DNA from: Taklimakanibacter albus
GTDB lineage: Bacteria; Pseudomonadota; Alphaproteobacteria; Rhizobiales; Aestuariivirgaceae
Assembly: GCF_016595235.1 (NCBI RefSeq)
Contig: NZ_JAENHL010000006.1
Coordinates: 1,054,001-1,118,000 of the forward strand
Length of the DNA stretch: 64,000 nt
Direction of reading: 5' to 3'
Shown here in pieces: positions 1 through 64,000 of this stretch (position 1 is its first letter; the number at the start of each line of letters is the position of its first letter). The translations under genes were made by a program, and so were the position numbers. The notes beneath the pieces were generated by a model that had not been told where the DNA came from, did no database searches, and was given only the letters and a program-made list of their open reading frames with translations.

Positions 1-1074
1 CCGACACAGGAGCAGCCCCAGGCGGTCGAGCCGACGGGCAGCAATGAGGGACAGGGCGCCGCGCCTCTCCCCACGCCGTCGAGCGGTACGCAGGACAATT
101 CGAGCGAGCCGCTGCCTCTGCCGCTGCCCCCGCCAGGGGCGACCGACCAGCAGGGCTCGTTGCAGAACAATTCGAACCAGCAGACTGCTGCCATGGGAGC
201 CGTGGATCAAAACACGGCTCCGGCCCCGGAGCCCGCCTCGACCACCGCGGCCGATGGCGGGGCGCCGGTCCCTGGCCAACTCGCAAAGGCCACGGAACAG
301 ATTGCATCGGCACCACCGCCGGCGGCGGAGCAGGTGGTGAGTGACCCCGAAGAGCTTCCGCCCCCAGCGCAACCGGCCAAGCCTAAGCTCAAGGCTGAAA
401 AGAAGCCGGTGAAGAAGACCGCCGCCGTCGAGGATGCCGTGGATACGGGCTCCGATGGCGCCGTTGAGCCCCTCGTTCTTGTCCCTCCCGCCCAGCAGCC
501 CGTCGCGACCCAAGAGGCGCCGATCGCTCAACCCGAGCCGGCCCCGCAAGCGACCGAGAGCGCGGCGAGCGAGCAGAAATCCAAATCGTTTTTCAATAGC
601 CTCGGCAGCGGCCCGACCGGCAAGCGCAAGCTGACCGGCAAGGCCGCCGAAAATGCCGTGCGTGGCGGCGCCTCCGGCAACTGGGCGAATGCGCCGGACC
701 CGAACGCCGTTCAGGCCGACTCGTCCGGCAGCGAACCGCAGCAGATCGCCGCGATCACGCCCGCGCCGCAGCCGATCCCGGCGCCGGAACCCGAGCAGCC
801 GGTGCAGAAGGCCAAGCCGTCAGGTGGCGGCTTCACGGCCCAACTCGCCTCCTTCCGCTCCGAGGCGGAAGCCCAGGCCGAATTCGACCGGCTGCGCGCC
901 AAGCATGGCGGCGTGCTGAGCGGCTTCAATCCGCGTATCGTCAAGGCGACGGTTGCCGGCAGCTCCCGGTATCGGCTCAGCGTCGGCCCGATGGCCTCCA
1001 GGGCCCAGGCCTCCAAAGTATGTGATTCGCTCATCGCCGGCGGCGAGCGCGACTGCCTGGTGCGTGGCAACTGA
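1..1074 (+). CDS. SPOR-domain protein, C-terminal part (5' end outside window)
   Basis: The frame is open from base 1, so the start lies upstream. The visible 357 residues are a long low-complexity stretch rich in Pro, Ala, Gln and Glu, then a C-terminal domain of about 75 residues beginning FTAQLASFRSEAEAQAEF and ending with paired cysteines near the C terminus. That domain fits SPOR, which binds denuded peptidoglycan at division sites. In this family a TM helix normally precedes the Pro-rich linker; it would be outside the window. The gene sits just before scpA, as in many Rhizobiales, although the nagZ gene often found between them is absent. SPOR assignment is fairly sure; its exact role is inferred. 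Confidence 0.8.
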   Translation, partial: PTQEQPQAVEPTGSNEGQGAAPLPTPSSGTQDNSSEPLPLPLPPPGATDQQGSLQNNSNQQTAAMGAVDQNTAPAPEPASTTAADGGAPVPGQLAKATEQIASAPPPAAEQVVSDPEELPPPAQPAKPKLKAEKKPVKKTAAVEDAVDTGSDGAVEPLVLVPPAQQPVATQEAPIAQPEPAPQATESAASEQKSKSFFNSLGSGPTGKRKLTGKAAENAVRGGASGNWANAPDPNAVQADSSGSEPQQIAAITPAPQPIPAPEPEQPVQKAKPSGGGFTAQLASFRSEAEAQAEFDRLRAKHGGVLSGFNPRIVKATVAGSSRYRLSVGPMASRAQASKVCDSLIAGGERDCLVRGN

Positions 1075-1234
1075 GCCTGCCGTCAAGAAAGTGTCATCGC
1101 CAGGCCGCGTGCGGGCCGGCCTGAGCTGAAATCCAGCGATTACTCGAAAAGCTTGGAATCTGGGGATAATCTGTACTGGGGCAGGCGAATCACCTCCGCT
1201 TTTGCGACAAGCGGACGAAAGCGATTGCACGAAG

Positions 1235-2062
1235 ATGACGAGCGAAGAGAACACACCCGAAACCAAATGGCCGGACGGCGAAGGCCCGGTCCGCCAGGAG
1301 GCTGCGCCTGAGCCGGCCGCCGATGAAGAGACCTTCATCGTCGACATCCTGGGCTTCGAAGGTCCCATGGACCTGCTCTTGGACCTCGCACGCCAGCACA
1401 AGATCGACCTGTCGCAGATTTCGATGCTGGCGCTGGTCGAGCAGTATCTCGCCTTCATCGAGCAGGCGCGTCAACGCCGTCTCGAGATCGCCGCCGACTA
1501 TCTGGTCATGGCGGCATGGCTCGCTTATCTGAAGTCGCGGCTACTCCTGCCGCGCGCGCCCGGCGACGAGGAAATGCCGGCCGAGGATCTGGCTGCGCAA
1601 CTGTCGTTCCGCCTGCAGAAGCTGCAGGCCATGCGCGATGCGGCCGCCAAGCTCATGGCCCGCGACCGGTTGGGACGCGACGTGTTCGAGCGCGGCGAGC
1701 CGGAGAAGCTCGTCTTCGATACCCGCGTCGAATATACCGACAATCTCATCGACCTGCTCAAGGCCTATACCAACCGGCGCCAGAAGCTGGCCCGCCACAC
1801 CACCTATACGATCAAGCGCGTCAAAGCGTGGTCGATCAAGGATGCGCGCCAGATTCTCGAACGCCTGGTCGGCCGCATGGACAATTGGGGCAGCCTCGAT
1901 ACTTGGCTCGCCGATTATTTCGCGACGCCGGAAGGTCGCACCACGGTGATCGCCTCGAGCTTCACCGCGAGCCTCGAGCTTGCCCGCGAAGGGGTGATTG
2001 AGATCAGGCAGGACCGGGCCTTCGAGCCTATTTACATGCGCCGGCGCGCCAGCGCCGCGTAA
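1235..2062 (+). CDS. scpA: Segregation and condensation protein A (ScpA)
   Basis: ScpA is the kleisin subunit of the SMC–ScpA–ScpB complex that compacts and segregates the chromosome. The 275-residue product has the family's opening block FEGPMDLLLDLARQHKIDL (about residues 40–60), a helical middle, and a C-terminal winged-helix region ending in REGVIEIRQDRAFEPIYMRR. I chose ATG 1235; an in-frame TTG at 1202 would add 11 residues and neither has a convincing ribosome site. scpB follows after 16 bases, so the two are one operon. Length is normal for alphaproteobacteria. Confidence 0.95.
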   Translation: MTSEENTPETKWPDGEGPVRQEAAPEPAADEETFIVDILGFEGPMDLLLDLARQHKIDLSQISMLALVEQYLAFIEQARQRRLEIAADYLVMAAWLAYLKSRLLLPRAPGDEEMPAEDLAAQLSFRLQKLQAMRDAAAKLMARDRLGRDVFERGEPEKLVFDTRVEYTDNLIDLLKAYTNRRQKLARHTTYTIKRVKAWSIKDARQILERLVGRMDNWGSLDTWLADYFATPEGRTTVIASSFTASLELAREGVIEIRQDRAFEPIYMRRRASAA

Positions 2063-2078
2063 GAAGGAAGTAGAAGTC

Positions 2079-2954
2079 ATGACAAGGCCACAGCCAATTG
2101 TGAATGATGTCGAGACCGAGGAACCGGTAGTGGAGGTGGCGGAAGAGACCATGCCGGAGACGAATGATGTCGTGACGATGCATCCGCGCGCCGACCGCAG
2201 CCATCACCTGCGGATCGTCGAGGCGCTGCTGTTCGCCGCGTCCGAACCTCTGTCCACGGAGCAATTGACCGCCGCTTTGCCGGAAGGCGCCGATCTTCCC
2301 GCGCTGCTCGAGGACCTGCAGGCCAACTATGCCAATCGCGGCGTCAATCTGGTCCACGTCGCCGGGCGCTGGGCATTGCGCACCGCGAGCGATCTGAGCT
2401 TCCTCTTGCGCCGCGAGGCGGTCGAGCAGAAGCGTCTTTCCAAGGCGGCGCTCGAAACGCTGGCGATCATCGCCTATCACCAGCCGGTGACGCGCGCCGA
2501 GATCGAAGAAATCCGTGGCGTCGCCATTTCCAAGGGTACGCTCGACACGCTGCTCGAGATCGGCTGGACGCGTATGCGTGGCCGCCGCCGCACGCCCGGC
2601 CGGCCGGTCACCTACGGCACCACCGCGGCATTCCTGGGCCATTTCGGCCTGAACGAAATTGCCGATCTGCCGGGCCTGCAGGAACTGCGCGGTGCGGGCC
2701 TCCTCGACACCACCATGCCGCCGGGCTTCGATATGCCGGTGCCCAAGATGTCGGACGAACTGGCCCCGGATGAGGATCCGCTCGACGGCACCGAGGAGTC
2801 GCCGCTCGAAATGCATCTGCCGGAAGAGGACGAGGTCCTGGCGGAGGAGGGCGAGCCGTCCTTGCCCGAGCCGCTCGAGGCCGAGCTTGAGGAAAGCGAG
2901 CAGGGCGACGAGGCAGGGGACGATGAGCCCAAGCCGGAAGAACCCAATTCCTGA
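2079..2954 (+). CDS. scpB: Segregation and condensation protein B (ScpB)
   Basis: Partner of ScpA in the SMC condensin complex; a pair of winged-helix domains that dimerise. The 291-residue product has an acidic N-terminal extension of about 40 residues, the conserved core HHLRIVEALLFAASEPLS and the family signature TLAIIAYHQPVTRAEIEEIRG, then a long acidic, Pro/Glu-rich C-terminal tail (about the last 70 residues), common in alphaproteobacterial ScpB. Start ATG 2079 is preceded by AAGGAAG at 2064–2070. In this order of bacteria tatA usually follows directly; here an ABC ATPase gene lies between. Confidence 0.95.
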   Translation: MTRPQPIVNDVETEEPVVEVAEETMPETNDVVTMHPRADRSHHLRIVEALLFAASEPLSTEQLTAALPEGADLPALLEDLQANYANRGVNLVHVAGRWALRTASDLSFLLRREAVEQKRLSKAALETLAIIAYHQPVTRAEIEEIRGVAISKGTLDTLLEIGWTRMRGRRRTPGRPVTYGTTAAFLGHFGLNEIADLPGLQELRGAGLLDTTMPPGFDMPVPKMSDELAPDEDPLDGTEESPLEMHLPEEDEVLAEEGEPSLPEPLEAELEESEQGDEAGDDEPKPEEPNS

Positions 2955-3008
2955 CCGGGATAGTCGGCCTTCTTGGCCGATGCCCGGCGGATAGTGTACA
3001 CCGCCCGT

Positions 3009-4136
3009 ATGAATACGGCAGAATCCACCGAAACGGCGCGGCCGCATCATTGGGGCCCGCGCGGCACGGCGGCGGCGACGTTCGCCGGGCGGCTGACCTT
3101 CGACAATGTGAGCCTGAGCTTCGGCCCGATTCCGGCTGTCCGCAACGTCAGTTTTGATCTGAAGCCGGGTGAAATCGTCTGTCTGCTGGGCCCTTCGGGT
3201 TGCGGCAAGACGACGCTCCTGCGCATTGCGGCGGGCATCGAGCGCCCCGAGAGCGGCCGCGTGCTCATCGACGATCAGGAGATGGCCGGCAATGGCCGTT
3301 TCGTTCCGCCGGAGAAGCGCAATATCGGCCTGATGTTCCAGGATTTCGCGCTGTTCCCGCATCTCTCCATCATCGACAATGTCGCCTTCGGCCTGCGCGG
3401 CTTGAAGCGTGCCGATGCCGTGAAGGAAGCGCGCCTGGCGCTGAAACGGGTAGGGCTCGCCGACTATGAGCACGAATATCCGCACCGGCTGTCGGGCGGC
3501 GAGCAGCAGCGTGTGGCGTTGGCGCGGGCCATCGTGCCGCGCCCGCAGGTCATGTTGATGGATGAGCCATTCTCCGGCCTCGATCAGCGTCTGCGCGACA
3601 GCGTCAGGGCCGAGACCCTGGCCTTGCTCAAGGAAACCCGCGCCACCGCGATGCTGGTGACCCATGATCCGATCGAGGCGCTTGGGCTTGCCGACCGCAT
3701 TCTCCTGATGCGGCGGGGGCGCCTCATCCAGGCCGGCACGCCGGCCGAGATCTATGGCCGGCCCGCCGATGCCGAGGCAGCACGCTTCTTCTGCGACATG
3801 AACGAGCTGACCGGCCGGGTGCGCGGCGGTCTTGCCGAAACACCGGTGGGAACTTTCCCCGCGCCGGGATGCGCCGATGGCGAAGCGGTGCTGGTCATGC
3901 TGCGCCCGCAAGCTTTCGCGCTGGGGCCGTCAGGCCTCGGGCCGGAAGGATTCGTTCTGAGTTCCCGCTTCATCGGCGATGCCAGCGCGCTCACGGTCGT
4001 TTTCAAGGGGGTGGAAGCGCCGCTCGCGGTCCGCATGCCGGCCGCCTTGGCGCCGCAGCAAGGCGTCAGCACGGCCTTCACCGTCGATCCCGCCCAGGCT
4101 TTGGTCTTTACGGCCGATGGTTCCAACCCCATCTAA
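3009..4136 (+). CDS. ABC transporter ATP-binding protein, FbpC/PotA-like (orphan)
   Basis: ATPase subunit of an importer of the iron(III)/polyamine/sulfate (CUT/FbpC) class, acting at the inner face of the cytoplasmic membrane. The 375-residue product has Walker A GPSGCGKTT, Q-loop FQDFALFPHL, signature LSGGEQQRVALARA, Walker B VMLMDEPF and switch histidine VTHD, followed by a C-terminal regulatory TOBE-like region of about 120 residues. ATG 3009 was preferred over an in-frame TTG at 2973. No permease or binding protein is adjacent, so the substrate is unknown. It splits the usual scpB–tatA junction. The PotDBC-like set at 27.6–30.3 kb lacks an ATPase, but a link is only speculation. Confidence 0.85.
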   Translation: MNTAESTETARPHHWGPRGTAAATFAGRLTFDNVSLSFGPIPAVRNVSFDLKPGEIVCLLGPSGCGKTTLLRIAAGIERPESGRVLIDDQEMAGNGRFVPPEKRNIGLMFQDFALFPHLSIIDNVAFGLRGLKRADAVKEARLALKRVGLADYEHEYPHRLSGGEQQRVALARAIVPRPQVMLMDEPFSGLDQRLRDSVRAETLALLKETRATAMLVTHDPIEALGLADRILLMRRGRLIQAGTPAEIYGRPADAEAARFFCDMNELTGRVRGGLAETPVGTFPAPGCADGEAVLVMLRPQAFALGPSGLGPEGFVLSSRFIGDASALTVVFKGVEAPLAVRMPAALAPQQGVSTAFTVDPAQALVFTADGSNPI

Positions 4137-4255
4137 CAATGAGTTCATCCCCATCTCACAGATGGGCAGTTTTGTTGCGGCGCTTAACCCTTTCTGCAAT
4201 AGTGCGCGCGACGCGGGCTGGAAAGCCCTGAATAAGTTCAAGGGAGTAGCAGTAA

Positions 4256-4480
4256 ATGGGTTCGCTTTCGATTTGGCACTGGCTTCTGGTGATCCTGGTT
4301 GTCGTGCTTCTGTTCGGCCGCGGCAAGATCTCCGATCTGATGGGTGACGTCGCCAAGGGCATCAAGAGCTTCAAGAAGGGTATGGCCGACGATACGACCG
4401 AAGCCAATGCGGATGGCGACAAGACCAAGACGCTCGAGCAGTCGGCCGAGACCAAGGTCGGCGACAAGGTTCAGAGCTGA
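4256..4480 (+). CDS. tatA: Twin-arginine translocase subunit TatA
   Basis: Small single-span protein that oligomerises to form the Tat export pore for folded proteins. The 74-residue product begins with a TM helix ([16 protein letters not shown], residues 6–21), the conserved [20 protein letters not shown] hinge and amphipathic helix, then a hydrophilic tail. A purine-rich site (AAGGGAG) stands about 10 bases before ATG 4256. It opens the tatABC operon. The 119 bases upstream hold no gene. Confidence 0.96.
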
Positions 4481-4522
4481 GCTGAGGCGCGGCTTTTTCA
4501 TTAAAAGGGCCGCAGAGCCACA

Positions 4523-4981
4523 ATGTTCGATTTCGGCATCGGCTATACCGAACTGATGGTGATCGTCCTGGTGGCGATCATCGTCATCGGGCCCAAGGAC
4601 CTCCCCAAGGTGTTGCGTGCTTTCGGCCGCACCATGCAGAAGGTGCGTGGCATGGCGCGTGAGTTCCAGGGCCATCTCGATGAGGCGATGCGCGAGGCGG
4701 GTGTCGACGACATCAAGAAAGAGCTCAACAATCTCAAGACCATGAATCCGGTCGAGGACATCAAGAAGGAGATCAATTCGATCTCCGCCACCAACCCGAT
4801 CCCGCAAGTGGCGAAAGAGCTCTCCGCCGATCTCAAGAAGCAGGATGACGACTTCAAGAAATATTTCGGCGATAACGGCGCCAAGCCCGCCGAGGCTCCG
4901 GCGGCTGCCGCTGCCGAGCCGCCCCAGGTCGAGCCTCAGGTGACGCCGGCCAAGTCCGAAACGCCGCCGGTGGTGCACTGA
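4523..4981 (+). CDS. tatB: Twin-arginine translocase subunit TatB
   Basis: TatB forms the receptor complex with TatC that recognises twin-arginine signal peptides. The 152-residue product starts MFDFGIGYTELMVIVLVAI, the N-terminal helix typical of TatB (with the Glu at residue 10), then VIGPKDLPKVLRAFGRTM and a long charged, coiled-coil-prone region, ending in an Ala/Pro/Glu-rich tail. It lies 42 bases after tatA. A nested palindromic repeat separates it from tatC. Confidence 0.96.
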   Translation: MFDFGIGYTELMVIVLVAIIVIGPKDLPKVLRAFGRTMQKVRGMAREFQGHLDEAMREAGVDDIKKELNNLKTMNPVEDIKKEINSISATNPIPQVAKELSADLKKQDDDFKKYFGDNGAKPAEAPAAAAAEPPQVEPQVTPAKSETPPVVH

Positions 4982-4996
4982 TGAGCATTAACTTAA

Positions 4997-5108
4997 CCCT
5001 CATGCTGAGGTGCGAGCGAAGCGAGCCTCGAAGCATGAACAAGGTACAAAGGTCTTGCCGTTTGCCACCCTTCGAGGCCCGGCTACGCCGGGCACCTCAG
5101 GGTGAGGG
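4997..5108. repeat. Intergenic nested-palindrome repeat, copy 1
   Basis: Two arms in inverted orientation: the left arm begins CCCTCATGCTGAGGTG and ends CCTCGAAGCATG, the right arm is its near reverse complement (CCTTCGAGG … CACCTCAGGGTGAGGG). Each arm carries its own internal hairpin: GAGCGAAGCGAGC on the left, CCCGGCTACGCCGGG on the right. The same element recurs at 19142–19254 with the two inner hairpins in swapped positions. It lies inside the tatB–tatC gap and would form a strong RNA structure in the tat mRNA. It resembles the REP/BIME-like repeats scattered between genes in alphaproteobacterial genomes. Confidence 0.85.
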
Positions 5109-5129
5109 CTGTGTGATTGGAGCCCAATC

Positions 5130-5930
5130 GTGAGCCAGGCTGATATCGACGCCTCCGAAGCCCCGCTGATGGATCATCTGATCGAGTTGCGCCGGCGGCT
5201 GATCTATTGCGTGATCGGCTTCTTCCTGGCCTTCGTGTTGAGCTTCGCCTTCTCGACCCAGATCTTCAACATTCTCGTCAAGCCGTTCGAATGGGGCACC
5301 GGCGCCTCGGCCAGACTTATCCAGACCGAGTTGCTCGGCTTCTTCATGGTGAAGCTGAAGATCGGTTTCTTCGGCGCGCTGTTCATCACCTTTCCGCTGA
5401 TCGCGATCCAGATCTATCGTTTCGTGGCGCCAGGCCTCTACAACAATGAGCGCAATGCCTTCCGGCCTTATCTCGTCGCGACGCCGATCTTCTTCCTGCT
5501 CGGCGCCTGCCTCGTCTTCTTCTTCCTCCTGCCGGTGGCGATCAAATTCTTCTACAGCCTGATCGAAGGCACGGGCGGAGACGGGCAGTTGCCGGTCGAG
5601 CTGATGCCGGATGTCAGGTCCTATCTCGATTTCGTGATGATGCTGATCCTGGCCTTCGGCCTGTGCTTCCAGCTGCCGGTCATCCTGACACTTCTGGGCC
5701 AGATCGGCGTGCTCTCTTATGACCAGCTGAGAAGCGGCCGGAAATTCGCCATCGTCGGTGTCTTCGTCGTGGCCGCTGTGCTGACCCCGCCGGACCCCAT
5801 CTCGCAGATCGCCATGGCCGTCCCGCTGATGGCGCTTTACGAGGTTTCGGTCCAAGCGGTGCGTTTCCTCGAAAAGCGCCGCGCCGCGGCGGCTGCCAAG
5901 GCAGAGGCCGAAGAGGCCAAATCGGGCTGA
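5130..5930 (+). CDS. tatC: Sec-independent protein translocase TatC
   Basis: Six-span membrane protein that binds twin-arginine signal peptides with TatB. The 266-residue product has the N-terminal signature PLMDHLIELRRRLIY, several long hydrophobic helices, the periplasmic loop after the first span, and FGLCFQLPVILTLLGQIGV in the fourth to fifth span region, ending in an Ala/Lys-rich tail. GTG 5130 is the start, with GGAG at 5119–5122. Last gene of tatABC; serS follows after 84 bases. Confidence 0.96.
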   Translation: MSQADIDASEAPLMDHLIELRRRLIYCVIGFFLAFVLSFAFSTQIFNILVKPFEWGTGASARLIQTELLGFFMVKLKIGFFGALFITFPLIAIQIYRFVAPGLYNNERNAFRPYLVATPIFFLLGACLVFFFLLPVAIKFFYSLIEGTGGDGQLPVELMPDVRSYLDFVMMLILAFGLCFQLPVILTLLGQIGVLSYDQLRSGRKFAIVGVFVVAAVLTPPDPISQIAMAVPLMALYEVSVQAVRFLEKRRAAAAAKAEAEEAKSG

Positions 5931-6014
5931 TTAGTCCTTAAATTCCTAAAAGTGGTTCAGGCTTTGCCTGAGGCGCCGGGCGCTTTATAGCATCCGGCGA
6001 CCATAGGAATCGCC

Positions 6015-7292
6015 ATGCACGACATCAAATTCATCCGCGACAACCCCGAAGCCTTCGATCAGGGGCTCGCCAAGCGCGGGCTGCCCGCCCAGGCTTCGGG
6101 TCTGATCGCCCTCGACGACACCCGCCGTGGCCTGATTGCCAGGCTCCAGGCCCTCCAGGAACGCCGCAATGCCGCTTCCAAGGAGATCGGCCAGGCGATG
6201 GGTAAGGGCGACAAGGCCAAGGCCGAGGAGATCAAGGCCGAGGTCGCCCGCATCAAGGAAGGCATGCCGGCGGAGGAGGACGCTCTCAAGGCCGCCGAGG
6301 CGAAGCTCCACGAGACGCTGGCCGCCATTCCCAATATTCCGGGTGATGACGTGCCGCTCGGCCCCGACGAGACCGCCAATGTGGAGGTCCGGCGCGTCGG
6401 CGAGCCCAGGCGCCTCAACAGCGCCAAGCAGCATTTCGAGATCGGCGAGGCCTTGGGCCTCATGGATTTCGAGACGGCCGCCAAGATTTCCGGCGCCCGC
6501 TTCGTGGTGCTCAAAGGCCAGCTTGCCCAGCTCGAGCGCGCCCTCGGCAGCTTCATGGTCGATCTCCATACGCGCGAGCATGGCTATACTGAGGTGGCGC
6601 CGCCGTTGATCGTGCGCGACGAGACCATGTTCGGCACCGCGCAATTGCCGAAATTCGCCGAGGACCAGTTCCACACCACCGATGGGCGCTGGCTCATCCC
6701 GACGGCCGAAGTGTCGCTCACCAATCTGGTGCGCGAGTCGCTGCTGGAGGAGGACGTATTGCCTCTGCGCGTGACCGCCTGGACGCCGTGCTTCCGCGCC
6801 GAGGCGGGCGCCGCGGGCCGCGACACCCGCGGCATGATCCGCCAGCATCAATTCGCCAAGGTCGAGCTCGTCTCGATCACGAGCCCTGAGCAGTCGGGTG
6901 ACGAGCATGAGCGCATGACGCGCTGTGCCGAGGAAGTGTTGAAGCGGCTCGATCTGCCGTACCGCGTCATGGCACTGTCGACCGGTGACATGGGTTTCTC
7001 GGCGCGCAAGACCTATGACCTCGAAGTATGGCTGCCCGGCCAGAACACTTATCGCGAGATCTCGTCCTGCTCCGTATGCGGAGAATTCCAGGCGCGCCGC
7101 ATGGATGCCCGCTTCAAGCCAAAGGAAGGCAAAGGTGCCCGCTTCGTCCACACGCTCAATGGCTCGGGCGTTGCGGTCGGGCGTGCCCTCATCGCGGTGC
7201 TCGAAAACTATCAGAACCCGGACGGCAGCGTGACGATCCCCGATGTGCTGCGCCCCTATATGAACAACGACACGACGATCAAGGCCAAATAA
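6015..7292 (+). CDS. serS: Seryl-tRNA synthetase
   Basis: Class II aminoacyl-tRNA synthetase charging tRNA-Ser (and tRNA-Sec where present). The 425-residue product begins [21 protein letters not shown], followed by a coiled-coil tRNA-binding arm (about residues 30–105). The catalytic core has class II motif 2 ([20 protein letters not shown]) and motif 3 ([18 protein letters not shown]). Length and order are normal. The stop codon overlaps the start of surE by one base (TAATG), so the two are coupled. Confidence 0.97.
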
Positions 7293-8056
7293 TGCGCATT
7301 CTTCTGACCAATGACGACGGCATCCATGCCGAAGGCCTCGAGTCGCTCGAAAAGATCGCCCGCGCGATCTCCGACGACATCTGGATCGTGGCGCCCGAAT
7401 CCGAGCAGTCGGGGGCGTCGCACTCTTTGTCGCTGTCCGACCCCTTACGCCTGCGCAAGATCGGCGAGCGGCGCTTCGCCGTGCTCGGCACCCCGACCGA
7501 CTGCGTGCTCATGGCGGCGCGCAAGGTCATGCCGGAAGTGCCGGACCTCGTGCTGTCGGGCGTCAATCGCGGCCAGAACATCGCCGACGACGTGACCTAT
7601 TCGGGCACCATCGCCGCTGCGATGGAAGGCACGACGCTGGGCATCAGGTCGATCGCGCTGTCGCAGGTGATCGGCATCCATAATCGCGATGCCCTGACCT
7701 ACGAAGTGGCGGAGCGCCACGGCGCGGCGGTGCTGAAGAAGCTGGTCGAGCTGCCTTTGGGGCCGGGCGTGCTGCTCAATATCAATTTCCCCGACTGCCG
7801 GCCCGACGAGGTGGCGGGCGTCGAGGTGACGCGCCAGGGCAAGCGCGACCAGAATCTGCTCCATATCGATGAGCGCCGCGACACGCGCGGCAAGCCTTAT
7901 TACTGGCTGGGCTTCCAGCGCGAGCGCGGCAATCCACCGGCCGGAACGGACCTGCGTGCCGTTTTCGAGAAGCGCATCTCGGTGACGCCGCTCCATATGA
8001 ATCTGACGCAGCTTGACGCCTTCGAGCCGGTACGAAAGGCGCTGGAGACGATGTGA
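7292..8056 (+). CDS. surE: 5'/3'-nucleotidase SurE
   Basis: Metal-dependent survival-protein phosphatase acting on nucleoside monophosphates. The 254-residue product starts [15 protein letters not shown], with the metal-binding Asp pair at residues 8–9, a Ser-rich loop ([10 protein letters not shown]) and the Asn of [18 protein letters not shown]. It overlaps serS by one base and pcm by four (GTGA). The surE–pcm pairing is widespread in proteobacteria and linked to stationary-phase survival. Confidence 0.96.
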
Positions 8057-8694
8057 ACGAGGACTATCGCAAGATCGAGCTGATCATGGCCCTGCGCAAC
8101 CAGGGCATCCGTGATCGGAAGATTTTGGAAACGATAGAGCGCACACCGCGCGAGATGTTCCTCGGACAACCGTTTCAGCCGATGGCCTATGCCGACCAGG
8201 CATTGCCCATCGCCTGTGGCCAGACCATCAGCCAGCCCTTCGTCGTCGCTTTCATGACCGACCGGCTGAAGCTGCACGACCGCTGCAAGGTGCTGGAAGT
8301 CGGCACCGGCTCGGGCTACCAGGCGGCGATCCTGTCGCCGCTCTGCCGCAGGGTCTATACGATCGAGCGCTATCGCACATTGGCGCTCGAGGCGGGGGAA
8401 CGCTTCAAGGCGCTCGGCCTGCACAATGTCACACAGATGGTGGGCGACGGGACCAAGGGCTGGCCGAACCAGGCGCCTTTCGATCGCATCATCGTCACCG
8501 CGGCAGCGAAGGAAGTGCCGCCTGCGTTGACCGAGCAACTCGCCATTGGCGGCATCATGATCATTCCGCTGGAAGATACACCGATGAACCAGGACCTCGT
8601 GCGCATTACCCGCAACGAACAGGGCTACGCGCAGGAGGATCTGCTGCCGGTGCGCTTCGTGCCGCTGGTCGAAGGCATTGCGCGGGAGAGCTAG
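8053..8694 (+). CDS. pcm: Protein-L-isoaspartate O-methyltransferase
   Basis: Methylates isoaspartyl residues in damaged proteins with S-adenosylmethionine, starting their repair. The 213-residue product has the substrate motif [12 protein letters not shown], the SAM-binding motif [16 protein letters not shown], and the C-terminal [12 protein letters not shown]-like block ([12 protein letters not shown]). GTG 8053 overlaps the surE stop, which fixes the start. Normal length. Confidence 0.95.
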
Positions 8695-8755
8695 TGGCGA
8701 GACGTTGCAATTTCGCATAGACTGAGGCCGACGGGAGTTTTTGAGAGGGGCTTCG

Positions 8756-9766
8756 ATGCGTAAAGATTTCGCCTTGCCGCGCGGCACTGTTCATCGACTG
8801 ACGGTCGACAGCGAGGTGCTGAAGAGCAATCTCCTGGGCGATCCGACCGAGCGGATCATCGATGTCTATGTGCCGGCCGGAAAAACGGGCGAGGGCCTGC
8901 CGCTCCTCGTCGATCTCGTCGGCTTCACCGCCGGCGGTCCGGCGCACAGCAACTGGAAGAATTTCGGCGAGAATGTCCCCGAACGGCTTGATCGCTTGAT
9001 CGGCTCGGGCGCGATGCCGCCTTGTGTCGTGGCCTTCCCCGACTGCTTTACCAAGCTTGGTGGTAATCAATATATCAACTCGGTGGTGATGGGGCGCTGG
9101 GACGATTTTCTCCTGGAGGAGGCTGTACCCTTCATCGAGAGGAAATTCGGCTGCGGCGGCACCGGCCGGCGTGGCTGCTTCGGCAAGAGCTCGGGCGGCT
9201 ACGGCACCATGGCGCAAGTGATGCTCCATCCTGATTTCTGGAGCGCCGGCGCCTCGCATTCGGGTGATGTCGGCTTCGAGCTGCTGTTCTTCCCGGATTA
9301 CCCCAAAGTCCTGCGGGCGCTGGCGACGACGGACAATTCCATCCAGAAATGGCTGGAGAAATTCTTCGCAGCGCCCAAGGTCAAGGACGCCGATGTGCAT
9401 ATCCTGATGGATCTCGCCATGGCGGCGACCTATGATCCCGATCCTGGCGCCTATATGGGGGTGCGGCTCCCGGTAACGATCGACACCTGCGAGCTCATTC
9501 CGGAGCGCTGGGCGAACTACGTCAAATGGGATCCCTTGACGCTGGTCGAGAAGCACGGGAAAGGGCTGAAGAAACTGAAAGCCCTCTATATCGACTGCGG
9601 CGACATCGATCAGTACAATCTCGTCTACGGATCGCGGCGCATGCATAAGCGTCTGACCGAGCTGGGTGTGCCGCATGTTTATGAGGAATTCGCCGACGAC
9701 CACTCCGCCGTCGACTATCGGATGGATGTGAGCCTGCCGATCCTGGCCAAGGCGCTTTCAAGCTAG
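8756..9766 (+). CDS. Esterase family alpha/beta hydrolase
   Basis: The 336-residue protein looks like a cytoplasmic alpha/beta hydrolase of the esterase-D/enterochelin-esterase class: no signal peptide, a nucleophile elbow GKSSGG (Ser about residue 145), an acid in LYIDCGDIDQYN and a C-terminal His in FADDHSAVDYR. The real substrate is not evident. ATG 8756 has GAGAGGGG at 8743–8750. It stands alone after pcm, before ogt, with no pathway partner nearby. Confidence 0.8.
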   Translation: MRKDFALPRGTVHRLTVDSEVLKSNLLGDPTERIIDVYVPAGKTGEGLPLLVDLVGFTAGGPAHSNWKNFGENVPERLDRLIGSGAMPPCVVAFPDCFTKLGGNQYINSVVMGRWDDFLLEEAVPFIERKFGCGGTGRRGCFGKSSGGYGTMAQVMLHPDFWSAGASHSGDVGFELLFFPDYPKVLRALATTDNSIQKWLEKFFAAPKVKDADVHILMDLAMAATYDPDPGAYMGVRLPVTIDTCELIPERWANYVKWDPLTLVEKHGKGLKKLKALYIDCGDIDQYNLVYGSRRMHKRLTELGVPHVYEEFADDHSAVDYRMDVSLPILAKALSS

Positions 9767-9812
9767 ATCGATTTTCGGGTGGCTCAGCAGCGGAGAGGGA
9801 CTAGGTTTGGTC

Positions 9813-10367
9813 ATGAGCACGATCATCCTCACCGATCATATCGAGACTCCCATCGGCCCCATGCTGCTGATGGTGCGGGACGACCGCATCATCGGGCTCG
9901 AATTCGACGACCAGCCCGAGCGTTATCTGAAGGATCTGCGTCATCGCTTCGGCGAGTTCACCTTCGCGGAGACGTCCAATCCGTGCGGCTTCTCGGACCA
10001 GTTGCGGGCTTATTATGCGGGCGACATCCGAGCTATCGACGCTCTGCCGACCATAGGCGGTGGCACGCCGTTTCAGGAGCGTGTCTGGACAGAGCTGCGG
10101 CGCATTCCTGCCGGCACGACCATTTCCTATGGCGAGCTCGCCGTTCGTCTCGGCGACAAGAAGGCGACGCGCGCTGTTGGCCTCGCCAATGGCCGCAATC
10201 CCATTTCTGTCGTCGTGCCGTGCCATCGCGTGATCGGCGCCGACGGCTCGCTCACCGGTTATGGCGGTGGTGTGCCGCGCAAGAAATGGCTGCTCGCCCA
10301 TGAAGGTGTCGTACCCGCAAAGGAACGAACGAACCGGCAGGCTGATCTGTTTTCGGGTGGTTTCTGA
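9813..10367 (+). CDS. ogt: Methylated-DNA–protein-cysteine methyltransferase
   Basis: Suicide DNA-repair protein that moves an alkyl group from O6-alkylguanine to its own cysteine. The 184-residue product has the active-site PCHRVIGADGSLTGYGGG (Cys 137) and the preceding helix-turn-helix-like segment GTTISYGELAVRLGDKKATR. No Ada N-terminal domain is present, so Ogt-type rather than Ada. ATG 9813 was chosen over a TTG six bases upstream. Confidence 0.92.
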   Translation: MSTIILTDHIETPIGPMLLMVRDDRIIGLEFDDQPERYLKDLRHRFGEFTFAETSNPCGFSDQLRAYYAGDIRAIDALPTIGGGTPFQERVWTELRRIPAGTTISYGELAVRLGDKKATRAVGLANGRNPISVVVPCHRVIGADGSLTGYGGGVPRKKWLLAHEGVVPAKERTNRQADLFSGGF

Positions 10368-10412
10368 TACGTCGCGGGATCAGTATCGGAGCATCGATCA
10401 AGGAGATCCCGA

Positions 10413-10892
10413 ATGTCCGCCATCGCCTTCATTGCCCTCGACACCGAAGAGGTCCGCGCCCTTCAGAACGGTGCCCCTGACGCCAATGGCCAGACGCCGG
10501 AGCGCCATATATCCGACGGCGATGGCGTGCCCTGCCGCCATTGCCAGCGCGATGTCGGCAAGGGCGAGGCCTATCTCATTCTGAATTACCGGCCGTTCCC
10601 GGCCTTGCAGCCCTATGCCGAGTCAGGCCCGATCTTCATTCACGCCGAACCTTGCGAGCGCTATGCGGCGACGAGCGAGACGCCGGACATGTTCTTCAAG
10701 AACGGCCGGCGTTATCTGATCAAGGGTTATTACGCCAATGACCGGATCGCTTACGGCACCGGCACGATCGTGGCCCCTGAGGACATGGAGAAGGCCGCGG
10801 CAAGGATCCTGGAGCGATCGGACATCGCCTATGTCCATGTCCGCTCCGCGCTCAACAACTGCTATCAGCTGCGCATCGAACGGGCGGGATAA
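10413..10892 (+). CDS. DUF1203 family protein
   Basis: A 159-residue cytoplasmic protein of unknown function. Seen in the sequence: a paired-cysteine segment DGVPCRHCQRDVGKGEAYLIL, then NYRPFPALQPYAESGPIFIH, the most conserved block of DUF1203 as I recall it, and a His-Ala-Glu-Pro-Cys segment. The cysteines and histidine could bind a metal, but this is inference. A hairpin starts immediately after the stop. It is not clearly in an operon with ogt (45-base gap). Confidence 0.75.
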   Translation: MSAIAFIALDTEEVRALQNGAPDANGQTPERHISDGDGVPCRHCQRDVGKGEAYLILNYRPFPALQPYAESGPIFIHAEPCERYAATSETPDMFFKNGRRYLIKGYYANDRIAYGTGTIVAPEDMEKAAARILERSDIAYVHVRSALNNCYQLRIERAG

Positions 10893-10929
10893 AAAAAGCC
10901 CCATTCCGGGCGTCGGACCGGAATGGGGC
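10891..10929 (-). terminator. Intrinsic terminator (minus strand), with a second hairpin at 10936–10955
   Basis: A 12-base perfect stem (GCCCCATTCCGG at 10898–10909 pairing with 10918–10929) is followed on the minus strand by seven Ts, the classic Rho-independent form. It terminates the small minus-strand gene at 10971–11228. On the plus strand it could also slow transcription after the DUF1203 gene, but there is no T run. A second perfect hairpin, CCTCCAGC-CGAA-GCTGGAGG, lies between it and the minus-strand gene. Confidence 0.85.
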
Positions 10930-10970
10930 CAGGCGCCTCCAGCCGAAGCTGGAGGTCACGGAGACTGAAG

Positions 10971-11228
10971 TCAAAGCGGATCGTGATGCCGGGTGCGTAA
11001 CGGCGTGACGATCTCCTGCATCTTGCGTTCGGGCGGCTCGGACGTTCCGAGCTTGTTGATGTCGACGCCGATATCCCTGGCGAGCTTGGGCCCCATCGTC
11101 CGCAGCAGGTCGACGGCTTTCTCCTCGTCCTGGCGGGCGCGCCGGGCCTCGCGTCTGACATTCATCCAGCGGGTGAGTTTGCTGAAGGGCGACAGGTCGG
11201 AAAAAGGCGACTCGATCGGCGGTGTCAT
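10971..11228 (-). CDS. Small hypothetical protein, weakly DUF1127-like
   Basis: An 85-residue basic protein with no signal peptide. The segment RREARRARQDEEKAVDLLR, then GPKLARDIGVDI, recalls the Arg-rich helix and 'RDIG' end of DUF1127 proteins, but the match is weak and the rest is not recognised. ATG 11228 is followed by a normal ORF ending just before a strong terminator, which supports it being a real transcribed gene. Isolated, between the DUF1203 gene and the cobalamin operon. Confidence 0.55.
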   Translation of the reverse strand: MTPPIESPFSDLSPFSKLTRWMNVRREARRARQDEEKAVDLLRTMGPKLARDIGVDINKLGTSEPPERKMQEIVTPLRTRHHDPL

Positions 11229-11372
11229 GGCGGCTCTCCTCGTGCTGAATCCCGACTCTTGTTTGGCCGGTGCGAATTTGATGGAGAGACGCTAATGCGC
11301 AGGGACGCCGGGCGCTGTGGCTAAACTCACAATGCTCGAAAATCCCGAATTTGGATCGAATTTTCCTGGGTT

Positions 11373-12146
11373 TTAGATTGATTTCGCTGTCTTGCGGTTG
11401 CGCAGCACATGCTCGTGACCGGCATCGTAGAGAGCCGAATCGCGGAAATCATGGGCGCCCAGGACCGGGCCGACAATGACGAGCGCGGTGCGGGTCAGCT
11501 TGGCGGCGCGCGCCTTCTTGGCGATGGTCGACAGCGTACCATGGATGATCTGCTGATCGGGCCAGCTCACCCGATAGCCGATCACCACCGGGCAGTCGGG
11601 CCCGTAATGCGGTGTGAGCGCGCGCTCGACATAGGCGAGATTGCGCACCGAGAGATGGATGACGAGCGTCGCCTTGGAGCGACCGAGCTCCTCCAGCGCC
11701 TCCATCTCTGGCATCGGCGAGGCCTGCATGGCCGTACGGGTGAGGATGATGGTCTGGGCGATCTCGGGCAGGGTGAACTCGGCCTTGAGCGCCGCCGCCG
11801 TCGCGGCGAAGGCCGGCACGCCGGGCGTCACGTCATAGGGAATGCCGAGCCTGTCGAGGCGACGCATCTGCTCGGCGATGGCGCCGTAGATCGAGGGATC
11901 GCCCGAATGGACGCGCGCCACATCCTGGCCGGCCTGATGAGCGGCTTCGATCTCGGCGATGATCTCGTCGAGATGGAGGGGCGCGGTGTCGATGACGCGG
12001 GCGCCTTCGGGAGCGGCCTTGACGATCTCTTCCGGCACGAGTGAGCCGGCATAGAGACAGACCGGGCAGCTCTGGATCAGTTTCAGGCCACGCAAGGTAA
12101 TGAGATCGGGAGCGCCCGGACCGGCGCCGATGAAATGTACGGTCAT
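11373..12146 (-). CDS. cobM: Precorrin-4 C11-methyltransferase
   Basis: SAM-dependent methylase that methylates C11 of precorrin-4 in corrin-ring synthesis. The 257-residue product starts MTVHFIGAGPGAPDLITLRG (the tetrapyrrole-methylase N-terminal motif), has VHSGDPSIYGAI and PYDVTPGVPAFAATAAAL, diagnostic for CobM/CbiF. Its start overlaps the stop of the preceding cbiG/cobJ gene. Last gene of the cbiX–cobM operon. Confidence 0.95.
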   Translation of the reverse strand: MTVHFIGAGPGAPDLITLRGLKLIQSCPVCLYAGSLVPEEIVKAAPEGARVIDTAPLHLDEIIAEIEAAHQAGQDVARVHSGDPSIYGAIAEQMRRLDRLGIPYDVTPGVPAFAATAAALKAEFTLPEIAQTIILTRTAMQASPMPEMEALEELGRSKATLVIHLSVRNLAYVERALTPHYGPDCPVVIGYRVSWPDQQIIHGTLSTIAKKARAAKLTRTALVIVGPVLGAHDFRDSALYDAGHEHVLRNRKTAKSI

Positions 12147-13912
12147 GCTTGTCTCTTCTTGGCGTAGCCGCGCGGCGTATAGGCATAGGTCCGCCCGTCG
12201 CCGCGTTGGAAGGCTTTGGATTGCGAGGAGCCGACCATCACCAGGGTCAGCATGTCCACCACTTTGGTGTCGAAGTCTTTCAACGGCACGATGCGCACCG
12301 TCTCCTCCGGCCGGCCGAGATTGCTGGCGATGATGACCGGCGTGTCCGGCTGGCGGTGCGGCGTAAGGATGGCGATGGCGCGGTCGAGCTGGTCGCGCCG
12401 CTTGAGCGAGCGCGGATTATAGAAGGCGGTGACGAAGTCGCCTTGCGCCGCCGCATGAAGGCGGTTCTCGATGACCTCCCAGGGCGTGAGCAGGTCGGAG
12501 AGCGAGACGCAGCAGAAATCATGGCCGATCATCGCGCCGGCGCGCGCCGCCGCGGCCTGGAAGGCCGAGATACCGGGCAGCACCTCGACAGCGATACGCG
12601 CCGGCTCGAGATCGATGAGTTCATAAGCGAGCGCTGCCATCGCATAGATGCCGGGATCGCCCGAGCAGATGAGCGCCACCTGGCGGCCTTCCCGGGCGAG
12701 CGCGATCGCATGGCGCACCCGGTCCTCTTCGCCGCCGAGCGGAAAGCGGTGTTCTGCCTGTCCGGCTTTCATATCCTGGGCAAGGTCGAGATAGAGGCCG
12801 TAACCGACCCAGTCGGTGGCGCGGGCCAGAGCCGCGCTCGCTTCCGGGCTGCGCATAGTGGCATCACCCGGGCCGAGGCCTATCAGCGAAACCGTGCCGC
12901 GTGGGCGCCCGGCGAGCTCGGTCAAAGGCGCGGGGCTCAGCGCCACGGCACAGGTGGCGCGTTTCGATTTGGTCTTGGCGACGATCAGTTCGGAGTCAGG
13001 GCCGGCAGCCGCCAGCGCCGCGCCTTCGGCGACACCCGGGCAGCCGACTTCCGCCATCACCACCGCGGAAGGTGTCTTGAGCCGCGGTGAGTATGCGTTG
13101 AGCTCAGCAGCACTGAAGACCCGGAAGGGCAGGCCGAGATGACGGCTGAGCGCCGTGATCGCTGCTTCGTCCTCCTTGAGATCGATCGAGCCGATCGCTG
13201 CGAGCGAAGCCTTGGCCAGCCCATGCTGTGCGAGGGTGTCTTCGACGAGCGCGATCATTTCGTCAGCGCCGACACCGCGTTCACCACCCACGCCCAGGAT
13301 CAGGACCTTGGGATGGTAGACGAGCCGCGTTGGCGAGCCCGTGACGGTCTTATGCGTCGCCGTGATCGTGAGCTCGGCATCGGGCACAGAGGGCAGGTCG
13401 AGCCAGGGCAGGGCGCCGTCGATCGTGACTTTCGCGCCCCCCAGGAGGCGCGCCACGAAGTCCTTCATGTCTTGCGGATTGGCGAGGGTCCAGCCTTCCG
13501 GCGGATCGTCGAAGGCGGCGCCGAAGCGCAGATCGCTCGCCGTGGTGATGGCGGCATGGCCCCGGGTGATGCCGGCGATCCGCCGCGCCAGCTCATTGGC
13601 GCCGTGATGGCCGCCGAGCAGCGGTACGACGGACGTGCCGTCTTCGGCGAGCGCCAGCACCGGCGGCTCCTCCCGCTTGTCCGCAAGGATCGGCGCCAAA
13701 GCACGGATGACGATGCCGGCCGCGCAGAGCGCCACGATCGCCCGCCCGTCTTTGAACAGGTCCTGCAGTGCAGCGGTCGCTTTTGCATAAGCGTGATCGG
13801 GGCCATCGACACAGTGCGGCCCGTGGATATCACCGCCCAGGGCATCCCTGAGCTGGCGTGCCAGAGGCAAAGCCGAGGCGCCGAGAATGAAGATCGCCGG
13901 CGGCCTCACCAT
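12143..13912 (-). CDS. cobJ: CbiG–CobJ fusion: CbiG-like/CobE region plus precorrin-3B C17-methyltransferase
   Basis: A 589-residue fusion. Residues about 45–125 (ALCAAGIVIRALAPIL … LLGGHHGANELARRI) match the N-terminal domain of CbiG, which opens the lactone of cobalt-precorrin-5A. Residues about 205–335 (ILGVGGERGVGADEM … MAEVGCPGVAEGAAL) match the CbiG C-terminal/CobE domain. Residues about 340–589 are a complete tetrapyrrole methylase (LIGLGPGDATMRSPEA, CSGDPGIYAMAA, VEVLPGISAFQAAAARAGA) of the CobJ/CbiH type that drives ring contraction. Overlaps cobI upstream and cobM downstream. CbiG/CobJ fusions occur in other bacteria; pairing one with CobN is of interest. Confidence 0.9.
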   Translation of the reverse strand: MVRPPAIFILGASALPLARQLRDALGGDIHGPHCVDGPDHAYAKATAALQDLFKDGRAIVALCAAGIVIRALAPILADKREEPPVLALAEDGTSVVPLLGGHHGANELARRIAGITRGHAAITTASDLRFGAAFDDPPEGWTLANPQDMKDFVARLLGGAKVTIDGALPWLDLPSVPDAELTITATHKTVTGSPTRLVYHPKVLILGVGGERGVGADEMIALVEDTLAQHGLAKASLAAIGSIDLKEDEAAITALSRHLGLPFRVFSAAELNAYSPRLKTPSAVVMAEVGCPGVAEGAALAAAGPDSELIVAKTKSKRATCAVALSPAPLTELAGRPRGTVSLIGLGPGDATMRSPEASAALARATDWVGYGLYLDLAQDMKAGQAEHRFPLGGEEDRVRHAIALAREGRQVALICSGDPGIYAMAALAYELIDLEPARIAVEVLPGISAFQAAAARAGAMIGHDFCCVSLSDLLTPWEVIENRLHAAAQGDFVTAFYNPRSLKRRDQLDRAIAILTPHRQPDTPVIIASNLGRPEETVRIVPLKDFDTKVVDMLTLVMVGSSQSKAFQRGDGRTYAYTPRGYAKKRQA

Positions 13913-14607
13913 GCCTCGCTCCCTTGATAGATGAGGATGGTGGAGAAATAGGGCCGCTCGCCCGCAGGTACGTCCGCGAGCCGCGTGATCCGCTCGTCCT
14001 CGCGCGTCGCCTTCTCGATGATGGTGGCGCGCTCGGCAAGGCCGAGCTCGGTGAGCACGCCTCTGATCTTCTCGAAATGCTGGCCGACCTTCATGATGGC
14101 GACGGCATCCGCCCCGGTGATCTCCTGCTTGAGGCGTTCGGCGTCGAGCGTGCCGGGCAGAACTTTCAGGATATCATTGCGCGCCGCGAGCGGCCGGCCG
14201 ATTTGGGCGGCACAAGCGGTGATGGAGGTGATGCCGGGCACGATCACGGTCGGATGTTTCCCGGCGAGCCGGTCGAGCAGATAGGCGAAGCTCCCATAGA
14301 ACAAGGGATCGCCCTCGCACAGGAAGGCGACGTCCTTGCCGTCGTCGAGATGCCGGGCGATGAGTTTCGCCGCCTCGTCATAGGCCTCCTGCGCCGGCTC
14401 ACGTTCGCGCCGCATCGGCACCGGGATGGCGAGCTCGGTCACGTCCTCAGGGATGAAGGGCGCCGCGATCTTGCGGGCGAGGCTCTCATTCCCGTTGGCG
14501 GCCGGATAGGCGATGACCGGCGCATGCGAGATGATGCGCCAGGCCTTGAGTGTGATGAGCTCAGGATCGCCGGGACCAACGCCCAGCCCGTAGAACGTGC
14601 CGCTCAT
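13906..14607 (-). CDS. cobI: Precorrin-2 C20-methyltransferase
   Basis: Methylates C20 of precorrin-2 to give precorrin-3A. The 233-residue product starts MSGTFYGLGVGPGDPELIT, with FLCEGDPLFYGSFAYL and VIVPGITSITACAAQIGRPLA, typical of CobI/CbiL. I chose ATG 14607 because it overlaps the cobL stop (ATGA), like the other joints of this operon; an upstream start at 14625 would add six residues. Confidence 0.95.
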   Translation of the reverse strand: MSGTFYGLGVGPGDPELITLKAWRIISHAPVIAYPAANGNESLARKIAAPFIPEDVTELAIPVPMRREREPAQEAYDEAAKLIARHLDDGKDVAFLCEGDPLFYGSFAYLLDRLAGKHPTVIVPGITSITACAAQIGRPLAARNDILKVLPGTLDAERLKQEITGADAVAIMKVGQHFEKIRGVLTELGLAERATIIEKATREDERITRLADVPAGERPYFSTILIYQGSEAW

Positions 14608-15809
14608 GGTTTCACCGCCCGCCATTGCAGCACCGGCATGCGCGGCTTGAGCGCCCGCAGGCTGCCGATGCGGTCGAGATGCGAGACTTCGATGCGGGCA
14701 AGTTCACCGCCATGTTTCTCCTGCAGGTCGACGAGATGCAGCTCGCCTTCGAGTGTCACCACATTGGCCACCATGCGGCCTTGGGATTTGAGCGCCGCCC
14801 AGCTCTCTTCGAAGACGCCGGGAACACCCATGCCGCCGCCGATGAAGACAGCATCGGGCCGAGGCTGGCCTTTGAGGCTTGCCGGCGCCGCGCCGGCGAT
14901 GACGGTAAGGCGTGGGGTACCGAGCCGATCGGCATTCTCGCCGATCATCTTGAGGCGCTCGGCATGGCTTTCAAACGCGATGGCGCGGGCGCCGCGGGCG
15001 GCCCGCATCCATTCAATGGCGATCGAGCCCGAGCCCGCGCCGACATCCCACAGAAGCGCATCGGGATAAGGACCGAGCGCGGCGAGGGTCGCGGCGCGCA
15101 CCTCGCGTTTGGTGAGCTGGCCGTCATGGAGATAGGCGTCGTCAGGAAGGCCCGGCACGCACGACAGAAGTGCAGCGCCGGGTTTAGCATGGCAATGGAT
15201 GGCGAGCGTGTTGAGATCCGAGAAGGCGCGCGGCAATACTTCATCGGCACGAAAGGTGGCGCGACTCTCGCGCGAGCCGCCCATATTCTCGAGCACAGTG
15301 ATGTCGCTCAGGCCATAGCCGCGCGCGACGAGGCGGCGGGCGACCTCCGGGATCGTCGAGGCATCGGCGGTCAGCGCCAGGATCCGTGCGTCGGGCTGAA
15401 TGAAGGCTTCGAGATTGGCGGCCGGTCGGCCATGCAGCGTAATCGTGTCGCAATCGCCGAGCGGCCAGCCCATCCGCGCGGCGGCGAGACTGAAGGAGGA
15501 GAGATGCGGTACGATCTCCATCTCGGCGAAAGGCACGATCTCCATGAGTTTGCGCGCGACGCCGTAATTGAGCGGATCGCCAGTCGCCAGCACGACGGTG
15601 GCGCGCCCGCGCAAGGGCTTGATGCGGTCGACGACGGCGCTGAAAGGCTGCGGCCATTCATGCCGCTCGGCTTTCGTATCACCGATCAACCCGAAGAGCC
15701 GCGTGGAACCGACGATGACCTCGGCGCCATCGAGAAGTGTGCGAGCGCGGGGCGACAGGCCGTCGAGCCCGTCTTCGCCCATGCCGAGGATGGTCAGCCA
15801 CTTGCTCAT
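14604..15809 (-). CDS. cobL: Precorrin-6Y C5,15-methyltransferase (decarboxylating)
   Basis: Two-domain enzyme (CbiE plus CbiT) that methylates C5 and C15 and decarboxylates C12 of precorrin-6B. The 401-residue product has a CbiE-type tetrapyrrole methylase N-terminal half (LTILGMGEDGLDGLSPRAR … VLATGDPLNYGVA) and a CbiT-type Rossmann methyltransferase C-terminal half (LLWDVGAGSGSIAIEWMRAA). Full length for the fused form. Overlaps both neighbours by four bases. Confidence 0.95.
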   Translation of the reverse strand: MSKWLTILGMGEDGLDGLSPRARTLLDGAEVIVGSTRLFGLIGDTKAERHEWPQPFSAVVDRIKPLRGRATVVLATGDPLNYGVARKLMEIVPFAEMEIVPHLSSFSLAAARMGWPLGDCDTITLHGRPAANLEAFIQPDARILALTADASTIPEVARRLVARGYGLSDITVLENMGGSRESRATFRADEVLPRAFSDLNTLAIHCHAKPGAALLSCVPGLPDDAYLHDGQLTKREVRAATLAALGPYPDALLWDVGAGSGSIAIEWMRAARGARAIAFESHAERLKMIGENADRLGTPRLTVIAGAAPASLKGQPRPDAVFIGGGMGVPGVFEESWAALKSQGRMVANVVTLEGELHLVDLQEKHGGELARIEVSHLDRIGSLRALKPRMPVLQWRAVKP

Positions 15810-16435
15810 GGGGAGAGTTCCGTCGCGACGGCATTGACGACCGAGGACGCCATGGCCGAGCCGCCACGCCGGCCCAGAAGGGTGGCGAAGGGCACACCGC
15901 GGGGATTTTCCGCCAGCTCGTCCTTGGATTCCTGCGCGCCGATGAAGCCCACCGGCATGCCGACAATGGCGGCCGGCTTGTCTGCGCCGGCATCGAGCGC
16001 CTCGAGCAGGGCGAAAAGCGCGGTCGGGGCATTGCCGATGACGGCCACGGCGCCTTTGAGGCGCGGCAGCCAGAGCGAGACAGCGGCGGCCGAACGGGTG
16101 ATCTGCCGGCCGAGACCCAGCTCGCGCGCTTTGGGGTCGTTCAGCGTGCAGATGATCTCGACGCCTGCCGGCAAGGACCGGGCGATGATGCCCTGACGTA
16201 CCATTTCGCTGTCGGTGAAGATGGGCTTTCCCGCCTTGAGTGCGCCGGCAATGGCACCGGGCAGATCACCTGAGATGCGCAGATCGCCGACGATATCGGT
16301 CATGCCGCAGGCATGGATGACCCGCTCGGCGATCGGGCGCGCCGCCACGGCAAAGCCGGAGAGATCGGCCTCGGCCCGGATCGTCGCGAAGGAACGCCGG
16401 TAGATCTCGGCCGGATCGCTTAAATAGTCTCTCAC
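15806..16435 (-). CDS. cobH: Precorrin-8X methylmutase
   Basis: Moves the methyl group from C11 to C12 to form hydrogenobyrinic acid. The 209-residue product contains MRDYLSDPAEIYRRSFATIR, RVIHACGMTDIV (with the catalytic His), GNAPTALFALLE and PVGFIGAQESKDEL, all characteristic of CobH/CbiC. GTG 16435 overlaps the cbiX stop. Second gene of the operon. Confidence 0.95.
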   Translation of the reverse strand: MRDYLSDPAEIYRRSFATIRAEADLSGFAVAARPIAERVIHACGMTDIVGDLRISGDLPGAIAGALKAGKPIFTDSEMVRQGIIARSLPAGVEIICTLNDPKARELGLGRQITRSAAAVSLWLPRLKGAVAVIGNAPTALFALLEALDAGADKPAAIVGMPVGFIGAQESKDELAENPRGVPFATLLGRRGGSAMASSVVNAVATELSP

Positions 16436-17511
16436 GTCTTCTTCATGCTCCGGGGGCCGAGCGGATGGTCGGCATGCGGATAGGGATGGTGGTGATGCCC
16501 GTGATCATGGTCATGGCCGTCGCCATGATGATGGTGGTGATGATGGTCATGATCGTGATGATGGTGGTCATGGTCGTGGCCATGATCATGATGGTGATCA
16601 TGCCCGTGATGATGGTGGTGGTCATCATCCGCCTTGCCCGTGCCGATGCCCTCGACATGGTGGTGATGGCTCTCCTGCGGCGCGCCGACTTCCGCCTCGA
16701 AACCCAGGATCTGAGTGCGGAACTTGCACATCTGGCAGTTCATCGCCGTCTCGCCGGTGACGATCTGCTCGACCCGCTCGACAAAGGTGTCGATCACCGC
16801 CGGGTGGTCGTTGAGATAGGGCGCCTTGATGAACTGGATGCCGGGATAACGCTTCGCCACCGCATCGGTCGCGTCATAGATGCGCTGCACCAGGATGCCG
16901 GTGAAGAGGAAATACGGAAAGACGATGATACGGCGGTAGTTGAGTCGCGCCGCGTGCTCGAGCGCCGGTTCGACCAGCGGGAAAGTGACGCCCGAATAGG
17001 CGGTCTCGGCCCAGCCGAAGCCGAAGCCTTCCCACAACAGACGCGTTACCTTGGAGACGTTGGAATTGGCGTCGGGATCGGAGGCGCCCCGGCCGACGAC
17101 GACCAGCAGCGTCTCATGCCGGCCGATATCGCCGGGCGCGTCGCGCAGGGCTTCCTCGACGCGGTCGGCGGCGGCGCGCATCATCTTGGGATCGATGCCG
17201 AGCTCCTTGCCGTAATCGATCTTGAGCCCGTTCTTGACGGCATAGGTGTTGAGCACCGAGGGGATGTCGTTCTTGGCATGGCTGGCGGCGAACAACATGC
17301 CCGGCACGGCCAGCACCTTGTCGACACCTTCGGCGCGCAGTCTGTCGAGGCCGTCGCGGATGATCGGCGTGGCGAATTCGAGATAGCCGAACTCGACGGG
17401 GGTGTTCGGAAACCGGCTCTTCAGATGTTTGGCCAGGACGGCGAATTCCTGGACGGCATCTTCGTCTCGGCTGCCATGGCCGCACAACATCACACCGGTT
17501 TTCGTCTGCAT
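16432..17511 (-). CDS. cbiX: Sirohydrochlorin cobaltochelatase CbiX, long form with His-rich tail
   Basis: Inserts cobalt into sirohydrochlorin or a related precursor, early in B12 synthesis. The 359-residue product begins MQTKTGVMLCGHGSRDEDAV (catalytic GHGSR), has two CbiX-type halves, then MNCQMC, matching the MxCxxC iron–sulfur motif of long CbiX proteins, and a tail of about 75 residues with roughly 37 histidines, a probable cobalt store. ATG 17511 follows AGGAC; an in-frame extension to 17811 would be mostly leader sequence and has no homology. First gene of the operon. Having CbiX as well as CobN in one block is notable. Confidence 0.93.
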   Translation of the reverse strand: MQTKTGVMLCGHGSRDEDAVQEFAVLAKHLKSRFPNTPVEFGYLEFATPIIRDGLDRLRAEGVDKVLAVPGMLFAASHAKNDIPSVLNTYAVKNGLKIDYGKELGIDPKMMRAAADRVEEALRDAPGDIGRHETLLVVVGRGASDPDANSNVSKVTRLLWEGFGFGWAETAYSGVTFPLVEPALEHAARLNYRRIIVFPYFLFTGILVQRIYDATDAVAKRYPGIQFIKAPYLNDHPAVIDTFVERVEQIVTGETAMNCQMCKFRTQILGFEAEVGAPQESHHHHVEGIGTGKADDDHHHHHGHDHHHDHGHDHDHHHHDHDHHHHHHHGDGHDHDHGHHHHPYPHADHPLGPRSMKKT

Positions 17512-17539
17512 GGGTCCTGCCTTTTCGTTGCGCAAGAAA

Positions 17540-17660
17540 GGACAGGGTTCCAGGCACAGTGTGCCGGGCTTTCGCTGCAGCTCCGGCATTGGCCCCCGAT
17601 TTGGGTCGGCCGCACCGGACTTGCTTTCAGTTCCTTGTATGGAACGCTGCTTGTCTTGCG
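17540..17660 (-). promoter_or_regulatory. Partial or variant cobalamin riboswitch in the cbiX leader
   Basis: Read on the minus strand, the leader has AAGGAACTG, CCGGTGCGG, GACCCAAATCGGGG, GGCCAATGCCGG and AGCTGC. This parallels the 5' half of the canonical riboswitch before cbtB; the 14-base GACCCAAATCGGGG (17594–17607) is identical in both (25768–25781). The core CCCGCAACTGT and the 3' B12 box (AGTCAGGAGACCTGCC) are not found; only CCTGGAACCCTGTCC stands near that place. It is either a decayed riboswitch or a reduced variant. Promoter location unknown. Confidence 0.55.
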
Positions 17661-17767
17661 TGCCCGCACACCTAGCGGGGGCGGGTTCCCGGGTCAATCG
17701 CCGCCGCGACGTCCGGCGGGGATTGAGCGACAGCGGGCAGGGCTGTAGCTCTACGTCAGGTGAGGAA

Positions 17768-18622
17768 TTGATTCTGGCGATTCGCAGATTATCGGCTTTG
17801 GGCTTTCTCATGGTGCTGGCGGCCTGCGCCTCGGTGCCGAGCCTGCCCTATGAACGGGGTGTCGGCGTCGCCGACATCCTGCGCAATGTGAAATGCGAGC
17901 TGGCGGCGGCCTATGCCGAGAATGCCGGCCGCCATCCCTGGCTTAAGGACTGGGCCGCCGGCATCGAGCTGACCCTCGATGTCACCGAGGCCAAGAGCGG
18001 CGGCGTCACGGCGCAGATCCTGGTGCCCATCCAGGTCACCGACAGCTTCCATATGGGCGCCAATGCGCGGCGCGCCGCCAAGGCCCAGAGCGTCTCATCG
18101 GTGACCTTCTCGACCACGCTGGCCGGCCTGAACCAGGCCGAATGTGCCGGCTTCAAACCGGAGCGCGGGCCCGAGCCGCTGCTCAAAGGCCATCTCGGCC
18201 TCAAGACCTGGATCGCCCGTGCCGCCGAAGCGATCGAGGCGGCCGGCATCGCCCAGCAGACCGACGGCATGGGCTACATCATCGAATTCGGCATCGAGGC
18301 GGGGGCGGGTCTCGATCCCGGCTACAACATCATCCGGATCGGAGACTATGAGCTGGGCGGCAGCGCCGGCCTCGCCGCCGGCCGCGCGGATGTCCACACC
18401 CTCAATATCGCCATGGCGCCGATCCGCGCCGTGCCGCCGTCGCCCGTCTATGTGACCAATTTCGGCGGCCCGCAGCCGCAGACGCGCAGCCAGGGTGGAC
18501 AGCAGCCTTCGGCGCAGCCGCGCCAGGGTGCCCGCCCGGCGGCCGGTGTGCCGCAGCAGACTCAGCAGGATCTGAGCAATATCATCCGCAGCCTGAAGCA
18601 GAGCCAGACCGGAAGGGATTGA
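17768..18622 (+). CDS. Hypothetical lipoprotein
   Basis: A 284-residue product with an N-terminal signal ending in a lipobox (LAAC) after RRLSALGFLMVL, so probably an outer-membrane-attached lipoprotein. The rest has no domain I recognise; the C-terminal 70 residues are Gln/Pro-rich with TRSQGGQQPSAQPRQG-like low complexity. Start is uncertain: TTG 17768 is preceded by GAGG but at short spacing; ATG 17810 would leave too short a signal. Divergent from cbiX. The next gene overlaps by one base. Confidence 0.7.
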   Translation: MILAIRRLSALGFLMVLAACASVPSLPYERGVGVADILRNVKCELAAAYAENAGRHPWLKDWAAGIELTLDVTEAKSGGVTAQILVPIQVTDSFHMGANARRAAKAQSVSSVTFSTTLAGLNQAECAGFKPERGPEPLLKGHLGLKTWIARAAEAIEAAGIAQQTDGMGYIIEFGIEAGAGLDPGYNIIRIGDYELGGSAGLAAGRADVHTLNIAMAPIRAVPPSPVYVTNFGGPQPQTRSQGGQQPSAQPRQGARPAAGVPQQTQQDLSNIIRSLKQSQTGRD

Positions 18623-19122
18623 TGATGAAGCCGTGGTATGTCGCGTTGGTGTTGACCGCGATGCTGACCGGCGCCGCCTTGGCGGCCGAATGGCGGACTT
18701 ATGTGAATGAGCGCTTCGGCGCCACCGCCGACATCCCGGCCGATTACAAGGAAGGCGAGGCGCCCACCAATGACGACGGCCGCAGATTTACCTCGCCTGA
18801 AGGCGACGCGACCATCGCCGTCTGGGGCTCCTTGGCCGTCTCGCTCGAAGACGAGAGCTTCGCGCAATATGCCGGGCGCCTTGTCTCCTATGACAAGCAG
18901 GACGGCTGGGACATTTCCTATACGGCCGGCAAAAGGGACTGGTACGCCTTCTCAGGCACCAAGGGTGATCAGATCGTCTTCGAGAAGATCATCCAGGCCT
19001 GTGACGGCCAGATCGCCAATCATGTCAGACTCGAATATCCCGCCAGCCGGAAAAAGGAGTTCGACGCGATCGTCGGCCATGTGACGAAGTCGCTGCGCTC
19101 GGAGAAAGGCTGGCAGTGCTAG
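18622..19122 (+). CDS. Hypothetical secreted protein
   Basis: A 166-residue product with a clear signal peptide (MMKPWYVALVLTAMLTGAALA, cut before AEWRTYVN). The mature part has the pattern YVNERFGATADIPADYKEG … GRRFTSPEGDATIAVWG that I have seen in small periplasmic proteins of Rhizobiales, and two cysteines that could form a disulfide. No function is known. GGAAGGGA precedes ATG 18622, which overlaps the stop of the lipoprotein gene, so the two are probably one operon. Confidence 0.75.
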   Translation: MMKPWYVALVLTAMLTGAALAAEWRTYVNERFGATADIPADYKEGEAPTNDDGRRFTSPEGDATIAVWGSLAVSLEDESFAQYAGRLVSYDKQDGWDISYTAGKRDWYAFSGTKGDQIVFEKIIQACDGQIANHVRLEYPASRKKEFDAIVGHVTKSLRSEKGWQC

Positions 19123-19141
19123 CGCAACGCCCTCGCACAAC

Positions 19142-19254
19142 ACCCTCACGCTGAGATGCCCGGCGCAGCCGGGCCTCGAAGCGTCCCTCAGGATAGAGCG
19201 AGAACCTTGAAGCATACCCTTCGAGGCTCGCTTCGCTCGCACCTCAGGGTGAGG
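19142..19254. repeat. Intergenic nested-palindrome repeat, copy 2
   Basis: Same element as at 4997–5108: outer arms ACCCTCACGCTGAGATG and CACCTCAGGGTGAGGT in inverted orientation, inner hairpins CCCGGCGCAGCCGGG (left) and GAGGCTCGCTTCGCTCGC (right). Compared with copy 1 the two inner hairpins have changed sides, so the copies lie in opposite orientation. It sits between a plus-strand gene end and the cobO gene end, a convergent gap where it may also act as terminator. Confidence 0.85.
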
Positions 19255-19279
19255 TCAACGGGAGAGGCGGCCCGTATGA

Positions 19280-19885
19280 CTAAAACTCGATCCCCATCTG
19301 CGCCTTCACGCCGGAGCGGAACGGGTGCTTCACCTGTTCCATCTCGGTGACGAGATCGGCGATCTCGATCAGCTCTTCCTTGGCATTGCGGCCGGTGACG
19401 ATGACATGTTTGTCGGCCGGCTTGTTGCGCAAGGTCTCGATGATCTCTTCGACGGGGAGATAATCATAACGCAGCACGATATTGAGCTCGTCGAGCAGCA
19501 CGAGCTTGTAATCGGGATCGGCGATCATGCGCTTGGCTTCTTCCCAGCCGGCGCGCGCATGGGCGATGTCGCGCTCGCGGTCCTGGGTCTCCCAGGTGAA
19601 ACCTTCGCCCATCGCCTTGATGGTCACCAGCTCGGGGAATTTCTCCAGCACGCTGCGCTCGCCCGTCGCCCAGGCGCCTTTGACGAACTGCACGACGCCG
19701 GCTTTCATGCCGTGGCCGATGCAGCGGAAGACCATGCCGAAGGCGGCGGTCGACTTGCCCTTGCCCTTGCCGGTATGGACGATGAGCAGGCCTTTCTCGA
19801 TCGTCTTGCCGGCCATGATCTTGTCGCGGGCCGCCTTCTTCTTCTGCATCTTGTCGTGATGGCGGGCATTTTCATCTTCGCTCAT
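19280..19885 (-). CDS. cobO: Cob(I)yrinic acid a,c-diamide adenosyltransferase (CobO/BtuR type)
   Basis: Transfers the adenosyl group of ATP to cob(I)alamin or its precursors. The 201-residue product has the P-loop TGKGKGKST (residues 38–46), FRCIGHGMKAGVVQFVKGAW, and VLLDELNIVLRYDYL, typical of CobA/CobO. I start at ATG 19885, which overlaps the cobN stop (ATGA); an upstream start at 19948 would lie inside cobN. Last gene of the cbtB operon. Confidence 0.95.
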   Translation of the reverse strand: MSEDENARHHDKMQKKKAARDKIMAGKTIEKGLLIVHTGKGKGKSTAAFGMVFRCIGHGMKAGVVQFVKGAWATGERSVLEKFPELVTIKAMGEGFTWETQDRERDIAHARAGWEEAKRMIADPDYKLVLLDELNIVLRYDYLPVEEIIETLRNKPADKHVIVTGRNAKEELIEIADLVTEMEQVKHPFRSGVKAQMGIEF

Positions 19886-22800
19886 GGGAGATGTCCTTCC
19901 TTGAACAATTTGAGCTGGGCATAGGCCGAATTGGAACGTGGCGTCCACAAGCCGCGGGCAATGGCTTCCTCGAGCCGCTCGGCGATTTCCTTGAGCGCGG
20001 CCGGATTGTTGCGGGCGATGAAATCGCGTGTCGCTTCGTCACCGAGAAAAGCATCATAAGCGAGATCGAAATGATGGCTGGCGACCGCGCCCGTCGTCGC
20101 CGCGAAGGCGAACATGTAATCGACCGTCGCGGCGATCTCGAAGGCGCCCTTATAGCCATGGCGCTTGACGCCATTGATCCATTTCGGATTGACGACACGT
20201 GAGCGCACCACGCGGCCGACTTCTTCCTCGAGGGTGCGGATCACCGGCCGTTCGGGACGGGAATGGTCATTGTGATAGACGCGCGGACGCGTGCCCGACA
20301 TCTCCTCGACCGCGGCGCTCATGCCGCCTTCGAACTGATAATAGTCGTCGGAGTCGAGCAGATCGTGCTCGCGATTGTCCTGGTTATGGACCACGGCCTC
20401 GATGCGTTTGAGGCGCTCGCTGAAAGCCCGCTCGTCATTGGCGCCTTCATCACGCGCGCCATAGGCATAAGCGCCCCAGGTGATATAGGCGCGGGCGAGA
20501 TCGCCACGCTCGGCCCATAACCGCTCGTCGATCAGCGCCTGGAGGCCCGCGCCATAGGCGCCGGGTTTCGACCCGAAGATACGGTAGCCGGCGACATGCG
20601 AGGCGTCGGCCGCGGCGACGCCGTTGGCCTCCAGCGTCCTTGCTTCGCCGTGCATGCGCGCCGCGATCGGATTATCGTCTTCCGGCTCATCGAGCTGTCC
20701 GACCGCGCGGATGGCCTTGTCGAGCAATTCGATCTGCGCCGGGAAAGCGTCACGGAAGAAGCCCGATATGCGTAAAGTTACGTCGATACGCGGCCGGCCC
20801 AAGCGGGGCAGCGGGATGATCTCATAACCGGTCACCCGCCAGCTCGACGGCTCCCAGACGGGTTTCACGCCGATGAGCGCCAAAGCTTGCGCAATGTCAT
20901 CGCCGCCAGTGCGCATATTGGAGGTGCCCCAGGCCGAGAGGCCGAGCGCCTTGGGATAACGGCCGAAATCCTGGAAATGACGAGCGAGCAGGTCCTCGGC
21001 CGATTTCTGGCCCAGTGTCCAGGCTGTCGGCGTCGGCACGGTGCGGTTGTCGAGCGAATAGAAATTGCGCCCCGTGGGCAGGACATCGAGCCGACCGCGT
21101 GTCGGCGCGCCGGAGGGGCCGGGTTTGACGAAGCGGCCATCAAGGCCCTTGAGCACGGCGGCCATCTCGTTCTCGCCGGAACTGCGCAGGCGCGGCGCGA
21201 TGCTGCGGGTGATCTCGGCGATGACCTTGTCCGATTGCGGGCCGATGCCTGCGCGGCTTTCGACACAGCGCGCCGCGAGCAGCTCGAGCCGCTCGACCGT
21301 ATCGCCTTGGCTGCGCCACGGATCGTTGGAGATTGCAGCGAGGGCAGGAGGGTGCGGGCCGGCCCAAGCCAAACCCATATCGCAGGTGAGGGGATCGAAG
21401 TCGGTGAAACCGAGATCGCCGGCCAGCGCACGGATGAGCGACTGGTCGGCCTCCTCGCCGAGCCCGCGCGGCACGCGGGTCAACGCCACGAGGAGATCGG
21501 TCTCAAGCCGGCCTTCGGGTGAGGCCCCCAGAATATGCAGCCCGTCGCGGATTTGCGCTTCTTTCAGGTCGCAGAGATAGGCGTCGAGCTTCTGCAGGTC
21601 GCTGTTTTCATTGCCGGTGAAACCGGCATCGACATCGAGCCGCTGGCTGCGGGTGAGGTCGAGAATGTCGCGCTTCAGGGCCGCGAGGCGGCGCTGGTCG
21701 AGGCCGGAAGCGAGATAATATTCATCGACCAGGGCTTCGAGATCTTTAAGCGGCCCATAGGTTTCGGCGCGCGTGAGCGGCGGCGTCAGGTGATCGATGA
21801 TGACGGCCGCCGACCGGCGTTTCGCCTGCGTGCCTTCGCCTGGGTCGTTGACGATGAAGGGATAGAGATGCGGCATCGGACCAAAGGCGATTTCCGGGTA
21901 GCAGGAAGCCGAGAGCGCCGTCGCCTTGCCGGGCAGCCATTCGAGATTGCCATGCTTGCCGTTATGGATGATCGCCTGGACGCCGAAGTGATGGCGCAGC
22001 CAGAAATAGGCAGCGAGATAGCCATGCGGTGGCACCAGAGCCGGGTCGTGATAGGTTGCCTTGGGGTCGATATTGTAGCCGCGCGCCGGCTGGATCGCGA
22101 CCGCCACATTTCCATAGACGAGGACAGGCAGTGCGAAAGCATCGCCCGCGAAGAACGGATCGCGTTCCGGCGTGCCCCAGCGTTCGGTGATGGCGCTTTG
22201 CACGTCCGCTGGCAAAGCGGCGAAATGGCGTCGATAGTCGGCGACGGCGAGCGTCGTGGCGCTGTCATGTCTGTGCGCGTTGGTCCGCCCACGCTGCAGC
22301 GCCTCGATGAGCCCGTTGCCGTCGGACGGGATGTCACCGACATCGTAACTTGCGTCCATCAGCGCACGGAGGATCGCGATGCTGCTCGCCGGCGTGTCAT
22401 AGCCGACGCCATTGGCGATGCGGCCATCCTTGTTGGGATAGTTGGCGAGGATGATGGCGACGCGGCGGTCGGAGGGTTGGGTGCGTCTGAGACCGACCCA
22501 TGCGGCGGCGAGATCGGCGGCGAAGGCGACGCGGTCCGGCACCGGCCGATAGGTGACGATCCGGCATTGGGTGCGTTCGTCCCAGTGATCATCCGCCTTG
22601 AAGGAGACGGCGCGTGTGAAGACCCGCCCGTCGAGCTCGGGCAGCACCACATTCATGGCGAGATCGCGCGCGCTCAGGCCTTGCGCACTGTCGCGCCAGC
22701 TTGCCTCGCCCGAGCCCGCGAAGACGACCTGTAGCACCGGACAGTCATAGGGTGTGAAAGGCGTATCGATGGCGCTGCTTCCCGAGGAGACGGCGAAAGC

Positions 22801-23562
22801 CGTCGCATTGAGAATGATGTCGGGCGGCGTCGCGTCGAAGGTTTCCGCGATGAATTGCGCGCTCGCCGCATCCTTGAGGCTCGTCACATAAAGCGCGAGG
22901 CTGTCGATGCCGCGCGCCTTGAGGGCTGAAATCAGCGCATCGACGGGAGCGGTCTGGGCACCTTCGAGGACCGACCGATAAAAGACGATTGCCGCCATCG
23001 GCGCATCGCCGATCTGGTTATTCTTGTAGAGGCCGGCTTTGGCGAGCGCGGTCGCGGGCGAGGGCGCTTCGCCGCGCTCCAGGAGATTGAGGCAGAGCCG
23101 CAGAAAGCCTTGTGCGTTGAGCTCCCCGCCGGAGACGAGATACTGGCGCAGCCTCTCGCACTCGGCGGGACTCAGGGTCGAATGGTCGTTGAGGGCGGGA
23201 TCGGGGTGGGCATCACCCGGCAGCACCGCGAGCTTGATCCCGTTGTGGCGCGCCAGCGCTTCGATCTCGGCCAGGCCATAGGGCCAGTATCGCGCGCCGC
23301 CCAGCAGCCTGAGCACGATCAGCCTTGCATGGCGCAGTGTCTTTTCGAGATAGAGGTCGACGGAGAGATTGTGCTGCAGCGTGAGCAGGTTGGCGAGCCG
23401 CAGCGTCGTGCCGGACGGCGCAACCGCTTCCCAGGCGCGGGCCAGAGAAGCGAGTTCGCTATCGGCTGCCGACAGCACGACGATATCGCCCGGCGCCTGG
23501 GCGAGATCGATGGCTTCGGCGGCCCCGTCAATGACGCCGGTCTGGGCGGCGAGAAGATGCAT
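19882..23562 (-). CDS. cobN: Cobaltochelatase subunit CobN
   Basis: Large, substrate-binding subunit of the ATP-dependent aerobic cobaltochelatase CobNST that inserts cobalt into hydrogenobyrinic acid diamide. The 1226-residue product is close to the usual length and has family blocks such as VFYRSVLEGAQTAPVDALIS, YWLR-type region FWLRHHFGVQAIIHNGKHGN, LPTGRNFYSLDNRTVPT and GTSNMRTGGDDIAQALALIG. It is the fourth gene after cbtB, cbtA and cobW under one riboswitch. CobS and CobT are not in this window. Confidence 0.96.
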   Translation of the reverse strand: MHLLAAQTGVIDGAAEAIDLAQAPGDIVVLSAADSELASLARAWEAVAPSGTTLRLANLLTLQHNLSVDLYLEKTLRHARLIVLRLLGGARYWPYGLAEIEALARHNGIKLAVLPGDAHPDPALNDHSTLSPAECERLRQYLVSGGELNAQGFLRLCLNLLERGEAPSPATALAKAGLYKNNQIGDAPMAAIVFYRSVLEGAQTAPVDALISALKARGIDSLALYVTSLKDAASAQFIAETFDATPPDIILNATAFAVSSGSSAIDTPFTPYDCPVLQVVFAGSGEASWRDSAQGLSARDLAMNVVLPELDGRVFTRAVSFKADDHWDERTQCRIVTYRPVPDRVAFAADLAAAWVGLRRTQPSDRRVAIILANYPNKDGRIANGVGYDTPASSIAILRALMDASYDVGDIPSDGNGLIEALQRGRTNAHRHDSATTLAVADYRRHFAALPADVQSAITERWGTPERDPFFAGDAFALPVLVYGNVAVAIQPARGYNIDPKATYHDPALVPPHGYLAAYFWLRHHFGVQAIIHNGKHGNLEWLPGKATALSASCYPEIAFGPMPHLYPFIVNDPGEGTQAKRRSAAVIIDHLTPPLTRAETYGPLKDLEALVDEYYLASGLDQRRLAALKRDILDLTRSQRLDVDAGFTGNENSDLQKLDAYLCDLKEAQIRDGLHILGASPEGRLETDLLVALTRVPRGLGEEADQSLIRALAGDLGFTDFDPLTCDMGLAWAGPHPPALAAISNDPWRSQGDTVERLELLAARCVESRAGIGPQSDKVIAEITRSIAPRLRSSGENEMAAVLKGLDGRFVKPGPSGAPTRGRLDVLPTGRNFYSLDNRTVPTPTAWTLGQKSAEDLLARHFQDFGRYPKALGLSAWGTSNMRTGGDDIAQALALIGVKPVWEPSSWRVTGYEIIPLPRLGRPRIDVTLRISGFFRDAFPAQIELLDKAIRAVGQLDEPEDDNPIAARMHGEARTLEANGVAAADASHVAGYRIFGSKPGAYGAGLQALIDERLWAERGDLARAYITWGAYAYGARDEGANDERAFSERLKRIEAVVHNQDNREHDLLDSDDYYQFEGGMSAAVEEMSGTRPRVYHNDHSRPERPVIRTLEEEVGRVVRSRVVNPKWINGVKRHGYKGAFEIAATVDYMFAFAATTGAVASHHFDLAYDAFLGDEATRDFIARNNPAALKEIAERLEEAIARGLWTPRSNSAYAQLKLFKEGHLP

Positions 23563-23609
23563 CAGCGTTCAATCTGATTCATTTTTGCTCCTCAACCTGA
23601 GGATATGGC

Positions 23610-24647
23610 TCACCCCTTCAGGCGGGCCTCGATCGCGGCCCGGTCCAGTCCCTTGAGACCGATCACCACGACTTCGCTCGACCGCTTTTCATCCGCCCGC
23701 CAGGGCCGGTCGAAATAGCTGTTGAGCCTGGGGCCAACCGCCTGGATCAGCAGACGGCCCGCGGCGCCCTCGACCGCGGCAAAACCTTTGAGCCGCAGGA
23801 TATCGTGCTCGGCGATGAGGTCCTCGATGCGTTTGAGCAGCTTCTCGCGATCGGCGATCGGCCCCAGCGACATGGAGAAGGTGACGAAGTCGTCGTGATC
23901 ATGCTGCACCTCGCCTTCCATCTCGTGATGGGAGAGGCGGTTATGCATGTCGTCTTCGGCTGCCGAAGCGATACCGAGCAGAGCGGCCACGTCGAGTGCG
24001 CCATGTTGCGCCGGCACCAGCTTGGCGCCTTTGCGGATCTGGCCCTTGAGATCGCCTGAGAGCTTCTCCGTCTCGTGCGTCTGGAGAAGATCGGTCTTGT
24101 TGAGCACGATCATGTCGGCGCAGTTGAGCTGGTCCTCGAACAACTCCTCGATCGGATTTTCGTGATCGAGATTGGGATCGGCGGCGCGCTGGGCGGCAAC
24201 GGCTTCCTCGTCATCGGCGAAGCGGCCTTCGGAGAGCGCCTTGGCATCGACCACCGTGACGACGCCGTCAACCGTGACGCGTGACTTGATCTCCGGCCAG
24301 TTGAAGGCCCGCACCAGAGGCTGCGGCAGCGCCAGGCCGGAGGTCTCGATGACGATATGCTCGGGCGGGTGGTCCCGCTCGAGCAGCTTCTTCATCGTCG
24401 GTACGAAATCATCCGCCACCGTGCAGCAGATGCAGCCATTGGCGAGCTCGACGACGTCCTCCTCACGGCAGACCTCGTCGCCGCAGCCTTTGAGAATCTC
24501 GCCATCGACGCCGATATCGCCGAACTCATTGATGACGAGGGCGATCCGCCGTCCCTTGGCATTCTGCAGGAGGTGGCGGATCAACGTCGTCTTGCCGGCG
24601 CCGAGAAAGCCGGTGATGACGGTGGCGGGTATTTTTTGAAGCGACAT
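23610..24647 (-). CDS. cobW: Cobalamin-associated GTPase CobW
   Basis: P-loop GTPase of the COG0523 metallochaperone family, thought to deliver cobalt to CobN. The 345-residue product has Walker A GFLGAGKTT (residues 13–21), the metal motif GCICC (Cys 72, 74, 75), GTP-specificity NKTD, and a His/Asp-rich segment (HNRLSHHEMEGEVQHDHDD) before the C-terminal domain. Directly upstream of cobN (47-base gap) and 3 bases after cbtA. Confidence 0.95.
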   Translation of the reverse strand: MSLQKIPATVITGFLGAGKTTLIRHLLQNAKGRRIALVINEFGDIGVDGEILKGCGDEVCREEDVVELANGCICCTVADDFVPTMKKLLERDHPPEHIVIETSGLALPQPLVRAFNWPEIKSRVTVDGVVTVVDAKALSEGRFADDEEAVAAQRAADPNLDHENPIEELFEDQLNCADMIVLNKTDLLQTHETEKLSGDLKGQIRKGAKLVPAQHGALDVAALLGIASAAEDDMHNRLSHHEMEGEVQHDHDDFVTFSMSLGPIADREKLLKRIEDLIAEHDILRLKGFAAVEGAAGRLLIQAVGPRLNSYFDRPWRADEKRSSEVVVIGLKGLDRAAIEARLKG

Positions 24648-24650
24648 TCT

Positions 24651-25406
24651 TCAAGCCTCTTTGACGAAACGGTCCATGGCGAGACCGAGGAAGCCGCCGA
24701 TCGCGATCCACAGGAGCGCGGCTGCGGCAAGCGTATTGGCTGCGAAGGCCGCCGAGATCACCGCCGGGACGCCGCTTTCATGGGTCGGCGGCATCGGCGC
24801 GCCGATGATGTGAGGAATGGCCACCAGCACCACGGCCGCCACCTTCGCCCACATTTCGGTGCGCTGGGTGAAGAGCCAGATGGCGATGCCGGTTGCCGCG
24901 ATCGTGCCCACCCACCAAACCTGGCGGAGGAGGAGATCACCAGCCGGCATGCCCGGAAGCTCGGGCGGCAGGCTTGCGGCAGGGGCCAGATGCACGGCGA
25001 GGAAGCCGGCAATGCCCCACAGCACGCCATTGCGCGGCGTGATGCGGGTTCCGCTCAACAGGCTGACGCCGGCGAGCAATGCCGCGAAGCCGGTGCCGGC
25101 AATGATGCTGGCGAGGAACGTGAAGGAAGTGCGTTCAGTACCATCGGCCGGGGCCCAGCCTTCTTCCTCCTCGGCGGGAGCAGGGGTGGATTGTGCCGTC
25201 GTGGTCTCTGCCGGAGCGGATTGCGCCGCTGTCGTGTCTGTCGTGGTGGCTGCGGCGGCATGGTCATGCGAATGACCGTCGCCGGCATTTTCATATTTCT
25301 CGGCTTCGAGAATCAATGGTGTGAGCCGCACATGCTGGATCGCACCATAAAACAAGCCGGCCGCGATCCCTGCGAGGAGCGCGGCGAGCAAAACCCGCCC
25401 AATCAT
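24651..25406 (-). CDS. cbtA: Cobalt transporter subunit CbtA
   Basis: Membrane protein proposed, from its riboswitch context in many proteobacteria, to import cobalt together with CbtB. The 251-residue product has an N-terminal helix MIGRVLLAALLAGIAAGLFYG, a His-containing loop (GDGHSHDH) followed by an Ala/Thr-rich linker, and four more hydrophobic helices. The gene is 12 bases after cbtB and 3 before cobW, all on the minus strand. Confidence 0.92.
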   Translation of the reverse strand: MIGRVLLAALLAGIAAGLFYGAIQHVRLTPLILEAEKYENAGDGHSHDHAAAATTTDTTAAQSAPAETTTAQSTPAPAEEEEGWAPADGTERTSFTFLASIIAGTGFAALLAGVSLLSGTRITPRNGVLWGIAGFLAVHLAPAASLPPELPGMPAGDLLLRQVWWVGTIAATGIAIWLFTQRTEMWAKVAAVVLVAIPHIIGAPMPPTHESGVPAVISAAFAANTLAAAALLWIAIGGFLGLAMDRFVKEA

Positions 25407-25418
25407 GTCGAGACCTGC

Positions 25419-25592
25419 TTAGTGGCAGGGAAAGCCGATGGAGTGGCGCGTGTCATGCGCCGCATTGTGCAGGTTATCCGCCTGGGCGAGGCCCACGCCG
25501 AAAATCAGGAAACCGCCAAAAACCATGGCGCTGATTCCCGCGGCCACGCGCTGGGAAAGCGAAAGGGAAGTAGAAATCCGGTCGGTCGTCAT
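25419..25592 (-). CDS. cbtB: Cobalt transporter subunit CbtB
   Basis: A 57-residue single-span protein: one TM helix (AAGISAMVFGGFLIFGVGLA) and a C-terminal metal-binding-like tail with HNAAHDTRH and final CH, the signature of CbtB. ATG 25592 lies about 50 bases after the B12 box of the riboswitch. First gene of cbtB-cbtA-cobW-cobN-cobO. Confidence 0.92.
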   Translation of the reverse strand: MTTDRISTSLSLSQRVAAGISAMVFGGFLIFGVGLAQADNLHNAAHDTRHSIGFPCH

Positions 25593-25639
25593 GAGCGTAA
25601 CACCCTCCGTGTGCTCAAAAATCAAAGTGAGGGCAGGGC

Positions 25640-25830
25640 CCTCGGTGGTCGCGGCAGGTCTCCTGACTTGCGGTTCGGGCGGAAGCACGCGGCCTTCCCG
25701 GTTTCCCAGTGGCCTAGTCTGCATGCGTCCTCACCGCTCACAGTTGCGGGGGCAGTCACGGTTTTGGCCCCGATTTGGGTCATCCGCACCGTGTTCCCTG
25801 TTCGGTTTCTAGCCGTATGGCATCGAAACA
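25640..25830 (-). ncRNA. Cobalamin riboswitch upstream of cbtB
   Basis: On the minus strand the conserved elements appear in order: AGGGAACACGGTGCGG, GACCCAAATCGGGGCC, CTGCCCCCGCAACTGTGAGC, GCCACTGGGAAA, GGGAAGGC and the B12 box AGTCAGGAGACCTGCC (around 25653–25668). Between it and cbtB, GAGGGCCCTGCCCTC followed by ACTTTGATTTTT could be the off-state terminator. High cobalamin would be expected to shut off cobalt uptake and the cobW-cobN-cobO genes. Confidence 0.95.
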
Positions 25831-25942
25831 CCGCGTCCTGCATGGGTGCCACGGGCGTAACCGCCCGTCAAGCTTCGGCTTTTCCAGACCTATTCCAGCA
25901 GTCTGTTCCTATTGCCCTCGGAGGCCTCGTCAGGCTATATTG

Positions 25943-25956
25943 ATTGAACGTTCAAT
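25943..25956. promoter_or_regulatory. BetI-like palindromic operator before the Rieske gene
   Basis: ATTGAACGTTCAAT is a perfect 14-base palindrome inside TATATTGATTGAACGTTC, ending about 18 bases before ATG 25974 and just before the AAAGGAGG ribosome site. The extended form ATTGATTGAACGTTCAAT closely resembles the operator of BetI, the choline-responsive TetR-family repressor, as I remember it from proteobacterial bet operons. A TetR-type site is fairly safe; BetI itself is inference. No TetR gene is in the window. Confidence 0.6.
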
Positions 25957-25973
25957 TAGAAAGGAGGCAAAAA

Positions 25974-27179
25974 ATGGATGCGATCAATCCTCTGGCGCCA
26001 ACCCGTCTCGGTGACGACGAGCGTGCCGGCCTGCCTCCCTGGACCTATTTCAACAAGGAGCTCTTCCAGCTCGAGCAGGACGAGCTGTTCCGCCGCCATT
26101 GGCAGCTTGCCTGCCATGTGAGCGACGTGCCCCAGGAGGGCGACTGGACGACCTTCGACATCGCCGGCGAGCGTGCCCTCATCGTGCGCGGCAAGGACAA
26201 GCTGGTGCGTGCCTTCCACAATGTCTGCCGGCATCGCGGCTCACGCGTGGTGGCGGGCGAGAGTGGCCGCTGCAAGAGCGCCATGGTCTGCCCGTTCCAT
26301 GGCTGGTCCTATAATCTCGACGGCACGCTGCGCGCCGTGCCCAAGGCCAAGACTTTCCCCAAGCTCGACCCCGTGACCCACGGCCTGGTGCCGCTCGAGC
26401 ACGAGATCTGGCAGGGCTTCGTCTTTGTGCGCTTCAAGCCGGGTCCGCAAGGCTCGGTCGCGAGCCTCATGGCCGAGCACGAGAAGGAAGTGGCGCCTTA
26501 CAGGCTCGCCGACATCAAGCCCTATTCACCGCAGACGCGTGACATTTTGGAGGTGAACTGGAAGGCCGTGCGCGACGTCGACAATGAAGGCTATCACGTG
26601 CCGATCGCCCATCCGGCGCTGCATGATCTCTATGGCCAGCAATATAAGGACGGCCGGCCCCATGCCGGCGTGTCCCGCTCGGAAGGCCGCATCACCGGCG
26701 TGGCGCCGCGCTTCTGGAGCGTACGCAATTATGTGAAGCACCGCCCCGACATGGCGCATCTGCCGGACGAGGCGAAAGGCCGCTGGGTCTATCTCGGCAT
26801 GTTCCCCAATCTGGTGATCATGCTTTATCCCGATCTCGTCGGTTATTATCAGGAGCTGCCGGTCGAGGTGGGCAAGACCGTGCAGCGCATGGCCTATTAT
26901 GCGCCGCGCGACGATCGCCGTGAGGCCAAGGTGGCGCGCTATCTGGCGCATCGCATCGACCGTGTCACCGGCGCCGAGGATGCCCAGCTGATCAAATGGT
27001 CGTGGGAATCGATGCAGTCCTCGGGCTTCAGCAATATGATCCTGTCCGATCTCGAGGCCGGCGTGCGCGACTATCACGACACGTTGCGTGCCGCTATCCC
27101 CGTGGCGGCGCTCGTCAGCGAGCCGGCCAAGGGGCAGGTCGAGACGATCAACCAGACACTGCTCGCCAGCCGGAGCTGA
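25974..27179 (+). CDS. Rieske non-heme iron oxygenase, alpha subunit (possibly glycine-betaine/quaternary amine type)
   Basis: Oxygenase that uses electrons from a reductase partner to activate O2. The 401-residue product has the Rieske motif CRH (85–87) and CPFHGWSY (106–113), the mononuclear iron ligands in DVDNEGYHVPIAH (His 208, His 213) and the ED of VTGAEDAQ (Asp 336). Substrate is not certain. Length and sequence style fit the GbcA/stachydrine class, and the BetI-like operator supports a quaternary amine. RBS AAAGGAGG at 25960–25967. Its electron donor is not adjacent; the reductase at 56086–57084 is only a distant candidate. Confidence 0.85.
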   Translation: MDAINPLAPTRLGDDERAGLPPWTYFNKELFQLEQDELFRRHWQLACHVSDVPQEGDWTTFDIAGERALIVRGKDKLVRAFHNVCRHRGSRVVAGESGRCKSAMVCPFHGWSYNLDGTLRAVPKAKTFPKLDPVTHGLVPLEHEIWQGFVFVRFKPGPQGSVASLMAEHEKEVAPYRLADIKPYSPQTRDILEVNWKAVRDVDNEGYHVPIAHPALHDLYGQQYKDGRPHAGVSRSEGRITGVAPRFWSVRNYVKHRPDMAHLPDEAKGRWVYLGMFPNLVIMLYPDLVGYYQELPVEVGKTVQRMAYYAPRDDRREAKVARYLAHRIDRVTGAEDAQLIKWSWESMQSSGFSNMILSDLEAGVRDYHDTLRAAIPVAALVSEPAKGQVETINQTLLASRS

Positions 27180-27187
27180 CCAGAGAC

Positions 27188-27442
27188 TTAAGTTTTCTGT
27201 TCTCGTCGAAGTGAGGGCATCCAGACCTCAGGCCCGTCAATATCGTAAGCGTCCTTGCGCCTCATGCTTTGATATTCAACCCTCGTCATCCAGGACGGGC
27301 GTCTTTCGAGGATCGTCACGTCTTGGTACTTCGCATGTATTTCCTCGGGCGATCTTGCGCGCATGATCGCCCAAAATCCGCCCATCCTATAGTCATGGAC
27401 GACTAGGAATTCTCGTTTTTCATCATCCTTGTGCCTTCTCAT
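27188..27442 (-). CDS. Small hypothetical protein
   Basis: An 84-residue reading from ATG 27442 with EFLVVHDYRMGGFWAIMRARSP, then DVTILERRPSWM, a pattern I associate with small conserved proteins of unknown function in actinobacteria and rhizobia. The frame stays open upstream to 27547 and 27610; the start is uncertain (AGGAGA lies about 19 bases before ATG 27442). Convergent with the Rieske gene (8 bases apart) and divergent from the transporter operon. Confidence 0.6.
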   Translation of the reverse strand: MRRHKDDEKREFLVVHDYRMGGFWAIMRARSPEEIHAKYQDVTILERRPSWMTRVEYQSMRRKDAYDIDGPEVWMPSLRREQKT

Positions 27443-27560
27443 CAATGCAGCATAGGCGCGTCTCCTGATCCGGCCAACCTTCTCATCCCGCGCCCCCCTT
27501 GCGGGTTCGAAGCCGGGCATGGCACAGTCATGGCCATAAGAATCCATAAGGGAGGGTACC

Positions 27561-28616
27561 GTGAAACTGCGTAAAATCATGTCCGCCGCTTGTGTGGCGG
27601 GAGCCGCCATGCTGTTGGCTTCAGGCCTCGCTCAGGCCGCCGAGAAGCTCGTGATCTCCAACTGGGACGGCTATATGCCGAAGGACCTGCCGGAGAAGTT
27701 CAAGGCAGAGACCGGCATCGAGGTCGAGGTCGCGGTGCATGCGACCAATGAGGAGATCATGGGCAAGGTCGTCGCCTCGAAAGGCGAGGGCTATGACGTG
27801 CTCTTCGTCTCCTCGCCCTTCGCCGAAGCGCTCAACAAGCTCGGCATTGCGGCGAAGCTCGATCATGCCAAGATCCCCAATCTCGCCAATCTCTATCCCG
27901 AGGCCGGCCAGCTCAAGCATGATCCGGGCAACACCTTCTCCATTCCCTATGCCTGGGGCACCACGGGTCTGTGCTACCGCTCGGATGTCGTAAAGACGGC
28001 GCCGACCAGCTGGAACGATCTTCTGAAGCCCGCCGATGATCTCAAGGGTAAGACCACCATGCTGTCGACCGACCGCTGGCTGATGGCGGCGGGCGAGTTG
28101 GCGCTTGGCATGTCGGTCAACGAGATCGATCCGGCCAAGCTCGACCAGGTCAAGGCGCTCCTCATCGAGACCAAGAAGACCTTGCTCGCTTATGACGATA
28201 CGACTTTCTATTCGAAGCTCGTTTCGGGCGAGGCCTCGCTCGTTCAGGCCTGGGACGGCTGGTGCAATTACGGCATCGCTGAGAAGCCCGAGATCAAATA
28301 TGTGGTGCCCAAGGAAGGCTCCGATCTCTGGGTCGACACCATGGTGATGGTCGAGGGCTCCAAGAACAAGGACGCCGCTTACAAATTCCTCGACTACATC
28401 CTGAAGGCCGACACCGGCAAATGGGTGGTCGAGAACATCATGTACAAGACGCCCAACAAGGCCGGCATGGACGCGATCGACAAGTCCATGCTCGAGAAAT
28501 ATCCGAACATGGCGATCGCGCCCGCCGATCTGCTCAAATATGAGCAGCTGCGTGACCTGGGCGACGGCATGAAGACCTTCTCGAAGGTCGTCACCGAGAT
28601 CACCTCTTCAAAATAA
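27561..28616 (+). CDS. ABC transporter substrate-binding protein, PotD/spermidine-putrescine type
   Basis: Periplasmic binding protein of an amine importer. The 351-residue product has a signal peptide cut after LASGLAQA, then KLVISNWDGYMPKDLPEKFKAE, the usual opening of PotD-like proteins, and an SBP_bac fold with WGTTGLCYRSD. The ligand cannot be fixed by eye: polyamine, GABA or other amine. GTG 27561 has AAGGGAGGG 5–13 bases upstream. First gene of an operon that runs to 34106. Confidence 0.88.
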   Translation: MKLRKIMSAACVAGAAMLLASGLAQAAEKLVISNWDGYMPKDLPEKFKAETGIEVEVAVHATNEEIMGKVVASKGEGYDVLFVSSPFAEALNKLGIAAKLDHAKIPNLANLYPEAGQLKHDPGNTFSIPYAWGTTGLCYRSDVVKTAPTSWNDLLKPADDLKGKTTMLSTDRWLMAAGELALGMSVNEIDPAKLDQVKALLIETKKTLLAYDDTTFYSKLVSGEASLVQAWDGWCNYGIAEKPEIKYVVPKEGSDLWVDTMVMVEGSKNKDAAYKFLDYILKADTGKWVVENIMYKTPNKAGMDAIDKSMLEKYPNMAIAPADLLKYEQLRDLGDGMKTFSKVVTEITSSK

Positions 28617-28667
28617 GCGAACAACCTCAGGGGAGCGGAGATCACTTCCGCTCCCCGAAACGGTGTC

Positions 28668-29528
28668 ATGCCGCAAAGACTGGCTTCCTGGCTTTTGATG
28701 CTTCCCGGCCTTGTCTGGCTGGGTGTTCTGATGGTGGTGCCCTGCGCCATCATTCTCGTGACCGCCTTCTATGAACGCGGCACCTATGGCGGCGTCGACT
28801 GGTCGGTTTTCACCTTCGCCAATTTCACCCGCGCCGGCGAGTGGCTCTACCTGTCGATCTTCCTCGATTCCGCCCGCATCGCCGGGCTCGCCGCCTTCTT
28901 CGCCTTGCTGATCGGTTATCCGGCCGCCTATGCCATCGCCAGATCGGCGCCGCGCCATCAGACGGCGCTGCTGTTCATGGCGATGCTGCCCTTCTGGACG
29001 AATTACCTGATCCGCACCTATGCCTGGATCGTGCTGCTCAACCCAACCGGCCTCGCCAATAATTTTCTCCAATGGCTCGGGCTGACGAGCGCGCCCCTGC
29101 CGCTGCTCTACAACGAATTCGCGGTCATACTGGGCCTCGTCTACAACTACGTGCCCTTCGTCATCCTCGCCATCTATTCGGCGCTGCAGCGGCTCGACCC
29201 GTCCTATGCCGAGGCCTCGCGCGATTTGGGGGCCGGTGCGCTCACCACATTCTGGCGCATCACGCTGCCGCTGACCGCGCCTGGCGTCGCCGCCGGCGCC
29301 GTCTTCGTCTTCGTGCTGTCGATCGGCAATTTCATCACCCCAGACCTCCTAGGCGGCGGCAAGTTGCAGATGGTCGGCAACCTGATCTATGACCAGTTCC
29401 TGACCGCCCGCGACTGGCCTTTCGGCTCGGCTCTTTCGGTTTTCCTGATCGCCGTGATGCTGCTGCTTTTGTTCGCCCAAGCCATCGCCGCCAACCGGGC
29501 GCGTGGGGAAGGGCGGGGCCATGCGTAA
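28668..29528 (+). CDS. ABC transporter permease, PotB type
   Basis: First membrane subunit of the importer. The 286-residue product has six predicted spans and the EAA loop ASRDLGAGALTTFWRITLPLTAPGV that contacts the ATPase. ATG 28668 is 51 bases after the binding-protein gene. Its stop overlaps the next permease gene by eight bases. Confidence 0.9.
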   Translation: MPQRLASWLLMLPGLVWLGVLMVVPCAIILVTAFYERGTYGGVDWSVFTFANFTRAGEWLYLSIFLDSARIAGLAAFFALLIGYPAAYAIARSAPRHQTALLFMAMLPFWTNYLIRTYAWIVLLNPTGLANNFLQWLGLTSAPLPLLYNEFAVILGLVYNYVPFVILAIYSALQRLDPSYAEASRDLGAGALTTFWRITLPLTAPGVAAGAVFVFVLSIGNFITPDLLGGGKLQMVGNLIYDQFLTARDWPFGSALSVFLIAVMLLLLFAQAIAANRARGEGRGHA

Positions 29529-30285
29529 GGCCTATCTCGCTTTCATCTATGTGTTCCTCTACACGCCGATCGCCGTGCTGATGATCCTGTCTTTCAACAA
29601 GGCCGGCATGCCGACCGCCTGGACCGGCTTTTCGACCGACTGGTACGGAAGGCTGCTGGAAAGCCCGAAGATCATCGCCGCCGCCAAGAACTCGCTGATC
29701 GTCGCCATTATCTCGACATTCATCGCCACAACCATCGGTACATTGCTGGCGCTCGGCGTCGAGCGCCGCAAGGCCTCCGCGAGCCTCGACGCCTTGCTGT
29801 TCACCCCGATGATCATTCCCGACATCGTGCTCGCCATAGCCCTCCTGTCCTTCTTCACGATGGTGAAGTTCACCCTCGGCCTGCATTCGATCATCCTGGC
29901 GCATGTCGTGTTTAACATCGCCTTTGTCTGCGCCGTGGTGCGCGCCAGGCTCAAGAGCTTCGACTGGTCGCTGACCGAGGCTTCCTATGATCTGGGGGCG
30001 GGAGCGCTGACGACCTTCCGCAAGATCACCTTTCCACTCATCTGGCCGGCGGTGGTCGCCGCGGCCTTGCTCGCTTTCACGCTGTCGATCGATGAGTTCA
30101 TCATCGCCTATTTCACCGCCGGCGCCGGGCAGGGCTCGACCACGCTGCCGATGCAGATCTATGCGATGATCCGCTTTGGCGTGACACCCGAGATCAATGC
30201 GATGGCGACGATCATATTGCTGGTCAGCTTCATCCTGGTGCTGACGGCGCAACGTTTCAACCGCGGCAGTGTGCCGGGCACGTGA
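29521..30285 (+). CDS. ABC transporter permease, PotC type
   Basis: Second membrane subunit. The 254-residue product begins MRKAYLAFIYVFLYTPIAV, has six spans and the EAA loop ASYDLGAGALTTFRKITFPLIWPAV, with STTLPMQIYAMIRFGVTPE near the end as in PotC. ATG 29521 overlaps the potB-type stop. No ATPase gene is in this operon, so the transporter must borrow one, for example an ATPase elsewhere on the chromosome. Confidence 0.9.
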   Translation: MRKAYLAFIYVFLYTPIAVLMILSFNKAGMPTAWTGFSTDWYGRLLESPKIIAAAKNSLIVAIISTFIATTIGTLLALGVERRKASASLDALLFTPMIIPDIVLAIALLSFFTMVKFTLGLHSIILAHVVFNIAFVCAVVRARLKSFDWSLTEASYDLGAGALTTFRKITFPLIWPAVVAAALLAFTLSIDEFIIAYFTAGAGQGSTTLPMQIYAMIRFGVTPEINAMATIILLVSFILVLTAQRFNRGSVPGT

Positions 30286-30319
30286 TAGCTGTTAAAGTGG
30301 AGGCAAGAGGGATCTCATC

Positions 30320-31711
30320 ATGGCGAAGAAGGCAGTGAAGAAGAAGGCGGCCAGGAAGGTCGTGAAGAAAGCCGTCGCGAAGAAACCGGCGCGCAAGGCG
30401 GTGAAGAAGCCGAAGAAGGTCATCGCTTTATTCCCGGAGGCCGCTTTCGGCCCGGCGCTCAATTCGGTCGGTATCGGCCAGGCACTGGAGAAGCTCGGCC
30501 ACAAGGTGGTCTTCCTGTCGGATCCGGGTTTTCTCGATGTCTATAAGGGGTATGGCTTCGAAGCCCACCCGGTCAATCTGTCGGAGCCGCTGCCGCCCGA
30601 GGAGATGGCCAAGTTCTGGGTCGATTTCATCAACGGCCATATCCCGAATTTCCGCAAAACGCCCTTTGACCAGATCGACAATTACGTGAAGGGCTGCTGG
30701 GAGATGATCGTCGAAACCGCCAAATGGGCGGAGAAGGACCTGCCCGGCGTGCTCGACCGGATCAAGCCCGATGTCGTCTGCGTCGACAATGTGATCCTGT
30801 TTCCGGCGATCAAGCATTATGCCCGCGACAACAAGAAACCCTGGGTGCGCATCATCTCCTGCTCGGAGAATGAGATCGAGGACCCGGATATCCCGCCGCA
30901 TCTGTCGGGCTGCGGCGAGAAGGACAAGAAGGGTTTTGCCTCCTACCGCAAGCGCTTCAACGAGGTGATCAAGCCGATCCATGAGAATTTCAACGGCTTC
31001 CTCAAGAGCGTCGGTGAGAAGGCCTATCCGCTCGGCCAGTTCTTCGAGGCCTCGCCGCATATGAACCTGCTGCTTTATCCTTCCGCGGTGAAGTTCAAGC
31101 GTCGGCACAGGCTGTCGCCCAAGCAGTTCCAGTATCTGGAAGGCTGCGTGCGCAAGGACGCCGCCTACAAAGTGCCGAAATTCAAGAAGAACAACGACAA
31201 GCCTCTGCTTTATGTGAGCTTCGGCTCGCTGGGCTCGGGCGATGTCGATCTTCTCAAGCGGCTGATCACCACCATCGGCAAGCTGCCGGTCCGCGCGCTC
31301 GTCAATGTCGGCGATTATATGGATCAGTATACGGACATTCCGGCCAATGTGCTCATCGACAAGTGGTATCCGCAGCCTTCGGTGATCCCGCAGGTCGATG
31401 CCGTGATCCATCACGGCGGCAACAACTCCTTCACCGAATGCCTCTATTTCGGCAAGCCCGCGATTATCATGCCCTATGTCTGGGACGGCCACGACAATGC
31501 GACGCGTGTCGAGGAGACCGGCCACGGCTTCAAGCTCGACCGCTACGAGTGGACGGATGACGTCATGGCCGACCGCATCACAAGGATGCTCACCGACAAG
31601 AAGATGAAAGCGAAGCTCAAGAAGACGTCCAAGGACATGCGCAAGCAGAAGGGTCCGGTGAAGGCGGCGAAAGTCATCGACGGCCTCCTGCGCCGCAAGA
31701 AGGCCGCCTGA
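30320..31711 (+). CDS. GT1-family glycosyltransferase with histone-H1-like N-terminal tail
   Basis: The 463-residue product is a GT-B fold UDP-sugar transferase of the MGT/UGT class: from about residue 35 VIALFPEAAFGPALNSVGIGQALEKLGHKV, and C-terminally YVSFGSLGSG, then IHHGGNNSFTECLYFGKPAIIMPYVWDGHDNA, the sugar-nucleotide binding region. The first 33 residues are almost only Ala, Val, Pro and basic residues (15 Lys, 2 Arg), like an H1/AlgP tail; the C terminus is also Lys-rich. Such tails bind nucleic acid or other polyanions. The acceptor is unknown. It lies 34 bases after the permease gene and overlaps the cupin gene by one base. Confidence 0.8.
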   Translation: MAKKAVKKKAARKVVKKAVAKKPARKAVKKPKKVIALFPEAAFGPALNSVGIGQALEKLGHKVVFLSDPGFLDVYKGYGFEAHPVNLSEPLPPEEMAKFWVDFINGHIPNFRKTPFDQIDNYVKGCWEMIVETAKWAEKDLPGVLDRIKPDVVCVDNVILFPAIKHYARDNKKPWVRIISCSENEIEDPDIPPHLSGCGEKDKKGFASYRKRFNEVIKPIHENFNGFLKSVGEKAYPLGQFFEASPHMNLLLYPSAVKFKRRHRLSPKQFQYLEGCVRKDAAYKVPKFKKNNDKPLLYVSFGSLGSGDVDLLKRLITTIGKLPVRALVNVGDYMDQYTDIPANVLIDKWYPQPSVIPQVDAVIHHGGNNSFTECLYFGKPAIIMPYVWDGHDNATRVEETGHGFKLDRYEWTDDVMADRITRMLTDKKMKAKLKKTSKDMRKQKGPVKAAKVIDGLLRRKKAA

Positions 31712-32076
31712 TGTCGAAGGGACTTCAGTCGACCGCTCCCCATGTCATCGACCCCGCGCACTATGCGGGGCCGCTCAAGGATTGGGGTCATCAGGCCAAC
31801 CCGATCGCCGGCAATTCCAAAAGCGACGGCGTGCTGTTGCACAAGGGGCCTGATGGCCGGCCGGAATCGGGCCTCTGGCAATGCACGCCCGGCACCTGGC
31901 CGCTGTCGATTCCGCGCGACGAATTGTGCTACTTCGTCTCGGGGCGGGCGACCTACACGCATGAATCAGGTGAGAAGATAGAGATCGTGCCGGGAACGGC
32001 GGTGCTGTTCCCCGCCGGCTGGACCGGCATTTGCGTGGTCCATGAGACCATGCGCAATGTGTATATGTTGAGTTAG
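31711..32076 (+). CDS. Cupin_3-type protein, copy 1
   Basis: A 121-residue single-domain beta-barrel protein of the DUF861/Cupin_3 class: HVIDPAHYAGPLKDWG at the start, then the barrel CTPGTWPLSIPRDELCYFVSGRATY and TAVLFPAGWTGICVVHETMRNVYML. Members often bind a small metabolite or metal; no reaction can be stated. ATG 31711 shares its first base with the last base of the glycosyltransferase stop codon. Clearly paralogous to the next cupin (both 121 residues). Confidence 0.8.
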   Translation: MSKGLQSTAPHVIDPAHYAGPLKDWGHQANPIAGNSKSDGVLLHKGPDGRPESGLWQCTPGTWPLSIPRDELCYFVSGRATYTHESGEKIEIVPGTAVLFPAGWTGICVVHETMRNVYMLS

Positions 32077-32096
32077 GAACATCATGCTCCTCAACC

Positions 32097-32195
32097 GTCA
32101 CCCCGGCGAAAGCCGGGGCCCATTGAATAAGCAAATCCGGGAGGCGCCGACCGCCTTGTGGGGCTTTTGTGGATCCCGGCTTTCGCCGGAATGAC
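32097..32195. repeat. Alphaproteobacterial intergenic inverted repeat
   Basis: Left arm GTCACCCCGGCGAAAGCCGG (32097–32116, continuing GGCCCA) and right arm TGGATCCCGGCTTTCGCCGG (32170–32189, continuing AATGAC) are near reverse complements, with about 47 bases between. Each arm is itself a short hairpin around CGAAAG/CTTTCG. Elements of this sequence are common between genes in alphaproteobacteria. It separates the two cupin copies inside the operon. Confidence 0.85.
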
Positions 32196-32229
32196 GAAAT
32201 GGGGAGAGGGGAGATTCATAGGAGAGAAA

Positions 32230-32595
32230 ATGCCGACCAATCTGAATTCATCCGCGCCGCATATCGTCGATCCGGCGAATTATCCGGGGCCGTTCAAGGA
32301 CTGGGGAGTCATCCCCACCATGATCGAAGGCGAGTCCCGCACCTCCGGCATCGTCCTGCACAAGGGACCGGAAGGCCAGAGCGAGACCGGCATCTGGATC
32401 TGCACGCCGGGTTACTGGAACTGCCATGTCACCAAGGACGAGTTCTGCCATTTCCTCACCGGCCGCTGCACCTACACGCATGAAAGCGGTGACGTCATCG
32501 AGATCGGCCCCGACACGACGGCCTTCTTCCCGCAGGATTGGAAGGGCACGTGCCGGGTGCATGAGACGATCCGCAAAGTCTACATGATCCGCTAG
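32230..32595 (+). CDS. Cupin_3-type protein, copy 2
   Basis: Paralogue of the previous cupin, also 121 residues: HIVDPANYPGPFKDWG, CTPGYWNCHVTKDEFCHFLTGRCTY, TTAFFPQDWKGTCRVHETIRKVYMI. Differences include more cysteine and histidine in the barrel (NCHV, FCHF), so the two copies may not bind the same ligand. ATG 32230 follows GGAG at 32221. Two bases separate it from the aldehyde dehydrogenase gene. Confidence 0.8.
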   Translation: MPTNLNSSAPHIVDPANYPGPFKDWGVIPTMIEGESRTSGIVLHKGPEGQSETGIWICTPGYWNCHVTKDEFCHFLTGRCTYTHESGDVIEIGPDTTAFFPQDWKGTCRVHETIRKVYMIR

Positions 32596-32597
32596 CC

Positions 32598-34106
32598 ATG
32601 GCTTTCGATCCCGCGGCCGGCCAGGTCTTCCGCGCCAATGACTGGGCCGTCCCGGCCGGGGTGAAGTTCCGCGATATCGTCAACCCGGCCGATCTCAGCA
32701 TCACCGGGCGTATCGCGCTCGCTACTCCGGCGCTCGCCGAGGATGCGGCGATCGAGGCGCTTGACGCGCAGCGCAAGTGGAAACGGGTCGATGCCAAGAC
32801 GCGGGCACGACTGCTGCATGAGCTGGCGGATTCCATCGCCAAGGCCGACATGCATGACGTCGCCCGCCTCATGGTGCTGGAGATGGGCAAGCCCTATCCG
32901 GAAGCCGTGGGCGAGCTTCTCAATGTGGCACCGGCCTTCCGCTATTTCGCCGAGATGGCGCGCGACGATGCCGGCAAGGTGGCCGGCACGACGCAGGCGG
33001 GCTCGTTCCAGTTCTCGCGCTACGAGCCCTATGGCGTCTCCGTCCACATCATGCCGTTCAACTTCCCCATCCTCCTGATGTGCTGGACGGTGGCGGCTTC
33101 GCTTGCCGCCGGCAATGCCTGCATCATCAAGCCGGCGGAGGCGACGAGCTTGTGCACGCTGGCCTTCATGGAGCATTTCGGCAAGGTCCTGCCGCCGGGC
33201 CTCGTCTCCTGCCTCACCGGCGGCGCCGATGTGGCCCAGGCGCTGATCCGCTCGCGCAACACCCATGCTGTCGCCTTCACCGGCAGCGTTGCGAGCGGAC
33301 GCGCAGTCGCGGTGGCCTGTGCCGAGCAGTTCAAGCCCTGCATCATCGAGGCCGGCGGCAATGATCCGATGATCATCTCGGAACATGCCCCGCTCGATGT
33401 CGCGGTGCCGGGCGCCGCCATGGCCGCCTTCCATCTCTCGGGCCAGATCTGCACGTCGTCTGAGCGTTTCTTCGTGCATGAGAAGGTGCATGACGAATTC
33501 GTCGACCGGCTCGCCCAGATGGCGCGCAAGCTGCGCATCGGCCACGGCCTCGAGGAAACCGAAATCGGTCCGCTTGTGTCGGAAGCCGCGCGCGCCAAGG
33601 TGATCCGCCTCGTCGGTGAAGCGAAAGAGCAGGGCGCGACGATCGTCTGTGGCGGCCGCGTGCCGCCCGAGCGCAATGTCGGCTGGTTCTACGAGCCGAC
33701 GATCCTCACCGGTTGCACGCCGAAAATGACGGTGATGCGCGACGAGATCTTCGGACCGGTCGCGGCGATCTGCAAAGTGTCGTCCTTCGAAGAAGCGCTC
33801 GGCCTCGCCAATGACAGCGATTTCGGCCTCGGCGCCTCTGTCTTCACCACCGACCTGAAAGAGGCGATGCAGGCGGCGGAGATGCTCGAAGCCGGCATGG
33901 TCTGGGTCAACAACCCGCTCATCGACAATGATGCGCTGCCCTTCGGCGGCTGGAAAATGTCGGGCCTCGGCCGCGAGCTGGGCCGTCAGGGGCTTGACGC
34001 TTTTCGGCGCTCGAAGATGGTCGTCATCGACCACGAGCCCACCGTCCAGGACTGGTGGTATCCCTATCCGAAAGACTGGTTCTACAAAGGAAAGGGCCGC
34101 GCTTAA
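32598..34106 (+). CDS. NAD(P)-dependent aldehyde dehydrogenase
   Basis: Oxidises an aldehyde to the acid. The 502-residue product is full length and has the cofactor loop FTGSVASGRAVA, the catalytic Glu in IIEAGGNDPMI and the catalytic Cys in SGQICTSSERFFVHE, plus EIFGPVAAICKV. Substrate unknown; in an operon with an amine-type transporter an amino-aldehyde is a reasonable guess. Last gene of the 27561–34106 operon; it ends convergent with the next gene, overlapping by four bases. Confidence 0.9.
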   Translation: MAFDPAAGQVFRANDWAVPAGVKFRDIVNPADLSITGRIALATPALAEDAAIEALDAQRKWKRVDAKTRARLLHELADSIAKADMHDVARLMVLEMGKPYPEAVGELLNVAPAFRYFAEMARDDAGKVAGTTQAGSFQFSRYEPYGVSVHIMPFNFPILLMCWTVAASLAAGNACIIKPAEATSLCTLAFMEHFGKVLPPGLVSCLTGGADVAQALIRSRNTHAVAFTGSVASGRAVAVACAEQFKPCIIEAGGNDPMIISEHAPLDVAVPGAAMAAFHLSGQICTSSERFFVHEKVHDEFVDRLAQMARKLRIGHGLEETEIGPLVSEAARAKVIRLVGEAKEQGATIVCGGRVPPERNVGWFYEPTILTGCTPKMTVMRDEIFGPVAAICKVSSFEEALGLANDSDFGLGASVFTTDLKEAMQAAEMLEAGMVWVNNPLIDNDALPFGGWKMSGLGRELGRQGLDAFRRSKMVVIDHEPTVQDWWYPYPKDWFYKGKGRA

Positions 34107-35152
34107 GACGAAGCGACAGGCTCAAAGAAGCCGGGATCGGCTAACGCAAGATATTGATGTCCTTCGATCTGACCATTCGGGATGCGCCGGTGGCTGTATC
34201 CTTCGAATGTAAGGCCCTTCGTCCGATCCAGGGAAAACACAAATATCTCGAAAACAACGGTAACCGCCATTCCGATTACCGTGAAGACGATGCCGCCGGC
34301 GCCGCCGACCGCTCTTCCCCGTGCATTGTTCTCTTGCGTATCGAGCCCTGTTGCTCTTTCAAAAAGCTGGCGGAGTTTCGACGGATCGAGATCATTGATG
34401 ATCTTGGACACAGCCACGGTATTATCAGCCTTTATAACAAAATCCGGATCACAGGGCGCCAGCCAGAAAGCGACCGGTGTAGCCGTCACGCGACGAAGCT
34501 GAGTGACGACGTCATCGACCAGTCGTCCAAGCTCCTGTGATGCAGCCTGTTCGGTGATCCGGGGGCGGAAGTGAGCCTGCGCTGTGGGTGACAGGAAGGG
34601 TAATGAACCTTGCCGGAAACTTTCGGGAAAGAGCAGGTTTGGTGCTCCGATGAACTGATCTAGGCGCTCTTTATCGATGGCGGTCAAAACCAGCTCGGAC
34701 GAGTGGCAGGCGTAAAGAAAGGCCTCGGGATCATTCGGTGCACCAACCCAAAGCCAAACCTGATCGTACTGAATGATAAGCGCATAAATGTAGCCCAGGC
34801 CCCCGGGGTAATACCCTGGAACTCGCGCCAGTATATCTTCGCCTGCCCGCCGCCACTCCTCTTTTTCAAGACTCACTATGATCTCGCGGCCTAACGCAAA
34901 AGCTGGTTCGGCATCGTCGCTATGCTTGGCGGTGCTGTGGTTCCGCGATTCATTCTCGAAGAACAGGGACTGCTCCCAATAGCCATGGCCGATCTGCACG
35001 GCTGACCAGTAGTCATCATCATCGCCGTCGTTGAACTTGTTGGTGGCGCAGGCGACAGCCAGGGGCTCAGAGCCTAGTTTGCGGAGACGATCGGCATGAT
35101 CGAGTAGCAAGCGGACATAGTCGGTCTCGGAAAGCTGTGCGACTTTGGTCAT
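34103..35152 (-). CDS. Hypothetical protein with one C-terminal membrane span
   Basis: A 349-residue product not recognised. The first 270 residues look cytoplasmic, acidic and globular. One hydrophobic segment (GGIVFTVIGMAVTVVFEIFV, about residues 285–305) is followed by a 41-residue tail, so it may be tail-anchored. Base composition is visibly less GC-rich than the flanking genes. AAAGGAGA precedes ATG 35152, which overlaps the stop of the upstream gene (ATGA): a coupled pair. Confidence 0.7.
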   Translation of the reverse strand: MTKVAQLSETDYVRLLLDHADRLRKLGSEPLAVACATNKFNDGDDDDYWSAVQIGHGYWEQSLFFENESRNHSTAKHSDDAEPAFALGREIIVSLEKEEWRRAGEDILARVPGYYPGGLGYIYALIIQYDQVWLWVGAPNDPEAFLYACHSSELVLTAIDKERLDQFIGAPNLLFPESFRQGSLPFLSPTAQAHFRPRITEQAASQELGRLVDDVVTQLRRVTATPVAFWLAPCDPDFVIKADNTVAVSKIINDLDPSKLRQLFERATGLDTQENNARGRAVGGAGGIVFTVIGMAVTVVFEIFVFSLDRTKGLTFEGYSHRRIPNGQIEGHQYLALADPGFFEPVASS

Positions 35153-35799
35153 GGTTCTCCTTTGACACAAGCCACGATTTCTCGCAAATCCGGGATGCGT
35201 CCGAAGCAGGCCATGATGACGGCTTCAGCGATCCAGCCCCAATCCGTCACTACGCGGCGGCCGCCGATCCACTCGATGACGGGCGGTCCCATCACCTGCC
35301 GGACCACGAACGGTCCGACGCTGTTCATGAGGACGGCGAGACAGCTATCGGGCAGGTCCGGCGCATGGGCCTTGGGGAGGAAGAGCAGCTGTGCGACGCG
35401 GTGGGCAGCCTCCGAGCGTTCCGCGGGCAAGTGGGTGATTACCATGTTCGCCACGCCTTCCGGACCACCGGCAATTCGACGGAAGATGGGCAGGGGCAGG
35501 GCCGGAATGTCGACGCAGTCCATCCAGTCGGCAAAACTCGCCTCGTGGCCCAGATCCTCGCGGACATGCTGCCTGACCAGTCCGTCGACATCGTTGAGGC
35601 TCGGAAAGCCCTGAGCCGCTATCCGGCCACCGAGGTCATGATGATGCAGCATGATCCGGTGCCGCTTGTCGGCGCAGCCGGCCTTGGAGATGTCGAGAAA
35701 TTCATGCAGCGCCAGAAGCGATCCCCATAAAGCGGAGTCGGTCGCCGGCCGCCCGGCCAAAGACGAGACAGCATGTTGCCACGGCCTCACGGCGGGCAC
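35149..35799 (-). CDS. Hypothetical protein, DUF6915-like N-terminal part
   Basis: A 216-residue product. Residues about 5–85 (RPWQHAVSSLAGRP … IMLHHHDLGGRIAAQG … VRQHVREDLGHEASFADWM) resemble the small family I know as DUF6915, with conserved histidines; the C-terminal half is not recognised. Start GTG 35799 is the most likely because WQHAVSS-type openings are usual, but another GTG lies nine bases inside. Translationally coupled to the membrane-anchored gene after it. No function known. Confidence 0.65.
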   Translation of the reverse strand: MPAVRPWQHAVSSLAGRPATDSALWGSLLALHEFLDISKAGCADKRHRIMLHHHDLGGRIAAQGFPSLNDVDGLVRQHVREDLGHEASFADWMDCVDIPALPLPIFRRIAGGPEGVANMVITHLPAERSEAAHRVAQLLFLPKAHAPDLPDSCLAVLMNSVGPFVVRQVMGPPVIEWIGGRRVVTDWGWIAEAVIMACFGRIPDLREIVACVKGEP

Positions 35800-35899
35800 C
35801 GCACAGCGGAGATTCGATGTTGCTTTGTAGAACGAAAGACCATGCCACTGCCCAAAATGTCCGTGGAGGACATACTATATTGGGGCAGGCAGGGAGAAT

Positions 35900-35929
35900 A
35901 TCCCCTCTCCCTACTGTAGGAGAGGGGAT
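35900..35929 (-). terminator. Hairpin terminator after homospermidine synthase
   Basis: ATCCCCTCTCC (35900–35910) pairs with GGAGAGGGGAT (35919–35929) around an eight-base loop. It lies six bases past the minus-strand stop at 35935. On the minus strand the following bases are ATATTCTCCC, a poor T run; on the plus strand GATTTTT follows, so it may work in both directions. Confidence 0.65.
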
Positions 35930-35934
35930 GATTT

Positions 35935-37362
35935 TTACTTCACCAGGATGTTGGTGAACTGCCAGGGATCGCGTTTGTCGATGTCCTCGGCAAACAGCGT
36001 CTGGCGATCCTGGAGCGGGTTCCAGTCGGTATAGACGCCCGTCATCTGGCCGAGATAAGGCCGCTGCACGTCGAGGCAGCGGCGGAAGTCCATCTCGTCG
36101 GTCTCGACGACGCCGGCTTTCGGATTCTCGATCGCCCAGACCATGCCGGCGAGCACGGCACTCGTCACCTGGAGGCCGGTGGCGTTCTGATAAGGCGCCA
36201 GCTTCTTGGCTTCCTCGATGGTGAGCTGCGAGCCGTACCAATAGGCATTCTTCTTGTGGCCATAAATGAGGACGCCCAGCTCGTCGCGGCCGTCGAGGAT
36301 CTCGTCGGCTTCGAGGATGTGGATATTCGACTGCTTCTTGCCGCCATTGCCGAACATCTCATGCAGCGACAGCACCGCGTCGTTGGAAGGATGATAGGCG
36401 TAGTGGCAGGTCGGCCGGTAGGTGACCTTGCGGCCCTCGCGAACCGTGAAATAGTCGGCGATCGAGATCGCCTCATTGTGGGTGACGAGGAAGCCATATT
36501 GCGGGCCGGGAGTCGGCGTCCAGGAACGCACCTTGGTTTCCGCGCCCGGGCGCGTGATGTAGATCGCGGCGCCACAGCCGGTCTTGTGCTTCTTGCCGCC
36601 GGGCGGCAGCTTCTTTTCGTTCGTGCCCCAGCCGAGCTCGGCCGGCTGCAGGCCTTCCGAGATGAAGCCTTCCACCGACCACGTGTTGACGAAGGTGTCG
36701 AACGGCTTCGGTTTCTTGGCGCGCTGCGTGTCGCGCTCGGCGACATGGATGCCCTTGACGCCGAGGCGCTTCATGAGCTTGCCCCATTCGGCGCGCGTCT
36801 TCGGCTCCTTGATCTTCACCTTGGTGGCGTCGGCGATGTCGAGCAGCGCCTGCTTCACATACCAGGAGACCATGCCGGGATTGGCGCCGCAGCAGGAGAC
36901 CGAGGTGTGCGCGCCCTTGTATTTCTCCTTGAGGGCCAGGAGATGCTCGCGCATCGCGTAATTGGTACGCGCCGCGTTATCGAGCTTGCTGTTGTAATAG
37001 AAGCCGGGCCACGGCTCGATGACCGTGTCGAGATAGAGCGAGCCCGTCTGCTGCGCGAGCTTCTGGATTTCGATGGAGGAGACATCGACCGACAGATTGA
37101 CGATGAAGGCCTGTTCGCCGGTCGTCAGAAGCGGCGTCAGCACCGACTTGTAGTTCTTCGGCGTAAGTCCCTTCTTGATGAAGGCGATGCCTTCCTTATC
37201 GGCAATGTGCTTGTTGTGATCATCTGGATCGATGATCGTAAACTTGCTCCGGTCACAGGCGATATGGCGCAAGATGAGGGGGAGGGTGCCCCGCCCGATC
37301 GAGCCGAGACCGATCATTACAATGGGGCCGTTCCAGGTCGCGTGTTGTGGCCAAAGGGTCAT
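35935..37362 (-). CDS. hss: Homospermidine synthase
   Basis: NAD-dependent enzyme making sym-homospermidine from putrescine (or putrescine plus spermidine), the main long polyamine of many rhizobia. The 475-residue product has the Rossmann motif MIGLGSIGRGTLPLI near the N terminus, YLDTVIEPWPGFYYN, SCCGANPGMVSWYVK and TCHYAYHPSNDAVLSL, as in bacterial Hss. ATG 37362 was preferred over TTG 37371 because the family begins MTxWP. Single gene with its own terminator. Confidence 0.95.
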   Translation of the reverse strand: MTLWPQHATWNGPIVMIGLGSIGRGTLPLILRHIACDRSKFTIIDPDDHNKHIADKEGIAFIKKGLTPKNYKSVLTPLLTTGEQAFIVNLSVDVSSIEIQKLAQQTGSLYLDTVIEPWPGFYYNSKLDNAARTNYAMREHLLALKEKYKGAHTSVSCCGANPGMVSWYVKQALLDIADATKVKIKEPKTRAEWGKLMKRLGVKGIHVAERDTQRAKKPKPFDTFVNTWSVEGFISEGLQPAELGWGTNEKKLPPGGKKHKTGCGAAIYITRPGAETKVRSWTPTPGPQYGFLVTHNEAISIADYFTVREGRKVTYRPTCHYAYHPSNDAVLSLHEMFGNGGKKQSNIHILEADEILDGRDELGVLIYGHKKNAYWYGSQLTIEEAKKLAPYQNATGLQVTSAVLAGMVWAIENPKAGVVETDEMDFRRCLDVQRPYLGQMTGVYTDWNPLQDRQTLFAEDIDKRDPWQFTNILVK

Positions 37363-37476
37363 TTTATGCAAGCACTCCGTTGAAGTTGGGGATTGCCGCT
37401 CTTTAGCCGAGAGTTTTGTCGCATGACACCAGAAAATGCGCTAGCTTCCCCCCGAAACAGGCGGGGTTCGGGACCT

Positions 37477-37734
37477 ATGCAGAAATCACTTCTCCTTCTT
37501 TCGGCTGCCATGCTGTTGAGCGCCTGCGCGGGCCGCTATGGCAATGATGAGCCAAGCTACCAGCAATGTGTGAGCTTGGCGCGCCAGGAAGGCCAGGTCA
37601 TCAAATACATCGACACGACCCTGCAGTACCGGAAGAAGCACCATCCAGGCCCCGAGGTCGAAGCCGAGCTCGATCGGGCGCGGGCCGAGCGCAAAGAGAT
37701 CCACAGCGAGAGGCGGGCACTGGGCTGCATCTGA
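37477..37734 (+). CDS. Small lipoprotein
   Basis: An 85-residue product with signal peptide MQKSLLLLSAAMLLSAC (lipobox LSAC, Cys 17). The mature part is a short charged helical stretch (PEVEAELDRARAERKEIHSERR) with two further cysteines. Not recognised. An upstream in-frame ATG at 37423 would put 18 residues before the signal, so 37477 is preferred. Lies 122 bases before the LysM/M23 lipoprotein gene. Confidence 0.65.
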   Translation: MQKSLLLLSAAMLLSACAGRYGNDEPSYQQCVSLARQEGQVIKYIDTTLQYRKKHHPGPEVEAELDRARAERKEIHSERRALGCI

Positions 37735-37855
37735 GGAAGCAGCCGGTTTTCCGGGGCGATCTGCCTAAAACTTTCCCCGTATTTGAGCCAATAAACGCTC
37801 CCTTAACCTAAACAAGGCATTGTTCCCTTGTCAGTTGGTTTCTGGAGTTTTGGGT

Positions 37856-39214
37856 ATGCGTTCCTCTTCCGTGCGCGCCGTCGGGTTCCCGTCGAAAGCG
37901 TCGCTCCTTCTCAGTGTAGCGGCCGCCGTTCTGCTTTCGGCCTGTTCCGGCTCGGTAGACCGCTTCGCCGATTCCTCCTCCTCATCGGACGACTCCATCT
38001 ACACCGCCTCGGTACCCAAAAAGGTCCAGGGCGGCGGCAGTGCTGGGGGTGATACGGACGTGGCTTCGGCCTCCGACCGTGACACGGTCTCGCGCCGCCC
38101 GCTGGGCGCCAGCGGTAGCAAAGCGTCCGAAAGCAATTACGCCAGCAACGGCTACAACTACCAGCAGACTTACAAGCCGGTTTACAAGCAGCCGAGCCTG
38201 CAGCCGAAGGATTACCAGTCGGCCCAGACCGAGCCGTCCTATAACGACCAGCAGCCGGCCATGGAGGCCAAATCGGGCTCGGTTCGGGTCGAGCCGGGCA
38301 TGACGCTCTATTCGATCGCTCGCGCCAACAACCTGTCGGTGGGCGAGCTGGCCCGCGCCAATAATCTGGCGGCTCCCTATTCGGTGAGCGTCGGCCAGAA
38401 CCTGCGCATTCCGGGCCGCGACACGGCTTTTGCGCCCCAGCCGGCCAACGCCAAGCCGGGCAGCACGCTGATGGCGGGCGGCGGCGAGCACACGGTGCGC
38501 GCCGGCGAAACCCTCTATTCGCTGGGCCGCAGCTATGGCGTGCATCCCTTCGCCATCGCCAAGCTCAACGGTCTCGACAACAACACCGCACTGCGCCAGG
38601 GCCAGACCCTGCGCATTCCGAAGGGTGGCTCGGGCGCAGGCCCGGTGATCGCCGCCAAGCCGTCGACCACGGCGCCGAGCGCCGCGCAGCCTTCGACCAA
38701 TGTCGCCGCCAATGAACCGGCCGACGATGCCGACACGGATATGGCCTCGGCCGCCCCGAAGCCGATCCAGCAGCAGCCGCAGCAGATGGTGTCGGACACC
38801 CAGCCGGCCCAGGAAGCGGGCAGCCTGACCTTCCGTTGGCCGGTCAAGGGCCGGGTCATTTCGGGCTACGGCTCGAAGCCGGGCGGCCTGCGTAACGAAG
38901 GCATCAATATCGCGGTGCCGGAAGGCACGGATGTGCGCTCGGCCGAAGCCGGTGTCGTCGCTTATGCCGGCAACGAGCTCAAGGGCTACGGCAATCTCGT
39001 CCTCATCCGCCATGACGGCGGCTGGGTGACCGCCTATGCCCATAACAAGGACCTCTTCGTGAAGCGCGGCGATACCGTGAAGCGCGGCGATGTCATCGCC
39101 AAGGCCGGCCAGACCGGCTCGGTGACAAGCCCGCAGGTTCACTTCGAGGTCCGCAAGGGCGCCACCGCGATGGACCCGATGCGTTTCCTCAACAACTCGA
39201 CCGCCGCCAACTGA
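37856..39214 (+). CDS. LysM–M23 lipoprotein, NlpD/DipM-like, with degenerate metal site
   Basis: A 452-residue envelope protein: lipobox LSAC (Cys 30), Ser/Gln-rich linker, LysM repeats at about 142–186 and 209–255, a Pro/Gln linker and an M23 (LytM) domain at 323–447. LysM binds peptidoglycan. The metal motif HxxxD reads NEGIN (Asn 347, Asn 351) and the HxH motif reads QVH (Gln 427, His 429), so zinc hydrolysis is unlikely. Such inactive LytM proteins activate amidases in cell division. In its usual place after surE–pcm in Rhizobiales, here displaced by 29 kb. TGGAG precedes ATG 37856. Confidence 0.88.
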   Translation: MRSSSVRAVGFPSKASLLLSVAAAVLLSACSGSVDRFADSSSSSDDSIYTASVPKKVQGGGSAGGDTDVASASDRDTVSRRPLGASGSKASESNYASNGYNYQQTYKPVYKQPSLQPKDYQSAQTEPSYNDQQPAMEAKSGSVRVEPGMTLYSIARANNLSVGELARANNLAAPYSVSVGQNLRIPGRDTAFAPQPANAKPGSTLMAGGGEHTVRAGETLYSLGRSYGVHPFAIAKLNGLDNNTALRQGQTLRIPKGGSGAGPVIAAKPSTTAPSAAQPSTNVAANEPADDADTDMASAAPKPIQQQPQQMVSDTQPAQEAGSLTFRWPVKGRVISGYGSKPGGLRNEGINIAVPEGTDVRSAEAGVVAYAGNELKGYGNLVLIRHDGGWVTAYAHNKDLFVKRGDTVKRGDVIAKAGQTGSVTSPQVHFEVRKGATAMDPMRFLNNSTAAN

Positions 39215-39242
39215 CACGGCGTATCGTTTTCGAGAGTAACGA

Positions 39243-39269
39243 AAGCCCGGCCTTGCGGCCGGGCTTTTG
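39243..39269 (+). terminator. Intrinsic terminator after the LysM/M23 gene
   Basis: Perfect ten-base stem AAGCCCGGCC (39243–39252) / GGCCGGGCTT (39257–39266) with a TTGC loop, running into TTTTGCG. It ends the transcript of the NlpD-like gene 29 bases after its stop. Confidence 0.85.
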
Positions 39270-39306
39270 CGTGCGATAGATACGCGCTTTCAGCAGGGAG
39301 CCTGAC

Positions 39307-39969
39307 ATGATCGAGATCTGGGGACGCCGCAGTTCGAGCAATGTGCAGAAGGTGATCTGGGCGCTCGACGAGCTCGGGCTGGACTTCAAGCGCCACACGG
39401 TGGGCGGCGGCTTCGGCGGCACCCGCGATCCGGCCTATCTCGAGATGAATCCCAACGCACTGGTGCCGGTGATGCGCGACGGCGACATCACGATGTTCGA
39501 ATCGAACGCCATCGTGCGGTATCTGGCGGCGCGCTACGGCGAGGGCAGCCTCAGACCGAAGGCGCCCAAGGCGCTCGCCGCGGCCGAGCAATGGATGGAA
39601 TGGCAGCAGCTCAATGTCGTGCCGCATATTTCGGCGATCTTCTGGAATCTGGTGCGGGTGAAGCCTGCGGAGCGCAATGACAAGGCGGTTGCCGACGCCG
39701 GCGCCAAGCTGACCACGGTTCTCGCCATTGCCGACAAGCGGCTCGCCGCATCGACCTGGTTCGCCGGCGAGGATTTCTCCTTCGGCGACATCGTGCTCGG
39801 CGTGCTCTACTGGCGCTATTCGCAGCTCGATTGCAGCCGTCCTGATACGCCGAACATCAAACGCTGGTTCGAGGCGCTGCAGCAGCGCCCCGCCTACCGG
39901 AAATGGGCGATGGTCCCGGTCGGCAATTCCATCGAAGAGTGGAATGCCAATGAAAAGACGCTGGGTTAG
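39307..39969 (+). CDS. Glutathione S-transferase family protein
   Basis: A 220-residue two-domain GST. N-terminal thioredoxin-like part: MIEIWGRRSSSNVQKVIWALDEL (Ser-type active-site region RRSSSNVQK), NPNALVPVMRDGD with the cis-Pro of VPV, and FESNAIVRYLAARYG with the Glu-Ser that binds the glutathione gamma-glutamyl group. C-terminal helical domain follows. Substrate unknown. CAGGGAG precedes ATG 39307. Stands alone. Confidence 0.88.
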   Translation: MIEIWGRRSSSNVQKVIWALDELGLDFKRHTVGGGFGGTRDPAYLEMNPNALVPVMRDGDITMFESNAIVRYLAARYGEGSLRPKAPKALAAAEQWMEWQQLNVVPHISAIFWNLVRVKPAERNDKAVADAGAKLTTVLAIADKRLAASTWFAGEDFSFGDIVLGVLYWRYSQLDCSRPDTPNIKRWFEALQQRPAYRKWAMVPVGNSIEEWNANEKTLG

Positions 39970-40032
39970 ACTCTAAGCCATTTCAATAAATTAGGCGCTC
40001 TTGCTGGTGTGAAACCGCAAGGGTGCCAGCGC

Positions 40033-40908
40033 TCATTCCTCGATTCTCACACCCAGCCGGCCGGCGAGGTCCTGGACGAACTGCCAGGCGACGCGGCCCG
40101 AGCGGCTGCCACGGGTGGCGGTCCATTCGATGGCTTGCGCACGGACGTCTTCCGGCTTGACCTTGAGATTGAGGCGTTTCACGTAACCCTCAATCATGCT
40201 TAGGAATTCGTCCTGCGAGCAGTTGTGGAAGCCGAGCCAGAGGCCAAACCGGTCGGAGAGCGAGACTTTTTCCTGGACGGCTTCCGACGGGTTGATGGCG
40301 GTCGACCGCTCATTCTCCATCATGTCGCGCGGCAGCAGGTGCCGGCGGTTGGAGGTGGCGTAGAAGATCATGTTGAGGGGCCGCCCCTCGATGCCGCCTT
40401 CGAGCGCGGCTTTCAGCGACTTGTAGGACGTGTCATTGGCATCGAAGGAGAGGTCGTCGCAGAAGACGATGAAATAGAGGGCCGGATTGGCGCGGACCAG
40501 CGTCATCAGCTGCGGCAGGCTTTCGATGTCCTCGCGATGGATCTCGACCAGCTTGAGCTTGCCGCCGGTCTCCTCGTTGACCAGGTGGTGCGAGGCCTTG
40601 ACCAGCGAGCTCTTGCCCATGCCGCGGGCGCCCCAGAGCAGGGCGTTGTTGGCCGGCAGCCCCTTGGCGAAACGGCGCGTATTGTCGATGAGGATGTCAC
40701 GGGTCTGGTCGATGCCGCGCAGGAGATCGATATCCACCCGGTTGACCTTGGCCACCGGCTCCAGCCGGCGCTGTTGCGCGTTCCAGATAAAGGCCGCGGC
40801 GGCGCCGAGGTCCGAGGCGGGGGGCGGGGCCGGGGCCAGCCGCTCGAGGGCGACGGCGATCCGGCTCAGAAGGGTAACGAATTCGTCATTGGCGGGGTCT
40901 TTGGACAT
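40033..40908 (-). CDS. AAA-type ATPase, DUF815 family
   Basis: A 291-residue P-loop ATPase with Walker A GARGMGKSSLVK, Walker B YFIVFCDDLSFD, sensor region IFYATSNRRHLLPRDMMEN, and the conserved DRFGLWLGFHNCSQDEFL. Family DUF815 is widely conserved in alphaproteobacteria and often sits, as here, beside yajC–secDF; its task is unknown. Divergent from yajC. Confidence 0.88.
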   Translation of the reverse strand: MSKDPANDEFVTLLSRIAVALERLAPAPPPASDLGAAAAFIWNAQQRRLEPVAKVNRVDIDLLRGIDQTRDILIDNTRRFAKGLPANNALLWGARGMGKSSLVKASHHLVNEETGGKLKLVEIHREDIESLPQLMTLVRANPALYFIVFCDDLSFDANDTSYKSLKAALEGGIEGRPLNMIFYATSNRRHLLPRDMMENERSTAINPSEAVQEKVSLSDRFGLWLGFHNCSQDEFLSMIEGYVKRLNLKVKPEDVRAQAIEWTATRGSRSGRVAWQFVQDLAGRLGVRIEE

Positions 40909-41069
40909 GGCGCAGGTCCATAGCGTCCCCGGTTCCCAGGGACAAGAAGCCGGGGCGCATAGGCGGTTCCAGCCGGTTGCAATGGCTGGGTTCGGCGCTA
41001 TATACCCCTGAACTCAAACCGGGCGGCCTCAATCCCCGCCTTTTTCGCCGCTCAGAGGAGACGTCCTTT

Positions 41070-41414
41070 ATGTTCATTACCCCCGCTTTTGCCCAGGCCA
41101 CGGGGAGCCCGGGCACCGGTGACTTCATCGGGATGATTCTGCCCCTGGTGATGATCATGGTGGTGTTCTGGTTCCTCCTGATCCGGCCGCAGCAGAAGCG
41201 CCAGAAGGAGCATCAGGAGCTGATCGGCAAGGTGGCCCGCGGCGACACCATCGTGACATCGGGCGGCCTCATTGGCCGGGTATCCAAGGTGGTCGATGAG
41301 CGCGAGCTTCTGGTCGAGGTCGGCGAGAATGTGAAGGTCAGGGTGGTGCGCAGCGCCATCTCCGAGGTCCGCGCCAAGGGCGAACCGGTCAAAGACGATA
41401 CGGCCAAGAAATAA
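41070..41414 (+). CDS. yajC: Preprotein translocase subunit YajC
   Basis: Small single-span subunit of the SecDF–YajC complex that assists SecYEG in export and membrane insertion. The 114-residue product begins MFITPAFAQATG, has a TM helix (GMILPLVMIMVVFWFLLIRP) and the conserved QKRQKEHQELIGKVARGD, VTSGGLIGRV. ATG 41070 follows AGAGGAG at 41055–41061. First gene of the secDF cluster. Confidence 0.95.
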   Translation: MFITPAFAQATGSPGTGDFIGMILPLVMIMVVFWFLLIRPQQKRQKEHQELIGKVARGDTIVTSGGLIGRVSKVVDERELLVEVGENVKVRVVRSAISEVRAKGEPVKDDTAKK

Positions 41415-41424
41415 GTCGAGCCGC

Positions 41425-42540
41425 ATGCTGCATTTCCCCCGCTGGAAAGTCCTCGCCATCCTGGCCGTGGTGCTCGCCGGCGTCGTTTTCGCGCTGCCCA
41501 ATGTCCTGCCAAAGCCGTGGCAGGACATGCTCAACGCGTATACGGGATTGCGGCCGATGACACAGGGCCTCGATCTCCAAGGGGGCACCAGCCTCCTGAT
41601 GGAGCTCGACGGCAAGGAACTGCGCGAGACGCTGATCGCCCAGCAGGTGGGCGATGTTCGCGCCCTTCTGCGCCACGAGGCAATCGGCTATGCCGGCCTG
41701 AAGCGGACCGCCGATGGCGTGCAGGTGACGTTTACCGAGGCCGCTGCCGCTGACAAGGCGCACGGGCTGCTGAGCCGGCTCACCCAGCCGGTCACCAGCG
41801 TGACCGGCGCCGATGTCCCGACATTCGAGTTGTCACGCACCGGTCAGCAATTCAGCTTCCGCCTGTCCGATCCTGCCATGGAGATCAGGACCAGTGAGGC
41901 GACCGATCGGGCACTCGAGGTTCTCAACCGCAGACTGGACTCCCTCGGCATCAGCGAGCTGTCCATCCAGCGCCAGGGGCTCAACCGGATCCTCATTCAA
42001 CTGCCCGGGCAGGGAATATCAGATCAGGCGAAACGGGCGCTTGGCCTGACGGGCATTTTCGCGTTCCAGATGATCTGTGACAACCAGCCGACGGACTCGG
42101 CGGGCCAGCCGCCCGAGGATTGCGCGGCCTATCCGCTGAAGGTCAGCTCCGGGCAGATGATCTGGGTGCAAACCGCGGGTTGGGCGGGTGTCGATGGCAA
42201 ATATCTCACCAATTCGGAAGCTCAGACCGATCCGACGACCAAAGAGCCGATCATCACCTTCAAGTTCAACGAGCAGGGCACCCAGCTTTTCGGCGAGCTG
42301 ACGGCCAAGAATGTCGGCAAGCCCATGGCGATCGTGTTCGATGGCCAGGTCGTCAGCGCGCCCCGGATCAACGAGCCGATTCTCGGCGGCTCCGTCCAGA
42401 TTTCCGGCCACTTCACCCCGGAAGATGCAAATAACCTCGCAATCGCCCTGCGTTCCGGTGCCTTGCCGGCGCGATTGGTCTATATAGACGCCGCAAACGA
42501 ATCCGCCGGCAGCGCCCCGGCGAAAGGGTCGGACCTCTAA
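41425..42540 (+). CDS. Truncated SecD paralogue: first TM plus periplasmic P1 domain only
   Basis: A 371-residue product that aligns along its whole length with the first part of the full SecD encoded directly after it: FxRWKVLAILA start, one TM helix, GLDLQGGTSLLMELD, AxRALEVLNRRLDSLGI, IQRQGLNRILIQLPG and INEPILGGSVQISGHF. It ends shortly after RSGALPARLV, where TM2 of SecD would begin, with a short non-matching tail and its own stop. The five other spans are lacking, so it cannot be a working proton-driven SecD. The frame is intact, with a normal position between yajC and secD. A SecD that retains only P1 would present a second periplasmic domain anchored by one helix. Confidence 0.85.
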   Translation: MLHFPRWKVLAILAVVLAGVVFALPNVLPKPWQDMLNAYTGLRPMTQGLDLQGGTSLLMELDGKELRETLIAQQVGDVRALLRHEAIGYAGLKRTADGVQVTFTEAAAADKAHGLLSRLTQPVTSVTGADVPTFELSRTGQQFSFRLSDPAMEIRTSEATDRALEVLNRRLDSLGISELSIQRQGLNRILIQLPGQGISDQAKRALGLTGIFAFQMICDNQPTDSAGQPPEDCAAYPLKVSSGQMIWVQTAGWAGVDGKYLTNSEAQTDPTTKEPIITFKFNEQGTQLFGELTAKNVGKPMAIVFDGQVVSAPRINEPILGGSVQISGHFTPEDANNLAIALRSGALPARLVYIDAANESAGSAPAKGSDL

Positions 42541-42541
42541 G

Positions 42542-44164
42542 ATGCTCTATTTCTCCCGCTGGAAAGTCCTCGCCATCCTGGCCTCGATCGTGGTCGGCAT
42601 TGCCTTTGCGCTGCCCAATGTCCTGACCAAGGACATGCAGGACAAGCTGCGTGAATACACCATCCTGCGCCCGTTGACGCTCGGCCTCGACCTGCAGGGC
42701 GGGTCCAACGTCCTCATGGAGGTCGACCGCAAGGAGCTGATCAACACGCTGATCGTGCAGCAGATGGGTGACGTTCGTGCCGTCCTGCGCGAGGCGCGCA
42801 TCGGCTACAAGCTCAACCGCACGCCGACCGGCGTCGCGGTGCAGATCACCGATGCCGCCGATACCGACAAGGCCAATCAAGTCCTGCGCAATCTGACCCA
42901 GCCGCTCGATACCGGTCTCTTCGGCACGGGGGTGGCGAGCCATATTTTCAGCCTTCAGCGCACCGGCCAGCAATTCGTCTTCTCCTTCAATGATGCGGGA
43001 CTTGAGGCGCGCGTAAGCCAGGCCGTCGACCAGTCGCTCGCCATCATCGACAAACGCGTCAACGGTACCGGCATCGCCGAGGTTTCCATCCAGCGCCAGG
43101 GCAAGGACCGTATCGCCGTGCAGTTGCCGGGCGTCGGCGACCCCGATCAGGTCGTCAAGATGATCGGCCAGACGGCGAAACTCACCTTCCAGCTCGTCTG
43201 CGAAAGCCAGCCCGCCGCCGCGACCGACAATCCGCCGCCCGACTGCGCCGCCTATCCGATGAAGGCGGAGAACGCGCAGGCCCAGACGCAACCGGTGATC
43301 ATGTGGGTGCAGACCTCGAGCGCCGCGACCGTGGACGGCGCCGATCTGAACAATGCCTCGTCGGGCTTCGATTCGCGCACCAACGAGCCGATCGTCTCTT
43401 TCAAGTTCAACCAGAAGGGCGCTCTGCGCTTCGGCAAGCTCACTGCCGATAATGTCGGCAAGCCCTTCGCCATCATCCTCGACCAGCAGATTATCAGCGC
43501 ACCGCGCATTAACGAGCCCATTCTCGGCGGCACCGGGCAGATTTCCGGCAACTTCACCGTCGAGGAGGCCAACAGCCTGGCGATCGTGCTGCGCTCCGGC
43601 GCGCTGCCGGCGCGCCTCATCGCGGTCGAGCAGCGCACCGTGGGACCGAGCCTCGGCTCCGACTCGATCCGGGCCGGCGCCATCGCCTCGGTCATCGCGC
43701 TCATCGCCGTCATGTGCTTCATGCTGATCGCCTATGGGCTGTTCGGCATCTTCGCCAATGTCGCGCTCATCGTGAACCTGATCCTGCTCATCGGCATCAT
43801 GTCGGTGGCTGGCTTCACGCTGACCTTGCCCGGCATCGCCGGCATCGTGCTCACCATGGGCATCGCGGTCGACTCCAATGTGCTCGTCTATGAGCGCATC
43901 CGCGAGGAATGGCGACACGGGCGAAGCGCGTTCAATGCGATCGAAACCGGGTTCAGGGCGGCGCTCGCCACCGTTCTCGATTCGAACATCACGTCCTTCA
44001 TCGCCGCCGTGGTTCTGTTCGGCGTGGGCTCGGGGCCGGTACGCGGCTTCGCCATCGCCCATGCCATCGGCATCATCACCACCGTTTTCACGGCTTTCAC
44101 CGTCACCCGGCTCATCGTTTTCTGGTGGGTCAGGACGGCCAAGCCCAAAGAGGTTCCGCTGTAA
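42542..44164 (+). CDS. secD: Protein translocase subunit SecD
   Basis: Proton-driven partner of SecF that helps pull exported proteins out of SecYEG. The 540-residue product has TM1 (residues about 7–24), the long periplasmic P1 domain with GLDLQGGSNVLMEVD and INEPILGGTGQISGNF, then five spans including FMLIAYGLFGIFANVALIVN and GIVLTMGIAVDSNVLVYERIREE, the proton-pathway motif D(S/A)NVL. ATG 42542 comes one base after the stop of the truncated paralogue. Confidence 0.96.
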   Translation: MLYFSRWKVLAILASIVVGIAFALPNVLTKDMQDKLREYTILRPLTLGLDLQGGSNVLMEVDRKELINTLIVQQMGDVRAVLREARIGYKLNRTPTGVAVQITDAADTDKANQVLRNLTQPLDTGLFGTGVASHIFSLQRTGQQFVFSFNDAGLEARVSQAVDQSLAIIDKRVNGTGIAEVSIQRQGKDRIAVQLPGVGDPDQVVKMIGQTAKLTFQLVCESQPAAATDNPPPDCAAYPMKAENAQAQTQPVIMWVQTSSAATVDGADLNNASSGFDSRTNEPIVSFKFNQKGALRFGKLTADNVGKPFAIILDQQIISAPRINEPILGGTGQISGNFTVEEANSLAIVLRSGALPARLIAVEQRTVGPSLGSDSIRAGAIASVIALIAVMCFMLIAYGLFGIFANVALIVNLILLIGIMSVAGFTLTLPGIAGIVLTMGIAVDSNVLVYERIREEWRHGRSAFNAIETGFRAALATVLDSNITSFIAAVVLFGVGSGPVRGFAIAHAIGIITTVFTAFTVTRLIVFWWVRTAKPKEVPL

Positions 44165-44176
44165 GCGGATAGTCAC

Positions 44177-45172
44177 ATGTACAGACCCATTCGTTTCATT
44201 CCGGACGACACCAAAGTCAGGTTCATGCTGTGGAGCCGGTATGGCTACTTCGCCTCCGGCATCGCCTGTCTGGCGTCGATACTGCTTTTCGTCTTCGTCG
44301 GCCTCAACTACGGTGTCGACTTCAAGGGCGGCACCGTCTTCGTCATCCGCACCGAACAGCCCGCCAATCTCGACGAGCTGCGCTCCAAGGTGAACAGTCT
44401 GGGCTTCGGCGAGGCGGAGCTGCAGGAATACGGGACCGGCGGCCATGAGGTGCTGATCCGGTTGCCGACCATCGAAGGCGGCGAGGACGTGCAGCGCGAC
44501 GTCCAGACCAAGGTCAAGGAAATCCTGGGGACGGGGGTCGAATATCTCTCGATCGAGGTCGTGGGCCCGAAGGTCTCGGGCGAATTGGCGGAATGGAGTA
44601 TCTTCGCCGTCCTCATCGCCATCATCGGCATCCTCATATACATATGGTTCAGATTCGAATGGCAGTTCGCCATCGCGACGGTGATGTCGCTGCTCCATGA
44701 CGTGCTCCTCTCGATCGGCTTCTTCGTGCTGATCCGGATCGAATTCAATCTGCAGATCATCGCGGCGCTCCTCACCATCGTCGGCTACTCTCTCAACGAC
44801 ACCGTCGTCGTGTTCGACCGCATCCGTGAGTACCTGCGTAAATACAAGCAGATGCCGCTGGCCGACCTGATCGACTTCTCGGTCAACAGCGTGCTGCCGC
44901 GTACCCTTCTGACCGCCGTCACCACGCTTCTGGCGCTGATCTCGCTCTATATTTTCGGCGGCGAGGTGCTGAAGGGCTTCACGCTCGCGATGATCTGGGG
45001 CGTCTGCGTCGCCACTTATTCATCGATCTTCTCGGCCGCTTCGCTGCTGGCGCTCCTGGGCGTCAATCGCGACGCGATCCAGATCGGTGGTACGGCGCAA
45101 GAGGAGAAGGCCAAGGCCAGCCCGAAGCCGGCGGCGAAAGCGAGCGGCAAGCCGGCCCCGGCGCGCCCGTGA
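44177..45172 (+). CDS. secF: Protein translocase subunit SecF
   Basis: Membrane partner of SecD. The 331-residue product has TM1 after MLWSRYGYFASGIACLASILL, the P4-type domain with VDFKGGTVFVIRTEQP, and the SecF spans with TIVGYSLNDTVVVFDRIRE, the D/N-containing proton relay. A Lys/Ala/Pro-rich tail of about 25 residues follows the last span. Starts 12 bases after secD. Confidence 0.96.
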   Translation: MYRPIRFIPDDTKVRFMLWSRYGYFASGIACLASILLFVFVGLNYGVDFKGGTVFVIRTEQPANLDELRSKVNSLGFGEAELQEYGTGGHEVLIRLPTIEGGEDVQRDVQTKVKEILGTGVEYLSIEVVGPKVSGELAEWSIFAVLIAIIGILIYIWFRFEWQFAIATVMSLLHDVLLSIGFFVLIRIEFNLQIIAALLTIVGYSLNDTVVVFDRIREYLRKYKQMPLADLIDFSVNSVLPRTLLTAVTTLLALISLYIFGGEVLKGFTLAMIWGVCVATYSSIFSAASLLALLGVNRDAIQIGGTAQEEKAKASPKPAAKASGKPAPARP

Positions 45173-45200
45173 GCCGGCGCTCAGGCCCGTTCTGAGCATC

Positions 45201-45587
45201 ATGGCAGAGGACGACCGCTTCTTTCCCCATCGGGCGCCCATCGAGGCTTATGGGAATGGCGGTTTCCGGTTCGGCGGCATGTCGCATCAGGGATCGCTGA
45301 TGATCCTGGGCGACGGCATGCATGCCTGGCCGGCGACGCGCTACGCCGATGTTTCGCCGGCCGATTTCGCGCGGATACTGGAGGCGCCCAGGCGGCCTCA
45401 TACCTTCATCCTCGGCACCGGCATCGCTGCCCCGGCTCCATCGCGGCCGCTTCTCGAAGCCTTCGACAAGGCCGGCATCGGCCTTCAGCTGATGACCACG
45501 GGGGCGGCAGTCCGCACCTACAATATCCTGCTTGGCGAGAACCGCGATATCTGGGCGGCGCTGATCGCCGTCGATCAGGTGCGATGA
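45201..45587 (+). CDS. Mth938-like (DUF498/NDUFAF3-type) protein
   Basis: A 128-residue single-domain protein: IEAYGNGGFRFGGMSHQGSLMIL, PHTFILGTGIAAPAP and a C-terminal MTTGAAVRTYNILLGENRDIWAALIAV, the hallmarks of the Mth938 fold. The human relative NDUFAF3 assists complex I assembly. The gene lies right after secF, as in many alphaproteobacteria, and its stop overlaps the next gene (ATGA). Confidence 0.88.
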   Translation: MAEDDRFFPHRAPIEAYGNGGFRFGGMSHQGSLMILGDGMHAWPATRYADVSPADFARILEAPRRPHTFILGTGIAAPAPSRPLLEAFDKAGIGLQLMTTGAAVRTYNILLGENRDIWAALIAVDQVR

Positions 45588-46423
45588 GCGCCGACTATTG
45601 CCATGAGCTGGTGCGCCAGGGCGACAAGGACCGCTATCTGTCCACGTTGCTGGCGCCCGACGCGAAGCGCCCGCAGCTGCTGGCTCTTTATGCCTTCAAT
45701 ATCGAGATCGCCCGCATCCGCGAGACGGTGAGCGAGGCGGCGCTTGGCGAGATCCGGCTCAGATGGTGGGCCGACGCCATCGAGGCCGCCTATGCCGGCG
45801 AGCGCCAGGGCCATCCGGTCATCGAGGCGCTGGCGCCAGTCATCACCGAAGCGGGCCTGCCCAAGCAGGCGCTCCTCAATATGATCGAGGCCCGGCAGTT
45901 CGATCTCTATGACGATCCGATGCCGAGCCTCGGCCAGCTCGAAGGCTATCTCGGCGAAACCTCCGCGATGCTGATCCAGCTGGCGGCGATGATCCTCGAT
46001 AAAGAACGGGCGCGGAGCCTCGGCGACATCTCCGGCCTGGCCGGCGTCGCTTTGGGCATCACCGGCCTGATGCGATCCTTGCCGCTGCAGCGCAAGCGCG
46101 GGCAATGTTATGTGCCGACTGACCTTCTGGCGAAGCACGGCCTGACGCCGGCGCATCTCCTGTCCGGGCGTGAGCCCGAGGCGATCGGCAAGGTGCTCGC
46201 CGATTTGCGCGCGCATGCGGCGAAGCGCCTGGAAGAGGCCCGCGCCCTCTCTGGCGTGCTGACCCCGCAAGTCTTTCCGGCCTATTTGCCGGCGAGCCTC
46301 ACGGGTCTTTATCTGAGCCGTCTCGCAGGGCTGGGGACGGGAGCCTTGACCGAGATCGCCGAGATCGCCCAATGGCGACGCCAGTGGACGCTCTATAGAA
46401 AGGCGCGATCCCAGACATTGTAA
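45584..46423 (+). CDS. Squalene/phytoene synthase-like protein (NDUFAF6-type)
   Basis: A 279-residue all-helical protein of the trans-isoprenyl synthase fold: DRYLSTLLAPDAKRPQLLALYAFNIEIARIRE, then LRWWADAIEAAYAG. The Asp-rich DxxxD motifs that bind diphosphate in real phytoene synthases are not obvious (FNIEIARIRE at the first site), and no carotenoid or hopanoid genes are near. The human complex I assembly factor NDUFAF6 belongs to the same group. The coupling to the NDUFAF3-like gene supports such a role here. Confidence 0.8.
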   Translation: MSADYCHELVRQGDKDRYLSTLLAPDAKRPQLLALYAFNIEIARIRETVSEAALGEIRLRWWADAIEAAYAGERQGHPVIEALAPVITEAGLPKQALLNMIEARQFDLYDDPMPSLGQLEGYLGETSAMLIQLAAMILDKERARSLGDISGLAGVALGITGLMRSLPLQRKRGQCYVPTDLLAKHGLTPAHLLSGREPEAIGKVLADLRAHAAKRLEEARALSGVLTPQVFPAYLPASLTGLYLSRLAGLGTGALTEIAEIAQWRRQWTLYRKARSQTL

Positions 46424-46472
46424 CGCCACAATCGAGCCCTCACAGTTGTTGTGACTGAGCCACGGAGTCTTC

Positions 46473-48221
46473 ATGAGCTTCGCCGACCGCCTGCATCGCC
46501 TGGTCCCGGATCTTTCGGCGTCCCTGGCGCGCTTTCCCGTTCCAGCTCTCCTTTCCGTCCTCCTCTGCGTCTATGCCAATCTCGACGTCGCCACGCTCGT
46601 GAGCAACGGGACGGTATCGGACAATCAGGTCTATCTGGGCGGGGCCGCGGCTTTCATGGCGGCGGGGGCGGCGCATTATTTCGCGCAAGGGCGCGGGCTG
46701 TCGCGCCTCACCGAATTGCTCCTGGCGCTCGTCGTGGCGATAGTCGCCGGCGCCTTGGCTTTCTGGGACGTCTATCTGAGATCGTCCCATCTCTTCCTGT
46801 TCGCCGGGCTCCTGCCGCTTCTGATGATCGCCGGCTTCCTGAGAAGCGATGCGAAGCAGGGCGCGCTCTGGCTGTTCAATCTGCGCTTAGGCCTCGCCGT
46901 CGTGCTGGCGGTGATCGTCGGGCTTATCTTCGCGGGCGGCATCTCGGCCATCCTGGCGAGCCTCGAATTCCTGTTCAATGTCGATCTGCCCTGGCGCGCC
47001 CATGAACATGTCTGGGCGACCGCCGCGAGCCTGATCGCGCCGCTCTATGGCCTCTCCCTCATGCCGGTGCGGCTCGATGAAGAGGTGGCGCTCAGCGGCG
47101 GGCGCGACACGCTCATCGAGCGCGGCGTCTCGGTCCTCGTCAACTACATCATGGTGCCGATCGCCGTCGTCTATACGCTGATCCTGCACGCCTATGCGGT
47201 GAAGATCCTGCTCGACGGCGCGCTGCCCAAAGGCCAGATCGGCCTGATGGTGTCGATCTTCGCGGTCGGTGGCACCGCGACCTGGCTGATCGCCTGGCCC
47301 TGGCGCGAAACCGGCACCGTGCTCCTGCGCCTCTTCATGCGCTACTGGTTCTGGTTCACCATCGTGCCGGTGATCCTGCTGGTGATCGCCATCTGGGAAC
47401 GCATTTCGACCTATGGCGTGACGCCCGACCGCTACGGTATCGCCCTCATCGCGGTATGGCTCGCTCTGGTGACGCTCTATCTGGCGATAAGGCGCAACCG
47501 CGCCGACATGCGGGCATTGCTCGGCAGCTTCGCCATCCTGGTGCTGATCGGGTCGGCGGGTCCCTGGGGCGCCAACAATCTCTCGATCGAAAGCCAGTTC
47601 GGCCGCCTCGTCGGTTATTTCCAATCGGAGAAGCTCCTGACGCCCGAGAACAAGATCGTCGATCAGCCGCCGACGATCAGCCCCGACGGCAAGCGCGAGA
47701 TCGAAACCATCCTGTGGACCTTGAGCAGCATGGGCGGCCTCGACAAGCTCAAACCCTATTTCGCCGGCCGCAAGGACGATCCCTTCGCCGATCAAATGGA
47801 CAGATGGGGCGCGCTCGGCAATATCCGCAAGATCCTCGGCCTCGACATTTACACGCCGGCCACCGATCAGGTGAGCTTCGGCGCCGGCGCGCCGTTCATC
47901 CGCGACATCAGCGGGCAGGGCCGTCTCGTCGGCCCGATCCAGGTCACCATGAATGCGGCCGACAGGCCGGATCAGGTATGGGCCAAGACCAATGGTCAGA
48001 CGCTCGAGATCATGGTCGGCGCGCAGACATGGTCGCTCCCGGTAAAGCCCCTGATGGAGAAGGTCAAAGCCGAGACCACGTCGCAGCCGCAACTCGCGCA
48101 GCAGAAGCCCGTCATCTACGAAGCGGAGCCCGGCCTGACGCTCGTCATCATCAACGCGTCAGGCGAGATCGGCGACAAGCCGGGTTATGTCAATCTGGGT
48201 TTCTGGCTCATTCTCAAATGA
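46473..48221 (+). CDS. DUF4153 membrane protein, copy 1
   Basis: A 582-residue integral membrane protein. About eleven hydrophobic helices occupy residues 20–365; a soluble domain of about 200 residues follows (GPWGANNLSIESQFGRLVGYF … DDPFADQMDRWG … [12 protein letters not shown]). The pattern fits DUF4153, a family of unknown function. Its stop overlaps the start of a second, similar gene by four bases (ATGA). Confidence 0.82.
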   Translation: MSFADRLHRLVPDLSASLARFPVPALLSVLLCVYANLDVATLVSNGTVSDNQVYLGGAAAFMAAGAAHYFAQGRGLSRLTELLLALVVAIVAGALAFWDVYLRSSHLFLFAGLLPLLMIAGFLRSDAKQGALWLFNLRLGLAVVLAVIVGLIFAGGISAILASLEFLFNVDLPWRAHEHVWATAASLIAPLYGLSLMPVRLDEEVALSGGRDTLIERGVSVLVNYIMVPIAVVYTLILHAYAVKILLDGALPKGQIGLMVSIFAVGGTATWLIAWPWRETGTVLLRLFMRYWFWFTIVPVILLVIAIWERISTYGVTPDRYGIALIAVWLALVTLYLAIRRNRADMRALLGSFAILVLIGSAGPWGANNLSIESQFGRLVGYFQSEKLLTPENKIVDQPPTISPDGKREIETILWTLSSMGGLDKLKPYFAGRKDDPFADQMDRWGALGNIRKILGLDIYTPATDQVSFGAGAPFIRDISGQGRLVGPIQVTMNAADRPDQVWAKTNGQTLEIMVGAQTWSLPVKPLMEKVKAETTSQPQLAQQKPVIYEAEPGLTLVIINASGEIGDKPGYVNLGFWLILK

Positions 48222-49936
48222 GCCGTTTCCTTCCCGGCCTCCGGGCGGTTCTGTGGCGTTTCCCGGTACCAGCGCTTATCGCTATCCTGGGAACGATCTA
48301 TGCCAATCTCTTTCCAGTTCCGCCCGGTCGGCACGGTTGGGCAATGTGGGGAAACGACATAATCCTCCCGTGCCTGGCCGGAATGCTTGCGGCGTGTTCA
48401 GCGCATTATTTTGCGCGCAGCAGGCTATTCACCGGCCTCGCCGATATCCTGTTTGCGATTATCGCCGGCTTCGTGGCCGCCATGCTGGTCTTTCAGGCGA
48501 AGAGCTTTGCAACCGTACCCTTGTTGCTGATACTCGGGCTGGCCGCCTTCTTACCCATCAGCGGATCTCTGCGTGCTGGCATCTCGCAAGGCGCGACATG
48601 GCGTTTCGCGCTTGATCTCACGCAGGCAGCTCTGTTCGCGATCATAGTAGGGCAGATCTTCCGTTTCGCTCTCGCTCCCCTCGGAGAGGTGGAGTTTCTT
48701 CGCAGTGTGGATCTCCTGCTCGAATACCGCACAATCGTGGCCAGCCTGTTTCTCGTATCGCCGCTGGCGTTCCTGGCATTCCTGCCGGACGGTCCCAAGG
48801 CCGACGGAGCAGGTATCCAATCCGAACCGGGGCGGGTGGAACGCGCGCTGCTTCTATGCCTCAACTACCTCCTGATACCGGTCGTTCTGCTCTATGCAGT
48901 CGTGCTGCATTCCTATGCATTCGGCGGCTTGTTTGGCTACGGATTGCCGGATGGTATCATTACGTGGCTGACAATGCTCTTCGTCCTGCTGGGATCGATG
49001 AGTTGGGTCCTCGCATGGCCTTGGCGCAACGACGGTTCTGTGCTTCTCCGCCTCTTTCTGCGCAACTGGGGCTGGCTCACAATAATACCACTCATGCTGT
49101 TCACCTGGGCCGCATGGGAGCGTGTTGCCGCGCTTGGACTGACGCCCGAACGCTACGGAGTTTTTCTCGTCGCGGTGTGGTTGGCAAGCGCCGCGGTTTA
49201 CTGGTTGGTGCGGCGCGAAGAAGCCGATATACGCCTGTTGCTTGGTGGCTTGGCCGTTTTGCTGATAATCGGATCATTCGGCCCTTGGGGTGCGAAGGAA
49301 ACATCGGCAGCAAGTCAGGCGACACGTCTCATCGGCCTGCTCAAGGCCGAGCAGGCACTCACGCCCGAGGGAAAGCTTCTTCACACACAGCCTGTATGGA
49401 ACGCCGCTAAAAACAACAGAATTGGCGCGGCGCTCTCGGATTTGAGCCAATTGAACGGACTTGCGCGGATCAGACCGCTTTTCGCGGGCCGCAGGGATGA
49501 TCCCTTTGTGCCGAACAGCACGGAAGGAAATCTCCTTCGGGATATTCGGGCGCGCTTGAAGATCGAGTTTTATGTGCGCGAACACGACGATGTGAGGTTC
49601 AATGGTGACCTGCCTTTAACGCAGGACGTCGGTACGCAAAGCCGTCTGATCGGACCCGTCAAATTAAGCATGTTTCCCGGCGTGATGCCGAGGGGAGGCG
49701 CCTATGCCGAAAGTGACGGTCACACGTTGTTTGTGACCGTGGGACAACGGAAGTGGGATATCCTACTTCAACCACTCATGGAGAAGCTCAAAGCCGCTAC
49801 CGCGCCTGACCGGATACAGGCCTATGTCCATGAAGTCGATCCAAACATGTCTCTTGTCGTCAGCGAGGCTTCCGGCACCCTTGGTGAGAAGCAGCGCGAC
49901 TTCCGTATGACCTTCTGGCTCATTCTGCGGCAATAG
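48218..49936 (+). CDS. DUF4153 membrane protein, copy 2
   Basis: A 572-residue paralogue of the preceding protein with the same layout: [18 protein letters not shown], membrane part with [24 protein letters not shown], then [42 protein letters not shown] and a final [14 protein letters not shown] 48218 overlaps the stop of copy 1. GC content and codon choice look lower than in copy 1, so this copy may be older or separately acquired. Its end overlaps the trmFO end by 17 bases on the other strand. Confidence 0.82.
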
Positions 49937-51329
49937 CGGGCTTGAGGCCGAGCCACTGATCGAAGTCGCGTAGCGCCCGCGCCGTGTAAGCGTGCTTGCG
50001 GGCGACCTGCTTGTCCTTGCCGCGCGGCTTCTTGCCGTCCGGGCCTTTCGGAATATCGACCGGCGGAAAGAGGCCGAAATTGACATTCATCGGCTGGAAC
50101 GAGCCGGTATTGTTGTCAGTGGTTTCGATATGGCCGCCGGTGATGTGATTGATGAGCGCGCCATGGCCCGTGGTGGCGGGCGGCGGGGTGAAGTCACGTC
50201 CCAAACGCTCGGCCGCCGCCATGCGTCCCGCCATCAGGCCCATCGCGGCGCTTTCCACATAACCCTCGACGCCGGTGATCTGGCCGGCGAACCGCAAACG
50301 CGGCGCGGCACGCAGGCGCAGGCGCTCATCGAGCACCTTGGGGCTGTTGAGGAAGGTGTTTCGGTGGAGCCCGCCGAGCCGCGCAAAGTCGGCATTTTCG
50401 AGACCGGGAATGGTCTTGAAGACGCGAACCTGCTCGCCATGCTTGAGCTTGGTCTGGAAGCCGACCATGTTGTAGAGCGTGCCGAGCTTGTTGTCCTGGC
50501 GCAGCTGAACGACGGCATAAGGCTTCGTGTCGGGCTGATGCGCATTGGTGAGGCCGCGCGGCTTCATCGGGCCATGGCGCAAAGTCTCAGGTCCACGCTC
50601 CGCCATCACCTCAATCGGCAGGCAGCCGTCGAAATAGGGCGTCGACTTCTCCCATTCCTTGAAGTCGGCTTTGTCGCCGATGATCAGCGCGCTGATGAAT
50701 CCTTCATACTGCTCACGCGTCATCGGGCAGTTGATATAGTCCTTGCCGGTGCCGCCCGGACCTTGCTTGTCGTAGCGCGACTGATACCAGGCGATATCCA
50801 TGTCGATCGTATCGCGGTGGACGATCGGCGCAATGGCGTCGAAGAAGGCGAGGCCCTGTTCGCCGGTGAGCGCCTGGACCGCTTCAGCCAGCGCCGGTGA
50901 GGTGAGGGGGCCCGTCGCCACGATCACATTATCCCAGTCTTCAGGCGGCAGGCCCTGAATCTCGCCGCGCGCCAGGGTAATGAGGGGATGCGCCTCCAGG
51001 GCTTCGGTCACGCCTTCCGAGAAGCCGTCGCGGTCGACGGCGAGCGCGCCACCCGCCGGCACCTTGTGATGGTCGCCCATGCGCATGATCAGCGAGCCGG
51101 CGCGGCGCATCTCTTCATGGAGGAGGCCCACGGCATTGCTTTGCGCATCGTCGGAGCGGAAGGAGTTGGAGCAGACGAGTTCGGCGAGGCCGTGCGTCTT
51201 ATGGGCGTCGGTCATGCGCTCGGGGCGCATTTCATGGAGGACGACCGGCACGCCGGCCTCCGCCGCCTGCCACGCCGCTTCGCTGCCGGCGAGCCCGCCG
51301 CCGATGATATGAATGGGTTTGAGTGTCAT
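49920..51329 (-). CDS. trmFO: Methylenetetrahydrofolate–tRNA-(uracil-5-)-methyltransferase TrmFO
   Basis: FAD and folate-dependent enzyme that methylates U54 of tRNA to ribothymidine. The 469-residue product has the FAD motif [48 protein letters not shown] (with the active Cys region) and [29 protein letters not shown], all typical. Normal length. Convergent with the second DUF4153 gene. Confidence 0.96.
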
Positions 51330-51459
51330 GGCCGGGGACCTATCATGCCGGACCGCGGAATACCAACTTGGAGTCTAGCATGTTTCGCCACACCGGTCAG
51401 CTTGGCGTTTACGTGCACGTCGGGAGCCGCTATGACGAATCGGGTTTCTGGGAGGAACG

Positions 51460-53456
<1,997 letters not shown>

Positions 53457-53460
<4 letters not shown>

Positions 53461-53735
53461 GCAAGATCCTGCATGCCGCCATAACGGGGCGCGTGCAGGG
53501 CGTCGGCTACCGCGCCTGGACCCTGAGAAGGGCGCAGGAGCTCGGTCTCCAGGGCTGGGTGCGCAACCGCCGCGACGGGTCGGTCGAAGCGGTGTTCAAG
53601 GGCGACGAGGACAAGGTGGTCCAGATGCTCGGAGACTGCTGGCGGGGACCGAGGAGTGCTGTGGTGTCGGAGGTCGTCGCGACTGCCGTCCCGGATGAGC
53701 ACTGGCCCGATTTCTCGGTGCGCCCGACCGCATAG
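53457..53735 (+). CDS. acyP: Acylphosphatase
   Basis: Small enzyme that hydrolyses acyl phosphates. The 92-residue product contains both family signatures: GRVQGVGYRAWTLRRAQEL (with the catalytic Arg) and GWVRNRRDGSVEAVFKGDED (with the catalytic Asn). ATG 53457 overlaps the pccA stop (ATGA). No signal peptide. Confidence 0.95.
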
Positions 53736-53759
53736 GCCCTCGCTGATACAGGCCGGATA

Positions 53760-53860
53760 CAGGGATTTGCAGGGAATAACAGGGAAATTTCGGAAAAACG
53801 CGGGCGCATCTGAACAATCTCAGTAAGTTAGCAATCCGCGCGGGCCTGGAGCAGGGAATT
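53760..53860. repeat. Short CAGGGA repeat cluster downstream of acyP
   Basis: Three head-to-tail near-copies at exactly ten-base spacing: CAGGGATTTG (53760), CAGGGAATAA (53770), CAGGGAAATT (53780); a fourth CAGGGAATTT occurs at 53852. The whole 204-base gap 53736–53939 between acyP and the lipB end holds no gene. The ten-base period equals one DNA turn. Origin and role are unknown. Confidence 0.55.
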
Positions 53861-53939
53861 TCGAGCGATATTTCCCGGATGGATCGCTTGGTTTTTTGAC
53901 AGTGGACTCGCACGGCTTTGCGCGGGATTGCAAGCGCCG

Positions 53940-54617
53940 CTACCCGAAGATCGGACGGTAGGCGGCTTCGAGCGCGACATCCGCATCTTCCATGGTCACC
54001 GGCAGTCCCAGATCGACCAGACTCGTCACGCCGTGCTCGGCGACGCCGCAAGGCACGATGCCGGAGAAGTGCGAGAGATCCGGCTCGACATTGAGGCTGA
54101 TGCCGTGAAAGGTCACGCTCTGGCGCACGCGGATGCCGATGGCGGCGATCTTCTCCTCGATATCGGGGCCTTTGTCGGGCCGCCTGACCCAGACGCCGAC
54201 CCGGTCCTCGCGCCGCTCGCCCGTCACATTGAAGGCGGCGAGGGTGTCGATGAGCCAGGCCTCGAGCCCGGCCACGAAGGCGCGCACATCCTGGCCGCGC
54301 TTGCGCAGATCCAGCATCACATAAGCGACCCGCTGGCCGGGACCGTGATAGGTATATTGGCCGCCACGCCCGGTCTTGTGGACGGGAAAGCGGCCGGGGG
54401 CGACCAGGTCCTCGTCCTTGGCGCTGGTGCCGGCGGTATAAAGGGGCGGGTGCTCGAGGAGCCAGATCAGCTCGGGAGAATCGCCCCGGGCGATGGCCAG
54501 CGTCTCGCGCTCCATGCGGGTAAGGGCGTCGGCGTAAGGGGTGAGGCCGGAAGTGACCTCCCAGCGGGCGGAAGGCACTGATTTCAATGAAAAAGCGATA
54601 CTGGCACGGGGCTTCAT
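53940..54617 (-). CDS. lipB: Octanoyl-ACP:protein N-octanoyltransferase LipB
   Basis: Transfers octanoate from acyl carrier protein to lipoyl domains, first step of lipoate synthesis. The 225-residue product has [41 protein letters not shown], the Lys of [21 protein letters not shown] and the catalytic Cys in [18 protein letters not shown] 54617 gives the usual length; the frame runs on upstream to the tRNA region without homology. Confidence 0.95.
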
Positions 54618-54717
54618 GGCTTCTAGATAGTCTTTGTGAGGGGCAGCGAAAAGGATTGTTCGCGGGGGTTGATTTCGCCAAACCCGCCTGTTACACACCG
54701 CGCGCTTCCAATGGTTC

Positions 54718-54802
54718 GCGGCCATGGCGGAATTGGTAGACGCACTAGCTTGAGGTGCTAGCGAGTAACATCGTGGAGGTTCGAGTCCTCTTGGCCGCAC
54801 CA
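54718..54802 (+). tRNA. tRNA-Leu (anticodon GAG)
   Basis: Acceptor stem GCGGCCA (54718–54724) pairs with TGGCCGC; the D loop has GGTAGACGC; the anticodon stem CTAGC/GCTAG holds the loop TTGAGGT with anticodon GAG (reads CUC/CUU); a class II variable arm precedes the T arm GGTTCGAGTCC. The CCA end is encoded (54800–54802). The class II arm supports Leu. Confidence 0.95.
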
Positions 54803-54853
54803 ATTTAGATAATAATTTCAATCGATTGTATTTCAGTACTCAAGGGATTTGAG

Positions 54854-54876
54854 AGCGCCCCCAGGGGCGCTTTTCT
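54854..54876 (+). terminator. Intrinsic terminator after tRNA-Leu
   Basis: Perfect eight-base stem AGCGCCCC-CA-GGGGCGCT (54854–54871) followed by TTTCTATTT. It ends about 50 bases after the tRNA and overlaps the last codon of the convergent excalibur gene. Confidence 0.8.
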
Positions 54877-55168
54877 ATTTGTCGCAGGCGATCCCGTCAC
54901 CGTCGCGATCGAGCTTGTAGATGTCCTCGCCAACCACTCTTACGGGTCCGCTCACATAGGCCGGCCCGTTGCCGCCGCCGCCGGCGCAATCGACGTCCGA
55001 GGCGATCGGCACGCATTTACCGGCATAGTTGGGATCGCAGGAGGCATCCTGGCTCTCGTCCTGCGACGGCGAACTGTCCTGAGCCCAGGCGACACCGGCC
55101 AGGCAGAGAAAGACAAACGCGGCGAGGGCGCGGCAGAGCATGAGTGAGCAAGGCGTAGCTCTCGCCAT
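54875..55168 (-). CDS. Secreted excalibur-domain protein
   Basis: A 97-residue exported protein: signal peptide with LCRALAAFVFLCLAGVAWAQ, a short Ser/Gln/Asp linker, a Cys-rich middle (SCDPNYAGKCVPIASDVDC) and the C-terminal excalibur-type calcium motif DRDGDGIACDK. Four to five cysteines suggest disulfides in the periplasm. Start could be ATG 55168 or ATG 55141; neither has a good ribosome site. Function unknown. Confidence 0.8.
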   Translation of the reverse strand: MARATPCSLMLCRALAAFVFLCLAGVAWAQDSSPSQDESQDASCDPNYAGKCVPIASDVDCAGGGGNGPAYVSGPVRVVGEDIYKLDRDGDGIACDK

Positions 55169-55254
55169 GACGCAGAGTCAATGAGGGGCAATTTGCGCGC
55201 GCCGGTAAATGCGGCATGCTGGCGGACGGGGGGCTGTCGCAAGGAGCCAGCGCC

Positions 55255-55650
55255 ATGTTGCGCATCGACCATGCCGATCACCCGCGCGAGGAATGGCGCC
55301 CCGGTGTCGAAACCCGCATGCTCATCTCGGCGCTGACTGGGGCCACGGAGCTTTGCATCTTCGAGCAGTGGGTGGCGCCCGGCGCCGGTACGCCGGTCCA
55401 TGCGCATCCGGTCGAGGAGGTGCTGACCGTCCTTTCAGGCGAGGCAGAAATGTGGCTCGATGATCAGAGCGCCATTGTGACGGCCGGACAGTCGCTCATC
55501 GTCCCGGCGCTGCGCAGGCATAGCTTCCGCAACAGCGGCACCGGCACGCTGCATATTCACGCGGTTCTGGCATCACCGGTCTTCGAGGCGCAGGCGGAGG
55601 GCAAGGAAGAACCGGTGAGGCGGTGGATGCCGGGTGACGACGGGCGCTGA
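55255..55650 (+). CDS. Cupin-domain protein
   Basis: A 131-residue cupin_2-type single barrel with the metal motif: GTPVHAHPVEEVLTVLSGEAEMWLD (His, His and Glu ligands) and VPALRRHSFRNSGTGTLHIHAVL in the second motif. Probably binds a metal; substrate or ligand unknown. ATG 55255 follows AAGGAG at 55240–55245, which decides against the upstream ATG 55216. Confidence 0.8.
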   Translation: MLRIDHADHPREEWRPGVETRMLISALTGATELCIFEQWVAPGAGTPVHAHPVEEVLTVLSGEAEMWLDDQSAIVTAGQSLIVPALRRHSFRNSGTGTLHIHAVLASPVFEAQAEGKEEPVRRWMPGDDGR

Positions 55651-55694
55651 AGAAACATGGCGCCCACTGCACGGCATATTGGTCCAAAAGGGGC

Positions 55695-55723
55695 TTGACC
55701 TTGCCAAGCTGGAAGCTTGCAGA
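55695..55723 (+). promoter_or_regulatory. MerR-family (CueR-like) promoter of the copper chaperone gene
   Basis: TTGACCTTGCCAAGC followed by TGGAAGCTTGCAGA matches the layout of copper-sensing MerR promoters: -35 TTGACC fused to the left half of the operator, CTGGAAG in the right half, and a long spacer of about 19 bases before the -10 position (around 55720–55725). It lies about 45 bases before the HMA-protein start. The regulator is not in the window. Confidence 0.7.
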
Positions 55724-55767
55724 AAGGGCGAAGCGGACCAGCCGCAAGATCGATAAGGAGAGATTCC

Positions 55768-56022
55768 ATGTGCGAAGCACATCGTCACGCCGATGCCCCG
55801 AAGGCGGCCAGCCATAAGGCCGACCTCGCCTTCCATGTCCAGGAAATGACCTGCGGCCACTGCGCCGGCGTGATCACTTCCGCCCTCACCAAGACCTTCC
55901 CGGGCGTTTCCGTGCATGCCGACACGGCGAGCCGCATCGTTTATGTTGACGGCGCGAAAGACGCCAAGGCCGTTGGCGGCATCATCGCCGAAGCGGGCTA
56001 TGCCTCGACCGTCGTCTCCTGA
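55768..56022 (+). CDS. Heavy-metal-associated (HMA) domain protein, copper chaperone-like
   Basis: An 84-residue cytoplasmic protein: a His-containing N terminus (CEAHRHADAPKAASHK) and an HMA fold with the metal loop MTCGHCAGVI (Cys 29 and Cys 32). The family (CopZ, Atx1) carries Cu(I). The CueR-like promoter upstream supports copper. ATG 55768 follows AAGGAGAG at 55755–55762. The ATPase it would serve is not in the window. Confidence 0.88.
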   Translation: MCEAHRHADAPKAASHKADLAFHVQEMTCGHCAGVITSALTKTFPGVSVHADTASRIVYVDGAKDAKAVGGIIAEAGYASTVVS

Positions 56023-56043
56023 GACAACGGCTCGTTGAACTTG

Positions 56044-56076
56044 AGAGGCCGAGGCGGCGACGCTTCGGCCTCTTTT
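56044..56076 (+). terminator. Intrinsic terminator after the HMA gene
   Basis: Nine-base stem AGAGGCCGA (56044–56052) / TCGGCCTCT (56065–56073) with a 12-base loop, followed by TTTCATTTT. It lies between the HMA gene and the convergent reductase gene. Confidence 0.8.
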
Positions 56077-56085
56077 CATTTTCAA

Positions 56086-57084
56086 CTACATGTTTTCGGG
56101 CGTGAAGAAGCTGTCGGCATGGATGTCGCCCGGTGCGACGCCTTGCGCGGCGAGTACGGTCTGCACGGCATCGACCATGGCCGGCGGTCCGGCGACATAG
56201 GCTTTCGCGCCTGCAAGCGATAACTGATCGGCGGCGATCGCCTCGGAAACGAGGCCGCTTCGGCAATTCGCCACGGCCTCCTGCGAGAGGGCCGCGTGAT
56301 AGGCAACTTGCCCGTGCCGCGCCGCCAGCCCGCGAAAATGCTCGACCAGATAAAGGTCGCGTTCGGCCCTGGCGCCGAAATAGACCGTGATCGGAGCATC
56401 TCTCCCGGCCGCGAGTGCGGTTTCGACGATGGATTTGATCGGCGCCAGGCCGCTGCCGCCCGCCACCGCGATCATCGGTCCCTCATGCGCGTCGCGGAAG
56501 AACGCCGAGCCGAAGGCGCCTTCGACGCTGACGCGGTCGCCGGCCTTGAGCGTCGACATGATGAGCGAGCTGGTGCGGCCGCCCGGCACGGCGCGGACAT
56601 GAAGCTCGATCAGCTCCTCATCGGGCCGGCTCGCCATCGAATAGGGGCGCGCCGGGGCGCCATCGACGGTGAGCTTGAGATATTGACCCGCGGTGAAGCG
56701 GAAGCGTGCCCGGTCATCGAGCTTGAGCGTGAGGCGGCGGATGTCGTGGGTCATCTGCGCGATCGCCATGACCTCGGCCCCTTGCGGCGGGCTTGCGGCA
56801 TCGAGGGGCGCCTCGCTGAGCCAGCTGGCGCTCACGTCGCTTTCAGGAATGGCGCGGCAGGCGAGGATGAGGCCTTGCGCCTTCTCGTCATCGGTGAGCG
56901 CGAAACGTGTATGCGGTTTCAGCGTCACCTGGCCCGCATGGAGCTTCGACTTGCAGGCGGCGCAGCGGCCGGCTGTGCAGCTATGGGGATAGGGGATTCC
57001 GGCCGCCAGCGCCGCCTCCAGGATCGTCTGTCCTTCGGCCATGGTCAGGCGCCGTTCGATCTGAGGGAGCGTCAATTGCGGCAT
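56086..57084 (-). CDS. NAD(P)H ferredoxin reductase with N-terminal 2Fe-2S domain
   Basis: Electron-transfer component of an oxygenase. The 332-residue product has an N-terminal plant-type 2Fe-2S domain (CTAGRCAACKSKLHAG, with the fourth Cys about 35 residues on), an FAD domain with RPYSMAS, and an NAD domain with IAVAGGSGLAPIKSIVE. The order Fe-S–FAD–NAD is that of phenol/toluene-type reductases. No oxygenase is adjacent. A LacI-type palindrome lies before the start. It may serve a distant Rieske enzyme, for example that at 25974, but nothing here proves it. Confidence 0.87.
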   Translation of the reverse strand: MPQLTLPQIERRLTMAEGQTILEAALAAGIPYPHSCTAGRCAACKSKLHAGQVTLKPHTRFALTDDEKAQGLILACRAIPESDVSASWLSEAPLDAASPPQGAEVMAIAQMTHDIRRLTLKLDDRARFRFTAGQYLKLTVDGAPARPYSMASRPDEELIELHVRAVPGGRTSSLIMSTLKAGDRVSVEGAFGSAFFRDAHEGPMIAVAGGSGLAPIKSIVETALAAGRDAPITVYFGARAERDLYLVEHFRGLAARHGQVAYHAALSQEAVANCRSGLVSEAIAADQLSLAGAKAYVAGPPAMVDAVQTVLAAQGVAPGDIHADSFFTPENM

Positions 57085-57100
57085 ATGCTTCTCCTTATTG

Positions 57101-57112
57101 GAGAGCGCTCTC
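57101..57112. promoter_or_regulatory. Palindromic operator, LacI-family type
   Basis: GAGAGCGCTCTC, a perfect 12-base palindrome centred on CG, lies 17–28 bases before the reductase start (minus strand). The form with central GCGC is common for LacI-family repressors. No regulator gene is adjacent. Confidence 0.5.
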
Positions 57113-57146
57113 TAAAGGTTGCCGCGCTTGGAAGGTCAACAGGCGA

Positions 57147-58046
57147 TCATGCCGCCTGCGAGCGCCGGTCGCGCCAGATATCCCACAGGCTTTCGAGCAT
57201 GCCGGCGCTCGAGATCAATATGATGCCGACCACCTCGCGCCAGCCGAAGGGATCTCCGGACCAGATGGCGGCCGTCGTGGCGCCGACGCTGATCTCGGTC
57301 ATGAACAGCAGCCCGACCAGGCCGGGATTGAGCTTGGGCGTGCCCCACATCGAGGCGTAGACGCCGGTCATCACCACGATGATGACGGTCGGCACCAGCC
57401 AGGGCAGTTGCGCCAGATAGGTGGCAAGCGGCGGCGAGCCGGCGAGGCCCGGCCCGAGGACGAGCAGCAGCCCGGCCGCGACGAGGGCCGACCAGACAAA
57501 ATTCTGCACCAGAAGATCCAAGGCATGATTCTTCCGATCGAGGCGCAACAGGATCGAGGCGACCGACCAGAGGAAACCGGAGATGAGCGCGATCCAGTCG
57601 CCGGGCTGCTCCGGCAAGGGAATGCCGGTATCGGCGCGGAAGATGACGAGCATGCCGAGAATGGCGATCGCCATGGCGAGCCAACGCAAGGCGGTGATCG
57701 GCTCGCCGAGAAAGAAACGGGCGAGGAGGGTGCTCCACAGCGGCGTCAGATAGAACAGCAGCGTGGCACGGACGACATCCGTATAGAGGATGGAGACCGA
57801 ATAGAGGACGAGGCTGAGCGCCGCGACGAAGCCCAAAAGCTGCAGCCGCCAGCCGCCGTCGACCGCCATGCGCCAACGCAACAGGAGCAAGGGCAGGCCG
57901 AGCACGAAGGGTACGGCGTAGAAGAAGAAGGTCGCCCACAGGCCGTCGATGCCGGCCTCGCCCAGGCTGCGGACGGGAATCCAGAACAGGCCCCAGACGA
58001 GGCCCGAATAAGCGCAGGCCAGCTTGGCAAGTGTCTCGGTCTTCAT
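57147..58046 (-). CDS. DMT/EamA-family transporter
   Basis: A 299-residue inner-membrane protein with ten predicted helices in two EamA repeats (KLACAYSGLVWGLFWIPVRS in the first; WIALISGFLWSVASILLRL in the second). Members export amino acids or other metabolites; substrate unknown. Start ATG 58046. It ends 63 bases before the reductase gene's start on the same strand, so they may be read together, though the operator between suggests otherwise. Confidence 0.85.
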   Translation of the reverse strand: MKTETLAKLACAYSGLVWGLFWIPVRSLGEAGIDGLWATFFFYAVPFVLGLPLLLLRWRMAVDGGWRLQLLGFVAALSLVLYSVSILYTDVVRATLLFYLTPLWSTLLARFFLGEPITALRWLAMAIAILGMLVIFRADTGIPLPEQPGDWIALISGFLWSVASILLRLDRKNHALDLLVQNFVWSALVAAGLLLVLGPGLAGSPPLATYLAQLPWLVPTVIIVVMTGVYASMWGTPKLNPGLVGLLFMTEISVGATTAAIWSGDPFGWREVVGIILISSAGMLESLWDIWRDRRSQAA

Positions 58047-58126
58047 GCTCTGATGGCGCTTGCCCCTGTCCGGATCTTTTGAAACTGTGCCATGGGATAG
58101 AGGGGCAACGCAAACCGGGCAGGAAC

Positions 58127-58585
58127 ATGGACACCATTCGCGTCACGCGGGCCAGGCTGGAGGACGAGGCCGACTGGATCAGGCTGTGGGGCGACTGGCA
58201 GCGACATATGAAGGGGACCGTTCCCGCCGAGGTCAGCGAGCGCAGCTGGCGGCTGGCGCTCGATCCCGACAGCCGACTCATCATCCTGCTCGCCCGGAGC
58301 AGCGACGGCGAGGCCTTGGGCTTCGCCACGGTGAGCTTCGCGCCCTTCGCCTGGACCGGATCGGATGTCGCCTTCCTTCAGGACCTGTTCGTGAACGAGA
58401 CTGCGCGCGGACAGGGAGCGGGCGAGGTTTTGCTGAAGGCGCTCTATGCCGAGGCCGATGAGCGTGGCGCCGCGCAGGTCTATTGGATGGTCGACGAGAC
58501 GGACGCGAAGCTGCAGCGCTTCTATGAGCGCAACGCCATCCGCACGCCATACCTGCGTTTCATGCGGAAGCCATGGCCGTGGTGA
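58127..58585 (+). CDS. GNAT-family N-acetyltransferase
   Basis: A 152-residue acetyl-CoA-dependent transferase: VTRARLEDEADWIRLW at the start, FLQDLFVNETARGQGAGEVLL (motif A with the pyrophosphate loop RGQGAG) and a motif B segment with FYERNAI. Substrate unknown. ATG 58127 preferred on length. Its end overlaps the convergent hutD end by 26 bases. Confidence 0.88.
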   Translation: MDTIRVTRARLEDEADWIRLWGDWQRHMKGTVPAEVSERSWRLALDPDSRLIILLARSSDGEALGFATVSFAPFAWTGSDVAFLQDLFVNETARGQGAGEVLLKALYAEADERGAAQVYWMVDETDAKLQRFYERNAIRTPYLRFMRKPWPW

Positions 58586-59144
58586 TCGTGCAATGCGCGA
58601 TGAGCGTGTCGTCGGACAAGGGCGAGAGAACCACACTCTCATTCCCGGTCAGGATCACGGTCTCGCCAGGCCCCAGCAAATGTCCGCCGACGGAAAATTC
58701 GCCGTCGATGCAGTGGATGAGATGGGTGGCGCCGATCGCCATCAGCGGCAGCGGCGCCGAAAGCTTCTGGCAGTTGAGCGATCCCTTGCCGCGGGCACGG
58801 GCGACCATCAGGTTGAAATCGCGCACCGGGCCGTCGGTGAGATGGCCGGAGACCGTCCAGTCGCCGGAGAAGGCGACGGGGCGATAGGGCACCGCCAGAT
58901 CGAGCGGGCCGCTCTCTTCAGTCTCGAGCCGCATGCCCTTGCCTTCGAGCAGCATGATATGGCGATCATAGCCGGCGAATTTCGAGAACGGGCCATCGGA
59001 GGCCACATCGGCGATGCTGACGCGCCAGGTAAACCCTGAGCCGCCGAAGCCGCCCTCGGGCGGGTCGACCGCGATCTCGGTCGTGATGCCGCCGCCATTC
59101 TTCCAGGGCATAACCTTGTAGTCGTCGCGGCGCAGGATCTTCAT
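58560..59144 (-). CDS. hutD: HutD/Ves family protein
   Basis: A 194-residue bicupin-fold protein of the HutD family: KVMPWKNGGGITTEIAV, FTWRVSIADVASDGPFSKFAGYDRHIMLLEGKGMRL, and FNLMVAR. HutD proteins often occur with histidine utilisation genes, but none are here, so the role is open. ATG 59144 is set by GGAAGGAAC upstream; an earlier in-frame start would overlap the CDF gene. Confidence 0.85.
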   Translation of the reverse strand: MKILRRDDYKVMPWKNGGGITTEIAVDPPEGGFGGSGFTWRVSIADVASDGPFSKFAGYDRHIMLLEGKGMRLETEESGPLDLAVPYRPVAFSGDWTVSGHLTDGPVRDFNLMVARARGKGSLNCQKLSAPLPLMAIGATHLIHCIDGEFSVGGHLLGPGETVILTGNESVVLSPLSDDTLIAHCTITTAMASA

Positions 59145-59157
59145 GATGTTCCTTCCA

Positions 59158-60540
59158 TCAATGCAAGGCGTAGCCGATGGGTTCGGCATGGGCGATCACG
59201 CGCCGGATCTCAGGTCTGACATGCTGCAGCGCCAGCTCGATGCGGTCGATGACCTCATGCACCGTCTCCACCGCCTCTTCGGGGACGAAGCGGCAGTGAT
59301 AATGCACGAAGACGCCTTCGCTGTTGCGCCTCACCCGGACATTGTGGATGTCGCTGACCCGCGTCTCTGTCACCGCGAGACGGCGCAGCAGCTCCTCGAT
59401 CTCTTTCTGGGTCTCAGGCGGCAGGTCCTCGCCGGGCAGGACCTTCTCGGGCAGTGGTTCGATATGGCTTTCGACCTCGACATCCTGGCCGAGCTCGCCG
59501 CGGATCGCGACTTCGAGCGCCGTCGCTTTCTCATGCGCGTCGAGCAGCGACATGCGGCCGTCGACTTCGAGATCGAAGCTGACCGCGGTGCGGATGCCGA
59601 CGCGCTGGATGGTCAGATGATGAATGGCGAGGTTCATCCGGTGGGCGATGAGCCGTATCCGCACCGAGATCGATTCATCGTCGAGCGCCACGGGATCGGT
59701 GGTGACGGTCACATCGGCATTGGGATAGCTGGCGCGGATATTCTGGCTGAGCTGCTCGCGGAGCGCGATCATGTCGTCGACCGGCATGGTGCGGGGCACC
59801 GTGACGACGACGCCGGTGAAGAGGGTGGCGCCGGCCGGGCGGACACGCAGGCGCTCGAGCGCCAGGACGCCCGGCGTCGCCTCAACGATCTTGCGGATCT
59901 CACTCGTGGCGGTGCCGGGTGCCGCATCGAGCAGCGTGTCGAGGGTGCGCTTGCCGAGGCGCAGCGCGATCACCGCCATGACGCCGGCGACGAGGAGGGC
60001 GGCAATCGAGTCGGCGGCCGGGAAGCCGAACCAGACGGCGCCCAGGCCGACGAGCACCGCCATCGAGCTCCACATGTCGGAGGTGAAGTTGAGCGCATCG
60101 GCGGCGAGCGCTTCGCTCGACGTCGCCTTGGCGACGCGGTTCAGGGCGCGGGCGCGGAAGAAGTCGACGATGATCGAGACGACGATGATCGCCGCCGCCC
60201 ACCAGGTGAGCAGGATCTCAGTGTTGCCGGAGATGAGACGGTGGATCGCTTCATAGGCGATCCAGGCCGTGGTGCCGAGAAGCAGAGCGGTCTCGGCCAG
60301 GGCCGCGATGCTCTCGACTTTGGCATGGCCGTAATGATGCAGCTCGTCGGGCGGCTTGTCGCTGACCCGCACGGCGAAGAAGGTGATCACCGTCGCGCAG
60401 AAATCGGTGAAGCTGTGCACCGCCTCCGACAGGATGCCGAGCGATCCGGTGAGCAGCCCCGCCACCAGCTTGGCGATGGCGAGACCGGCGCTCGCTGCCA
60501 TGGAGATGAGCGCGACGGATTGTTTTTCGGACTGGGCCAT
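59158..60540 (-). CDS. Cation diffusion facilitator (CDF) metal exporter, long form
   Basis: A proton-coupled divalent metal exporter of the inner membrane. The 460-residue product has six spans with TM2 EAVHSFTDF and TM5 ADALNFTSDMWSS (metal ligands Asp/Asn/Asp-type rather than the zinc His-Asp set), then a dimerisation domain. It is about 160 residues longer than FieF; the extra C-terminal part looks like a second copy of the cytoplasmic domain, each with an H-x-V/L-type segment. The metal is not known; iron, manganese or cobalt are possible. Divergent from the B12 riboswitch at 60640. Confidence 0.87.
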   Translation of the reverse strand: MAQSEKQSVALISMAASAGLAIAKLVAGLLTGSLGILSEAVHSFTDFCATVITFFAVRVSDKPPDELHHYGHAKVESIAALAETALLLGTTAWIAYEAIHRLISGNTEILLTWWAAAIIVVSIIVDFFRARALNRVAKATSSEALAADALNFTSDMWSSMAVLVGLGAVWFGFPAADSIAALLVAGVMAVIALRLGKRTLDTLLDAAPGTATSEIRKIVEATPGVLALERLRVRPAGATLFTGVVVTVPRTMPVDDMIALREQLSQNIRASYPNADVTVTTDPVALDDESISVRIRLIAHRMNLAIHHLTIQRVGIRTAVSFDLEVDGRMSLLDAHEKATALEVAIRGELGQDVEVESHIEPLPEKVLPGEDLPPETQKEIEELLRRLAVTETRVSDIHNVRVRRNSEGVFVHYHCRFVPEEAVETVHEVIDRIELALQHVRPEIRRVIAHAEPIGYALH

Positions 60541-60639
60541 ATCAGCTTCCTAATCCCGGGGCGGCGAAAGGTGAACCCGGTTTATTCACTGCTCGCGCAA
60601 CAAGTCTTGACCCGGCCGGCGCCGTTCCGTAGTAACGCC

Positions 60640-60825
60640 ACACGGTTCCGCCCAACCATGGCGGATTAAAAGGGAACACGGTGCGGACTACCCATCAGGG
60701 GCCAAGACCGTGGCTGCCCTCGCAACTGTAAGCGGCAAGCGCTTTGCGATCACCACTGGCCCGAAAAGGCTGGGAAGGAGCGAAGCGCGCCAGAGCCGTG
60801 AGTCAGGAGACCTGCCGTAGCAATC
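60640..60825 (+). ncRNA. Cobalamin riboswitch upstream of the BtuFCD-type operon
   Basis: Canonical elements in order on the plus strand: AAAGGGAACACGGTGCGG, CTACCCATCAGGGGCC, GGCTGCCCTCGCAACTGTAAGC, CACCACTGGCCCGAAAAGG, CTGGGAAGG and the B12 box AGTCAGGAGACCTGCC at 60801–60816. It lies about 65 bases before the first gene of the operon. The 349-base gap 60541–60889 contains this and the CDF promoter region. Confidence 0.95.
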
Positions 60826-60889
60826 AACCAATCGCCGGACGAGGTGCGCCGGCAGGGGCAGGGCATGTTACTCCACACATTGTCGGGCA

Positions 60890-61615
60890 ATGTCGCCTGA
60901 CGCCATCCTTTATCTGGTGAGCCAGGCCTATGTGAGCGCCAAGCGTCTGCGCGCGCTCAAGGCCGGGCTGATCCAGGCGACCACCTTGCCGGCGCGCGTC
61001 GCGCGTATGGAAGGCGCCGAGGCGGGGCCGATGTCGGCGCTCGATGAATTGGTGCGCAATGGTGCCCGCGCTATTCTCATACAGCCCGTCGGACTGCCGT
61101 TTTCCGACAGTCTCGGCGCCTGGCTCGACGGCGCCTTCGGGCATTGGCTGACGAAGAACCCGACAATCGAGCTGACGCTGGCGCCCGACCAGGTCGGCGC
61201 CGACGAGGTCATGGCCGCCGTCGCCAAGGCGACACTCGCCAATGCCGGTAAAGCGCGCCGCATCACGCCCGAGGAGGCCGGGCTCGACAATCCCGGCTGG
61301 CAGGACCCGCCGCCCTTCCGGCATCACCTGCTGGTCTGCACCGGACCGCGCTGCAGCTTCCGCGAGGCGGGCTCGGTCAAGGACGCGCTTGTCGACGCGT
61401 TGCGGCGGGAACGCATCTATGACGACTGCCTCATCGCGCTGACCGGCTGTCTCTATCCCTGCAATCAAGGCCCCCTGGTCGCCGTCTATCCGGCCGGCCA
61501 CTGGTACCGGCTCGCGACAACGCAAGACGTCACCCGTTTCGCTGCCGCGCTCGCTCGCGGCACTTCCGTTCCCGAACTCATCATCCACGAGGTAAGACAT
61601 CATGAGATTGTTTAG
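60890..61615 (+). CDS. CbiX-like domain fused to a thioredoxin-like 2Fe-2S (DUF1636) domain
   Basis: A 241-residue protein. Residues 1–115 (ILYLVSQAYVSAKRLRAL … DELVRNGARAILIQPVGLPF … DEVMAAVAKATL) have the layout of a CbiX/sirohydrochlorin chelatase domain but lack the GHGSR histidine motif (VSQAYVS instead). Residues 143–235 (LLVCTGPRCSFREAG … GCLYPCNQGPLVAVYPAGHWY; Cys 150, 155, 187, 191) are a Shethna-type thioredoxin-like ferredoxin. First gene after the riboswitch; overlaps btuF by 14 bases. It may handle cobalt or corrinoid redox, unproven. Confidence 0.8.
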   Translation: MSPDAILYLVSQAYVSAKRLRALKAGLIQATTLPARVARMEGAEAGPMSALDELVRNGARAILIQPVGLPFSDSLGAWLDGAFGHWLTKNPTIELTLAPDQVGADEVMAAVAKATLANAGKARRITPEEAGLDNPGWQDPPPFRHHLLVCTGPRCSFREAGSVKDALVDALRRERIYDDCLIALTGCLYPCNQGPLVAVYPAGHWYRLATTQDVTRFAAALARGTSVPELIIHEVRHHEIV

Positions 61616-62540
61616 CCTGTTCGTTGCGGGCCTCCTGGCGCTCGCCGCTCCCTCAGCTCTGGCGCAGGAACGTGCCATCGAAAGCTGCGCCGCGACATCG
61701 AAGTTCAAGGCGGCGCCGAGCCGCGTCATCACCCTCAACCAGCAGGCGACGGAGATCATGCTGGCGCTCGGCCTTGAGCGCCATCTGATCGGCACCGCCT
61801 ATCTCGATGACTCGATCCCCGAGCGCTGGCTCGCCACCTACAAGACGGTGCCGGTGATCGCCAAGCAATATCCGGCCCGCGAAGTGGTGATGGCCGAAAG
61901 CCCTGATTTCCTCTTCGCCGGCTTCGCCTCGGCTTTCGGCGAGAAGCGGCTCGGAGCGGAAGCCGAATGGAACGCGCTCGGCATCGGCACTTATGTGGTC
62001 AATGCCGAATGCCGCAACCTGCATCCCGACGATGTGAAGATCACGACGGCTCCGCTCTATATCGATATCGAGCGCATCGGCGCGTTGTTCGGCGCCGAGG
62101 ACAAGGCCAAGGCGCTGGCCGACGACATCAAGGCCAGGCTCGCCGCGGTCGCCGGCAAAAATCCCGGCGCCGGCCGTACCGCCTTCCTGTTCGACTCCGG
62201 CACCGAGACGGCGTTTTCGGCGGGCTGCTGCGGCACGCCGGCGCTGCTGCTCGATGCCGTGGGGCTGAAGAATATTGGCGCCGACGTGAAGGGCCGCTGG
62301 GCCGATCTCGCCTGGGAGAAAGTCGTCACCGCCAATCCGCAGGTGATCGTGCTGATCGAGGCGGAATGGTCGACAGCTGCAGAGAAGATCAAGCATCTCA
62401 AGAACGATCCGGTGCTCTCGCAGCTGGACGCGGTCAAGGCCGAACGTTTCATCGTGCTCCCGTTCTCGCAGACCTTGCTGGGCGTGCGTTTCGTCGAAGG
62501 CGTGGAAAAGCTCGGCGCCGATCTTGCGGCGCTGAAATAG
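61602..62540 (+). CDS. ABC transporter substrate-binding protein, BtuF/FecB type
   Basis: Periplasmic binding protein of a corrinoid or metal-chelate importer. The 312-residue product has a signal peptide (MRLFSLFVAGLLALAAPSALA) and a class III fold: RVITLNQQATEIMLALGLE, VVMAESPDFLFAGF, FDSGTETAFSAGCCGTPALLLDAVG. ATG 61602 overlaps the preceding gene. The riboswitch makes cobalamin or a cobalt compound the likely ligand. Confidence 0.88.
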   Translation: MRLFSLFVAGLLALAAPSALAQERAIESCAATSKFKAAPSRVITLNQQATEIMLALGLERHLIGTAYLDDSIPERWLATYKTVPVIAKQYPAREVVMAESPDFLFAGFASAFGEKRLGAEAEWNALGIGTYVVNAECRNLHPDDVKITTAPLYIDIERIGALFGAEDKAKALADDIKARLAAVAGKNPGAGRTAFLFDSGTETAFSAGCCGTPALLLDAVGLKNIGADVKGRWADLAWEKVVTANPQVIVLIEAEWSTAAEKIKHLKNDPVLSQLDAVKAERFIVLPFSQTLLGVRFVEGVEKLGADLAALK

Positions 62541-62541
62541 G

Positions 62542-63558
62542 GTGACCGTCGCCTCATTCAGAAGCCCCGGTTTGTTCGCGCTCGTCGTCATGGCGCTGCT
62601 CCTCGCCGGATTGGCCGGGGTCTTCTGGGGCACCGCCGATCTCACCTGGGACGACCGTTTCAAGGCGCTGTTCAGGTTGCCCGACGCAAAGCCCGCCTTG
62701 CAGCTCATCGTGTGGGAGTGGCGCCTGCCGCGTGTCCTCATGGTGGCGCTGGTCGGCGCCGCGCTGACGCTGGCCGGCCTCCTGATGCAGGCGCTGCTGC
62801 GCAATCCGCTCGCCGATCCCTATCTGCTCGGCCTGTCCTCGGGCGCCTCGGCGGCAGCTGCGGCGGCGATCATCTGGCTGCCTGGCGTCTTCGTCTCGGT
62901 GATCGGCCTGCCGGTGCTGGCCTTCGGCGGCGCCATGCTGGCCTTCCTCGTCGCGCTCGGCCTGTCCTTCTCGCCGGGCCGCAATCTCGACCGCCTCATG
63001 CTCATTCTGTCGGGGACAGCGGTGTCGTTGTTTTTCCAATCGATCACCGCCTTCTTTCTCCATATCGCCGAGCCGCATGTGACCCAGCAGGCGCTGCAAT
63101 GGCTGATGGGCTCGGCGGCGGGGACCAAATGGCCGGACCTCCTGCCGCTCGCCGTGACCTTGCCGCTTCTGGCCATTGTCGCCTTTCTGTGCGCGCCGAT
63201 GCTCGATGCGGTGCTGCTCGGCGATGAGCGTGCGACCGCGCTCGGCGTGCCGGTCGGCCTGCTGCGCATCGGCTTCTTCTCGGCCGCCGCCTTGCTCACC
63301 GGGCTCGCGGTCGCCGCCGCCGGCATCGTCAGCTTCGTCGGGCTGATCGTGCCGCATCTGGCGCGGCTCCTGATCGGGGCGACGCATCGCTGGCTGATCC
63401 CGCTGGCGCTGCTCATCGGCGCCATCGTGCTGGTGCTGGTCGATCTCCTCTGCCGCACCGTGCTGGCGCCACAGGAACTGCCGCTCGGCGTACTCCTGGC
63501 GCTCTTCGCGGCACCGCCCTTCATCATCATTCTCAGGAGGATGCGCCGTGGCGTCTGA
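62542..63558 (+). CDS. ABC transporter permease, BtuC/FecCD type
   Basis: Inner-membrane subunit. The 338-residue product has about ten spans, with WRLPRVLMVALVGAALTLAG, LLMQALLRNPLADPYLLGLSSGA and the ATPase-contact GIVSFVGLIVPHLARLLIG, all FecCD signatures. GTG 62542 comes one base after the binding-protein stop. Its own stop overlaps the ATPase gene by 11 bases. Confidence 0.92.
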   Translation: MTVASFRSPGLFALVVMALLLAGLAGVFWGTADLTWDDRFKALFRLPDAKPALQLIVWEWRLPRVLMVALVGAALTLAGLLMQALLRNPLADPYLLGLSSGASAAAAAAIIWLPGVFVSVIGLPVLAFGGAMLAFLVALGLSFSPGRNLDRLMLILSGTAVSLFFQSITAFFLHIAEPHVTQQALQWLMGSAAGTKWPDLLPLAVTLPLLAIVAFLCAPMLDAVLLGDERATALGVPVGLLRIGFFSAAALLTGLAVAAAGIVSFVGLIVPHLARLLIGATHRWLIPLALLIGAIVLVLVDLLCRTVLAPQELPLGVLLALFAAPPFIIILRRMRRGV

Positions 63559-64000
63559 GCCCATCCTGCGGGTTTCCGGAATCTCACTGCGCAAGGGCAG
63601 GGCGATCCTGCTCGAGGATATCTCCTTCACGCTCGAGCGTGGCCGCTTCTACGGGCTGCTCGGGCCTAATGGCGCCGGCAAATCGAGCCTGCTCAAGATC
63701 CTCTACCGCGCCGAGACGGCAAATGCCGGCAAGGTCGAGCTCGACGGGCGGCCGGTCCATGCTTGGGGCCGGCGCGTCTATGCGGCGAAAGTGGGCGCCC
63801 TGGTGCAGGAGAAGGTGTCGCTTTCGGGCATGAGCCTCCTCGAAGTTGTGGAGCTCGGTCTTCTGCCGCTGGCGCTGCCCAGCCGCGAAGTGCGCGAGCG
63901 CGCCAACGATGCGCTGCGAATGATCGATCTCGCCCATCGCGCCGGGGAGGATGCGGCGCATCTTTCGGGCGGCGAGCAGCAGCGCCTGTTCTTCGCGCAA
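63548..64000 (+). CDS. ABC transporter ATP-binding protein, BtuD/FecE type (3' end outside window)
   Basis: The first 151 residues are visible. They include Walker A GLLGPNGAGKSSLLK, the Q-loop region GALVQEKVSLS and the signature LSGGEQQRLFFAQ, where the window ends. GTG 63548 overlaps the permease stop. With the two genes before it this completes a class II importer like BtuCDF. Confidence 0.9.
   Translation, partial: MASEPILRVSGISLRKGRAILLEDISFTLERGRFYGLLGPNGAGKSSLLKILYRAETANAGKVELDGRPVHAWGRRVYAAKVGALVQEKVSLSGMSLLEVVELGLLPLALPSREVRERANDALRMIDLAHRAGEDAAHLSGGEQQRLFFAQ

Follow-up and report, generated by a model that had tools for sequence, protein, structure and literature searches.

A SecD paralogue of Taklimakanibacter albus that ends before TM2, and P1-only SecDs of separate origin in other genera

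Extra SecD-type genes within a single genome, as at the locus described here, are reported for Streptomyces, which carries SecD/F together with SecDF according to PMC4139356, and for Vibrio, whose SecD2/F2 are described in PMC11470409. A different kind of gene beside secD(F) encodes the ApdP/VemP-type arrest peptides, exported frames that, like the gene studied here, lie on the strand of secD(F) and upstream of it; ApdP frames upstream of secDF in Alphaproteobacteria are described in PMC10987492, where the screen is stated to have taken frames of less than 300 aa. SecD is a protein translocase subunit that assists the passage of proteins across the cell membrane. Its P1 head is placed over the SecY exit by PMC5141469, which suggests substrate contact, and is described as critical for translocation in PMC9508474. 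Our search of the open-access literature, with most subscription papers falling outside it, found no description of P1-only SecD genes. We describe such a gene here, and tentatively read it as a functional, probably TM1-anchored, P1-only SecD paralogue, a repeatedly evolved accessory module that perhaps holds clients at the Sec exit.

The window, which denotes the whole stretch of 64,000 nucleotides that was analyzed, contains a cluster of four plus-strand genes in which two secD-like genes stand in tandem between yajC and secF, as an earlier note on this DNA had proposed. The cluster opens with yajC (41070..41414; Pfam YajC 3e-29, TIGR00739 1.6e-26), followed after 10 nt by a short secD paralogue of 371 aa (41425..42540), after 1 nt by secD of 540 aa (42542..44164), and after a further 12 nt by secF of 331 aa (44177..45172; TIGR00966 309.9 bits, cut-off 160). 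The second secD is complete, as had also been claimed: it scores 459.5 bits against TIGR01129 (cut-off 244.4), matches SecD_SecF_C (PF02355) and has six hydrophobic segments. The junction of the two genes reads TAA-G-ATG, and readthrough fusing them was ruled out, since their frames differ and the TAA lies between them. The two proteins are 54% identical (205 of 379 alignment columns). Across the whole genome the P1 head matches only these two proteins, with no third, while PF02355 matches this secF, this secD and, more weakly, eight frames of 1038-1105 aa; a scan of the genome contigs with the short SecD as query gave no match. Elsewhere in the window, two adjoining membrane-protein frames at 46473-49936 appear by eye to be tandem paralogues of each other.

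The short gene is intact and codes for TM1 and the P1 domain, with its stop before TM2, a reading of the earlier note that Pfam and a simple hydropathy scan both bear out. The protein passes the Pfam cut-offs for SecD-TM1 (33.1 bits, cut-off 30.5), Sec_GG (22.1, cut-off 20.3), SecD_1st (53.8) and SecDF_P1_head (122.5; cut-offs of 27 for these last two), and has no match to SecD_SecF_C. Its single hydrophobic segment, TM1, spans residues 9-27 (41449..41505), and the P1 head subdomain (PF22599, 9.9e-36) spans residues 244-349 (42154..42471); the motifs LDLQGG, QLPGQG and INEPILGG, which the note had picked out, are all present. The second hydrophobic segment of the full SecD, at residues 378-396, has no counterpart in the short protein, which terminates 26 residues past the G of the GALPA motif in a hydrophilic tail (42478..42540, stop included) where the full SecD continues into TM2. 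An AlphaFold model built from seven sequences reached a mean pLDDT of 73.7 and a pTM of 0.63, the five models ranging from 49.8 to 73.7 in pLDDT. Foldseek searches of this model against the PDB returned 11 matches at E <=0.001, all of them SecD or SecDF, the best being 5xan (6.7e-16).

Conservation within the genus was assessed in five genomes, from G000 (the window) to G004. In G001 the same intact arrangement occupies the same place, with identities of 87% for the short SecD and 95% for the full SecD; the presence of this arrangement with diverged sequence rules out an assembly artefact. The short frame is free of stops and frameshifts in both species, and its dN/dS for this pair is 0.27 (bootstrap CI 0.18-0.39), so that the gene is under purifying selection between the two species, the one such pair in the genus. 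The corresponding value for the P1 part of the full secD is 0.16 (CI 0.09-0.26), an interval that overlaps that of the short gene, and pairwise values are 0.14 for the whole full secD and 0.04 for secF. The last 26 sense codons and the stop are identical in DNA between G000 and G001; constraint on this 3' end at the RNA level was considered and dropped, as a 41-codon run lacking synonymous change is unexceptional under random placement (p 0.12). The one-contig genome G003 retains at this site only an in-frame remnant of 46 codons, which largely preserves the tail and matches the C-terminus of the short SecD at 71% identity over its last 38 residues; in G002 and G004 there is no trace of the gene, yajC being followed directly by secD. 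The remnant (L035 4367-4507) is still an open frame, with its stop 1 nt before secD. The short gene is therefore dispensable in places; it probably predates the split of G003 and was afterwards lost there.

A 35-row tree of the P1 region places the two short proteins inside the full SecDs of their own genus (support 93/99). Their stem measures 0.87 changes per column (0.62 in a 75-row tree), with tips of 0.07-0.11, and the tips leading to the full SecDs of these species measure 0.04-0.05; the long stem set against the short tips points to fast change after the duplication, followed by slower change. Thus a copy of SecD, arisen on the stem of the genus or inside it, has changed fast and today stops short of TM2. 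Synonymous divergence between the short and full genes (dS 0.87-0.94) exceeds the value for the complete genes of G000 and G002 (0.50), which hints that the duplication is older than the genus split, although dS values this large are unsure.

Surveys of related genomes addressed whether other genera carry comparable genes. In the family, 67 of 69 genomes gave a match (G053 and G063 gave none), and the short secD was found only in G000 and G001, together with the G003 remnant. Three further tandem cases (G009, G046 and G076) were rejected as P1 pieces on two contigs whose ends overlap at 98.9%, 90.6% and 100% identity, respectively, and are read as one gene broken by assembly, G046 being the least sure. 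In the order, 397 genomes were searched and 71 multi-match genomes, picked by eye among the matches listed, were searched again; tandem P1-only genes were seen among these 71 in G170, G289 and G273. A search of 385 genomes at class level, with 17 multi-match genomes picked by eye in the same way and searched again, showed no tandem P1-only gene among the 17. The survey detects short genes whose head lies within reach of PF22599 and is blind to those diverged beyond it, and three P1-head frames were left out of the reading: one close to the end of a contig in G376 (C87), and unlinked ones in G704 (C27) and G763 (C27).

In g70, the genus of G170, 14 of 61 genomes have a P1-only frame immediately upstream of a fused SecDF, and all 14 frames were read. 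G273 (genus g39) has the arrangement yajC-short-secD-secF, found in one of the five genomes of its genus; one unread base near the start of its short gene leaves the start position unsure. In g44, the genus of G312, a P1-only gene unlinked to secDF is present in 25 of 60 genomes. From these 25 genomes with a strong second match we used eight loci, a further one (L062, G102) being dropped as its frame runs into a longer one, and seven of the eight share neighbors on both sides, which by eye alone look like an acyl-CoA-ligase gene and a cyclic-nucleotide-domain gene. Many of these unlinked genes (L055 2061-3158 and seven further loci, L054 and L056-L061) have an early AxA motif, a candidate signal-peptide site, and their product is possibly a secreted P1 protein. 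The motif, which might mark a TM1 that has become a cleavable signal peptide, occurs early in 7 of 14 g70 short proteins and 7 of 8 g44 proteins, but the complete SecD encoded in the window has it too. All 25 P1-only proteins that were read lack TM2, have at most one hydrophobic segment and end 13-26 residues past the G of GALPA. In each genus where they occur, P1-only SecDs are carried by a minority of genomes.

Other P1-head matches were of a different kind. Small frames with little beyond the P1 head lie far from secDF at L063 2571-3224, L064 2410-2967, L066 2861-4096 and L067 2873-3808, some with signal-peptide-like starts, and similar weak matches occur in other genomes. At L070 2917-4242 (G017), a P1-head-like stretch is followed in the same frame by repeats that look by eye to be of TPR type.

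The 75-row tree shows that the P1-only architecture has separate origins in other genera. The short proteins of the window genus, of g70 and of G273 are each placed with full-length copies from the genus or genome that carries them; the g44 group is set apart by a branch of 1.05. Approximately unbiased (AU) tests, covering two groupings that were both chosen after the tree had been seen, with the g70-G273 pairing outside them, rejected a joining of the window and g70 shorts (146 log units, p 2.6e-6) and of the window and G273 shorts (120 log units, p 3.5e-4). Locus L073 enters the conserved-column count and the half-protein trees described below, and is absent from the 75-row tree and the AU tests. 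Quick trees of the P1-head half and of the N-terminal half recovered the same groupings; patchy gene conversion as the source of the separate placements is thus unsupported, both halves being in agreement, although the window genus reaches a support of just 72 in the head-half tree. Constraint was also measured in g70, where nine pairs of shorts, which overlap and are not independent, gave dN/dS values of 0.17-0.31 with upper bounds of up to 0.53, and the P1 part of the full copies gave 0.03-0.17 for the same pairs. In 10 of 10 pairs the short genes have a higher dN/dS than the P1 part of the full SecD. Separate origins with one end point argue for a selected module and not an accident, and the fact that other bacterial groups appear to have arrived independently at similar cut-down copies suggests that the P1 (gripping) domain is useful by itself.

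These results bear on the explanation that the short secD is a decaying tandem duplicate, truncated by chance, that persists in two species while a third has lost it already. The deletion remnant in G003, the lack of any trace in G002 and G004, the looser constraint than in full SecD and the long stem branch are all consistent with decay. However, the frame is intact in two species with a dN/dS of 0.27 (CI 0.18-0.39), the tips that follow the stem are slow, and separate lineages have arrived at the same end point, which 14 of 61 g70 genomes retain; we therefore regard decay as unlikely. The earlier note had taken the gene to be a kept gene and not a pseudogene, and purifying selection, the predicted P1 fold and the same truncation in other genera support that view. 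Its proposed signs of decay, a dN/dS near one or stops, are absent from G000 and G001, but the gene is mostly gone from G003.

To determine which parts of P1 have been kept, we used 69 columns conserved in >=92% of 51 full-length P1 regions, 40 of which lie in the head and end. Head and end cells are kept at 72/80 in the window pair, 469/560 in g70, 33/40 in G273 and 263/320 in g44, and the head columns show the highest retention in each of the four groups (82-90% of cells). Over the GG-motif region, the counts are 16/18, 40/126, 3/9 and 18/72, respectively, and for the P1 base they are 27/32 in the window genus, 129/224 in g70 and 73/128 in g44. The P1 head is thus the common core of the P1-only SecDs, and the GG motif is well kept in the window genus only; g70 and g44 have lost most of the GG-motif region, so their shorts may work differently.

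The same counts weigh on the proposal that the short protein is a decoy or negative regulator, a P1 domain that tunes or lowers SecDF activity through competition with the complete copy for SecF, YajC, SecYEG or clients. The 1-nt spacing to secD, which makes co-transcription probable, would fit such a role, as would the well-kept base and GG motif of the window genus. The base, which would be the contact site, is however eroded in both g70 and g44, and the g44 copies are unlinked to secDF, so a decoy seems improbable to us. Least credible, and very unlikely, is that the gene is an ApdP-like secretion monitor, an exported upstream frame whose 3' end stalls the ribosome and so sets secD translation: its place directly upstream of secD, its N-terminal hydrophobic segment, the DNA-identical 3' end and the in-frame sparing of that end by the G003 deletion would fit, as would the ApdP frames upstream of secDF in Alphaproteobacteria (PMC10987492), but neither the window protein nor that of G001 has a RAPP-like motif in its final 80 residues, RAGP appears in only one of 25 proteins (L072) and there within the ordinary GPLPAR motif, the 41-codon run is unexceptional, the g44 copies are unlinked to secDF, and the spared end may just carry the secD ribosome site.

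We return to a functional P1-only paralogue as the preferred explanation. The short SecD would be anchored by TM1 and would place an extra P1 in the periplasm close to the Sec exit, where its P1 head could bind emerging chains and act as a holding or hand-over factor. Because the transmembrane bundle is missing, it would be unable to use the proton gradient itself, and would work beside the normal SecDF encoded adjacent to it. If some lineages profit from such a factor and others can do without it, the patchy distribution would be accounted for. A wider reading, which we consider rather doubtful, is that P1-only SecDs are a recurrent accessory of bacterial protein export, either anchored or secreted and independent of protons. 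Such modules would have arisen by at least three truncations of tandem SecD(F) copies, with an unlinked group in a further genus, and would hold emerging proteins at the Sec exit or pass them on. If this is true, selection can act on the P1 head even where the proton-driven motor is missing. The use of the proton gradient and of a moving P1 by SecDF is still debated, and natural genes that have P1 and lack the motor offer ready-made tests of what P1 alone contributes to export.

The comparison with known systems defines what is distinctive about this gene. With SecD (TIGR01129) the short protein shares TM1, the GG motif, the P1 base, the P1 head and a place between yajC and secF; the yajC-short-secD-secF arrangement, for which the earlier note had proposed a search, recurs in another genus, that of G273. 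It differs in having neither the TM2-TM6 bundle, the RND-type C-terminal part with the proton path, nor SecD_SecF_C and scores 174 bits against the curated cut-off of 244.4, and because it lacks the membrane bundle and falls below this cut-off it is not a SecD by membership. Its action would resemble at most that of the P1 part of SecD. The model of the short SecD is predicted to share the fold of the 229-residue Thermus SecDF P1 fragment (PDB 3aqo; Foldseek E 2.7e-14, TM-score 0.69 by target length, residues 153-352 matched), but that is a laboratory fragment without TM1, whereas the short secD is a natural gene. In contrast to the second sets of Streptomyces and Vibrio, which are complete subunits, the window copy consists of TM1 and P1 only, and unlike the ApdP/VemP-type peptides it is a 371-aa homologue of SecD.
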